DNA from: Desulfurococcales archaeon
Lineage (GTDB): Archaea; Thermoproteota; Thermoprotei_A; Sulfolobales; Desulfurococcaceae
Direction: 5' to 3'
Assembly: GCA_027067785.1 (NCBI GenBank)
Contig: JAMOVL010000033.1
Location: forward strand, 1 to 38,042
Length of the DNA: 38,042 nt
The notes beneath the pieces were generated by a model. It worked only from the letters and a program-made list of their open reading frames with translations, was not told the DNA's origin and made no database searches. This document shows, piece after piece, positions 1-38,042 of the stretch; the stretch's first letter is position 1, and each line of letters opens with the position of its first letter. Position numbers and translations under genes: made by a program.

Positions 1-2
1 AA

Positions 3-344
3 ATTGTTTACGAGGACGCAGAAGTAATCGTAGCCCTCGCACCAAGAGACGAAGAACTACCGGACATGGTACTAGAAACCATTAAGGAGAAAGGCCGTCC
101 CATGATGTTCATCGAGCTCGTTAAAGAATTCAGCGGCATAGCAGGCGAGGATAGGCTGAGAAGAGCGGTCAACCACCTACTAGCACTAGGTAAACTAGTA
201 GAGTTCCCTGATGGAAGCCTAGGCCTGCCAGGAATGAAGTATGTCCCGAGAAGGACCAAGCGTAGAAGAAGGAGAAGAATGCCTAGACTAATGACTGACA
301 TTGTTGGCGAGGAGAAAGTCTATTATAGACCACCTATGCAGTGA
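3..344 (+). CDS. C-terminal part of a winged-helix-like protein (5' partial)
   Basis: The reading frame is open from the window edge to a TGA stop at 342-344, so the gene begins upstream; an internal ATG at 66 should not be taken as its start. The visible 113 residues contain a helix-turn-helix-like stretch (FIELVKEFSGIAGEDRLRRA, then NHLLALGKLVEF) that reads like a winged-helix DNA-binding domain, followed by a wing-like PDGSLGLPG turn and a strongly basic tail with a run of Arg and Lys. The basic tail suggests nucleic-acid contact. The exact family is not recognised, and the missing N-terminus may hold another domain. Confidence 0.6.
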   Translation: MVYEDAEVIVALAPRDEELPDMVLETIKEKGRPMMFIELVKEFSGIAGEDRLRRAVNHLLALGKLVEFPDGSLGLPGMKYVPRRTKRRRRRRMPRLMTDIVGEEKVYYRPPMQ

Positions 345-420
345 TTTTTCCGCTGACGCAAAAGAACTCCTAAGTGCCCTGCACTATCTCTGCCGCTATT
401 CTAGTGACATACACAAGAAA

Positions 421-1263
421 CTATAACTTGGTAGACCTACAGTTTATCTCATCACTTTTTATTATAACCCCATACCTTTCTTGAAGCTCACAGAGGAAGT
501 CCTCAGGAATAATAGCAACTGCTCCACGGCTTGTTACTAGTTTATAGGCTTTAGGCAGTAGTTTAGATATTGTTGCTTCTTCCACAATCCAGTCAACATA
601 GACTGGCGTTCTTGTTGTTCTGACAAAGCCTCTCTGACGCTTAAAACCATACTTATCAATATATATTTCTCCAAGTCTTCTTCCATCAGTACATTTGCCA
701 GTATTATCGCATTTCAAGAACTCGTCGGTTAAGCCCTTATTCAATATTTCATCGAGTATTCTACCAGTTGGAATAATATTGGATATCGTTATAATCTGCT
801 CATCACTCTTTTCTGGTTTACCGGATTTCTCTGTTCTTCCGCTTACTTCTTTACCTTTCGATCTAGTATCTGCGGATGTTGGCATCGTCGCTTTGGCTCT
901 TTTCTTTTCTTCATGGCCTGATGGATGAGTATGCTGTTTTTCCTTCTTTTCCGGTTTAACAAAGCCTGATAATAGCTCGTCAAGTATGTCTAGGGGGCTC
1001 TTTGATTTATTCGCCGCGTGTTTTTTCTCTTCTATTTTTGTTTCTTGTTTTCCCTCTTCATTCATTATTTTCTCCATAATCATTGGAACTGAGGCATTTG
1101 CTCTTCTTGCACTACTGGTTTTCCGTTGTTCTTTTTGTTCGTGAGGAGCGCTTGTTTCCTTTTTGATTTCTTCGGGTTTACTATTATCTTTCCTCTGAGA
1201 ACTCAAGAACATGTCAAGCGTTATTACTCCTTTCTTTCTCGTCACTCTTTTTCGCGTAGTCAA
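421..1263 (-). CDS. Unknown protein with charged linker and PIP-like N-terminal motif
   Basis: I place the start at TTG (1263-1261), six bases after a GGAGTG ribosome binding site (minus strand of 1270-1275), about 40 bases downstream of a TATA-like TTTATATC. The frame could extend to ATG at 1341, giving 306 instead of 280 residues. The N-terminus is basic and contains GVITLDMFLSS, which resembles a PCNA-interacting (PIP) motif with a weak first position. A long, low-complexity Lys/Glu/Ser-rich region follows, probably disordered. The last ~110 residues (from about DEQIITISNII) look folded, with RRLGEIYIDKYGFKRQRG and a hydrophobic end. No family recognised; a clamp or nucleic-acid partner role is only a guess. 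Confidence 0.6.
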   Translation of the reverse strand: MTTRKRVTRKKGVITLDMFLSSQRKDNSKPEEIKKETSAPHEQKEQRKTSSARRANASVPMIMEKIMNEEGKQETKIEEKKHAANKSKSPLDILDELLSGFVKPEKKEKQHTHPSGHEEKKRAKATMPTSADTRSKGKEVSGRTEKSGKPEKSDEQIITISNIIPTGRILDEILNKGLTDEFLKCDNTGKCTDGRRLGEIYIDKYGFKRQRGFVRTTRTPVYVDWIVEEATISKLLPKAYKLVTSRGAVAIIPEDFLCELQERYGVIIKSDEINCRSTKL

Positions 1264-1298
1264 TGCTAACACTCCACAACCACTACTATATATGATCT

Positions 1299-1306
1299 GA
1301 TATAAA
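1299..1306 (-). promoter_or_regulatory. TATA-like promoter element of the charged unknown protein
   Basis: On the minus strand this reads TTTATATC. A start of transcription about 25 bases downstream would fall near 1275-1280, just before the GGAGTG ribosome binding site (1270-1275) and the TTG start at 1263. This supports the shorter gene model and means the GC-rich RNA candidate upstream is not needed as its leader. Confidence 0.35.
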
Positions 1307-1339
1307 GGGGATAATGGAGGATCATTATTTGATCTAACC

Positions 1340-1538
1340 ATATGGTTACGTAGGAGGATTTAGCCCGCCCACGGGGCACCGCCCCAGGTATCCCCCCAGC
1401 GGTGCCCCACCCGGGGATTCGCCCCGGGCATCGCCGGAGGGGGGTTCCCAGGTGCTTCTATTTGGCAGTTGCCAGCCAAATATCATCTTGCACCCAGGAA
1501 CCTGGCTCCGGCGATGTGGGCGGTTAGCCGTACCATAT
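1340..1538 (-). ncRNA. Candidate structured RNA, GC-rich, unknown family
   Basis: This stretch is strikingly GC-rich within AT-rich flanks and folds into one closed structure. On plus coordinates, 1340-1346 pairs with 1532-1538 and 1348-1350 with 1529-1531 (terminal stem, one bulge). 1365-1371 pairs with 1517-1523; 1373-1382 with 1399-1408 (10 bp); CCCGGGG 1411-1417 with CCCCGGG 1422-1428; and a long arm is made of 1429-1438/1507-1516, 1443-1448/1497-1502, 1451-1455/1490-1494 and 1459-1466/1475-1482. A C-run at 1392-1397 in one loop could pair with the G-run at 1439-1444. The minus strand is preferred because TATA-like sequence lies just upstream of it (1552-1575). SRP and RNase P RNA signatures are not seen. 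Confidence 0.6.
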
Positions 1539-1551
1539 AGTAATTTGTAAT

Positions 1552-1575
1552 ATTATACCTTATATATTTATAATT
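1552..1575 (-). promoter_or_regulatory. TATA-rich promoter region for the structured RNA candidate
   Basis: Read on the minus strand this region contains ATATATAAGG and TATAAT. These lie about 20-35 bases upstream of the G that would begin the terminal stem of the RNA candidate near 1534-1537. The spacing fits an archaeal TATA box to start site distance of about 25 bases. The whole segment is AT-rich, so the exact box is uncertain. Confidence 0.35.
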
Positions 1576-1641
1576 ATAAGAATACAATACAGAATTAAAG
1601 AATAATGATAGAGTATCTGAATTATTTACAGTTACAGAGGC

Positions 1642-1650
1642 TATATTTAT
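1642..1650 (+). promoter_or_regulatory. TATA-like promoter element of aspS
   Basis: TATATTTAT lies about 50 bases upstream of the aspS start codon. A transcription start near 1671-1675 would give a leader of about 25-30 bases that includes the AGGTG ribosome binding site at 1691-1695. Confidence 0.35.
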
Positions 1651-1699
1651 TTCCCTTTCGTACTGTATTGAACCTATCTAGTGGTAATGAAGGTGTTGA

Positions 1700-2956
1700 T
1701 TGGTGCGTGTATGCGGTTGGATAATCCGTAAGAAAGTATTTGGAAAAATAGTGATCCTCGAGATCAGCGGTGATACTTCTTCCAAGCCGTATGTCTTAGC
1801 ACTTAAAAAAGATAGAGAACCACAGCTCTTCGAACTGGCGAAGGAATTACCAATAGGTACAGCTCTTTGTTTTGAAGGAGAACTTGCCCCAGAGCAGAAG
1901 AGTAAGAGAGGGGTCGAATACATAGCTAAAGAGATAAAGGTTTACTCAAAACCTCTGGAGCCCTTACCCGTTGATACGATTGGTAAAGTCCCAGCCCTTC
2001 TCGACACAAGGATCAAGTACAGGTATCTCCTCCTGAGAAACCCAGCTGAAAAAGCAATCTTCAAGATCAGGGAATCCATGCTTAGAGCTGCTAGAGAGTA
2101 TTTTGTGAAAAATGGTTTCATGGAAATACAGACACCTAAGATCGTGGCTGCAGGAGCCGAGGGAGGAGCAACACTATTTCCAGTGAAATACTTCGAATAT
2201 GATGCGTATCTGAGCCAAAGCCCACAACTATATAAACAGATGCTCATGTCAAGTATACCGCGCGTCTACGAGATAACACCCTATTTCAGAGCAGAGAAAT
2301 TCGATACCCCGAGACACCTTAACGAGTCATGGGGAATAGATGCTGAGATAGGTTTTATCGAGTCAGAAGAAGATGTAATGCACGTCCTCGAGAACTTGAT
2401 CGCGTATATTGTTGATTATATAAGGAAGAACAATGAGGAAGAACTTGATATTCTAGGCATTGAGCTCAAACCGTTATCAGTACCGTTCAAACGCATAACA
2501 TTTGAAGAAGCGGTAGAAATTCTTAGGTCTGAGGGCATAGAGGTACCTGAAGGAGAAGATCTGACTGAAGCAGCCGAGAAAAAACTCGGCGAGATCATGG
2601 CTTCTAAAGGATACGATATATTCTTCATAACCAGGTTCCCGTGGAGCGCGACAGGGTTCTACTACATGAGGAATGAAGACGGTACAACACGGAAGTTTGA
2701 CCTAGATTATAAAGGCCTCGAACTATCAAGTGGCGGGCAGAGAGAACACAGATACGATAAACTAGTCGAAGCACTACGAGACAAAGGCCTCAACCCAGAG
2801 GGCTTCAAGTTCTATTTGGAGGCGTTCAAGTACGGTATGCCGCCACACGGAGGATTCGGCCTAGGAGTCGAACGGCTACTCGTTAAACTCCTCGGCCTAA
2901 ACAATGTCAGAGAAGCAATCCTATTCGTTAGAGACAGGAATAGGCTCGTACCCTGA
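1700..2956 (+). CDS. aspS: Aspartyl-tRNA synthetase
   Basis: Class IIb aminoacyl-tRNA synthetase that charges tRNA with aspartate in the cytoplasm. An N-terminal OB-fold anticodon-binding domain (RVCGWIIRKK, residues about 3-95) is followed by the catalytic core: motif 1 (NGFMEIQTPKI), the QSPQLYKQ signature, motif 2 (FRAEKFDTPRHLNES) and motif 3 (GFGLGVERLL) near the C-terminus. The 418 residues match archaeal AspRS. An in-frame TGA directly precedes TTG at 1700, so translation must begin at this TTG or at GTG 1703; AGGTG at 1691-1695 serves either. Many archaeal AspRS also charge tRNA-Asn, but that cannot be read from the sequence here. Confidence 0.93.
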   Translation: MVRVCGWIIRKKVFGKIVILEISGDTSSKPYVLALKKDREPQLFELAKELPIGTALCFEGELAPEQKSKRGVEYIAKEIKVYSKPLEPLPVDTIGKVPALLDTRIKYRYLLLRNPAEKAIFKIRESMLRAAREYFVKNGFMEIQTPKIVAAGAEGGATLFPVKYFEYDAYLSQSPQLYKQMLMSSIPRVYEITPYFRAEKFDTPRHLNESWGIDAEIGFIESEEDVMHVLENLIAYIVDYIRKNNEEELDILGIELKPLSVPFKRITFEEAVEILRSEGIEVPEGEDLTEAAEKKLGEIMASKGYDIFFITRFPWSATGFYYMRNEDGTTRKFDLDYKGLELSSGGQREHRYDKLVEALRDKGLNPEGFKFYLEAFKYGMPPHGGFGLGVERLLVKLLGLNNVREAILFVRDRNRLVP

Positions 2957-3041
2957 GAACATCCTAGAATAACACGTTTTATCCTTAGACAACATAGTTT
3001 CACTCCAAGGGTACAAAAACCAGTGGCCAAGGTGTTCTCGA

Positions 3042-3719
3042 ATGAGGATTATACTCATAGGTCCTCCGGGCGCAGGAAAAGGAACTTATGCCAAGTACTT
3101 TAGCAAGAAATACTGTATCCCGCATATCAGCACAGGAGACATATTCAGAGCCGAAATAGCGAACGAGACAGAGCTAGGCAAAAAGATAAAAGAATACGTC
3201 GAGAAAGGCCTCCTAGTCCCGGACGAGATAGTTATTGAAGTAGTTAAGAAGAGGCTGAGCCAGCCCGATACACAGAAAGGATTCATACTCGACGGATTCC
3301 CGAGAACGATCAAACAGGCAGAAGCACTTGACCAGTTCGCGAAGATCGATGCCGCCGTACACATTTATATCGATATGGAGGAAGCCGTTAGAAGGCTTAG
3401 CAATCGTTATGTCTGTCCTAAGTGTGGTAGATCATATAACCTATTGTTCAACCCGCCCAAAAACGACCTTACATGTGATGACTGTGGAACGAAGCTTATC
3501 AGGAGAAAAGATGACGAGCCCGAAATAATTAGGAAGAGATACAAGATCTACTATGAGACATTCCAGCCGATCATAGATTACTATAAGAAAAAGAACATAC
3601 TAATTGAGATCGATAACACGCAGGGAAGCGATAAAGGCATACCATTGCTGGAGAGAATACTGAAGGAGAAAGGCATACTTAGGATAGAGCCCTGCAATCC
3701 AGATGTATCTATAATCTAG
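3042..3719 (+). CDS. adk: Adenylate kinase with zinc-binding LID
   Basis: Interconverts ATP + AMP and 2 ADP. The P-loop GPPGAGKG is at residues 7-14, the AMP-site signature DGFPRT at about 84-89, and a LID domain has four cysteines in CPKCG (125, 128) and CDDCG (145, 148) that should bind a structural zinc. At 225 residues it is the long, bacterial-like form rather than the short archaeal AdkA or the trimeric archaeal enzyme. The gene sits 85 bases after aspS on the same strand, starts at ATG, and GGTG lies about ten bases upstream. The next gene follows after 20 bases, so cotranscription is likely. Confidence 0.93.
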   Translation: MRIILIGPPGAGKGTYAKYFSKKYCIPHISTGDIFRAEIANETELGKKIKEYVEKGLLVPDEIVIEVVKKRLSQPDTQKGFILDGFPRTIKQAEALDQFAKIDAAVHIYIDMEEAVRRLSNRYVCPKCGRSYNLLFNPPKNDLTCDDCGTKLIRRKDDEPEIIRKRYKIYYETFQPIIDYYKKKNILIEIDNTQGSDKGIPLLERILKEKGILRIEPCNPDVSII

Positions 3720-3739
3720 ACGGGAGGATAAAAGCTCCT

Positions 3740-4681
3740 TTGATACCGCGACTCATCTATATACAAACAAAATTTTATTCAAAAACACATGTGAAAAAAG
3801 CGGGGCTTGATTCTTTCTTTAATAAAGATACAGAGCCGATAGAAATACTAAGGTACAAGGTATTTCTTAATGGGATAATACTTCAGGAAACAGGAACTAC
3901 TAATCTGCACATAGCGGGGGTAAACGACAAGATCATTATAAGCAGGGGGTTCAACGAGTATTGCCATTGGCACAACGGCCCTCTTGATAGGAGAGATAAC
4001 CCGCTAGAAAGAACCTACTGTATAAAACAACCAGTCAGCGAACTCGGTTTCTGTAGAGAACACCTCCACAGCGATAGAGCCATCTATATCAGATGCTTTG
4101 GAACAGCTGGCCTGGAAAGCATGAGAAACTGTATAGTGCTAGACAAGAAATACGGTGAAAAAATAGAATACGTTGTTTATCTCCTCAGCTATGGTCAGGA
4201 CTCTGTCAAAGTAGGCACTACACGTAGTTTTCGAGTTTATGAGCGTATAGCGGAGCAACCGCATGTCGTAGCAACACTACTTACAAGAACTAAGAGTGCT
4301 TATAGGGCGCGAGACATAGAGGTCAGAGCAGGAAAACTACCATGGCTAACGGAGCGGCCGCGGAGAAGCATTAAGAATGTGATCTCAAAGCCTGTACAGC
4401 CTGCACTCTACAGGTTGAAAAGCTTCCGGGAGAAAACGCTGCGTGCATTAAATATATCGATAGAACAAGAACCCATCTATTTCCAAGTAGTTCCAGTTGA
4501 CGATATGAGCTACTATATGAAAGCTAAAGAGACACGGTTACAGGATATGGATGGTAAAGAACTAGAAATACTCGGGTTCTGGGGAGGATACCTGCTGGTC
4601 AGTGAGACCAGTACCAATAACTATTACTTAATAAGGTCGAAAGAGCTGCTTCACAAAGACACGGTTAAAATTATTTCCTAG
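3740..4681 (+). CDS. DUF2797 family protein
   Basis: Conserved archaeal protein of unknown function. The recognisable family pattern is a set of Cys/His pairs in the N-terminal half (YCHWH near 75, CREHLH near 110), which may bind a metal, followed by YLLSYGQDSVKVGTTRSFRVYERIAEQ and a conserved RDIEVRAGKLPWLTER segment; the VKVG-T-R core is typical of DUF2797 and recalls a GIY-YIG-like nuclease fold, though that link is inference. The start is TTG at 3740, with GGGAGG about 12 bases upstream. The 3' end overlaps the convergent regulator gene by 11 bases. Confidence 0.75.
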   Translation: MIPRLIYIQTKFYSKTHVKKAGLDSFFNKDTEPIEILRYKVFLNGIILQETGTTNLHIAGVNDKIIISRGFNEYCHWHNGPLDRRDNPLERTYCIKQPVSELGFCREHLHSDRAIYIRCFGTAGLESMRNCIVLDKKYGEKIEYVVYLLSYGQDSVKVGTTRSFRVYERIAEQPHVVATLLTRTKSAYRARDIEVRAGKLPWLTERPRRSIKNVISKPVQPALYRLKSFREKTLRALNISIEQEPIYFQVVPVDDMSYYMKAKETRLQDMDGKELEILGFWGGYLLVSETSTNNYYLIRSKELLHKDTVKIIS

Positions 4682-5270
4682 AATTCCTCTTCTTCAGCCT
4701 TAGAACTGGGAGGCACCCACTACACAGTTGAAGTTGACGCCAAATACAGTCTAGACATGAAGCATCAGGATTCTTAACCGGTATTTTAAGATCTTTAGGA
4801 AGCTCGCCGTATTCGATCTCATAAGCTACTAGTCCATCATTATAGAGCTGCTTCATCCGCTCTACAAAAAATATTATCTCCATTTTATTCTTGGCATAAA
4901 CCATCGCTATAACATCGTGCGAATTATTCTTCATAATTCCCAAGACCCGATTACACTTGCTCAGAAGCTCCAATAGTTTTTCAGGATTCTCAACACTAAA
5001 CCTCACATAAGCAGCTACACTACCAGAAAGTTTTATTGATACAAGCGGTTTGATCTCTAGCAATCCTTTATCGATAAGCCTCTGTATCCTATTTCTTATG
5101 CTTGTATAACTGAGCCCTGTTAGCTCGGAGAGTTTAACGAGACTTACCCTGCCATCTTTTGATAGTTCTTTTATCAAGATGGCATCCATGCTGTCAACAT
5201 TGTTGTTCGCCATAAGCGCTAGCACCGTTAAAGAAGTTTCCGATAAACCCCTTATAACTCCATATGTCAT
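4671..5270 (-). CDS. Lrp/AsnC-type regulator with C-terminal CxxC-x7-CxxC tail
   Basis: Residues about 30-85 form a typical Lrp/AsnC helix-turn-helix (LIKELSKDGRVSLVKLSELT, then SIRNRIQRLIDKGLLE). A RAM-like effector and oligomerisation domain follows (about 90-165). The last 30 residues carry CLDCIWRQLQLCSGC, a CxxC-x7-CxxC motif expected to form a small zinc or metal site; plain Lrp proteins lack this. It resembles metal- or redox-sensing variants of the family. The gene ends convergently inside the DUF2797 gene and begins five bases after NMD3 on the same strand, so the two probably share a transcript. Confidence 0.82.
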   Translation of the reverse strand: MTYGVIRGLSETSLTVLALMANNNVDSMDAILIKELSKDGRVSLVKLSELTGLSYTSIRNRIQRLIDKGLLEIKPLVSIKLSGSVAAYVRFSVENPEKLLELLSKCNRVLGIMKNNSHDVIAMVYAKNKMEIIFFVERMKQLYNDGLVAYEIEYGELPKDLKIPVKNPDASCLDCIWRQLQLCSGCLPVLRLKKRNSRK

Positions 5271-5274
5271 TACA

Positions 5275-5997
5275 TCATTTTTTCTTTAAGCTTATATGAA
5301 GCCTAGTCCTAGGCTTTCCGCTGCGTGTTCCCGCTACTTCATAGTTTTCCTTTACGGTGAGCCCAAGTCTATGGCTGAGCCTCCTTGCCAGTTTCCGTGC
5401 AGCTCCCTGGCTATAGAAATAGATGTCTAGACCATTACGCGTCTCTATTGCCTCTATGTAGTCTCTTCCCAGTCTGGGCTCCTTATAGAATTCGTCCTCG
5501 ATAACCCTCTTGATCTTATCAAGGTTTACCCCGCGTATCTGGATAAGTGCTTCATACTCTCTACTATCATACATTATGCATCTGGGGCATTTGGTCGGTC
5601 TAAAGAATATTGTTAATCTCAGAGGAACCTTGAAGGATGCGCCACCATATTTACCTGATATAATAATATCAATGTCTGTGTGCCATGAGGGGGTTGAGGC
5701 GTATCTATAACCATCTATATTGACCTCGTTGACGCCTTCAGCATAACTTATTTTATCACGGATATAGTTGTGCACTATATAATCGATTGCTGATTCGAAA
5801 CCATCAGTATCGATCCACTTAAATCCTATTTTTAATGAACCACAGACTTTACAAAGGTCAAAATAGAACTTATTCTGCTCTAAACGTACGAGTTCTCCTC
5901 TTTTGATCCTGCACTTTAAACACACGGAGCCTATTACAGGGTTATCGGGGGAATCTCTACTTCCACAGTAAACACAGAATCTAGTCAATATGGACAC
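5275..5997 (-). CDS. NMD3 family ribosome export/assembly protein
   Basis: Archaeal homologue of eukaryotic Nmd3, which binds the 60S subunit late in assembly. Zinc-binding cysteine pairs are visible: CVYCG at residues 8-12, CLKC near 27-30, CKVCG near 49-53 and a later CPRC near 145; the rest reads as alternating strands and helices with a basic C-terminus (SGKPRTRLHISLKKK). At 240 residues it has the archaeal core without the eukaryotic export tail. The start is GTG at 5997, inside the end of the upstream PAP2-like gene (17-base overlap), which suggests coupled translation. It is followed by the regulator gene. Confidence 0.82.
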   Translation of the reverse strand: MSILTRFCVYCGSRDSPDNPVIGSVCLKCRIKRGELVRLEQNKFYFDLCKVCGSLKIGFKWIDTDGFESAIDYIVHNYIRDKISYAEGVNEVNIDGYRYASTPSWHTDIDIIISGKYGGASFKVPLRLTIFFRPTKCPRCIMYDSREYEALIQIRGVNLDKIKRVIEDEFYKEPRLGRDYIEAIETRNGLDIYFYSQGAARKLARRLSHRLGLTVKENYEVAGTRSGKPRTRLHISLKKK

Positions 5998-6595
5998 CGA
6001 TAATATTGGTTGTAATGTACTGGTATATAATCCACGATAGTGTAGTTGTTGTAACAGCCGTTATAAATCCGAGCAGTAACTGCATAGTACTATGCCTTCT
6101 TAAAACATATCTTGAGTACATGACTACGAATGCTATGATGAATAGTATTGCAGAGTCGATGTGGAGGCCTAGATAATAAAGTGTCAATGCAGGGCCCACA
6201 ACACCTATTGTATGGAGGCTAACTTTAGTCCATAAGTTCAATAAGATCGCCACAACACTATTCATGAGATATGCTAGGCTTAGGAACAATGGGTATCGGG
6301 GCCAATAGAACGCGAAGAATATGACAGAGAATAAATAGTTCAGTATAACTAGGATGAATGGTTTAAAACGATGTTTTTTCTCGGGATAATCCCATTCAAT
6401 CCCATGCCTCAAAGCCCACAGTGTCGGTATCAATAAAGGAGCGAGCGCTAGCGTAACAATCATAACTGTGAACACCAAGTAGTCGCCGCCCATACATAGC
6501 CATGTCCGTATAGCGACGTACAATCCTATGAACGGTGCTGAGAAAACAAGCGATACTGCAGTAGCAATATTTCTCAGCATCATGTCCCACATCAT
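5981..6595 (-). CDS. PAP2-like membrane phosphatase family protein
   Basis: A 204-residue polytopic membrane protein with about six hydrophobic segments. Between them lie WTKVSLHT and SRYVLRRHSTMQ, which match motifs 2 and 3 of the PAP2 (phosphatidate/polyprenyl phosphate phosphatase) superfamily; in motif 3 the SR-x5-H-x3-D spacing is exact but the final Asp is Gln. The family removes phosphates from lipid phosphates in the membrane. Loss of the Asp may lower or alter activity. The start codon at 6595 is followed closely by other ATGs (MMWDMM), so the precise start is uncertain. It overlaps NMD3 and follows priL by 26 bases. Confidence 0.7.
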   Translation of the reverse strand: MMWDMMLRNIATAVSLVFSAPFIGLYVAIRTWLCMGGDYLVFTVMIVTLALAPLLIPTLWALRHGIEWDYPEKKHRFKPFILVILNYLFSVIFFAFYWPRYPLFLSLAYLMNSVVAILLNLWTKVSLHTIGVVGPALTLYYLGLHIDSAILFIIAFVVMYSRYVLRRHSTMQLLLGFITAVTTTTLSWIIYQYITTNIIGVHID

Positions 6596-6621
6596 GACAT
6601 TGGATATTATGTTCAGAAACT

Positions 6622-7746
6622 CTAGGTGTTCCCCCGTTTTTGTTCTTTACTTGTAGCCTTTTTCTCAAGTTTCTTTTTTCTCCATAAGTTTCGCCTGTAT
6701 ACTATTAGGGGGTTCTTAGCACCACAGTCTCCGACTACTGGACATAGTCCAAGGCTTTTCATGGTTTGACAACTGTACGGCATGTATTGTTTTCTACTCC
6801 CCCTTAACCCAGCTATATGTTCGATCTGATAACGAGCTATCTTCTCGTTGAAATCAGGCACGTTTCTAAAGAGATCTAGGATATCCTCTACATCCATACC
6901 GATCCTGGCGAGAAAGGCTGTTATTGTAAAGCGGGCTTGGTGTGACAGGTTTTCCCCGGAGCGTAAGGCCTCGACGAGTTTTGACATACAGGGTGGAAAT
7001 AGTTCGAAATCAATTATTCCCATAGCTTCTCCTTTTCCAGCTTGTTCTCTAGAGACTTGTATTCTATACCAGTTGATCTTGTTCAGTATTTCTTTCGCTT
7101 TTTCGAGAATCGGTTTCAGTTCTTCCGGATCCACGTTAAGCTTGCTTATTTGTTTCTGTATGTATATGGTTATCGCTTCTTCAAGTATTCTTGGAAAGAC
7201 TTCCTTGTCTAGATAAACGTAGCCTTTATGTACTATCTGGTTCACGATCCTATACTTTGGTTCTCCGGAGAGCCTTGCAGAGAATTTTAAATAGTCTTTG
7301 AAATATACGGCGAATGGTTTTGATATAAATGCTAATGTTCCACGTATTATTTTTACAGGTATTCTCGGGGGATTCCTTGCTTCGATAATGTTTATTCCGA
7401 GCCTTCTAGCGATCGCTATAAGGGTTGGAATGTTCTCGTGTCTGAGCCTCTCATACGCATGCTTAGAGTAAGCAACAGCTACGCGGTTGATGAGCCTTCT
7501 ATCGCCTAGTGCTTTTACAATGGATATCAGTACGTAGTATGCGACAATCTCCTCCTCCGCGCTGAGCTTGCCTTTACCTATATCACGTCCTCTGATTATC
7601 CTTTCAAGCAGAGATAATGCTCTCCTACCGATCACGTTCTCTGGATCGGCGAGAGTGGTGAAAGATGCTCCTGGCCAGCGATAATCTATTATAGAGTCAA
7701 CATCGGCGATGAAAGGGTAGTAGCTGTAATCTATTATCACGGCCAT
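6622..7746 (-). CDS. priL: DNA primase large subunit PriL
   Basis: Non-catalytic subunit of the archaeal/eukaryotic-type primase, needed for initiation of primer synthesis with PriS. The C-terminal iron-sulfur domain is clear: Cys253 (FPPCM), Cys326 (YSCQ), Cys335 (GLCP) and Cys341 (DCG) are the four ligands of the [4Fe-4S] cluster, with the conserved LSHQARFTITAFLA helix between the first two. The length (374) is normal. priS is not in the window. The gene heads the minus-strand run priL - PAP2-like - NMD3 - Lrp, and the two C/D-box-like RNA candidates lie directly upstream. Confidence 0.94.
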   Translation of the reverse strand: MAVIIDYSYYPFIADVDSIIDYRWPGASFTTLADPENVIGRRALSLLERIIRGRDIGKGKLSAEEEIVAYYVLISIVKALGDRRLINRVAVAYSKHAYERLRHENIPTLIAIARRLGINIIEARNPPRIPVKIIRGTLAFISKPFAVYFKDYLKFSARLSGEPKYRIVNQIVHKGYVYLDKEVFPRILEEAITIYIQKQISKLNVDPEELKPILEKAKEILNKINWYRIQVSREQAGKGEAMGIIDFELFPPCMSKLVEALRSGENLSHQARFTITAFLARIGMDVEDILDLFRNVPDFNEKIARYQIEHIAGLRGSRKQYMPYSCQTMKSLGLCPVVGDCGAKNPLIVYRRNLWRKKKLEKKATSKEQKRGNT

Positions 7747-7775
7747 TAGTGATTACCCTTCTAGAACCCATGGTT

Positions 7776-7840
7776 TTGCTCAGAGGGGACGGATACCGCT
7801 CATCGCGTACGCTCGCCCGATGGCGTACACATCACTGCGT
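7776..7840 (-). ncRNA. C/D-box-like guide RNA candidate (downstream member of a pair)
   Basis: On the minus strand, a box C-like GTGATGT (7835-7829) is followed by a hairpin (GCGTAC 7823-7828 with GTACGC 7807-7812), a C'-like CGATGAG (7805-7799), a 15-base spacer (7798-7784) and box D CTGA (7783-7780). No clear D' box was found and the flanking terminal stem is weak. The hairpin between the boxes is unusual for archaeal C/D sRNAs, which normally have about 12 bases there. The gap between the protein genes (7747-7993) is otherwise empty. The target is unknown. Confidence 0.35.
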
Positions 7841-7885
7841 CTAATCATTATCTTTTGGTCACAGAGATAAAGGTTTATGGTGCGA

Positions 7886-7966
7886 GCGGCGATCAGCGCT
7901 TTGGCCCCACATCACAGTTCAGGATACCTCCCTTAGTGGGAGGTCCCCACTCATCATTTCCGCCAA
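7886..7966 (-). ncRNA. C/D-box-like guide RNA candidate with internal hairpin
   Basis: On the minus strand, a terminal stem GGCG (7964-7961) / CGCC (7891-7888) encloses box C ATGATGA (7957-7951), a 7-bp hairpin (ACCTCCC 7944-7938 with GGGAGGT 7932-7926, loop of five), box D' CTGA (7922-7919), C' TGTGATG (7916-7910), a 13-base guide-like spacer (7909-7897) and box D CTGA (7896-7893). All four boxes and a terminal stem are present in the right order. The C-to-D' interval of 28 bases with a hairpin is longer than the usual 12. It lies 27 bases from the end of the gene at 7994. Confidence 0.5.
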
Positions 7967-7993
7967 ACAATAGTAATCCGGTTTTCCCTTAAA

Positions 7994-8518
7994 TTATTCT
8001 TTTATATCAAACACTATTTCCTCCCTACCTCCAACAAGAGTGCCCGGCTTAACTCGGAACCACAGTCCACGCCCGTTAGGCAGTATTTCGTAGGGTACAC
8101 CTACTTCCACCTTAACTACTCTGGCGTTTACGGGTAGGAACCAATAGACTATGTATTCATACTCAGCTCTTTCTTCCTCGTAGATGTTCACGTATTTGTT
8201 TATTCCTTTACGTAGTTTACCGGCAAACTCGATGTTGAACACAATGTAGGCGTATCGTCCTCTCTCCTTAACGCCAATATTAACATCCACTACTCTTGGA
8301 TAGACCCTCTCATCATTTATGTAAACTTCTTCTTGATCAAGAAAGTACTGCATGTTTTCTCCAAGCATTTTCAGCTCTTTGGATAGGGCAACTGGTCTCC
8401 TTAAAAGTCCTGCATAGTATTTATCCGGATCATAGTACTCGAATATGACTTCCTGGTCCACAAGTCCGTTTTCATGCATGAAGAACAAACCATATGCGTA
8501 GACGGGGCGGGGCTCCAT
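7994..8518 (-). CDS. Conserved-looking protein of unknown function
   Basis: A soluble, strand-rich protein of 174 residues, rich in Tyr, Val and Glu, with no signal peptide or membrane segment. It opens with RPVYAYGLFFMHENGLVDQE and has a repeated pattern of beta strands (VYPRVVDVNIGVKERGRYAY, VVKVEVGVPYEILPNGRG), suggesting a beta-sandwich or barrel. No cysteine or catalytic motif stands out. The start ATG (8518) is preceded by a strong GGTGATC ribosome binding site. It is separated by 39 bases from the membrane regulator upstream on the same strand. Family not recognised. Confidence 0.65.
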   Translation of the reverse strand: MEPRPVYAYGLFFMHENGLVDQEVIFEYYDPDKYYAGLLRRPVALSKELKMLGENMQYFLDQEEVYINDERVYPRVVDVNIGVKERGRYAYIVFNIEFAGKLRKGINKYVNIYEEERAEYEYIVYWFLPVNARVVKVEVGVPYEILPNGRGLWFRVKPGTLVGGREEIVFDIKE

Positions 8519-8557
8519 ATGATCACCGTAGCGCCGAGGCGTTAGGCCATTAGGGCT

Positions 8558-9613
8558 TTACTGCTTGTTCTTCTCCTCGTACTCCTTCTTTAGCTTCTCA
8601 TATATTTCACGTCCCTTATCGGTTAGTTTAATGATATTGTATTTTCCCGCCCTTATGATCTCGACATATCCTTCTTCCATCATTCTCTTAACTCTACGCG
8701 ATATTGTTGATTTAGGCCTCCCGGTCAGCGTGACTAGTCTGCTCTGCTTTATTCCTTTATCACCAGCATCCCCCACGAGGAGAATTATGTGTCTAACCGT
8801 GTCGTCGCTAAGTATATCGCCTGAGGGCATTGTTTCAACCTCTATTTTCCCGCCACCCCTACGCATATATAGAGCTACTACAGCTATTGCCAGCGCGATT
8901 ATGATTAAGCCTATTATAATGCCCCATGGGCTTATTCCGGTATAACCTGCTGCAGTAGTTGTCTCGGCTTGTGTTGGAGATGTTGTTGGAGAGATGCTTG
9001 GATTCATGGGTGTCGTAGTTATCGTATGTGTTGGAGAGACTATTTGTTGAGATACAAGCGTTACTACGTACATCAATGGCTGGCTGAGCCTAATTATTAT
9101 GCAGTTTGTACCGTTTTCTATTGAGTCAGGTTTTGGCGCTACGTAGACACTGTATTTTCCAAATATCGTTATTGTGCCAGTTAGAGAAGGATAGGTGAAG
9201 TTTTCGAGATTAATGGTTACAGCATACACGCCGATAGATACTTCATCGCTTATTCCTGAAACAACGTATTCTATTGTAATGGACGAAGCATTATATGCTA
9301 GTATAGTTAGTGTTGAACTACCTTTATTGAAACTGTAGAAAAGCTCGTTGTTGGCATTATTCTTTACATTAACGATCGTTATGTTTTTGCCTGGTATAAC
9401 AGGAACTGTTATATTTGCCATCTGAGAACCTGTTAAAGGCGGGTTTAAATACACTGTTTCAACGACATATGATACATCCGTTACAGGATCTATATTCATT
9501 GTAAAGCTGACACGAGATATACTGACGGAGGCACTGGCAGCTAAGGATACGAGCAGCAATGATGCAATCATCAGTGTAAGCGCTATTATTGCTTGTCTTT
9601 GCATCCTCATCAC
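8558..9613 (-). CDS. Membrane-anchored winged-helix regulator with extracellular domain
   Basis: Residues 1-29 form a signal peptide or signal anchor. Residues 30-195 are a strand-rich external domain with several possible N-glycosylation sites, followed by a Ser/Thr/Pro-rich stalk (about 196-222), a transmembrane helix (about 226-250) and a cytoplasmic winged-helix domain (about 268-340) with the helix-turn-helix QSRLVTLTGRPKSTISRRVK and a wing ending in LTDKGREIYEKL. The layout suggests a one-component sensor that passes an external or envelope signal to DNA; similar architectures occur in archaea. GTG at 9613, ATG at 9610 and ATG at 9604 are all possible starts. Ligand and targets are unknown. 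Confidence 0.78.
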   Translation of the reverse strand: MMRMQRQAIIALTLMIASLLLVSLAASASVSISRVSFTMNIDPVTDVSYVVETVYLNPPLTGSQMANITVPVIPGKNITIVNVKNNANNELFYSFNKGSSTLTILAYNASSITIEYVVSGISDEVSIGVYAVTINLENFTYPSLTGTITIFGKYSVYVAPKPDSIENGTNCIIIRLSQPLMYVVTLVSQQIVSPTHTITTTPMNPSISPTTSPTQAETTTAAGYTGISPWGIIIGLIIIALAIAVVALYMRRGGGKIEVETMPSGDILSDDTVRHIILLVGDAGDKGIKQSRLVTLTGRPKSTISRRVKRMMEEGYVEIIRAGKYNIIKLTDKGREIYEKLKKEYEEKNKQ

Positions 9614-9753
9614 TGAATCCTACTCGGTTTACATAAAGTTTTGATCCCTTACGTGCATATTTAAGTATAATTGAATGGTAGATATCTTTCTATGACTCTG
9701 TTAGTTATTCCGAGAAACTGTTCTATAATGGAAAAATTTTGTATAGTTAAAAA

Positions 9754-10980
9754 TTATCTTCCTCGATGATGCTGCATGAGCACATGCATAACCATAGTTG
9801 TTCTAAACATTTTCACAAGATCAACATGAGAGCCTGTAGCCTTGTTAATTTCATGACTAATTGTCGTTAGGACAAGGTCTAACAACTTAATGCCTGTTGC
9901 ACCCGTCACATTGTTTAGCCTGTACGTTATGTTCTTGACATGCTCGTAGAGCTTAGCCGGGTTCATTAAATTATTCTGTTCACGCCATTTCATAACTGCC
10001 CTAGCTGTTCCGGGGTACCCGCTGGCCATTATCACTACGCTAGTAGCTATTTTGGCTATCGTATCTAGTGAGGCATGATTTATCTTTTCAGCCACTATCC
10101 TCGCTTCCCTATGAATAGCTATTCTGATCTCTGCTATCCTTCTCTCTTTTATCATAGCGATGATACGCTCCCTAACTACGGGAGGCAGGTGGCTGATGAC
10201 CTTCTTTATAACTACGGGATTTATCTCCATTCTACGTATTAGTGTTAGAAGATCCACAGGATGCTGGAAACCTAGTTTCTGCGCAACAGACGACACTATT
10301 ATTAGTCCGTATGACTTGACAAGCGTGTTATACGCTTTTATCGACTCCGCCAGTGCTGCTTTGATAAAACCATTCTTTAGAAGTTTTAACGCGGTCTCAG
10401 CCTGTCCATTCGCGATTATAGCATTAATCCTTAGTTCTGGCGGGAGAACTATACTGTTGTTTTCAGCAATCTTAGCTGCTTTACCTACTATGTTTTTGAA
10501 CTCGTCTATTAGTTTTAATACTGCCATAACAGTCTTGTTTGTAACGGTTCTGTTCTCACCTAGATTACTGTTGATCGTCTTCTGTAAAACAATATACGCT
10601 GTTGCAGGAGATAGACCAAATACTAGTGAAGCCCTTATCGCAAGGTGTTTCGCTAGGGTCTGATTTGTTGATGCAATGCGTTCTGCTTCGCTGAGGAGAG
10701 CGTTTCCTCTCTCAATGATAGCTTTTGCTAGGGTTACATTGTAGCCTAAAGCCCAGTTTAGGACCGGCATGCTCTCGTTTCGGACGAGATACGCTATTTG
10801 TAGTGCTTTATCATATGTTATATTTTCAGACAATAGTTTATCAATACCATTACCTGTCGTGCTTGACGGGGTGTTAGTAGTGCTAGAGGCGCTGGTTAAT
10901 GGTGCAAGCGCCGCTGTAAATAGTGACAACGCTATCACTGCAACGACCAATAACCCGATCGCCTTAACCATGCCCTTCAT
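9754..10980 (-). CDS. Secreted or surface-anchored helical protein, unknown function
   Basis: A clear signal peptide (MKGMVKAIGLLVVAVIALSL, ending near SASS) is followed by a short Thr/Ser/Asn-rich linker and about 350 residues of almost purely helical sequence with many NxS/T sites (NES, NVT, NQT, NRT, NKT, NNS, NIT). No second membrane segment is present, so it is either released or held by the signal anchor. GGTGACC lies at the expected distance upstream of ATG 10980. It is transcribed towards, and 140 bases ahead of, the membrane regulator gene, which makes a functional link plausible but unproven. No family recognised. Confidence 0.7.
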   Translation of the reverse strand: MKGMVKAIGLLVVAVIALSLFTAALAPLTSASSTTNTPSSTTGNGIDKLLSENITYDKALQIAYLVRNESMPVLNWALGYNVTLAKAIIERGNALLSEAERIASTNQTLAKHLAIRASLVFGLSPATAYIVLQKTINSNLGENRTVTNKTVMAVLKLIDEFKNIVGKAAKIAENNSIVLPPELRINAIIANGQAETALKLLKNGFIKAALAESIKAYNTLVKSYGLIIVSSVAQKLGFQHPVDLLTLIRRMEINPVVIKKVISHLPPVVRERIIAMIKERRIAEIRIAIHREARIVAEKINHASLDTIAKIATSVVIMASGYPGTARAVMKWREQNNLMNPAKLYEHVKNITYRLNNVTGATGIKLLDLVLTTISHEINKATGSHVDLVKMFRTTMVMHVLMQHHRGR

Positions 10981-11013
10981 GCCTGGTCACCAGTGAGCTT
11001 CTTTATGTACCTG

Positions 11014-11021
11014 TTTATAAA
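11014..11021. promoter_or_regulatory. Symmetric TATA box between divergent genes
   Basis: TTTATAAA is palindromic and sits between the divergent genes starting at 10980 (minus) and 11073 (plus). About 25 bases on either side gives starts near 10992 and 11043, leaving short leaders for both genes. One box may therefore serve both directions; a second, weaker element cannot be excluded. Confidence 0.4.
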
Positions 11022-11072
11022 AGGGATATTACGGAACAATACATGGCTACAGCTCCGTAACCGTGTGGAACG

Positions 11073-11726
11073 GTGAAACTATTGAATGATAAAACATATA
11101 ATTGGAGGTACAACTGGCTTATCAGCTGCCCACATGTAGTACTAATCAATGCGGAAAAATGGAGACAACACGATATCTACATAGGAATCCCCCTACTTAA
11201 CTCAAGAACAATCATAATGGAAGACGAAGAAAAAACAACCTTACTGAACACGCCCTATACACCTTCAGGATACACTTTTCTACACATGGATCACTGCGTC
11301 GAATCATTTCTAACACCTCCTTCAACCGAAAACCTATATAATATGATAGAGGCAAGCAATCCAGTCATGTTGACAGCATACTATGGTGGATACAATGTCT
11401 TCATAGACTCCGAGAACCCCGAGATCATAGTGTCCGAGATCGTGGCCGACAATATATTTGTCCATCTATACAAGAAGCCCCTATCCTTGTTCAAGATGAT
11501 CAATACCGAGCTCGACAATCTCGTCATACTCGGCGTCGCGCTGAGAAAGGGTAATCTCAGAGAATATTGGGGTGTAGAAGCAATAGGTATACGGGACAGA
11601 CTATCGGGTGAAATACTGGTTTTCAGCGAAAAACCATTGCCTGGAAAACAATTCTTCAAAATAGACAATACAGGTTTTAGACAAGTTGTAAAAGCGAACT
11701 TTATCGGCTGCAAAACACAAGAATAG
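11073..11726 (+). CDS. Protein of unknown function
   Basis: A 217-residue soluble protein starting at GTG with no strong ribosome binding site, consistent with a short-leader transcript from the TATA box at 11014. It reads as mixed alpha/beta: SCPHVVLINAEKWRQHDIYI, a central segment NPVMLTAYYGGYNVFIDSEN, and a strand-rich C-terminus ending in FIGCKTQE. There are no membrane segments, and the few cysteines show no metal-site spacing. No family recognised. The gene is followed by a C/D sRNA candidate rather than directly by the next protein gene. Confidence 0.6.
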   Translation: MKLLNDKTYNWRYNWLISCPHVVLINAEKWRQHDIYIGIPLLNSRTIIMEDEEKTTLLNTPYTPSGYTFLHMDHCVESFLTPPSTENLYNMIEASNPVMLTAYYGGYNVFIDSENPEIIVSEIVADNIFVHLYKKPLSLFKMINTELDNLVILGVALRKGNLREYWGVEAIGIRDRLSGEILVFSEKPLPGKQFFKIDNTGFRQVVKANFIGCKTQE

Positions 11727-11737
11727 GTAATTAGTAG

Positions 11738-11795
11738 CCGATGATGAATCTCACAGCCATAACGGACTAGGTGACAGAGGAGGTTTCGTCTGAGG
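11738..11795 (+). ncRNA. C/D box sRNA candidate
   Basis: Box C ATGATGA (11741-11747), 15-base spacer, D'-like CGGA (11763-11766), 4-base gap, C'-like GTGACAG (11771-11777), a 12-base guide AGGAGGTTTCGT (11778-11789), then box D CTGA (11790-11793). A CC/GG pair flanks the boxes. The order and the 4- and 12-base spacings are those of archaeal C/D sRNAs that guide 2'-O-methylation of rRNA or tRNA. By the N-plus-five rule the D guide would point to the second A of an ACGAA sequence in its target. The target was not identified. The D' and C' boxes are each degenerate. Confidence 0.55.
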
Positions 11796-11864
11796 AATAA
11801 AAGACACAATGATACATTCTATATCCGTATAAAGCATAACTATATCGAGGGAAGGTGCATAGCT

Positions 11865-13388
11865 ATGCCCATAACAGTTAAGGAAATGAGAATAATTGAA
11901 ACAAATACCGTGGCCCTCGGCATACCATTGATAAGGCTAATGGAAGCAGCCGGAAAAAGCGTTGCCGAAGCTATCATTTCCAAGCTTAAACCAAGCGAGG
12001 CTAAGAGAATAGTTGTACTCATGGGAAGGGGCGGTAACGGCGGAGACGGTATCGTAGCTGCCCGGTACCTAGATTCCTTCGGCTATAACGTAGAGGTACT
12101 ACCTGCATATAGAGAGGAACTTATAGGTCATCCAGACACGCTTGAAAACTTCAGAATACTCAAGAAACTAAGCACCATCAAGATCCATAAGCCCGGCAAA
12201 CTAGATGTTCTAGAGAATGCGGATGTAATTATTGACGGCCTTCTAGGTACAGGTGTAAGGGGAGAATTAAGAGACCCTATAAGATCACTGGTTGAAAAAG
12301 CAAATTCTGTTAACGCTCAGCTAAAAGTAGCGATTGATACACCTACAGGCTTAGACCCTGATACAGGGGAGATCCATGGAGTAGCGTTCAAGGCTGATGT
12401 AACAGTAACTTTCCACGATATTAAGCCGGGCCTGGAGAAACGGAGAGATATAGCTGGAGAAATCATTGTGGCAGATATAGGTGTACCAAGAGATGCTGTC
12501 AAGTACGTTGGCCCCGGGGACCTGATCTATAATGTTCCTAAGAGACCCAGAGAAGCCCATAAGGGAAGTAGCGGGAGAATACTCATTATAGGAGGCAGTA
12601 ACCGCTACACAGGAGCCCCCGCACTAGCTGGTCTCGCCGCACTCGCGACGGGCGCTGATCTCGCATTTATAGTCTGCCCAGAATCAATAAGACATATTAT
12701 TGCAGGATATAGCCCCGAGCTCATAACGGTACCCTACCCCGATAAATATCTTAACCTCGAAGTCCTCGACCACGTATTCAGAGCCATAGAGGAGTATAGA
12801 CCACATGTCATAGTAGTCGGGCCTGGGCTGGGGAGAAGGCCGGAGACACTAGAAGCTGTTAGGAGGCTTCTTGATAGGCTAATAGAAGCAGATAAGAAAA
12901 TAGTAATTGATGCTGATGCACTTAAGGCTATAGAGTATGGACGTATAAAATTCCATGGAAATGCTATCCTAACACCTCATAGAGGCGAGTTCAAAGCCTT
13001 AACAGGCGAGACGGTGGGAGAGGGAGAAAAAGGAGTTTCTATCGTTGCTGAAGCAGCGAGAAACCTCGAAGCAACAATACTGTTGAAGGCTCCAATCGAC
13101 ATCATAAGTGATGGAGAACGAGTAAAATACAATAGGACAGGCAATCCATACATGGCTGTCGGTGGCACGGGAGATGTACTAACAGGGATAACAGCTAGTC
13201 TCTACGCATTAACAAATGATCCATTTACATCAGCGATTCTCGCCGCATACATTAACGGCTTAGCTGGGGACTACCTACTAAGGATTGGAGAAAGGGTATC
13301 ACCGATCAATATAATTAATGTAATAGACAAGATAATGAAAGATCCTCTTAGCATCCATCTTAAAACATATACCGAGCAAGGTAAATAA
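11865..13388 (+). CDS. nnr: Bifunctional NAD(P)HX repair enzyme (epimerase + ADP-dependent dehydratase)
   Basis: Repairs hydrated NADH and NADPH, which form faster at high temperature. The N-terminal YjeF_N domain (about 1-215) has GRGGNGGDG, LLGTGVRG and DTPTGLDPD and epimerises NAD(P)HX; the C-terminal ribokinase-like domain (about 225-507) has GSSGRILIIGGSNRYTGAP, VVGPGLGR, DADAL, TPHRGEF and the nucleotide-binding GGTGDVLTG, and dehydrates the S form using ADP. The 507-residue fusion is standard for bacteria and archaea. ATG 11865 is preceded by GGTG at 11853. The microprotein and YkgJ-type gene follow at short spacing and may be cotranscribed. Confidence 0.95.
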   Translation: MPITVKEMRIIETNTVALGIPLIRLMEAAGKSVAEAIISKLKPSEAKRIVVLMGRGGNGGDGIVAARYLDSFGYNVEVLPAYREELIGHPDTLENFRILKKLSTIKIHKPGKLDVLENADVIIDGLLGTGVRGELRDPIRSLVEKANSVNAQLKVAIDTPTGLDPDTGEIHGVAFKADVTVTFHDIKPGLEKRRDIAGEIIVADIGVPRDAVKYVGPGDLIYNVPKRPREAHKGSSGRILIIGGSNRYTGAPALAGLAALATGADLAFIVCPESIRHIIAGYSPELITVPYPDKYLNLEVLDHVFRAIEEYRPHVIVVGPGLGRRPETLEAVRRLLDRLIEADKKIVIDADALKAIEYGRIKFHGNAILTPHRGEFKALTGETVGEGEKGVSIVAEAARNLEATILLKAPIDIISDGERVKYNRTGNPYMAVGGTGDVLTGITASLYALTNDPFTSAILAAYINGLAGDYLLRIGERVSPINIINVIDKIMKDPLSIHLKTYTEQGK

Positions 13389-13426
13389 GGACTTAAAAAG
13401 AAATGATTTGACCGAGTGATTAGGAA

Positions 13427-13564
13427 ATGTCCGAGAAGATCGATAAGAAGGAAAAGAAAAACAAAGATGAACAATATGATGATGACCTTGAGGTAGAATT
13501 CCTTATAGATGAGTACTACTCTAACTGTAGGATGTGCCCCTTTAGGGGCTTCTGCGGCACATGA
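13427..13564 (+). CDS. 45-residue microprotein with CxxCPFRxxC motif
   Basis: An ATG-started frame of 45 codons: a very charged first half (Lys then Asp/Glu) and a C-terminal SNCRMCPFRGFCGT. The CxxCPFRxxC spacing matches the three-cysteine end of Fe-S sites in Cas4 and AddB-type nucleases, but no other domain or fourth cysteine is present, so metal binding would need a partner or dimer. It lies 38 bases after nnr and 24 bases before the YkgJ-type cysteine-cluster gene on the same strand. It is short enough to be missed by ordinary gene finders. Real translation is likely but not proven. Confidence 0.6.
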   Translation: MSEKIDKKEKKNKDEQYDDDLEVEFLIDEYYSNCRMCPFRGFCGT

Positions 13565-13588
13565 CCATGAGTTATAATGGTGTAAAAA

Positions 13589-14179
13589 GTGTCGTCGAGA
13601 TACCTTGTTGTTAGAAGAGGCGAGAAAATCAGAGTTCAGTGCCAGAGAAGTGGGAGATGCTGTACTTCCGGGCCCAACGTAGGTTTAACGGCTTTCGATG
13701 TATGCCGTATAGCGAAGTACTTAGGTGTCGATTGGAGAGAGCTACGCGGAAAATACATTATAGCCATAGTTGCTGATGTCTTTGCAGTACCAGCGCTCAG
13801 AGGTGTCGGAACTGGTCGTTGCGCCTTCCTTAAGTATGAAGACCGCGTCCCTGTCTGTACAATTTATCCTGTAAGACCACTCCGATGCCGTTTGTACCCG
13901 TTTTTACCAGCATCTCCAAGTGTTAGAGACAAGGTTTACGTAGACACGTATTGTCCCGGTGTTGGAAAAGGCGAAGAAATAGAGCCTCCCTGGAAACTAC
14001 TAGACATATACTATGATGAGCAACGCAGACATTATGAAAGATTATTCGAGCTGGTATTCAAAGAAGGCTATGAGCCCCTGGAAGCACTGGAAAAACTCAT
14101 TGATGAAGTATGTGAACAATATAGTACATCGATAGAAGAAACTAATGCATCCAACCAAGGAGATAAGGACAAGCAATGA
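13589..14179 (+). CDS. YkgJ family cysteine-cluster protein
   Basis: The family motif is complete: CQRSGRCCTSGPNVGLTAFD near residues 18-38, then GRCAFL, VCTIYPVRPLRCRLYPFLP and a late DTYCPG. These conserved cysteines are thought to bind zinc or an Fe-S cluster; the biochemical role of the family is not established. Start is GTG at 13589, since an in-frame TAA lies at 13583-13585, and GGTG sits at 13579-13582. The last ~50 residues are acidic helix (YDEQRRHYERLFELVFKEGY). Its position directly after the cysteine microprotein suggests a shared role. Confidence 0.82.
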   Translation: MSSRYLVVRRGEKIRVQCQRSGRCCTSGPNVGLTAFDVCRIAKYLGVDWRELRGKYIIAIVADVFAVPALRGVGTGRCAFLKYEDRVPVCTIYPVRPLRCRLYPFLPASPSVRDKVYVDTYCPGVGKGEEIEPPWKLLDIYYDEQRRHYERLFELVFKEGYEPLEALEKLIDEVCEQYSTSIEETNASNQGDKDKQ

Positions 14180-14200
14180 TTATTCAAGTCTAGAAACATA

Positions 14201-14854
14201 ATGATATATTTGAAGCCTAATCAAATAGTGAAAGGTGTTTTTACATTGAAATGCAAAGACATGCTGGAAACAGTCTCCTTGTGGCTAAAAACGGGCAGAA
14301 CAGATGCAGAGAACCTTATCGATTTTCCATGGGAAGTAGAAAGTAAAGAAGGAGTTATTAAGGCTCTCCATCCCAAATACCCCATAGAGATCAATATACT
14401 CTGTGATGACGATATAGGTGTCCTGCGGCTACAGGTAATCCTTCCTGTTGAGACCATCGGGCTTGATTCTGAGAAGAGGATATTGATTTATCGAAAACTA
14501 CTGAAAATGAATGCTCTGCCTCTGACTAAAACTATGCTTATAGGTGATGACGACTACATATCAATAGCTTCTGATCTAAGTATAAAGAGCCTTAGTAAGA
14601 CAGAGTTTAATGACGCTCTCGCCCTATTGTTGGCTACGTTGAACTCGCTCGCTAAAACACTTGATCTATCCGATGTATTATCCGAAGCAATGGCTGAAGG
14701 GCTCATCAAACTAGTACGTAAACATATTAGTGAAGGATATGGTAAAGATAGACTACTCGATTACTTGGTCAAAGTAGTTGGTCTGACACGTAGCGAGGCT
14801 GAAACATTGTTAAGAGAAGTCCTTGGACCAGAGGATCAGCAGATCTATATTTAG
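14201..14854 (+). CDS. Unknown protein, possibly CesT/YbjN-like
   Basis: A 217-residue soluble alpha/beta protein. Residues about 60-150 show the pattern of the type III chaperone-like/YbjN fold: a strand pair, a helix (RILIYRKLLKMNALPLTKTM) and an edge segment (LIGDDDYISIASDLSIKSLS) followed by a long helix. The last 50 residues look like a helical UBA-like or dimerisation tail (RLLDYLVKVVGLTRSEAETL). The resemblance is by pattern only. The gene follows the YkgJ-type gene by 21 bases and overlaps the convergent btpA-like gene by four bases. Confidence 0.62.
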   Translation: MIYLKPNQIVKGVFTLKCKDMLETVSLWLKTGRTDAENLIDFPWEVESKEGVIKALHPKYPIEINILCDDDIGVLRLQVILPVETIGLDSEKRILIYRKLLKMNALPLTKTMLIGDDDYISIASDLSIKSLSKTEFNDALALLLATLNSLAKTLDLSDVLSEAMAEGLIKLVRKHISEGYGKDRLLDYLVKVVGLTRSEAETLLREVLGPEDQQIYI

Positions 14855-15642
14855 TGCTGGAAACGTTTTATTCTCTCAATTATTTTTCTCGTCCTATTTA
14901 CAAAATATCTTACTCTATCCCCATCGATTGGATTGTGGATCTTGCTTTCTTTCTTAAAATATGTTCCCACGATCACTCCGTCGGCGATTGAGACATATGA
15001 CCCTATATTGTAGGGGTTAACCCCGCTCCCTATAATTACCTGTATTTTACCCGCATATTTTTTGGCCAGGTATACTTTCAACGGGTCAGTCTTCTTACCT
15101 GTGGCTTTTCCAGTAATTATTATAGCGTCGGGATGACCGCGTGAAATAGCATTCTCTAGTACATCGATGTAAGATAGTATTGGCTTACCGTGCTTCACGT
15201 TTATATCGGCGTAAATCTTTACTTTAGCTGAGACTTTGGCCCTAAGTCTTTGGAGGCTTGCGGCAATTGGTAACAGTAGGCCCTCAGGAGCCCATACAGG
15301 CTCTATATAGGCGTTTACCCGGATAAAATCAGTGTGGCACTCAGTGGCGATCCGTAGCGCATCCAAGCCGGCGTTTCTTAGTACATTAACCCCGATCTCT
15401 ATCCCAGGATATCTGTCCCGGAGAAAACAAACTATATCTTTCATAGCGTTAATTGTCTCTATGGACGGCCTTATATGGAATGGTGAATCACCATAGTTTT
15501 CAACAATGAATCCATCAACACCACCCCCTACTAGTTTTTCAGCATCAGCCATGGCACGCTCTAGTATTTGTTCCCTATTTCCCCGGTAACGGGGTGAGCC
15601 CGGCAGGGGAAGTAAGTGTATCATTCCATAGATTTTGAACAT
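14851..15642 (-). CDS. BtpA/SgcQ family TIM-barrel protein
   Basis: A (beta/alpha)8-barrel protein. The signature is complete: YGMIHLLPLPGSP at the N-terminus, GGVDGFIVENYGDSPF, GVNVLRNAGLDALRIA, FIRVNAYIEP, IYADINVKHGKP, a lysine-rich ITGKATGKKTDP loop, IIGSGVNPYN, and DGVIVGTYFKK. In cyanobacteria BtpA affects photosystem I stability; the archaeal role and substrate are unknown, and phosphate-sugar binding is inferred from the barrel loops. I choose ATG at 15642 (263 residues) because an AGAGGT ribosome binding site lies nine bases upstream; an upstream TTG at 15672 would add ten residues. Confidence 0.85.
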   Translation of the reverse strand: MFKIYGMIHLLPLPGSPRYRGNREQILERAMADAEKLVGGGVDGFIVENYGDSPFHIRPSIETINAMKDIVCFLRDRYPGIEIGVNVLRNAGLDALRIATECHTDFIRVNAYIEPVWAPEGLLLPIAASLQRLRAKVSAKVKIYADINVKHGKPILSYIDVLENAISRGHPDAIIITGKATGKKTDPLKVYLAKKYAGKIQVIIGSGVNPYNIGSYVSIADGVIVGTYFKKESKIHNPIDGDRVRYFVNRTRKIIERIKRFQH

Positions 15643-15646
15643 TAGC

Positions 15647-15671
15647 TGAAACCTCTGTTTCGCAGGTTTCA
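15647..15671 (-). promoter_or_regulatory. Leader hairpin holding the ribosome binding site of the BtpA gene
   Basis: On the minus strand TGAAACCT (15671-15664) pairs perfectly with AGGTTTCA (15654-15647) around a nine-base loop. The 3' arm contains most of the AGAGGT ribosome binding site of the BtpA gene, and the ATG follows four bases later. If the transcript begins upstream of 15671, this hairpin could hide the binding site at lower temperature or until a factor binds. Regulation is inference; the pairing is seen. Confidence 0.4.
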
Positions 15672-15756
15672 ATATTATTTATTCCGGGTATCATATATTA
15701 CTTAACTAAAAATTATCTGGTACAAAAAATAATGTATAGTATGGTGTAATAGATTG

Positions 15757-16857
15757 ATGAATAAGCAGTTGTTTATTTTGGCGGTATTTATCATTGTTTT
15801 CGCATTAATGATTCCAAGAGTCTATGCGATACCTGAGAGAAACACTGAGTATATTCCCGGCTCTATAGGAGTGTCTGACCTCTCTACTTTTATTAAGAGT
15901 TTAGAACAGCTGAAAAACTTGAATGATCCTGCTGTGAACATGTATATCCAAGAGATAGAGTCAAGCATTAATAATGGAGATTACACGAACGCAGATAAAT
16001 TATTAGCCGAGCTTCAATCCTATTTGAAAGAGAAATATGGAAACCTGTCAGAACTAGATCCTGGGCTCGCAAAAAACATAGCGTTTATAGAATCCGTCAA
16101 GGAAGTCAATGAGCGGGGAGCAATTGTAGATGTCTCAAAATACCTGAATAACCTTGCCAGCATCATAAAGGATCCTAATGAGCTTAAACAATTACTTGAT
16201 ATAGCGAAGAAACTCCGGAGCGGCATACCATTATCGGAGTCCGAAAAAACTCTCCTCGGCAAAATGCTTGAATCATTTAATATCAAGGAGGCTGAACCCG
16301 GGAAAATACCGTTGAACGAACTGAATAGTCTCCTAAACATGACTAATCCGGAAAACTTAGCTATACCTAAGATATCGGTACCTTCAGCAATGAATATATC
16401 TCTTCCATCCTCGAATCCATCGATGCCCGGCCTCGTATCGCTGGGTTCGCCAGGCCCGCTTCTTCTGCCTGCTATACCAGCAGAATATTTGGCACTGATA
16501 CTGATACCTGTTATAATAATATCTATTATCTACTTTACGAAGAAGCAATACTCATCATTGTACTTATCTATTAAGAAGAAATTAGCACGGACGATCGCAA
16601 CGACAATGTCCCGGATTAAACATGTAGATGACCCAGTGGCGAGGCTATACCGGCTGTGGCTGAGTCTTTCACGCACATTGGGATATCCTCGCTACTCATG
16701 GGAGACGCCTAGAGAGCATCTAGAAAAAATAAGAGATGAAATTCTAAGGAAACGCGGCACTATAGTGGTAAAGCTATACGAGATGAAATTCTACGGGTTC
16801 AAAGAGCTTAGGAGGGAAGATATAGAAAAAGCCATGAAAGAACTAGGGGCTGAATAA
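15757..16857 (+). CDS. Membrane-anchored protein with DUF4129-like C-terminal domain
   Basis: Signal peptide (residues about 1-25), a helical external region of some 190 residues, a Pro/Ser/Gly-rich linker (about 205-235), one transmembrane helix (about 240-262, EYLALILIPVIIISIIYF) and a cytoplasmic domain that includes LYRLWLSLSRTLGYPRYSWETPREHLEKI. This last part matches the DUF4129-type domain found next to MoxR and DUF58 genes in many prokaryotes. ATG 15757 is preferred over TTG 15754; GGTG is at 15743. It opens the seven-gene MoxR locus and is followed one base later by the DUF4350-like gene. Confidence 0.72.
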   Translation: MNKQLFILAVFIIVFALMIPRVYAIPERNTEYIPGSIGVSDLSTFIKSLEQLKNLNDPAVNMYIQEIESSINNGDYTNADKLLAELQSYLKEKYGNLSELDPGLAKNIAFIESVKEVNERGAIVDVSKYLNNLASIIKDPNELKQLLDIAKKLRSGIPLSESEKTLLGKMLESFNIKEAEPGKIPLNELNSLLNMTNPENLAIPKISVPSAMNISLPSSNPSMPGLVSLGSPGPLLLPAIPAEYLALILIPVIIISIIYFTKKQYSSLYLSIKKKLARTIATTMSRIKHVDDPVARLYRLWLSLSRTLGYPRYSWETPREHLEKIRDEILRKRGTIVVKLYEMKFYGFKELRREDIEKAMKELGAE

Positions 16858-16858
16858 C

Positions 16859-18295
16859 ATGAGGATGAAACTAGTGATAGTTATTCTAGCAGTAATAGGG
16901 ATAATAGCATGCTTCTATGTACCAGCGAAAATAATAGAGGTTGCAACATCGTTCTATATGAACACTGCAAGTCCATATTCTATAGGATGGATGGGTACTA
17001 GCATACTATATAACAAGCTTCAAGAAGATAACTTTACAGTCTATGTAGCTGAGGACAGACATCAGCTCCTTCAAGCCTTGAATAAAGGAGGCACTATTCT
17101 CATAATCGCCCCCGATCACCCTATCCCCTACGACTTAGCAGACACAATTTTTAATTCATGGATAAATGGTAAAGCAAACATAATAGTTTTCGATGAGAAC
17201 ACTACTTCAGACCCTCTATTACGTAAATACGGTATATACATTGATGGAAGAGCACTCCTCTATCCAGGCTTATCACAGACTCAGGGCTTCCCTCCGGCTG
17301 AAATTATAGAGGTGAACGGATCTAGAGTACTAGCTAGGCTTAACTGGGCCAGTTTTCTTATACCGAAAAATGTTACCAGCATAGTTTCAAAATACGCTTT
17401 TATCAGGAACGCCCGGATAATAGGTAAAGCTCTAGGAATAATTGATCTAAATGATAACGGTAAAATTGATCCTAACGAGGGCGCCATGAGCACATATCCA
17501 GTGGGAGCAATTATTACGGGCAGCTCTGGTAGAACCCTGTTCGTATTCACCGATAGCTATCCGGTTCTTAATGCTGCTTTCCAAATGAACTATAGTCTTA
17601 CTCGTGTAATGCTACAATATATAGAGAAGATATCAAATACTACAAGTTCGAAAACAATAATCATTCCTAACTTTCTGTATAACAGGGATTATTATAGGCT
17701 CAAAGTACCATTTCACCCTGCATTACTTCTCGTATATGCGGCTAAGTACACATCAATCGCTGATAATTATTTCGAGCATATTTTAGCAACATCAATATAT
17801 GTTAAAACAGGAATCGCTATGCTTATTCTATTATTAGCGGTTCTCGTGTTCATCAAGATATTCGGCGGTATAAAAAGAGAAGATCTAGAGCCTACTCCTC
17901 GTAGAGAACTAGTCTCTATGATAGAGATAATGGGGCCCTCGACTGAGGCTATGAAAGGGCGTGAGAAAGATATTGTTGTAAGTATATGGAAGTTTATTAA
18001 TGATGTATACTACACATTGTTTGATATCCATTTAGATGATATAGTGAAAGATCCGGCTATAATCCCTGATATTGCTAGAAGACTGGGAATCGATGAAGAG
18101 AAGTTTAAAATGTATTTGTATAAAATGTACAGGATATATATGAAAGCCCTAGGTAAAACTAAATTCCCAATAATATTAAACTGGAGATCAACTCTCAAGA
18201 GGTTTATTAATATGGGCGAAATGCTTCTAGAGCCTACTGGTTATACGCTTATTAGGAGGAAAGGTTACCGTGACGTCGCATATCTCATTAAATAA
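16859..18295 (+). CDS. DUF4350-like membrane protein with EF-hand-like calcium loop
   Basis: An N-terminal transmembrane helix (about 5-28) is followed by a large external domain with a Rossmann-like start (YSIGWMGTSILYNKL, GGTILIIAPDHPI), typical of DUF4350. Near residues 196-207 sits DLNDNGKIDPNE, an exact EF-hand/dockerin-type loop. A second transmembrane helix (about 314-335) leads to a cytoplasmic helical domain of about 140 residues. In other organisms DUF4350 proteins accompany MoxR, DUF58 and DUF4129 proteins. The external loop suggests calcium-stabilised contact with the envelope. The 3' end overlaps moxR by 26 bases. Confidence 0.72.
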   Translation: MRMKLVIVILAVIGIIACFYVPAKIIEVATSFYMNTASPYSIGWMGTSILYNKLQEDNFTVYVAEDRHQLLQALNKGGTILIIAPDHPIPYDLADTIFNSWINGKANIIVFDENTTSDPLLRKYGIYIDGRALLYPGLSQTQGFPPAEIIEVNGSRVLARLNWASFLIPKNVTSIVSKYAFIRNARIIGKALGIIDLNDNGKIDPNEGAMSTYPVGAIITGSSGRTLFVFTDSYPVLNAAFQMNYSLTRVMLQYIEKISNTTSSKTIIIPNFLYNRDYYRLKVPFHPALLLVYAAKYTSIADNYFEHILATSIYVKTGIAMLILLLAVLVFIKIFGGIKREDLEPTPRRELVSMIEIMGPSTEAMKGREKDIVVSIWKFINDVYYTLFDIHLDDIVKDPAIIPDIARRLGIDEEKFKMYLYKMYRIYMKALGKTKFPIILNWRSTLKRFINMGEMLLEPTGYTLIRRKGYRDVAYLIK

Positions 18296-19244
18296 TATTG
18301 ATCCCGGCTTCGCCCGCCAAGTATCAGAACAGATACTTGGCGAAGCGGGAAAGGTAATCGTCGGTAAGAAAGATGTACTGAGATACATCCTCATATCAAT
18401 GTATGTAGGAGGACACATACTCCTAGAAGGCGTACCCGGCGTCGCAAAGACCTTAATAGCGAAAACTATTGCAAGAACAGTCAATTTGTCGTATTCAAGA
18501 ATACAGGCAACACCTGACCTCCTGCCGAGCGATATTATTGGAACTCTTGTATACGATCCACGTACTAATGACTTCAAGCCACGTAAAGGCCCGATCTTCG
18601 CTAATATAGTCTTATTCGACGAGATAAACCGTGCAAGCCCCAGAACACAGTCCGCATTGCTCGAAGCAATGCAAGAAAAGCAAGTCACTATAGAAGGTAT
18701 AACATATAAGTTGCCGGAGCCTTTCATAGTGATCGCTACAATGAACCCTATCGAAATGGAAGGTACATTCCCGTTACCCGAGGCGCAACTTGACAGGTTT
18801 CTATTAAAAGTCATAGTCGATTATCCATCTAGAGAGGAGAGCAGAGAGATCCTTAAAAGAATACACTTGATCGAAGAATTTGGCGTAAAATCCGTGGCTT
18901 CGGGCGCAGACATACAGAGGATTAAGGGTATGATTAAACAGGTCAAAATAAGTGATGATCTCATAACCTATATTATAGATCTCGTTGAAGCTACACGTGA
19001 ACACCCACATGTAAGGCTCGGTGGCTCTCCAAGAGCTATGATCAGCTTATTGTTAACTAGCAAAGCCAATGCTTTAATAGAAGGAAGAGACTATGTCATA
19101 CCTGACGATATCAAGTTTGTTGCAAAACCTGTTCTACGGCATAGGATAATATTGAAGCCTGAGGCAGAATTCGAAGGTATAACACCTGACCAGGTAATAG
19201 ATAATATATTACAGAAAGTCCCAGTCCCAACGCCAGGTGTATGA
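18270..19244 (+). CDS. moxR: MoxR-family AAA+ ATPase
   Basis: Chaperone-like AAA+ ATPase that activates or assembles partner proteins, often with a metal-binding or vWA domain partner. Walker A is EGVPGVAKT, Walker B IVLFDEINR, sensor I ATMNP, and the family signature ASPRTQSALLEAMQE is complete; the C-terminal lid has LGGSPRA. Length 324 is normal. GTG at 18270 lies inside the upstream gene, behind a GGAGGAAAGG ribosome binding site. The stop overlaps the DUF58 start (ATGA), the usual sign of a MoxR-DUF58 pair. Confidence 0.93.
   Translation: MTSHISLNNIDPGFARQVSEQILGEAGKVIVGKKDVLRYILISMYVGGHILLEGVPGVAKTLIAKTIARTVNLSYSRIQATPDLLPSDIIGTLVYDPRTNDFKPRKGPIFANIVLFDEINRASPRTQSALLEAMQEKQVTIEGITYKLPEPFIVIATMNPIEMEGTFPLPEAQLDRFLLKVIVDYPSREESREILKRIHLIEEFGVKSVASGADIQRIKGMIKQVKISDDLITYIIDLVEATREHPHVRLGGSPRAMISLLLTSKANALIEGRDYVIPDDIKFVAKPVLRHRIILKPEAEFEGITPDQVIDNILQKVPVPTPGV
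18315..18342. repeat. Perfect inverted repeat at the 5' end of moxR
   Basis: CGCCAAGTATC (18315-18325) and GATACTTGGCG (18332-18342) form a perfect 11-bp inverted repeat with a six-base loop. A second, competing repeat GCTTCGC/GCGAAGC (18307-18313 / 18340-18346) overlaps it. The repeat lies in codons 16-25 of moxR, about 45 bases into the gene. It could be an mRNA hairpin that tunes translation or stability, or a protein-binding site. Confidence 0.5.
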
Positions 19245-20593
19245 CCAAATTGGAGGAAACAGGGGTTAAAGCTACTTCGAGGTTTTTAGGATTAATATTC
19301 ATAATGGGTCTACTCGTATCCCTAGAGCTGATATTCCATAAGAGGATTTCTGATTTCACCATCTATACTATCGCAGGAATAATAGGTTACGTGATGGCTA
19401 TGAGAATAATTTTAGAGCTAAGCCTTAGGCAGGCATACCTTATAAGAGCGAAAAGAGTCTTCCTTGACCCATTAATTGAGAACACCAATGTGAAAACGAA
19501 GCTTATAGTTAGAAACGATGGCCCTATACCGATATTCTATGTCACGGTAAACGATCTTTATCCGGAGCTGTTCAGGAAAGTATCAGGACATAGCAAAGCC
19601 ACGTGTATGCTAATACCTAAAAGCGGTGTAGAGCTGAACTATACGATAAGACCTGTTTTAGGTAAACACAGGTATGGCGGTGTAGAGCTAGTAATAAGAG
19701 ACCCAGCCGGTCTCTTTAACTATAAGCTTGTTCTAAAGACAGAACAGGATATTGTTCGCGTCAAACCGAAGCCTCTACCCATACCGAAAAGTATCGCCTA
19801 CCCAATAGCATCGAGGAGCCTCGGCCTTGGACGTTCGAGAATAAGAGGTATAGGCCAAGAATTCATGACGCTAAGAGAATATGTGCCAGGAGATGATTAC
19901 AGGTTTATAGATTGGAAGAGCTATGCTAGACTACGCAAGTTATATGTTAAAGAATTTGAGAAAGAAGCTTCACTCAGCCTTGTAGTTATAATAGATGCTT
20001 CAAGAGAGATGATGAAAGGAATTATGGGTACTACAGCGATAGAATACGTGGCCAGAGCTACAGCCGGAATAGCTAAGAATGTTCTCCACAGAGGCGACTG
20101 GATAAGCGTGGCTATTAGAAGCGAAGAATATTTTTCCTCAGGTTATGGGAGAGGAAGACATCACTTGTATAGAATATTGAGCGTCATATCCAGTATTGGA
20201 TGGAGCAACAATAAGCCGCGGATCAGTCTGAGTAATGTAGTCTTTAACGAGATAAGAAAGATACCTAGGAGAACTAAAACAATATTCATACTATTCACGA
20301 TCCTTGAAAACCAGAAACAAGCTGAGGAAATAATATCAATAGCAAATACACTACGACAACAACGCCACATATTCATGGTTATTCAGCCTGTGCCTGAACT
20401 ATTTGAGATCAAAAAGTTCAAAGGAGCAGAGGCAGGACTATATCTAGCATTAATGCGTGAACGTATCATGCGTTCCAAAAAGCTGAGTGAACACCTTATT
20501 AGGAATGGTATTAGAACAGTTAATGTCGGTCCAGACGACCTACTTCCTATGACTCTTAAACTGATAGACAGTTTACGTACAGGTGTTATCTAA
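19241..20593 (+). CDS. DUF58 family protein
   Basis: Partner of MoxR. Two N-terminal membrane helices (about 14-35 and 40-60) are followed by a beta-sandwich-like domain (about 75-175) and the DUF58 core GQEFMTLREYVPGDDYRFIDWKSYARLRKLYVKEFEKE near 205-245; a vWA-like domain follows, with VVIIDASREMM in place of a full DxSxS metal site. The reduced metal motif suggests protein binding rather than strong cation binding. The 4-base overlap with moxR and the 1-base overlap with the next gene suggest coupled translation. Confidence 0.88.
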   Translation: MTKLEETGVKATSRFLGLIFIMGLLVSLELIFHKRISDFTIYTIAGIIGYVMAMRIILELSLRQAYLIRAKRVFLDPLIENTNVKTKLIVRNDGPIPIFYVTVNDLYPELFRKVSGHSKATCMLIPKSGVELNYTIRPVLGKHRYGGVELVIRDPAGLFNYKLVLKTEQDIVRVKPKPLPIPKSIAYPIASRSLGLGRSRIRGIGQEFMTLREYVPGDDYRFIDWKSYARLRKLYVKEFEKEASLSLVVIIDASREMMKGIMGTTAIEYVARATAGIAKNVLHRGDWISVAIRSEEYFSSGYGRGRHHLYRILSVISSIGWSNNKPRISLSNVVFNEIRKIPRRTKTIFILFTILENQKQAEEIISIANTLRQQRHIFMVIQPVPELFEIKKFKGAEAGLYLALMRERIMRSKKLSEHLIRNGIRTVNVGPDDLLPMTLKLIDSLRTGVI

Positions 20594-21834
20594 TGCTAAG
20601 TCGACCAATGATATCGTCTGATAAACTCTATGTTTTGAGAGTAGTGATAATATATACAGTTATAAACCTGTATCCCCTTTACTCAATCATATCGTCAGAA
20701 ATGAACATATCTGACACTTATATAAGACTGGCATTAATTGCTTCATCGATTATATGGTTCTTTGGTGTTATTAAGGCCAACCCAGTACCCTTGATAATAT
20801 ATTATGTGTTCAATGGATTAGTACTCAACATCCTAATGCCTGTAGAGAGACCATATGTTATGATGACCCTGATCTATAGTCTGCTCGCAATACACACTGA
20901 TTTCATAGTGAGGTATGTCGCCGGCCTTGGAACGAGAAAACACCATATCAGGATATCCTACCTCATATTAACACTTGTATTATTCGTTGTTTTAGCAGGA
21001 ATGTTTATACTATCAAGCATTGGCATATCCATGATGCTCAATAGCTATATTGAATCGATAGTCTCATATTCTGTTAACATCTTTAAGGTGTTTTTCCAGG
21101 AAATAATAATGACACGAATAGGATCCATAATTCTCTTCTTCATAATAATGGGCCTGCTCTATATTCTCCTAAACGACTACATAGGATCCCTAATATCTGA
21201 TCTTATACTTCTTAATCCCGAATTTGTAGAGGAACGTGTAAAGAATATCATATCATATGAAGCTAGTCAATTATTAGCTGGCAAGGATCCCATTGTAAAC
21301 CTCTATAAACGCTCATCGCTTTTCATTATAGGTCTTTTAATTTTCGTTGGGCTTGCACCACTTTATAACATATATATTGAATTCTTCAATAACGAATGGT
21401 ATGGATATGCGATAAGTTTTGCTGTCTGGTCTGTATTATCTTGGGGAATATATAGGGCTTTCACAAACTATGTAGAGGGTGCTCTCGTACGTTTAAAACT
21501 GAAAGATCCAGTTGAAGAAGCAAGGAGACTTGCTAGCGGAAGAGCAGGATTGATCATATCATTAGTATTACTGATAGGTTACATAGCACTAGTCATATAC
21601 ATTCATAGTAATCCTGTCATAATGTTTGAAAGAGCGATTATGAGTCCTATTACACAGCACTTACCGCCCGCGAATACGTTACCACTAACATATATGAATA
21701 AGGTTTATTATTATACAAATTTATTTTCAAACACCTTAGTTAAATATACGTATAGTTATGTAGAACAAGTAGGGCAGATATATTTGAAGCTGATGTACTT
21801 GATAAAGTACTTGATAAACATCTTCTGGGGATAA
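20593..21834 (+). CDS. Polytopic membrane protein of the MoxR locus
   Basis: 413 residues with about nine hydrophobic segments, arranged as four or five near the N-terminus (from VLRVVIIYTVINLYPLYSII), a long soluble loop around EERVKNIISYEASQLLAGKD, and three or four towards the C-terminus (LFIIGLLIFVGLAP, GLIISLVLLIGYIALVIYI). No transporter signature is recognised. Start ATG overlaps the DUF58 stop by one base. Position and coupling suggest it is the membrane platform for the complex handled by MoxR and DUF58. Confidence 0.7.
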   Translation: MLSRPMISSDKLYVLRVVIIYTVINLYPLYSIISSEMNISDTYIRLALIASSIIWFFGVIKANPVPLIIYYVFNGLVLNILMPVERPYVMMTLIYSLLAIHTDFIVRYVAGLGTRKHHIRISYLILTLVLFVVLAGMFILSSIGISMMLNSYIESIVSYSVNIFKVFFQEIIMTRIGSIILFFIIMGLLYILLNDYIGSLISDLILLNPEFVEERVKNIISYEASQLLAGKDPIVNLYKRSSLFIIGLLIFVGLAPLYNIYIEFFNNEWYGYAISFAVWSVLSWGIYRAFTNYVEGALVRLKLKDPVEEARRLASGRAGLIISLVLLIGYIALVIYIHSNPVIMFERAIMSPITQHLPPANTLPLTYMNKVYYYTNLFSNTLVKYTYSYVEQVGQIYLKLMYLIKYLINIFWG

Positions 21835-21837
21835 AAC

Positions 21838-22059
21838 ATGGTCAGAGCACGTGACGTCGTAACCCCTATCATAGGATTCATACTTGTAGGTTTCAGTATC
21901 TACGTATTTCTATCAGCATTAAGGCTAATGATTATACGTGATGTCCCAAGCAGCTTATTGGCTACATTGATAGGCTTCGTTTCTCTGAGCGGAGGCATAA
22001 CGATGATACGTACATGGAGTCTGACTAGATATCTCGAGGAAAAGAAAGAGGAGAAATAG
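21838..22059 (+). CDS. Small two-helix membrane protein of the MoxR locus
   Basis: 73 residues with two hydrophobic helices (VVTPIIGFILVGFSIYVFLS, then SSLLATLIGFVSLSGGITMI) and a charged cytoplasmic tail (RYLEEKKEEK). It begins three bases after the previous stop. A small subunit or stabiliser of the neighbouring membrane protein is the simplest reading. No family recognised. Confidence 0.65.
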   Translation: MVRARDVVTPIIGFILVGFSIYVFLSALRLMIIRDVPSSLLATLIGFVSLSGGITMIRTWSLTRYLEEKKEEK

Positions 22060-22130
22060 TCAGCCAGGGGTTCACTACGCACATCACACCCCTATGGTAG
22101 GGGTGCTCGCCAGCGGCAGGGCCTCTTCAT
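22060..22130 (-). ncRNA. Weak C/D-box-like RNA candidate antisense to the MoxR operon
   Basis: On the minus strand: C-like ATGAAGA (22130-22124, one mismatch), ten bases, D'-like CTGG (22113-22110), an 8-bp hairpin (CACCCCTA/TAGGGGTG, 22087-22105), C' TGATGTG (22086-22080), a 16-base spacer and box D CTGA (22063-22060). It starts right after the stop codon of the small membrane gene and is transcribed against the operon. It shares GTGATGTG with the two candidates near 7.8 kb. The degenerate C and D' boxes and missing terminal stem make this tentative; the hairpin alone could be an operon-internal processing or stop site. Confidence 0.28.
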
Positions 22131-22205
22131 ACCAGTGTAAAATATTAGTGCGGGAACTCTAATTTTTAACTCACATAATACCAGTTTAAAGTTAGGTGGA
22201 GTACT

Positions 22206-23264
22206 ATGGTTAGCGGCGAGCTACTGCAGTTCATGTCTCGAAGCATTAGCGGCGACATGATATATACTTCGGCAACCCCTAATACTCAGTTAGGCGGTTT
22301 TCACCCATCCAGAGAAACCATTCCCTTAAGCCTTGTTCATCCTAAAAATGCTGAGCTAGAATATGCATTGCTCGAAATAGGAGTCATCGTCCCACGTCCT
22401 GATGTCCACTGGAGAGTAAAGGTTAATGGAATATCCGTTACAAAAGAGTTCAAACCACATGTGATCGCTGAGCTCAAAACAGGATTATTCGCTAAACTAG
22501 TCTATGACATAACAAGCATACTTAAAACTCCTGAAGGCTTAAGGAGAAGGAGGGTTAATGTAACCTTCAAGCAAGACGGCGGCGAACACATAACCATTGA
22601 TCACTTAGGCGTGCTAGCCCTGTACAAAAGCGATGAAGCATATACTGATCTACTATATCTTAGCGGTGCCTTAGGACTCGAGCCAGGAGAAGAATATGTT
22701 TCTGAGCTAAAATACCCTGGTTCTTCAGGAATATTTAGGAGCACGATCTTTCTACCGAGCAAGTATGCTAAAGGCACTGTAATAATTAATGATAAAGTAT
22801 CAATACCAGTCGAGGGCTTCCAAGGATACGACGAAATAGTCTCTGAGCTAAAAGAATTACCTGATAAAAGCACTATCCGCATAATTCACGAAGAAACACA
22901 AACTCAATACTTTCCAAAAGAAATGAGAGTTTCGAATATCCTCATATACAATACAAGGTATAAGCTGACAAAAATCGATGTCATCGACGTATCTTACGAG
23001 AAAAAAGGCGAAGAAGAAATAGATTTCATTGTTAAACTAGCCAATAGTGGTGAAACAAAGCCAGATATGAACATGGTCGTGATAATGTATTTAGGAAACG
23101 TTGCAGCTAGAAAGATATTTCACCCAATAGAACCTGGCCAGGAGCGCGAACTCAAGATATCGACGAAACTACCTAAAGGAGAATATGATGTTGTAGTACG
23201 TACAATATGGAGAAAACTATCTAAGACATGGTTTGAAGATAGAAAGATCAAAGTTAAAGTCTGA
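22206..23264 (+). CDS. Beta-rich protein at the end of the MoxR locus
   Basis: A 352-residue protein with no signal peptide or membrane helix, mostly beta strands. It starts with an N-terminal segment (SRSISGDMIYTSATP) and has a galactose-binding- or jelly-roll-like middle (about 45-140), a second sandwich, and a C-terminal domain (about 255-352) with the pattern of CARDB/Ig-like modules (DFIVKLANSGETKPDMNMVV, IEPGQERELKISTKL). ATG 22206 has GGTGG about eight bases upstream. Lack of an export signal suggests a cytoplasmic partner or client of MoxR. It is separated from the rest of the operon by 146 bases. Family not recognised. Confidence 0.65.
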   Translation: MVSGELLQFMSRSISGDMIYTSATPNTQLGGFHPSRETIPLSLVHPKNAELEYALLEIGVIVPRPDVHWRVKVNGISVTKEFKPHVIAELKTGLFAKLVYDITSILKTPEGLRRRRVNVTFKQDGGEHITIDHLGVLALYKSDEAYTDLLYLSGALGLEPGEEYVSELKYPGSSGIFRSTIFLPSKYAKGTVIINDKVSIPVEGFQGYDEIVSELKELPDKSTIRIIHEETQTQYFPKEMRVSNILIYNTRYKLTKIDVIDVSYEKKGEEEIDFIVKLANSGETKPDMNMVVIMYLGNVAARKIFHPIEPGQERELKISTKLPKGEYDVVVRTIWRKLSKTWFEDRKIKVKV

Positions 23265-23273
23265 GAACATTCC

Positions 23274-24098
23274 TCAGACATAAACAATCTCTATACCATT
23301 TATGCTTGCAAACTTCTCTATAATACTACGGTGTTCCCTTCTCGTACCCTTCTTTTCGACAACGATCGCTTCTGGCTTTGGAACGGTTTTGTTAATCATC
23401 ATTTTCAGTGTTTTAGATGAAAGATAAGGTAAAGCATACTTAGCCATGATATGCCCGTAAGTATATTTTTGCTGAAGAGCTAGTTTGGTGTGTTTCCTAG
23501 GATAATGTCCCCCACCAATTCCTATCACGACACGTGTTTTCAATGGACCTTTCTCCACTAGTTCTACAACTGCCAAACCTACGACTTCATGGTTTTGCGG
23601 CTGTTTCCATTCCTCGATCGAGCTACCAATCTCGACAAAGCAAAGGGGTTTCGAAACTTCTGTTGGGCCGTGATGTGTTGCTTCATAGCTGACCTCGTAT
23701 TCCTCGCATCTGGATCTTTCTTCACAATAGTGTTTAAGCGATACAAGCAATCTATGTGATGCCATCGAGAACGCTGGAGCAAGGCTTTCGGGCTTACCGC
23801 CATACGGTGCTTCGGGTCCATAGTTTCCCGTATGATGTGTAGTGTAGCTTTTAACTCGTTTAGCGCTAGAATGCCTTGACAAAACAATGTATCCATCCAC
23901 AAACCCGATCCTTTGATCTAGGAAGTCGAAGTTAATTGTATCCTCTTTGAATCCTGCTAGTACAAATGCTTTGTATTCGAAGCATTCAACAGCACCCATC
24001 ACGGTCTCTCCACATCTATCTAGATGATAGTATGCTCTAATCCAGTCTGCAATGCCTTTTCCCGCTGGATCATTTACGCTATACACTAAGGCATACAT
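23274..24098 (-). CDS. dtdA: D-aminoacyl-tRNA deacylase (archaeal DTD2 type)
   Basis: Removes D-amino acids wrongly attached to tRNA, keeping D-residues out of proteins. The archaeal/plant family signature is present: SVNDPAGKGIADW at the start, THHGPTEVSKP near residues 138-148, GGGHYPRKHTKLALQQKYTYGHIMAKYAL near 205-233. Length 274 matches the family. It converges on the MoxR locus and is divergent from taw3, with a 107-base gap that holds their start regions. Neighbouring genes are also tRNA-directed. Confidence 0.93.
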   Translation of the reverse strand: MYALVYSVNDPAGKGIADWIRAYYHLDRCGETVMGAVECFEYKAFVLAGFKEDTINFDFLDQRIGFVDGYIVLSRHSSAKRVKSYTTHHTGNYGPEAPYGGKPESLAPAFSMASHRLLVSLKHYCEERSRCEEYEVSYEATHHGPTEVSKPLCFVEIGSSIEEWKQPQNHEVVGLAVVELVEKGPLKTRVVIGIGGGHYPRKHTKLALQQKYTYGHIMAKYALPYLSSKTLKMMINKTVPKPEAIVVEKKGTRREHRSIIEKFASINGIEIVYV

Positions 24099-24205
24099 TT
24101 TCCGGATTCACCACAACAAACATGTATTATCTCTCGATGAAACTATAGAATAGGTAATCGGATTATTTAGTGATATGTTGAAATCAAGGCTTCCGAGATG
24201 ATAGC

Positions 24206-24898
24206 ATGCCGAGTATCAATAAGAGTGTGTGGCGGAGGCGTAAGCTCGAGTTCTGGGACAGGCTATGGGAGGATCTCGAAATAGGGTATCTAGACGAGGA
24301 TCTTCTACCAGTGCTTATCTATTTCTACACTGATAAGGAAATCCACACGTTAAGTAGCTGTAGTGGTAGAATAATACTGGCAGACTCTACATTTCCATGG
24401 AGCCGTGAAGAATCAAGTGTTGTATATAAGAAACATTCGCCTATCGATGTAAGCGAGATATTAGGGATAATAAAGAAACCCTCCGTCAGACGCTTATGGC
24501 TGAATGTTACGGGGCCAATAATACATGTCTCAACAACCAACATAGATACGGCAGATAAAATACTCGCAATTGCCAGGAATGCTGGTATGAAGCATAGCGG
24601 TATATTGTCGATATCGGAGAACAAAGGAATTATACTAGAACTAACAACTGGTGTTAAACTCACGCATCTATTACGAAGCAGAGACGAACTAGTAACCGAT
24701 ATAGCCAAGCTAGACAAACTGGTTGAGATCGCTAATCAAGTGCTTTATGAGGGCAAAAGAATTCTCTGCAGATTGTTTGTTGATCTCAGAGAAAACATGC
24801 CTTTTACACCCGATGAAACGATCATAGATGATCTCCGACGCCGTGGTCTCACTCCGGAAAATCTATCTCCTCCAAGTTATTGTCGAGAACTCTTGTGA
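24206..24898 (+). CDS. taw3: tRNA wybutosine-synthesis methyltransferase Taw3/TYW3
   Basis: Methylates the wyosine precursor at position 37 of tRNA-Phe. TYW3 hallmarks are visible: an N-terminal basic helix RRRKLEFWDRL, SSCSGRI near residues 51-57, LWLNVTGPIIHVS, and AGMKHSGI near 127-134. The length of 230 is normal. The last 50 bases run convergently into thiI. Other wybutosine genes are not in the window. Confidence 0.92.
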   Translation: MPSINKSVWRRRKLEFWDRLWEDLEIGYLDEDLLPVLIYFYTDKEIHTLSSCSGRIILADSTFPWSREESSVVYKKHSPIDVSEILGIIKKPSVRRLWLNVTGPIIHVSTTNIDTADKILAIARNAGMKHSGILSISENKGIILELTTGVKLTHLLRSRDELVTDIAKLDKLVEIANQVLYEGKRILCRLFVDLRENMPFTPDETIIDDLRRRGLTPENLSPPSYCRELL

Positions 24899-26018
24899 TT
24901 AGATCATCGATTCTTTCAAGCTCGTTTCTCAACAATGATAGTTCTTTATCAGTTATAGAGATCGATGGATGGTCGGGACGTAATTTACATTCTCCAACAC
25001 TAATATTTAGTTGGCTAAAACCCATTTTTCTCCCAATTTCAATTATCTCTAGCTTATCCATGAAAGCTACAGGCCTGTATATTGGTAGAGGCGATAGCAT
25101 GGTTAGAGCAGACATATTGTTCAGAGTCTGTGAAGCTACTTGTCCCACCGCTTCACCTGTAACTATTCCATGACACCCGATTCTTCCGGCTAGTTTTGAA
25201 GCGTAACGATGCATTATTGCTTTGCAGGCGATACATCTAATATTCGCTGGTATTTTGAGGCTTAGAAGAGGCTTGTAAGCGTCTTTGATGATGTAGGCTT
25301 TCATGTTGTCCCATGGCACCCACTTATATATGAGCTCAAAGGATTTGAGCGCTCGATCAACTGCTTTTCTACTCCAGTAAGGGTAGAGGTTAGCGAATAA
25401 AGGAATTATCTTAATTCCTCTCTTCATAGCTAGTACTGATGCTACGGCAGAGTCCATACCTCCCGATACTAGAGATACGAGACAGCCTTCAACCCCATAC
25501 GGGAGACCTGAGGGGCCAGGTATTTCATATGTATAAATAAAGGCTTTGTCGTTCCTAATCTCAATACTGATTTCTAGATCTGGTCGCTCTAGATCTATTC
25601 TTACTCCAGAAGCCCTAGATATCCTATCGCTGAGCTCACGCGCGAGTCCACGCGATGATATGTTCGCGTCTCCCCTGTGTATTCTTATAGCAATGCTATC
25701 TATACTAGAAGCGGATACTATGCTCTCGATCACTTTGATCAAGTCCTTGAACGTGAAATCTACATATATTGCAGGGCTAAAACTAGATATCCCGAATATA
25801 TGTTTCAATATATCCAGTACTTCTGCAGCGGGTTTAGGCTCATAGATAATAATTCTTGGTTCCATCTCTACTATTTTAGGCGTGAATCCCTCACGGATAA
25901 GCCTCTTCTCAATACTCTCTCTGAGCCGGTGAAACATGTATTTTCTTGACCAAGATCCGAGCCTAACCATGAATTCTCCAGGCCTTACAAGTATAGTGTT
26001 CCATTCACACTCAAGCAT
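24849..26018 (-). CDS. thiI: tRNA 4-thiouridine synthase ThiI (rhodanese-less)
   Basis: Activates uridine 8 of tRNA by adenylation and inserts sulfur. An N-terminal ferredoxin-like and THUMP region (about 1-165) binds tRNA; the PP-loop VSGGMDSAVAS at about 183-193 binds ATP; the CIACK pair near 263-267 and the GEAVGQVASQTLNN motif belong to the catalytic half. There is no C-terminal rhodanese domain, as usual in archaea, so sulfur must come from another donor. Start ATG 26018 with GGGTG six bases upstream. The tail overlaps taw3 by 50 bases in opposite orientation. Confidence 0.92.
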   Translation of the reverse strand: MLECEWNTILVRPGEFMVRLGSWSRKYMFHRLRESIEKRLIREGFTPKIVEMEPRIIIYEPKPAAEVLDILKHIFGISSFSPAIYVDFTFKDLIKVIESIVSASSIDSIAIRIHRGDANISSRGLARELSDRISRASGVRIDLERPDLEISIEIRNDKAFIYTYEIPGPSGLPYGVEGCLVSLVSGGMDSAVASVLAMKRGIKIIPLFANLYPYWSRKAVDRALKSFELIYKWVPWDNMKAYIIKDAYKPLLSLKIPANIRCIACKAIMHRYASKLAGRIGCHGIVTGEAVGQVASQTLNNMSALTMLSPLPIYRPVAFMDKLEIIEIGRKMGFSQLNISVGECKLRPDHPSISITDKELSLLRNELERIDDLITRVLDNNLEEIDFPE

Positions 26019-26093
26019 TCATTGCACCCGTAATGCTTGATGAGCACGAGTTTTATTACTGCTCAGTACTTCTTTTTGCATGGGCGGTATTAT

Positions 26094-26438
26094 ATGTCGG
26101 GCGAGACACAGTATATAACCTATGAAGAATTCATGAAAGTCGATCTCAGGGTAGGGAGAGTAATTAGTGCAGAGAGAGTAAAGGGGAGTAAAAAACTGTT
26201 GAGACTAGTTGTTGATCTCGGAGAGCTCGGGCAAAGACAAATCATAGCCGGGCTGGGGAAGTGGTACGAGCCCGAATACTTTGTCGGTAAAAACATCGTT
26301 GTTGTAGCTAATCTACAGCCTAAGAGGATATTTGGCTTAGAGAGCCAAGGCATGTTATTAGCAGCTGATGTTCCGGGTGGAGTACCTGTTCTTTTAACAA
26401 CAGACAAGCCTGTAGAGCCTGGTGCGAGAATTAGGTAA
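26094..26438 (+). CDS. metG: tRNA-binding OB-fold protein (MetRS beta subunit/Trbp111 type)
   Basis: A single tRNA-binding OB domain that either pairs with methionyl-tRNA synthetase or acts as a free tRNA chaperone. Typical features: YEEFMKVDLRVGRVISAERV, KLLRLVVDLGE, RQIIAGLGKWYEPEYFVGK, VVVANLQPKRIFGLESQGML. I choose ATG at 26094 (114 residues) because the OB domain begins here and GGGCGG lies just upstream; the frame reaches back to 26037 but those residues look like non-coding leader. It is divergent from thiI. Confidence 0.88.
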   Translation: MSGETQYITYEEFMKVDLRVGRVISAERVKGSKKLLRLVVDLGELGQRQIIAGLGKWYEPEYFVGKNIVVVANLQPKRIFGLESQGMLLAADVPGGVPVLLTTDKPVEPGARIR

Positions 26439-26465
26439 TGATTTTAGGAGAAAACAAGTTAACTG

Positions 26466-27854
26466 CTACTTCTCCTTTTTCTTCCTATACCTCATGTATT
26501 TGATCATTGCTGCGAGGCTTGCCACTGCTCTCTCCGGGCTCGGATATGCTGGTATACCGTTCCTGTTGAGTATTTTCATGGCCTCGTACGTGTCGTAGCC
26601 ACCTACGAATCCAGCCACAATGGGTTTTTGCTTATCCTTGTGTTTCTTAGCCACTTCAATTATTGCTTTTGCAAGGTCTCTTGGGTCAAGGATCGCTGTT
26701 CTACAGTACAGTACAACGATGTTGTCAATCTCTGGGCTCTCATATGCTACTTCAAGAGCCTTTACATAGTTATCAACAACGGCTTGCCCAGTTAGGTCAA
26801 CAGGGTTCTTGGGGCTGCCAAACCAAGGCATTGTTTTCCTGAATTCCTCTTTGAGCTTCCCACTAGGAACTACTAGTTCGACCCCATGCTCCTCCGCCGC
26901 ATCTGTTGCTAATACACCTACGCCTCCACCATTTGTTATGATAATTGTTTTCTCGCCACGCGGTATTGGCTGCTCAGCGAACGCTCTGGCCCAGTCGAAC
27001 ATTTCCTCAACGGTTAATGCTCTAAGTATTCCTGCTTGTTTGAACGCAGCACTATATATTTGATCACTTCCGGCGAGACTACCTGTATGACTCGCTGCTG
27101 CTTGTGCTCCTCTCTTGCTACGTCCAGCCTTGATCACTATCACGGGTTTCTTCATGGTGATCTTCTTCATCTCCGTAATGAATCTCCTTCCCTGCCCAGG
27201 CTTTAGTCCTTCGAGATAGATGGTTATGACACGGGTATTGGGATCGTCTGCTAGGTAGTGAGATACGTCGACAGGATCTATGTCACACATATTGCCCATG
27301 CTCACGATCGCAGATATTCCTATTTCTTCCATTATTGTCCATCCCATTAACGCTATACCAAGCGCTCCACTCTGTGTTATAAAGGCTATTGGTCCAGCCC
27401 TGAGATCTTTAGGGCCGAACGTAGCGTTTAGATTGGCTGGAGTATATGCGACTCCGAATATGTTTGGACCTAATACTCTCATTCCATACTTCCTGGCGAT
27501 CTCTACTAGTTTCTTCTCCGCTTCAACATTTCCTACTTCACTGAATCCTGAAGTAATCACTACGAGTACCTTAACGCCCTTCTTCCCAGCTTCCTCGGCT
27601 ACTTTTAGAACCAGCGGTTCTGGTACAACAACTATAGCCATATCGACCTCGTCAGGTATTTCTAGCACTGATTTGTACGCTTTTAAACCCATGATCTGAT
27701 CTGCTTTTGGATTAACAGGATATACCTTACCCTTATATCCGCATTCTAGGATGTTTTTAAGAATGGTATAGCCGATCTTGCCTGGATGCCTGCTGGCGCC
27801 GATTACTGCTATGCTTCTTGGTCTGAAAAGAGCCTCAATATTTGGATCCGCCAT
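26466..27854 (-). CDS. acdA: ADP-forming acetyl-CoA synthetase, alpha subunit
   Basis: Converts acyl-CoA + ADP + phosphate to the acid + ATP + CoA, the main energy-saving step of archaeal peptide and sugar fermentation. A CoA-binding Rossmann domain (FRPRSIAVIGASRHPGKIGY) is followed by two succinyl-CoA-ligase-like domains with GPNIFGV, FITQSGALG and the phosphohistidine region AAASHTGSLAGSD. With ATG at 27854 the protein has 462 residues, the usual size of the separate alpha subunit; GGGTG lies seven bases before it, and the longer frame to 27914 is unlikely. No beta subunit is adjacent. Confidence 0.9.
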   Translation of the reverse strand: MADPNIEALFRPRSIAVIGASRHPGKIGYTILKNILECGYKGKVYPVNPKADQIMGLKAYKSVLEIPDEVDMAIVVVPEPLVLKVAEEAGKKGVKVLVVITSGFSEVGNVEAEKKLVEIARKYGMRVLGPNIFGVAYTPANLNATFGPKDLRAGPIAFITQSGALGIALMGWTIMEEIGISAIVSMGNMCDIDPVDVSHYLADDPNTRVITIYLEGLKPGQGRRFITEMKKITMKKPVIVIKAGRSKRGAQAAASHTGSLAGSDQIYSAAFKQAGILRALTVEEMFDWARAFAEQPIPRGEKTIIITNGGGVGVLATDAAEEHGVELVVPSGKLKEEFRKTMPWFGSPKNPVDLTGQAVVDNYVKALEVAYESPEIDNIVVLYCRTAILDPRDLAKAIIEVAKKHKDKQKPIVAGFVGGYDTYEAMKILNRNGIPAYPSPERAVASLAAMIKYMRYRKKKEK

Positions 27855-27953
27855 AAGCATCACCCTTGACATGTATATATGCGCACGCACTTCTACGTAG
27901 ACTTCAATATACATTGATTCAGGTATGTAGGTAATAAGGATTAATCTTTAAAA

Positions 27954-28562
27954 TTACAAAGAAACAGCTAAAGATTCATGAATATTTCTGAGAAAACCGA
28001 TTATGCTTTGTTTAACACAGAAATCAGCTATTTCACAGTATGGATTATAGCTGCTATCTATAACTATGAGCGCAGCATCTTTGATCTTCGGAAGCAATAC
28101 AAGCATATTAAGAGGACTAAGATGAGGTGAAACACCCATGACCACTATGGTTTCAGAAGACATCAAATCGATCAAGGTCTCCCTATATTTCTGGTAATCA
28201 ACGGAAGAACCTATTTCTACTAGGGATTTATCCCTACGATCTAGAAGTAGGCAATTCACATCATTAATCACACATTTCGTTAAGCAATAAGGGGAGAATT
28301 CAACTATGTGATCAAATATTCCGAGATCATATAGCTCCTTAACTATTCCCATATATACAGCTATATCATCTCTGAGATCGGTACATCGGCTCCTGTTTTC
28401 TTTATATAAGGGACGCTTTTTCTCTTTAATTGATACCTTGTATCTATCCGGTTGATAATCGTAATATGGGGGATATCCTAGTTCTTTGTATAGGCCTGAA
28501 CCTATGACCAACGTCGATTCTGTTGTTCTTAGAAGCTTTATTATATCGTGGTATTTACTCAT
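27954..28562 (-). CDS. Divergent sirtuin-fold (SIR2-like) protein
   Basis: A 202-residue protein with the ends of a sirtuin domain: GSGLYKELGYPPYY near 25-38 lines up with the NAD-binding GAGISTESGIPDFR, and IVVMGVSPHLSPLNML with ALIVIDSSYNPYCEIADFCV near the C-terminus matches the second nucleotide-binding half. The TQNID and catalytic His signature is not recognisable, so deacetylase activity is doubtful; NAD(H) binding or hydrolysis, or a purely structural role, is possible. Start ATG 28562 overlaps the helicase stop by eight bases behind GGCGGTGG, so the two are translationally coupled. Confidence 0.6.
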   Translation of the reverse strand: MSKYHDIIKLLRTTESTLVIGSGLYKELGYPPYYDYQPDRYKVSIKEKKRPLYKENRSRCTDLRDDIAVYMGIVKELYDLGIFDHIVEFSPYCLTKCVINDVNCLLLDRRDKSLVEIGSSVDYQKYRETLIDLMSSETIVVMGVSPHLSPLNMLVLLPKIKDAALIVIDSSYNPYCEIADFCVKQSIIGFLRNIHESLAVSL

Positions 28563-30342
28563 TCCCACCGCCTTGTATATATTTGTAGAACTGCTCAACG
28601 GAGAACGCGTTATCACATACTAGTTTCAACGTTTTTTCATCTAATATTGTGAACGTATAGTTCAGATTTACCAGTCTGAGTGAGCCGATCGGTAGAGGGA
28701 TCTCGAAGACGAAGAGCAAACGATCTATTCTGCCGTATTTATCTAATATCCTCTTAAGTTTAAGGAATATTTTCTCGTACTCTCCACTTATAGATCTTGA
28801 TGTTTTCTGAACAGTGTATTTTACTTTGCCTCGTAGTTCCTTATTAGGTGAAAGGTATTCAGGATAGTTTTCGTAGAGAATTTCTATATCACTTGATACA
28901 GCATATACTTTTCCTAGATGTGTATATATGTAAAATATTTCTCCTCTCTCCATTATCTTCTTGAGAGCTCTGATCACCATATCGTATGGCCAGCCTATGG
29001 CTTCAGCGATCCATTCTGAAGGCATTGGACGGCCTTCGAGAATGGATATTATTTTGTCACGAGTTGTCCTTCTCCACAATCTCTCCAATACGTCTTCATC
29101 AACAGGTATATCTATACCTATCTTTTTCGCAAATTCTAGTGAATCTACTAGGCTATCCATATCGGGCGTGTCGGGTGTCACGATATACGCTACGAACTTC
29201 AAACCCTTCCTACCAGTTAATCGGAGTATACGTCCGTGGCGCTGTATAAATCGTAGTGGGCTAGCTACATTACTCCATATAACAAGTAGGTCAGCCATCG
29301 GGAGATCAAGGCCCTCCTCACCAGCTGACGTGGAAATGATTACTTTTGTTCTTTCACTATGTGCTTTCCTCAAGACCTTCCTAACATCTTCTTTCATCTT
29401 GGCTTTACCATATATTGCAACGGAACCATATCTCGACAATGTCTTCTCAAGATATCTAGCAATTACTACTCGATCAACAAAAACTATTGCCTTGTTAAAA
29501 TCATGGTCTTGTAATACACGTATGAGTGCTTCAAGCTTATGAGCCGGCCTAACACCTGGTTTTTCAAGAAACGGCCTAATAGGGGCTAGTATAGCTGAGA
29601 GACGCGTCTCTTTCTCTATACTCTCTTTCAACGCTAATGCCCCGTCTCTAACAAACCATCGAATAGCCAGGTTCACGAGGCCTCGTTCCCTTCCCGAGAG
29701 ATCTAAGCGTATGTCTTCGAGTCTTTCAAGAACTTGTTTTTCATCACTGTTTAGCTCTGCCTCATATATTTCACCGATCCACGGGGGAACATACTTTTTT
29801 ATTCTCTCATCATTCCAGCTCCATCGACGTATAGGACCTATGTATCTTGTGATCTCAGGCTCGCGGGCCCGAGGTATATGTGCTGACAACCCTAGTCTTC
29901 TGTCAAACTTCATTTTCTTCATGAACTCGGCATAAGCGTCTTTGCCGGTTGTATGATGGCATTCATCCACTACTACCGCATTATATCCGAGCGAGGCTAT
30001 TATCTCGTGATCGCTTAATGCTGTCTCAGGAGTGGCAACAGCTATCTTAGCTTCAACCCATAAGTTTCTTCTCTTGGCTTTAGGATATTTTCCGTGTATG
30101 GGAAGGGCTTTGATCCCTAGAACCTTATTTATGTAAGAAGCTACTTGTTCGACAAGAATACGTGATGGTTCTAGGAAAATTATCCTCTTAGCCTCACCGG
30201 ATTCCATGAGCTTCTTAGCCCACAGGATAGCGATGAGTGTTTTACCAGAGCCTGTAGGCATAACTACTACTGCGCCTTTATGCCGTAAGGCCCATTCAGC
30301 CGCTTCGATCTGATAGTCTCTAGGCTTTATCTTAAGCCTCAA
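28555..30342 (-). CDS. SF2 DECH-box helicase, Hef/FANCM-like
   Basis: A two-RecA-domain superfamily 2 helicase. Motif I PTGSGKT is at residues 29-35, motif II DECH at 126-129, motif III SAH at 153-155, motif V GEEGLDLP at 341-348 and motif VI QRHGRILR at 367-374, the combination seen in Hef, FANCM and RIG-I-like helicases. Residues 400-595 hold a winged-helix-like segment (IAEAIGWPYDMVIRALKKI) and a variable tail; no ERCC4 nuclease domain follows. It probably remodels branched or damaged DNA, or RNA. Start TTG at 30342. It is coupled to the sirtuin-like gene. Confidence 0.85.
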   Translation of the reverse strand: MRLKIKPRDYQIEAAEWALRHKGAVVVMPTGSGKTLIAILWAKKLMESGEAKRIIFLEPSRILVEQVASYINKVLGIKALPIHGKYPKAKRRNLWVEAKIAVATPETALSDHEIIASLGYNAVVVDECHHTTGKDAYAEFMKKMKFDRRLGLSAHIPRAREPEITRYIGPIRRWSWNDERIKKYVPPWIGEIYEAELNSDEKQVLERLEDIRLDLSGRERGLVNLAIRWFVRDGALALKESIEKETRLSAILAPIRPFLEKPGVRPAHKLEALIRVLQDHDFNKAIVFVDRVVIARYLEKTLSRYGSVAIYGKAKMKEDVRKVLRKAHSERTKVIISTSAGEEGLDLPMADLLVIWSNVASPLRFIQRHGRILRLTGRKGLKFVAYIVTPDTPDMDSLVDSLEFAKKIGIDIPVDEDVLERLWRRTTRDKIISILEGRPMPSEWIAEAIGWPYDMVIRALKKIMERGEIFYIYTHLGKVYAVSSDIEILYENYPEYLSPNKELRGKVKYTVQKTSRSISGEYEKIFLKLKRILDKYGRIDRLLFVFEIPLPIGSLRLVNLNYTFTILDEKTLKLVCDNAFSVEQFYKYIQGGGNE

Positions 30343-30385
30343 CTTCTTTGACCATAGAATAGTAATGTTTGTTTTTGGTAAAAAA

Positions 30386-31267
30386 TTAGAGATATTGTGC
30401 TGCGCGCTTCATTATCTCCGCGTACAGAGTGATTGTGTCTTCGTACTTTGTCTCAGGCGGGCCCGTATAGATAATATGCATTCTCAGCGTTATGCCTCTC
30501 TCCTTCACTTCTTTAACCATGAATCTCGCGATGGCTTCTGCCAGTGGTCCCAAGCTCGGGTATCCCTTACCTAGTGGAACTCTCTTTTTCAACAGTCTTC
30601 TTCCGAAGTATACACCGGTTACTTGGCTGAACCTCAGGCTTAGGAACCCATTGCTCATTGTCAGTCCTCTTCTCAGAACTCTCATCCAGAAGTCTACTGT
30701 TGCCTCTTTATCGGCGGCTATGAAGTTTCCATGCTGGTCTATCTTCGTCTCATACATGAACACGTTTTCGAGCTGAAGGCTCGGTATTACTCTATCGCTT
30801 CCCACAGCCTCGATAATAGCTTTTATCTCATCAAGACTGCCCAGCTGTCTTCTCGTATACGTGGTCTCGAGGCTTATGTACATATTCTCGGGCGCTGCAC
30901 TCAGCAATTTTTTAACAAGATCTACTACTGCATCTATGTCTCTCCGATCCATGAACACCCTCCAACCTATATGGAGGTTGAAAACCTCCGCACCAGCGAT
31001 CGCTGCTTTCTTTATGGCCGCTATGAGCGCCCTCTCAATTCTCTCCTGTATGTATTTTGAGTCCGTAACGAGGTTGTAGTACGGGCCGTGCGCAACGATT
31101 GTTGTGAATGCTTTCTTTGCAAATTCGCCATATGCTTCGAAGTATTCTTTACCCCGGCTCTTTCTGGAGAAGTCCCATGGAGGTATCTCTGTTAACCTCA
31201 TACCCAGCGCTGCTGCTTTTGTAGCAGTGCTTAGTGCGTTATATGTTCCCCAGTCAAAGAGTATCAT
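30386..31267 (-). CDS. Endonuclease IV-like TIM-barrel protein
   Basis: A xylose isomerase-like barrel of 293 residues related to endonuclease IV (Nfo), which cuts DNA at abasic sites with zinc. Expected metal-ligand segments are visible: AHGPYYNL near residue 60, FNLHIGW near 97, ISLETTYT near 132, a later DQHGN, and MHIIYTGPP near the C-terminus. The spacing supports the family, although not every Nfo ligand can be assigned, so sugar isomerase-like activity remains possible. ATG 31267 follows a GGGGTG ribosome binding site. It lies upstream of the helicase on the same strand. Confidence 0.78.
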   Translation of the reverse strand: MILFDWGTYNALSTATKAAALGMRLTEIPPWDFSRKSRGKEYFEAYGEFAKKAFTTIVAHGPYYNLVTDSKYIQERIERALIAAIKKAAIAGAEVFNLHIGWRVFMDRRDIDAVVDLVKKLLSAAPENMYISLETTYTRRQLGSLDEIKAIIEAVGSDRVIPSLQLENVFMYETKIDQHGNFIAADKEATVDFWMRVLRRGLTMSNGFLSLRFSQVTGVYFGRRLLKKRVPLGKGYPSLGPLAEAIARFMVKEVKERGITLRMHIIYTGPPETKYEDTITLYAEIMKRAAQYL

Positions 31268-31371
31268 TGCTTACACCCCTTTAAGTCTCATATAAATTGT
31301 ATCGTTTTACTATTTGTTTTCCACAGTACAATACTATTTTAATTGATAAATATAATTGTTTCTTCAATGCT

Positions 31372-31968
31372 CTACCTGTACGAAATTATTCTCACTTTTC
31401 CAAGATCATATTCGAACAATAAGTATCCGCCCCGTCTGCACGGAGAAGGAGATAAGTAGCTAACACCTTGCTTCTCTATTATAAGTGGCTTATCATAGTT
31501 AAGACCTATGAGCACTAGCTGGGGATTAGAAGCACTAACTATTGTGTCGACGAACCTATAGCCGATCAAGTATTTTTGCATGTATCTTAAACCTGTGAGT
31601 AGAGGAGGATAATATGTTATAAATGCATCATACACTCCTTTTCGAAGTCTCTCGATCACTTCATTATTGACATTAACTCCTAGTCCTGCTATTCTAAAAC
31701 TAGTCTGCCCTACATTAACACCTACTATCTTGCCATCAAGGAGGATGCCTTTTGTCTTCAACCATTTCGAAACAGATGGATCATCGTATTCGCCTATAAT
31801 TCCAGCAACAACTGACGATATAGACGAGAGAAAATCGAGTAATTCAGGAGACGATATATCTCCCCCCACGATTACTACATCAGGGCTTTTTTTAATAACC
31901 GAGACGATATCCCTAAGGATCGATTCATTGCCTAGGCATCGGCTAACATATAAGATCCTAATCATCAT
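31372..31968 (-). CDS. Metallophosphoesterase-fold protein lacking metal ligands
   Basis: The calcineurin-like fold is readable by its strand order, but catalytic motifs are replaced: the first DxH is SRC (YVSRCLGNES), GD is kept (VIVGGDISSPE), GNHD/E is GEYDD, the VTHxPP motif is ITYYPP and GHTH is GLNY. A regulatory or scaffold protein without phosphoesterase activity is therefore likely. Length 198. Its start shares one base with the nucleotidyltransferase stop upstream (31968), so the pair are coupled. An intact relative lies at 36810. Confidence 0.7.
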   Translation of the reverse strand: MMIRILYVSRCLGNESILRDIVSVIKKSPDVVIVGGDISSPELLDFLSSISSVVAGIIGEYDDPSVSKWLKTKGILLDGKIVGVNVGQTSFRIAGLGVNVNNEVIERLRKGVYDAFITYYPPLLTGLRYMQKYLIGYRFVDTIVSASNPQLVLIGLNYDKPLIIEKQGVSYLSPSPCRRGGYLLFEYDLGKVRIISYR

Positions 31969-32963
31969 TATTTCACCGGGATTATTTTTCCCCTATTTTC
32001 GGCTACACCAACTACAATCCTATAGTCTCCATACCATACGCTCTTCTGCAGGAGTCCTTCTACAATGGCACATCCTCCTTCATATAAAAATGGTATATAG
32101 AGAGCTTCATACGAAGTTATCATCCTTATCCATATATTATTAGGCGCCTCGCATCTATGCACATATGCTTCGGAAGGATAATTAAGTGCGGATACCTGGT
32201 ATGGCTCTAGGCATATTTTTGCCCTGATCACACCCATGTTTCGCCAGGGCTCCATGAGATCAAGTTGTCTATAGATACCATTGTTGTAGATTATGGAATA
32301 ATCTATATCATGGACTTTCCCACGTCTCCATGGCCGGTAGAAATACCTTGATACAATATCCTTACTGATCCCCAGACGATCTTCTAGCCTTCGAGACCAT
32401 GATAATAGTTCGTCTTTATTAAACACCCTTATATGCCCACGTGTATTGATCACCTCGCTGAACGCTTCAATAACCCTGATAGAGTCACGCAAACCGTAAA
32501 CCACTAGGTCGACATCGCTTATGCCGGGTACATGTATGCCCACGAGTATTGAGCCTGTCACACCTATGTTTACATTTCCAGCATACATTTTCACTGCATG
32601 AATTATATCAATAATTGTTTCCTCAAGAACGTCTTTGGGACTACTGATAATGTCCTTGACACGTCTAGCGGGGTCGTAGATATTGATCACTTGACTCCTA
32701 GGTATGATCGGTGCTAAACATCCGTAGCTATGTACATATATCTTCCAAGGAGTACTCCTATGAACTACCACAGGATCATATACTGGGACGAGCCGCCGAT
32801 ACCTACCCATACCGTTCTGCCAAGGTCCAACATCATTATTTGTTCGACAATACTTCTGATAACCAATAATGTATCCTGACGAATGAGCATTACCAACGAC
32901 TACTGCGTAACAACCATTCTTTAAATATAGGTAGTAATGGTCGAGGACATTACTGATTAGCAA
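31968..32963 (-). CDS. Predicted nucleotidyltransferase
   Basis: The Pol-beta-type nucleotidyltransferase core is at residues about 135-155: GSILVGIHVPGISDVDLVVYG, with the GS and paired acidic DVD needed for metal-dependent NMP transfer. The first 110 residues form a distinct domain (NGCYAVVVGNAHSSGYIIGY) and the C-terminal half is mixed alpha/beta with KVHDIDYSIIYN. The overall layout matches an archaeal family annotated only as predicted nucleotidyltransferase. The acceptor (RNA, nucleotide or protein) is unknown. It is divergent from the HAD gene and coupled to the inactive phosphoesterase-fold gene. Confidence 0.78.
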   Translation of the reverse strand: MLISNVLDHYYLYLKNGCYAVVVGNAHSSGYIIGYQKYCRTNNDVGPWQNGMGRYRRLVPVYDPVVVHRSTPWKIYVHSYGCLAPIIPRSQVINIYDPARRVKDIISSPKDVLEETIIDIIHAVKMYAGNVNIGVTGSILVGIHVPGISDVDLVVYGLRDSIRVIEAFSEVINTRGHIRVFNKDELLSWSRRLEDRLGISKDIVSRYFYRPWRRGKVHDIDYSIIYNNGIYRQLDLMEPWRNMGVIRAKICLEPYQVSALNYPSEAYVHRCEAPNNIWIRMITSYEALYIPFLYEGGCAIVEGLLQKSVWYGDYRIVVGVAENRGKIIPVK

Positions 32964-33006
32964 TTAGTACACCGTATTGTTTTATGTCTCAACCAGGAGA
33001 GAAAAT

Positions 33007-33705
33007 ATGATTGGTGCTCTAATAATGGTAGAGGTAATATCATTCGATATTGATGGAACGCTAATAGATAGCTATTCGGGCATACCTCTCTTCTATAGAG
33101 AACTACTGAGTCACCGAGAAGAAATATTAGGAACAACGTCCAGGGACGACTTAGATCTCCATACTATCTGTCGAGCGGAAGGAATGGCTGATGAACTAGG
33201 TCTCCTCAGGGAGGATTGGTGGGGCAGGATACTAGGTATTCAAGACCCTATAGTCTTCACGGAGCTACTGTTACAGTATTGGAGTCATAGGATAGAGCAT
33301 TCGAGACTTCTGCCCGGTGCAACTAAGATCTTATCTGGTTTCCGTAGATCAGGGTTTAAAGTGGTCAGCATAAGTTATGGTGACGACATACTAGGGTTAA
33401 AAAGATATAGGATATCCTTGGCAGGTCTGGAGAAATATTTTGACGATGTTATTGTTGTACGCGACGATATACCGTCCAGGCGTGACGCGTTCGAGTATGT
33501 AATGAAGAAGTATAGGCCCGAAAGAATCATTGTTGTCGACGACAAATGTAGGGTATTAAGATACATAAGCAGGAATTACAAGAATGTTACAACGGTTCAT
33601 ATCGTATTTCCTTATCCAGAATGTTTGGGGATCAAATACCGTGAGTGCGGCGATATCGAGGTCTATAACCTGTATGAATTAGGAAAAGAATATGGTGTAA
33701 TATGA
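33007..33705 (+). CDS. HAD-superfamily hydrolase
   Basis: A phosphatase-type HAD protein. Motif I is SFDIDGTLID, motif II VVSISYG, and motif IV IIVVDDK, with a helical cap between motifs I and II. The substrate cannot be read. ATG 33007 is chosen because AGGAGA lies six bases upstream (232 residues); ATG 33025, nine bases after GGTG, is a strong alternative, and the frame also reaches 32977. It is divergent from the nucleotidyltransferase gene. Confidence 0.82.
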   Translation: MIGALIMVEVISFDIDGTLIDSYSGIPLFYRELLSHREEILGTTSRDDLDLHTICRAEGMADELGLLREDWWGRILGIQDPIVFTELLLQYWSHRIEHSRLLPGATKILSGFRRSGFKVVSISYGDDILGLKRYRISLAGLEKYFDDVIVVRDDIPSRRDAFEYVMKKYRPERIIVVDDKCRVLRYISRNYKNVTTVHIVFPYPECLGIKYRECGDIEVYNLYELGKEYGVI

Positions 33706-33747
33706 CATTAATTATATCCTTTAGTTTTATCATTGGTCACCAATATC

Positions 33748-34944
33748 CTAGATGGGCTGAGGCTCCTCTACCTCTTTTAACTGCTCAATAACATATCTTC
33801 TTATCTCCTCTAGGCTCGGAAGGTCACGTATGAGTTTTCCGTTCTCAATATACTTGACTAACAAGGGCTCATAACCCTGAGGTATACATCCTTTACCGAA
33901 AGGCTTAACGATATCGTTCAAACCAGGCCTTTTACGAAGCAATTGCTTTGCACCGGGGAGTTTGCCTCTTTTGGTGAACGGTTTCCATACCCCATCCTCC
34001 TCTATCTCAACGATGTCGGCGCTGATATCTATTGATGGGGGGAAGGATACGCTAGTCCCTATGCCGAACGCGTCCGCGACATCTCTTAGCTCCACAAGGC
34101 TCTTTTCATCAATTCCACCACTCACAACTATTTTCACATGAGTGTACCCGTGTAGATCGAGAGTCCATCTGACCTCTTCAACTATGGCTCTCATGTTTCC
34201 TCTCCGGCTACTGGGGGTATCGAGTCTGACACCGTAGAGCTTGTCTCCCAGAGCTTCGGCGGCCATTAGTGATTCTATGCGTTCATCGTAGAGTGTGTCG
34301 ACAAGCATTATCCTCGGTACATCGTCCTCAACGATCTCATCGAATGCTTTCCATGCCTTCACCTGGTCTCCGAAGACAAGTATTAATGCGTGCGGCATAG
34401 TCCCTACGGGTTTTAGGCCCAAGTATTTCTGGCTTATAGTACCGGAGACGGCATCCATGCCACCTATATATGCTGCCCTATCAGCCATAGGAGCGAGTGC
34501 TGGATGGAGAGCTCTAAGTCCGAAGAATAGGAGTGTCTTATCCATGGCTAGCCTTTTCATTCTGGCCGCTTTGGAGGCTATACTGGAGTAGTGGCGGAGA
34601 ATTCCTAGTAGAGGGGTCTCATAGACTGAGAAGTCATCATAATATCCTTCAATTATCATCAAGGGTTCTCCGGCTTTAAACAGGGTTCCCTCGGGGAGTG
34701 CATAAACGGTGAAGGGCTTGCCCTCGAGGAGCTTAAGAGCTTCTTCGAGGCCTGCGAAGACTGCCCACTCATATCCTTTGGGGAGCTTATTTACATGAAA
34801 CTCTATTCTGACTTTCTTCCTAATATTCTTCGTACGGAGGATTTTACGTGTTCTAACGAAATATATGTCTGTGACTTCACCACTATAGATCTCTTCATCG
34901 GATGCTATGTAGAAACGACGGTTTTTCTTATTCACCGTCTTCAC
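33748..34944 (-). CDS. pncB: Nicotinate phosphoribosyltransferase
   Basis: Joins nicotinate and PRPP to give nicotinate mononucleotide in the NAD salvage pathway. Family features: the N-terminal [21 protein letters not shown]-like helices, [33 protein letters not shown] near 140-162, the HALILVFGD segment, VRLDTP, and SGGIDEKSL for PRPP/phosphate binding; a Cys ([10 protein letters not shown]) near the C-terminus is common in archaeal members. The gene begins inside the last bases of yjbQ (4-base overlap), so the two are cotranslated. Confidence 0.92.
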
Positions 34945-35366
34945 TCACCCATAACCATGACTATGATGTGTCTAAGCGATCTAGGGCCATCCATTTCTAC
35001 AACGAAAATATTCTGCCATGTACCTCTCACAAGCCTACCATTGATCACAGGAAATACTCTATCAGCTCCAATCAGTGCTGAACCTATATGTGCATGAGCA
35101 TTATCATCTATGATGTTATGCTTCCACTTACTACTCCCAGGCTCGGTTAACTCTTTTATCTTGATCAGTATATCGGATATTAGCCCTGATTCATGCTCAT
35201 TAGCAATAATTGCTGCAGTTGCATGAGGAGCGAATACAAGGCACATGCCGTTCCGGACTCCACTCTCTTCAACGATCTGTTCTACCTCATGTGTGATATC
35301 TATAAGTTCAAACCGACTATGAGTTGAGATACGTATTTCTTTATAATAGACTTTCAAAGCATGCAC
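34941..35366 (-). CDS. yjbQ: YjbQ family protein (UPF0047, secondary thiamine-phosphate synthase)
   Basis: A 141-residue protein with the complete YjbQ signature: [50 protein letters not shown]. Members form trimers and have weak thiamine-phosphate synthase activity; the true role may differ. It lies in a cofactor-related run with pncB downstream and the riboflavin reductase upstream. ATG 35366. Confidence 0.9.
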
Positions 35367-35409
35367 CCAAGTCTTTTTTCAAGAACGAATTATCTAGTTA
35401 TAAGGAAAT

Positions 35410-36084
35410 TTATATCGCTCGATACACAAGTACCACTTCCCCAGACACATGATCAATTTGTACCGATGATAGGTTTAGATCGATAATGCCTTGTATCTCC
35501 CTGTCTATAACGGGCACACCATTCTTCCCGATGATCTTCGGCGTGATACTTATGATCATTTCATCAAATAGTTTTCTCTCCACGAGCTCACCAATAAGCC
35601 TCCCTCCTCCTTGAACGAGCAGTCTCGACACCTTATATTTATCCTTGAGCACTTCGAGAACCTTGCATAGATCTAAATGGTTCTCGTCATCGATAGGTTC
35701 AATATATTCAAGCAGAACATTACGGGCTGCAATCTCCCTTGCCTTAGCTGTATTCTTGTTTCTCGTTGATGTAAATACTATTGTTGTAGATACCCGGGCA
35801 TCCAATATCTTTGCATCTAAAGGTATTGATAACCTACCATCGATAACAACACGTATGGGTGTTTTAGCCACGTTGTTCAATGGCCTAGGTATAAGTATGG
35901 GATCGTCAACAATAACTGTTCTAGCACCAATCATTATAGCATCAACATTACGGCGAAGATAATGCATTCTGGCCAGATCTCTCTCGGAGCTGAGAAGAGT
36001 GCGTTTTCCCCTTATAGATATACGGCCATCTATAGTCTGTGTGACAAAGATGATAACATATGGTCTCAAAGTCTTCATATACAT
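35410..36084 (-). CDS. RibD-type reductase of archaeal riboflavin synthesis
   Basis: Dihydrofolate-reductase-fold enzyme expected to reduce 2,5-diamino-6-ribosylamino-pyrimidinone 5'-phosphate with NAD(P)H. Signature parts: VTQTIDGRIS near residues 15-24, GARTVIVDDPIL near 52-63, RVVIDGRLSIP, LLVQGGGRLIGELVERKLFDEM near 154-175, and TPKIIG. Stand-alone reductase without a deaminase domain is the archaeal form. ATG 36084 is preceded by GGTG eight bases upstream; ATG 36078 is an alternative. It is divergent from hsp20. Confidence 0.88.
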   Translation of the reverse strand: MYMKTLRPYVIIFVTQTIDGRISIRGKRTLLSSERDLARMHYLRRNVDAIMIGARTVIVDDPILIPRPLNNVAKTPIRVVIDGRLSIPLDAKILDARVSTTIVFTSTRNKNTAKAREIAARNVLLEYIEPIDDENHLDLCKVLEVLKDKYKVSRLLVQGGGRLIGELVERKLFDEMIISITPKIIGKNGVPVIDREIQGIIDLNLSSVQIDHVSGEVVLVYRAI

Positions 36085-36130
36085 TATATTATCACACCTT
36101 ATCCCTATGAACCATAGTATAATTAGTGAG

Positions 36131-36138
36131 TTTATACC
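36131..36138 (+). promoter_or_regulatory. TATA box of hsp20
   Basis: TTTATACC lies 46 bases before the chosen ATG. A start near 36160 leaves a leader of about 17 bases that still includes the GGTGATC ribosome binding site (36167-36173). No separate heat-shock operator was identified in the 92-base gap to the divergent reductase gene. Confidence 0.45.
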
Positions 36139-36176
36139 TTATTTTGTAACGGAGGAGGAAGAACTGGGTGATCAGT

Positions 36177-36743
36177 ATGGAGGACTGGGAGAAGAAGAGG
36201 AGAGATAGGGAGTTCAGAGATCTGTTCAGTATGATAGATGAATTCATCAGAGAGATCGAGAAAGAGTTCTATAGATTCTTCAATGAGATAGAGTTCTCAC
36301 CATTCACACCGTTATCATTCGGTAAAGAGGGAGAGTATAAGATTATGGGGCCATACGTCTACGGCTTTAGAATAACAATAGGGCCTGACGGCAAACCCAT
36401 TATCGAAGAATTTGGTAATGTTAAACGAGTACGTGGAAAACCAAAAATTAGTGAGGAGCGCGAACCACTTGTCGATGTCTTTGAGAACGACGATGAAATA
36501 ATTGTCGTCGCCGAAATACCCGGTGTAGAGAAGGAGAATATCAAGGTTGAAGTATCTGATGACAAGAGAAGACTCATTATTAGAGCAAGCGATGAGAAGA
36601 GAAAATACTATAAAGAAGTAGAGCTACCTGCAGAAGTCGATCCAGAAAGTGCTAAGGCAAACTATAAGAATGGAGTTCTCGAGGTCAGGTTGAAGAAAGT
36701 AAAGAGCAAAGAAAAGAAGAAGTATGAGATAAAGGTAGAGTGA
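36177..36743 (+). CDS. Small heat shock protein (Hsp20/alpha-crystallin)
   Basis: ATP-independent holdase that binds unfolding proteins. A helical, acidic N-terminal arm (residues 1-45) and a link precede the alpha-crystallin domain (about 90-180): EREPLVDVFENDDEIIVVAEIPGVEKENIKVEVS and KNGVLEVRLKKV. The C-terminal tail is lysine-rich without a clear IxI motif, which would normally dock into neighbouring subunits (the end reads YEIKVE). ATG 36177 is six bases after GGTG within a perfect GGTGATC; GTG 36168 would overlap that site. A T-run follows the stop (36744-36749), a likely transcript end. Confidence 0.92.
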   Translation: MEDWEKKRRDREFRDLFSMIDEFIREIEKEFYRFFNEIEFSPFTPLSFGKEGEYKIMGPYVYGFRITIGPDGKPIIEEFGNVKRVRGKPKISEEREPLVDVFENDDEIIVVAEIPGVEKENIKVEVSDDKRRLIIRASDEKRKYYKEVELPAEVDPESAKANYKNGVLEVRLKKVKSKEKKKYEIKVE

Positions 36744-36809
36744 TTTTTTCCCTAAGAATATTATTTTCTCCTCTCCACACACGGATAGCCTTAGGGGGTG
36801 TAGGTACGC

Positions 36810-37337
36810 ATGTATTTAATTGTAGTGAGTGATACCCACGATAACATGCCCGTCATTAAAAGGTTTGTTGACCTTGTAAACTCGAAGTACAAGGGGGAGA
36901 AGGTTATAGTTCATCTAGGCGATATGATAAGCCCGTTTGCAGCGCGGTATCTTGTAGAAAATCTAGAGAATATCAAGAGAGGCGTATTTGTTTACGGCAA
37001 TAATGATGGTGATAAAATACTACTATATAAGATTCTCAGCAATGCTGGCTGGGAAGTATATCATGGGCCTTCAATAATAGATCTATTTGGTAAGAAAGTA
37101 TTAGTTATGCACGGATTTGATGGGCCAGAACACACTGCTTCATTGGCAAGTATTCTTTCACAATCCGAAAACGTAGACGCTGTATTCTACGGACATACGC
37201 ACCGTCTAGACTATAGGGTTATCAGGGGAAAGATCATCGTTAATCCTGGAGAAGCATGTGGATATCTAACAGGTAAATCCACATTTATGGTGCTCGACAA
37301 GGATACCTTCAAGCCAGAGATTGTTGAAATAAAATGA
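36810..37337 (+). CDS. YfcE/MJ0936-type metallophosphodiesterase
   Basis: A 175-residue calcineurin-like phosphodiesterase with all metal motifs: VVSDTHDN (8-13), HLGDM, YGNNDGD, MHGFDG and YGHTHR (near 130). This is the fold of MJ0936 and E. coli YfcE, active on phosphodiesters in vitro; the natural substrate is unknown. It is the intact counterpart of the altered protein at 31372. ATG 36810 follows GGGGGTG (36795-36801). Transcription is in the same direction as hsp20, 66 bases away. Confidence 0.9.
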   Translation: MYLIVVSDTHDNMPVIKRFVDLVNSKYKGEKVIVHLGDMISPFAARYLVENLENIKRGVFVYGNNDGDKILLYKILSNAGWEVYHGPSIIDLFGKKVLVMHGFDGPEHTASLASILSQSENVDAVFYGHTHRLDYRVIRGKIIVNPGEACGYLTGKSTFMVLDKDTFKPEIVEIK

Positions 37338-37430
37338 TAGAAACAGTTTGATCCATCACTAGGTTTAAGAAAAACCAAACATACTTTATTCATAAGCGTA
37401 TTTCTACCTCTACCATTATGGTGAGCGTTT

Positions 37431-38042
37431 ATGTTTGAAGGGAAAAAACTGAAAAGTGCAAGCGTTCCTGAGGATGAATCTAAAAGACAATATCATATAA
37501 TGGCCAAGCCAGGCGATGTTAGTAGATATGTTTTACTCCCAGGAGATCCTGGCCGTGTGAAGAAAATAGCTTCTCACTGGGAGAAGTCATGGGAAGTCGC
37601 ATCGCATAGAGAATACCTTACGTACAGCGGGTACTATAAAGGAGTATTTATCTCGGCTACAAGCACCGGAATAGGTTCTCCCTCAACCGCCATTGCTATC
37701 GAGGAACTAGCGAGGATAGGTGCTGACACGTTTATCAGAGTCGGCACAACTGGTGCCTTAAAGAAAGAAATACGTGTGGGAGACCTCATAATCTCGACAG
37801 CTGCGGTAAGACTAGAGGGTACCAGTAAAGAATATGTTATCACAGAATACCCTGCGGCAGCATCATTAGACGTGGTCATAGCTCTTGTCGCAGCCGCGGA
37901 AGAACTAGGTGTAAGATACCATCTAGGCATTACAGCGAGCACTGACAGCTTTTATGTAGGCCAGGAAAGACCCGGCTTCAGAGGCTACCTCCCACCGTTC
38001 AAAAAGGGCCTAGTCGACTTTCTAAAATCAGTAAATGTATTG
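37431..38042 (+). CDS. udp: Uridine/nucleoside phosphorylase (3' partial)
   Basis: The frame stays open to the window edge, giving the first 204 residues. Features of the PNP/UDP phosphorylase family I are present: YHIMAKPGDVSRYVLLPGDPGRV (phosphate loop), STGIGSPSTAIAIEELARIGADTFIRVGTTGAL, and later ITASTDSFYVGQERPG. The last part matches archaeal uridine phosphorylases, which split uridine to uracil and ribose 1-phosphate. ATG 37431 with GGTGAG 6-12 bases upstream. The C-terminus is missing. Confidence 0.88.
   Translation, partial: MFEGKKLKSASVPEDESKRQYHIMAKPGDVSRYVLLPGDPGRVKKIASHWEKSWEVASHREYLTYSGYYKGVFISATSTGIGSPSTAIAIEELARIGADTFIRVGTTGALKKEIRVGDLIISTAAVRLEGTSKEYVITEYPAAASLDVVIALVAAAEELGVRYHLGITASTDSFYVGQERPGFRGYLPPFKKGLVDFLKSVNVL

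Follow-up and report, generated by a model that had tools for sequence, protein, structure and literature searches.

Archaeal box C/D guides are thought to require a fixed spacer of about 12 nt, and the locus upstream of priL raises the question of what a hairpin does where such a spacer should stand. In the window, the 38,042-nucleotide stretch of a Desulfurococcales contig analyzed here, an intergenic gap (7747–7993) separates priL (6622–7746; DNA primase large subunit, PF04104 E = 4.3e-41), the downstream neighbor of RNA2, from an unclassified gene (7994–8518), all on the minus strand. The gap contains two minus-strand predicted box C/D sRNA genes, RNA1 and RNA2, with family-wide conservation; across five genomes of the genus both are near-invariant amid diverged intervening and flanking sequence. 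An earlier note on this DNA had seen a strong hairpin in both RNAs and suggested a variant C/D class. Both ideas hold for RNA1, whose conserved 7-bp hairpin recurs in most of the family with a sequence tied to 23S rRNA pairing, and both fail for RNA2, a canonical double guide whose 6-bp hairpin is not conserved. Downstream of priL on the same strand lies an NMD3-family gene (ribosome assembly/export factor, 5275–5997), and the same genome carries a second PriL-like sequence with 37% identity (G000:C26:5919–6221).

Two box C/D sRNA genes and their tRNA guides

RNA1 (7887–7964, minus strand) carries box C (ATGATGA, 7951–7957), which is invariant in the genus, and, as located by comparison of relatives, box D' (CTGA, 7919–7922), box C' (GTGATGT, 7909–7915) and box D (CTGA, 7893–7896). 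A conserved terminal stem of 5 bp (GGCGG/UCGCC, one G-U) joins box C and box D, and the internal D'/C' loop is short (CTGA-ACT-GTGATGT; spacer of 3–9 nt in relatives). The four boxes and the terminal stem of the earlier note were thus all located; it had staked its claim on box conservation in relatives, and the boxes are conserved. The exception to an ordinary layout is the region between C and D', which spans 28 nt in the window and 20–39 nt in relatives where a guide of 10–12 nt with its target at N+5 would be expected. The Rfam sR3 model matches 7961–7891 with E = 4.8e-4 and 23.3 bits, below its gathering threshold of 41 bits. Within the genus (five genomes) the boxes are invariant save the first base of C', the stem is nearly so and the loop varies; all changes fall on the base after box C, on one stem base (A to G, still paired as G-U), on the loop of the hairpin, or on the first C' base and the D'-C' spacer before it.

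With a model built on RNA1, hits at E ≤ 0.01 were obtained in 80 of 214 genomes from the order, among them almost all members of the family. At the loci checked the match sits just upstream of priL in the family, whereas the sister family (f5) has it elsewhere. Other families gave weaker matches in which the D guide is retained, several of them with canonical C-D' spacers of 10–12 nt and other guides. The D guide is therefore the more widely shared part of RNA1, and the hairpin form is a feature of this lineage.

That D guide (GGGGCCAAAGCG, 7897–7908) fills the 12 nt between C' and D and forms 11 bp with positions 31–41 of mature tRNA-Gln(UUG), which places U34 at N+5 from box D. The segment GGGGCCAAAGC is the exact reverse complement of the spliced anticodon arm GCUUUGGCCCC, with the splice point deduced from the stem, and an intron-bearing tRNA-Gln(UUG) gene is present in the window's genome. 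Um34 has been measured in the tRNA-Gln(UUG) of S. acidocaldarius and is ascribed to C/D guidance (PMC7668247). From its sequence, the C'-D half of RNA1 is predicted to be a standard guide for 2'-O-methylation of U34. The tRNA-Gln(UUG) and (CUG) genes of the genus carry an intron at 37/38 (L215, L233 and others), and the D guide fits the spliced form best. When the bases next to D' were considered as a guide, they varied among relatives and gave no significant target. A 14-pair match to tRNA-Ser(GCU) was rejected, as it rests on the variable loop and on the window sequence only.

In most of the family RNA2 (7778–7839 in the window, minus strand) is found 11–81 nt past RNA1, on the upstream side of priL. 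Its boxes are C (GTGATGT, 7829–7835; ATGATGA in relatives), D' (GCGA, 7813–7816; GTGA or ATGA in relatives), C' (GCGATGA, 7800–7806, from the genus and other relatives) and D (CTGA, 7780–7783, from comparison within the genus). The C- and D-like boxes reported earlier are real and conserved, and the D' box, 12 nt past box C, had been overlooked. With it the layout reads GTGATGT-12-GCGA (ATGATGA-12-GTGA in relatives), followed by a spacer, C', a guide and CTGA. The D' guide (GTACGCCATCGG, 7817–7828) forms 11–12 bp with tRNA-Leu(UAG/CAG) at a predicted Um44 (shuffle P = 0.006), and tRNA-Leu(UAG) is present in the window's genome. The D guide (7784–7799, ending in TCCGTCCCCT) gives a weak match of 10 pairs, including one wobble, to positions 22–31 of tRNA-Leu(CAA/UAA) with G26 as predicted target, which is not significant on Watson-Crick pairs alone. 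The 6-bp hairpin was rejected as a feature: it is the D' guide paired with the D'-C' spacer, genus substitutions in that spacer weaken or break the pairing, other relatives lack it, and RNA2 folds no better than shuffled sequences (z = +0.78).

We also observed that U44 and G26 of tRNA-Leu, on which the RNA2 guides (7784–7828) are predicted to fall, form the 26-44 tertiary pair. The modification m22Gm26 occurs in thermophilic archaea according to a statement in PMC7668247. As 26 and 44 pair in the tRNA, it is suggestive that RNA2 may methylate both partners.

A reading of the conserved segment as a short coding frame or as the priL mRNA leader is hardly credible. An ATG..TGA frame of 22 codons does run over RNA2 (7848–7780), but changes of inter-box length in relatives break any frame while the boxes and guides persist, and the position of RNA1 away from priL in the sister family argues against a leader.

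A 23S rRNA antisense and an in-cis copy of its target in RNA1

The first 10–12 nt of the C-D' part of RNA1 are a perfect complement of 23S rRNA (GAGGUCCCCA). The antisense element AGTGGGGACCTC (7940–7951), with the core TGGGGACCTC at 7940–7949, begins at the last base of box C and forms 12 perfect base pairs with 23S GAGGTCCCCACT in three genera (shuffle P ~0.01 for 11 bp). Its target in domain IV lies 3' of GAATGGATCAAC, just 3' of a GAAUGG motif, at a site that we take to be near helix 71; a search for E. coli numbering by alignment gave no match. As rRNA genes, 23S among them, are absent from the window's own assembly, the 23S sequences of genus and family mates were used, and for G042, G043, G116 and several f1 genomes, where 23S was not recovered, the family site was assumed (for G116, the f3 site from G117). 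Matching to rRNA and tRNA sequences, a check proposed earlier, gave targets for the RNA1 C-D' part (23S), the RNA1 D guide (tRNA-Gln(UUG)) and the RNA2 D' guide (tRNA-Leu). We searched the family for another canonical sRNA directed at the same 23S site with the exact pattern TGATG-N1-4-GGGGMCCTC-N0-3-CTGA and found none; two stray matches occurred in other families, one with overlapping D' and C'. The 23S genes of several relatives are split by inserts near the target region (L193–L205), and the 16S of the genus mate G001 appears to carry an insert of ~640 nt (L053 286–1256).

The antisense is folded into a hairpin. Its 5' arm (ACCTCCC, 7938–7944) overlaps the antisense element and its 3' arm (GGGAGGT, 7926–7932) imitates the 23S site GAGGT. 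The C-D' segment of the window folds better than shuffled sequences (z = −2.46), and most relatives fold the antisense into a hairpin of 6–10 bp whose 3' arm copies the 23S site. By a strict test, 28 of 39 distinct spacers have a 3' arm complementary to the antisense (1.2 expected on shuffling), and a few more form the hairpin with one mismatch. In the subset with tetraloops all 66 of 66 pair cells hold standard pairs, the stem pair 7-20 is A-U in six sequences and C-G in five, and sliding the partners against each other abolishes the agreement. The distal stem pairs change jointly across genera (CC/GG, CA/TG, TATT/AATA), while the loop is free to vary in sequence and the stem in length.

The 23S gene supplies an independent molecule against which this hairpin can be read. 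In 41 of 42 sequences the 9-nt antisense core pairs with the 23S of its own family; in none does it pair with the site of the other family. Where the 23S base is T in f1 the guide base is A (G, a wobble, in two), and where it is G in f5 the guide base is C. The 3' arm makes the change three-way: in the family, 23S GAGGTCCCC goes with guide GGGGACCTC and a GAGGT arm, and in the sister family 23S GAGGGCCCC goes with guide GGGGCCCTC and a GAGGG arm. Many sequences probably inherited this exchange from a single evolutionary event, and what gives it weight is therefore the fit to 23S. With this three-way covariation, the RNA1 hairpin and its link to 23S are well supported. A search for covarying hairpins upstream of priL, as the earlier note had advised, finds one in RNA1, which covaries with 23S, and none in the relatives of RNA2.

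The antisense is also kept in six sequences that lack the hairpin (G104, G102, G103, G010 and G100, all of genus g6, and G008). The hairpin is thus not essential in every relative, and this pattern suggests that constraint acts primarily on the antisense rather than on the hairpin. The lack of the hairpin in some relatives, and a stability that is marginal at growth temperature, would suit a reading in which neither RNA departs from the ordinary C/D type, the hairpin having been inserted without selective effect and the 23S match being what is left of a guide in decay. We consider this quite unlikely: 41 of 42 sequences keep an unbroken core, both the core and the 3' arm changed along with 23S, and neutral sequence would not track its target.

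The earlier note had also offered protein binding as a task for the hairpin. A protein could bind to a conserved, short-looped stem, but loop and stem length are free, and constraint falls on the 23S-complementary arm, which changes with the 23S site and takes in TGGGG beyond the basic stem. These observations disfavor protein binding and make it very improbable as an explanation.

A reversible rRNA-binding arm as a proposed function

Archaeal methylation needs its target at N+5 from D', and a 12-nt spacer works best (PMC7994747, PMC8413462). The antisense of RNA1 ends 17 nt ahead of the D' CTGA in the window's genus, so methylation of 23S by the N+5 rule is not expected. In the main rival reading, methylation could proceed normally if a degenerate D' (NNGA) in the hairpin loop, 13 nt past box C, were used, with the 3' arm and the downstream CTGA then forming an enlarged D'-C' spacer. 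NNGA (UUGA, AUGA, AAGA) stands at exactly spacer positions 14–17 in more than half of the 39 distinct relatives, its position is held despite other stem lengths (G091, G024, G014, G009, G021) and in the sister family, and N+5 would hit a paired G of GAGGU. The loop tetramer in the window's own genus is, however, ACTA, AATA, AAAC or AGTT; NNGA is also absent in G018, G095, G020, G006 and G019, and in 11 tetraloop hairpins its GA is merely the start of the 3' arm. A CTGA separated from C' by a short spacer is found universally and makes the better D' box, and we regard methylation through the loop as unlikely.

We find it rather probable that RNA1 is instead an sRNA with two jobs, a guide for Um34 of tRNA-Gln and a masked, reversible 23S-binding arm, alongside RNA2 as an ordinary tRNA-Leu double guide. 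We hold with less than even confidence a more specific model, in which RNA1 is switchable: the in-cis 23S mimic would mask the antisense and, as ribosomes assemble, allow it to bind domain IV reversibly and without methylation, the wobble base of tRNA-Gln being methylated by the other half of the particle. In the main reading, the 9–12 nt of antisense directly past box C would be held in the hairpin by the 3' arm that copies the 23S site, and its first 4–5 nt (TGGGG), unpaired in the basic hairpin, would serve as a toehold. The 23S would then displace the 3' arm, which would later re-pair and free the rRNA. The C-D' half would most likely be a reversible, chaperone-like rRNA-binding arm. We infer that the RNAs are expressed and that RNA1 exchanges partners through the toehold, leaves 23S unmethylated and has a chaperone role.

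Computed stabilities are compatible with such an exchange. At 85 °C the hairpin is worth −1.9 kcal/mol and the guide-23S duplex −8.0 kcal/mol, so the stronger duplex means that the 23S target can win; at 92 °C the window's hairpin is marginal (−0.4 kcal/mol). When closed, the hairpin leaves ~9 unpaired nt between C and D', close to the usual 12, and with this single-stranded length the particle could still assemble. Naked RNA1 can extend the hairpin helix into D', an extension that should be of no consequence when L7Ae is bound to the D'/C' loop. When one archaeal spacer is lengthened, only the substrate of that spacer is affected (PMC8413462, citing Tran 2005), and by this one-sided effect the tRNA-Gln side of RNA1 should work. 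On one side RNA1 departs from the 12-nt spacer rule, and does so in a conserved way, while also containing a mimic of the sequence it pairs with. Nature may here provide an example, open to experiment, of rRNA binding by a guide RNA without methylation and of built-in control over guide access.

RNA1 and RNA2 among known guide RNAs

RNA2 is ordinary by comparison with known guides, and RNA1 is well supported as a box C/D sRNA with a conserved self-masked 23S antisense that would act on 23S. Our search of the open-access literature, with subscription papers outside its scope, found no self-masked or hairpin-bearing C/D guides. The archaeal double guides compiled by Dennis et al. 2015 (489 RNAs, PMC4644070) resemble RNA1 in their C, D', C' and D boxes, short D'-C' loop, 12-nt C'-D guide and combination of tRNA and 23S targets, and 23S helices 68–71 are a known guide hotspot (PMC4644070). 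They differ in a C-D' distance of 10–12 nt, against the 28 nt (20–39 in relatives) of RNA1, whose antisense adjoins box C rather than box D' and is masked by an in-cis target copy. Rfam sR3 (RF01133) shares the boxes and their overall order with RNA1, whereas its guides differ and the fit requires a long C-D' insertion. A Sulfolobus C/D sRNA for Um34 of tRNA-Gln(UUG) (Ziesche 2004, Lowe database, cited in PMC7668247) is predicted to act on the same nucleotide as the D guide of RNA1; it was compared by description rather than by sequence, and the passages of PMC7668247 that describe it mention no hairpin. A further parallel is with N. equitans sR15 and sR17, candidate chaperone double guides for which, as for RNA1, rRNA binding is proposed to matter beyond methylation (PMC4644070). 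For each of these two, methylation is predicted at both rRNA target sites, whereas the 23S arm of RNA1 is not expected to methylate its site.
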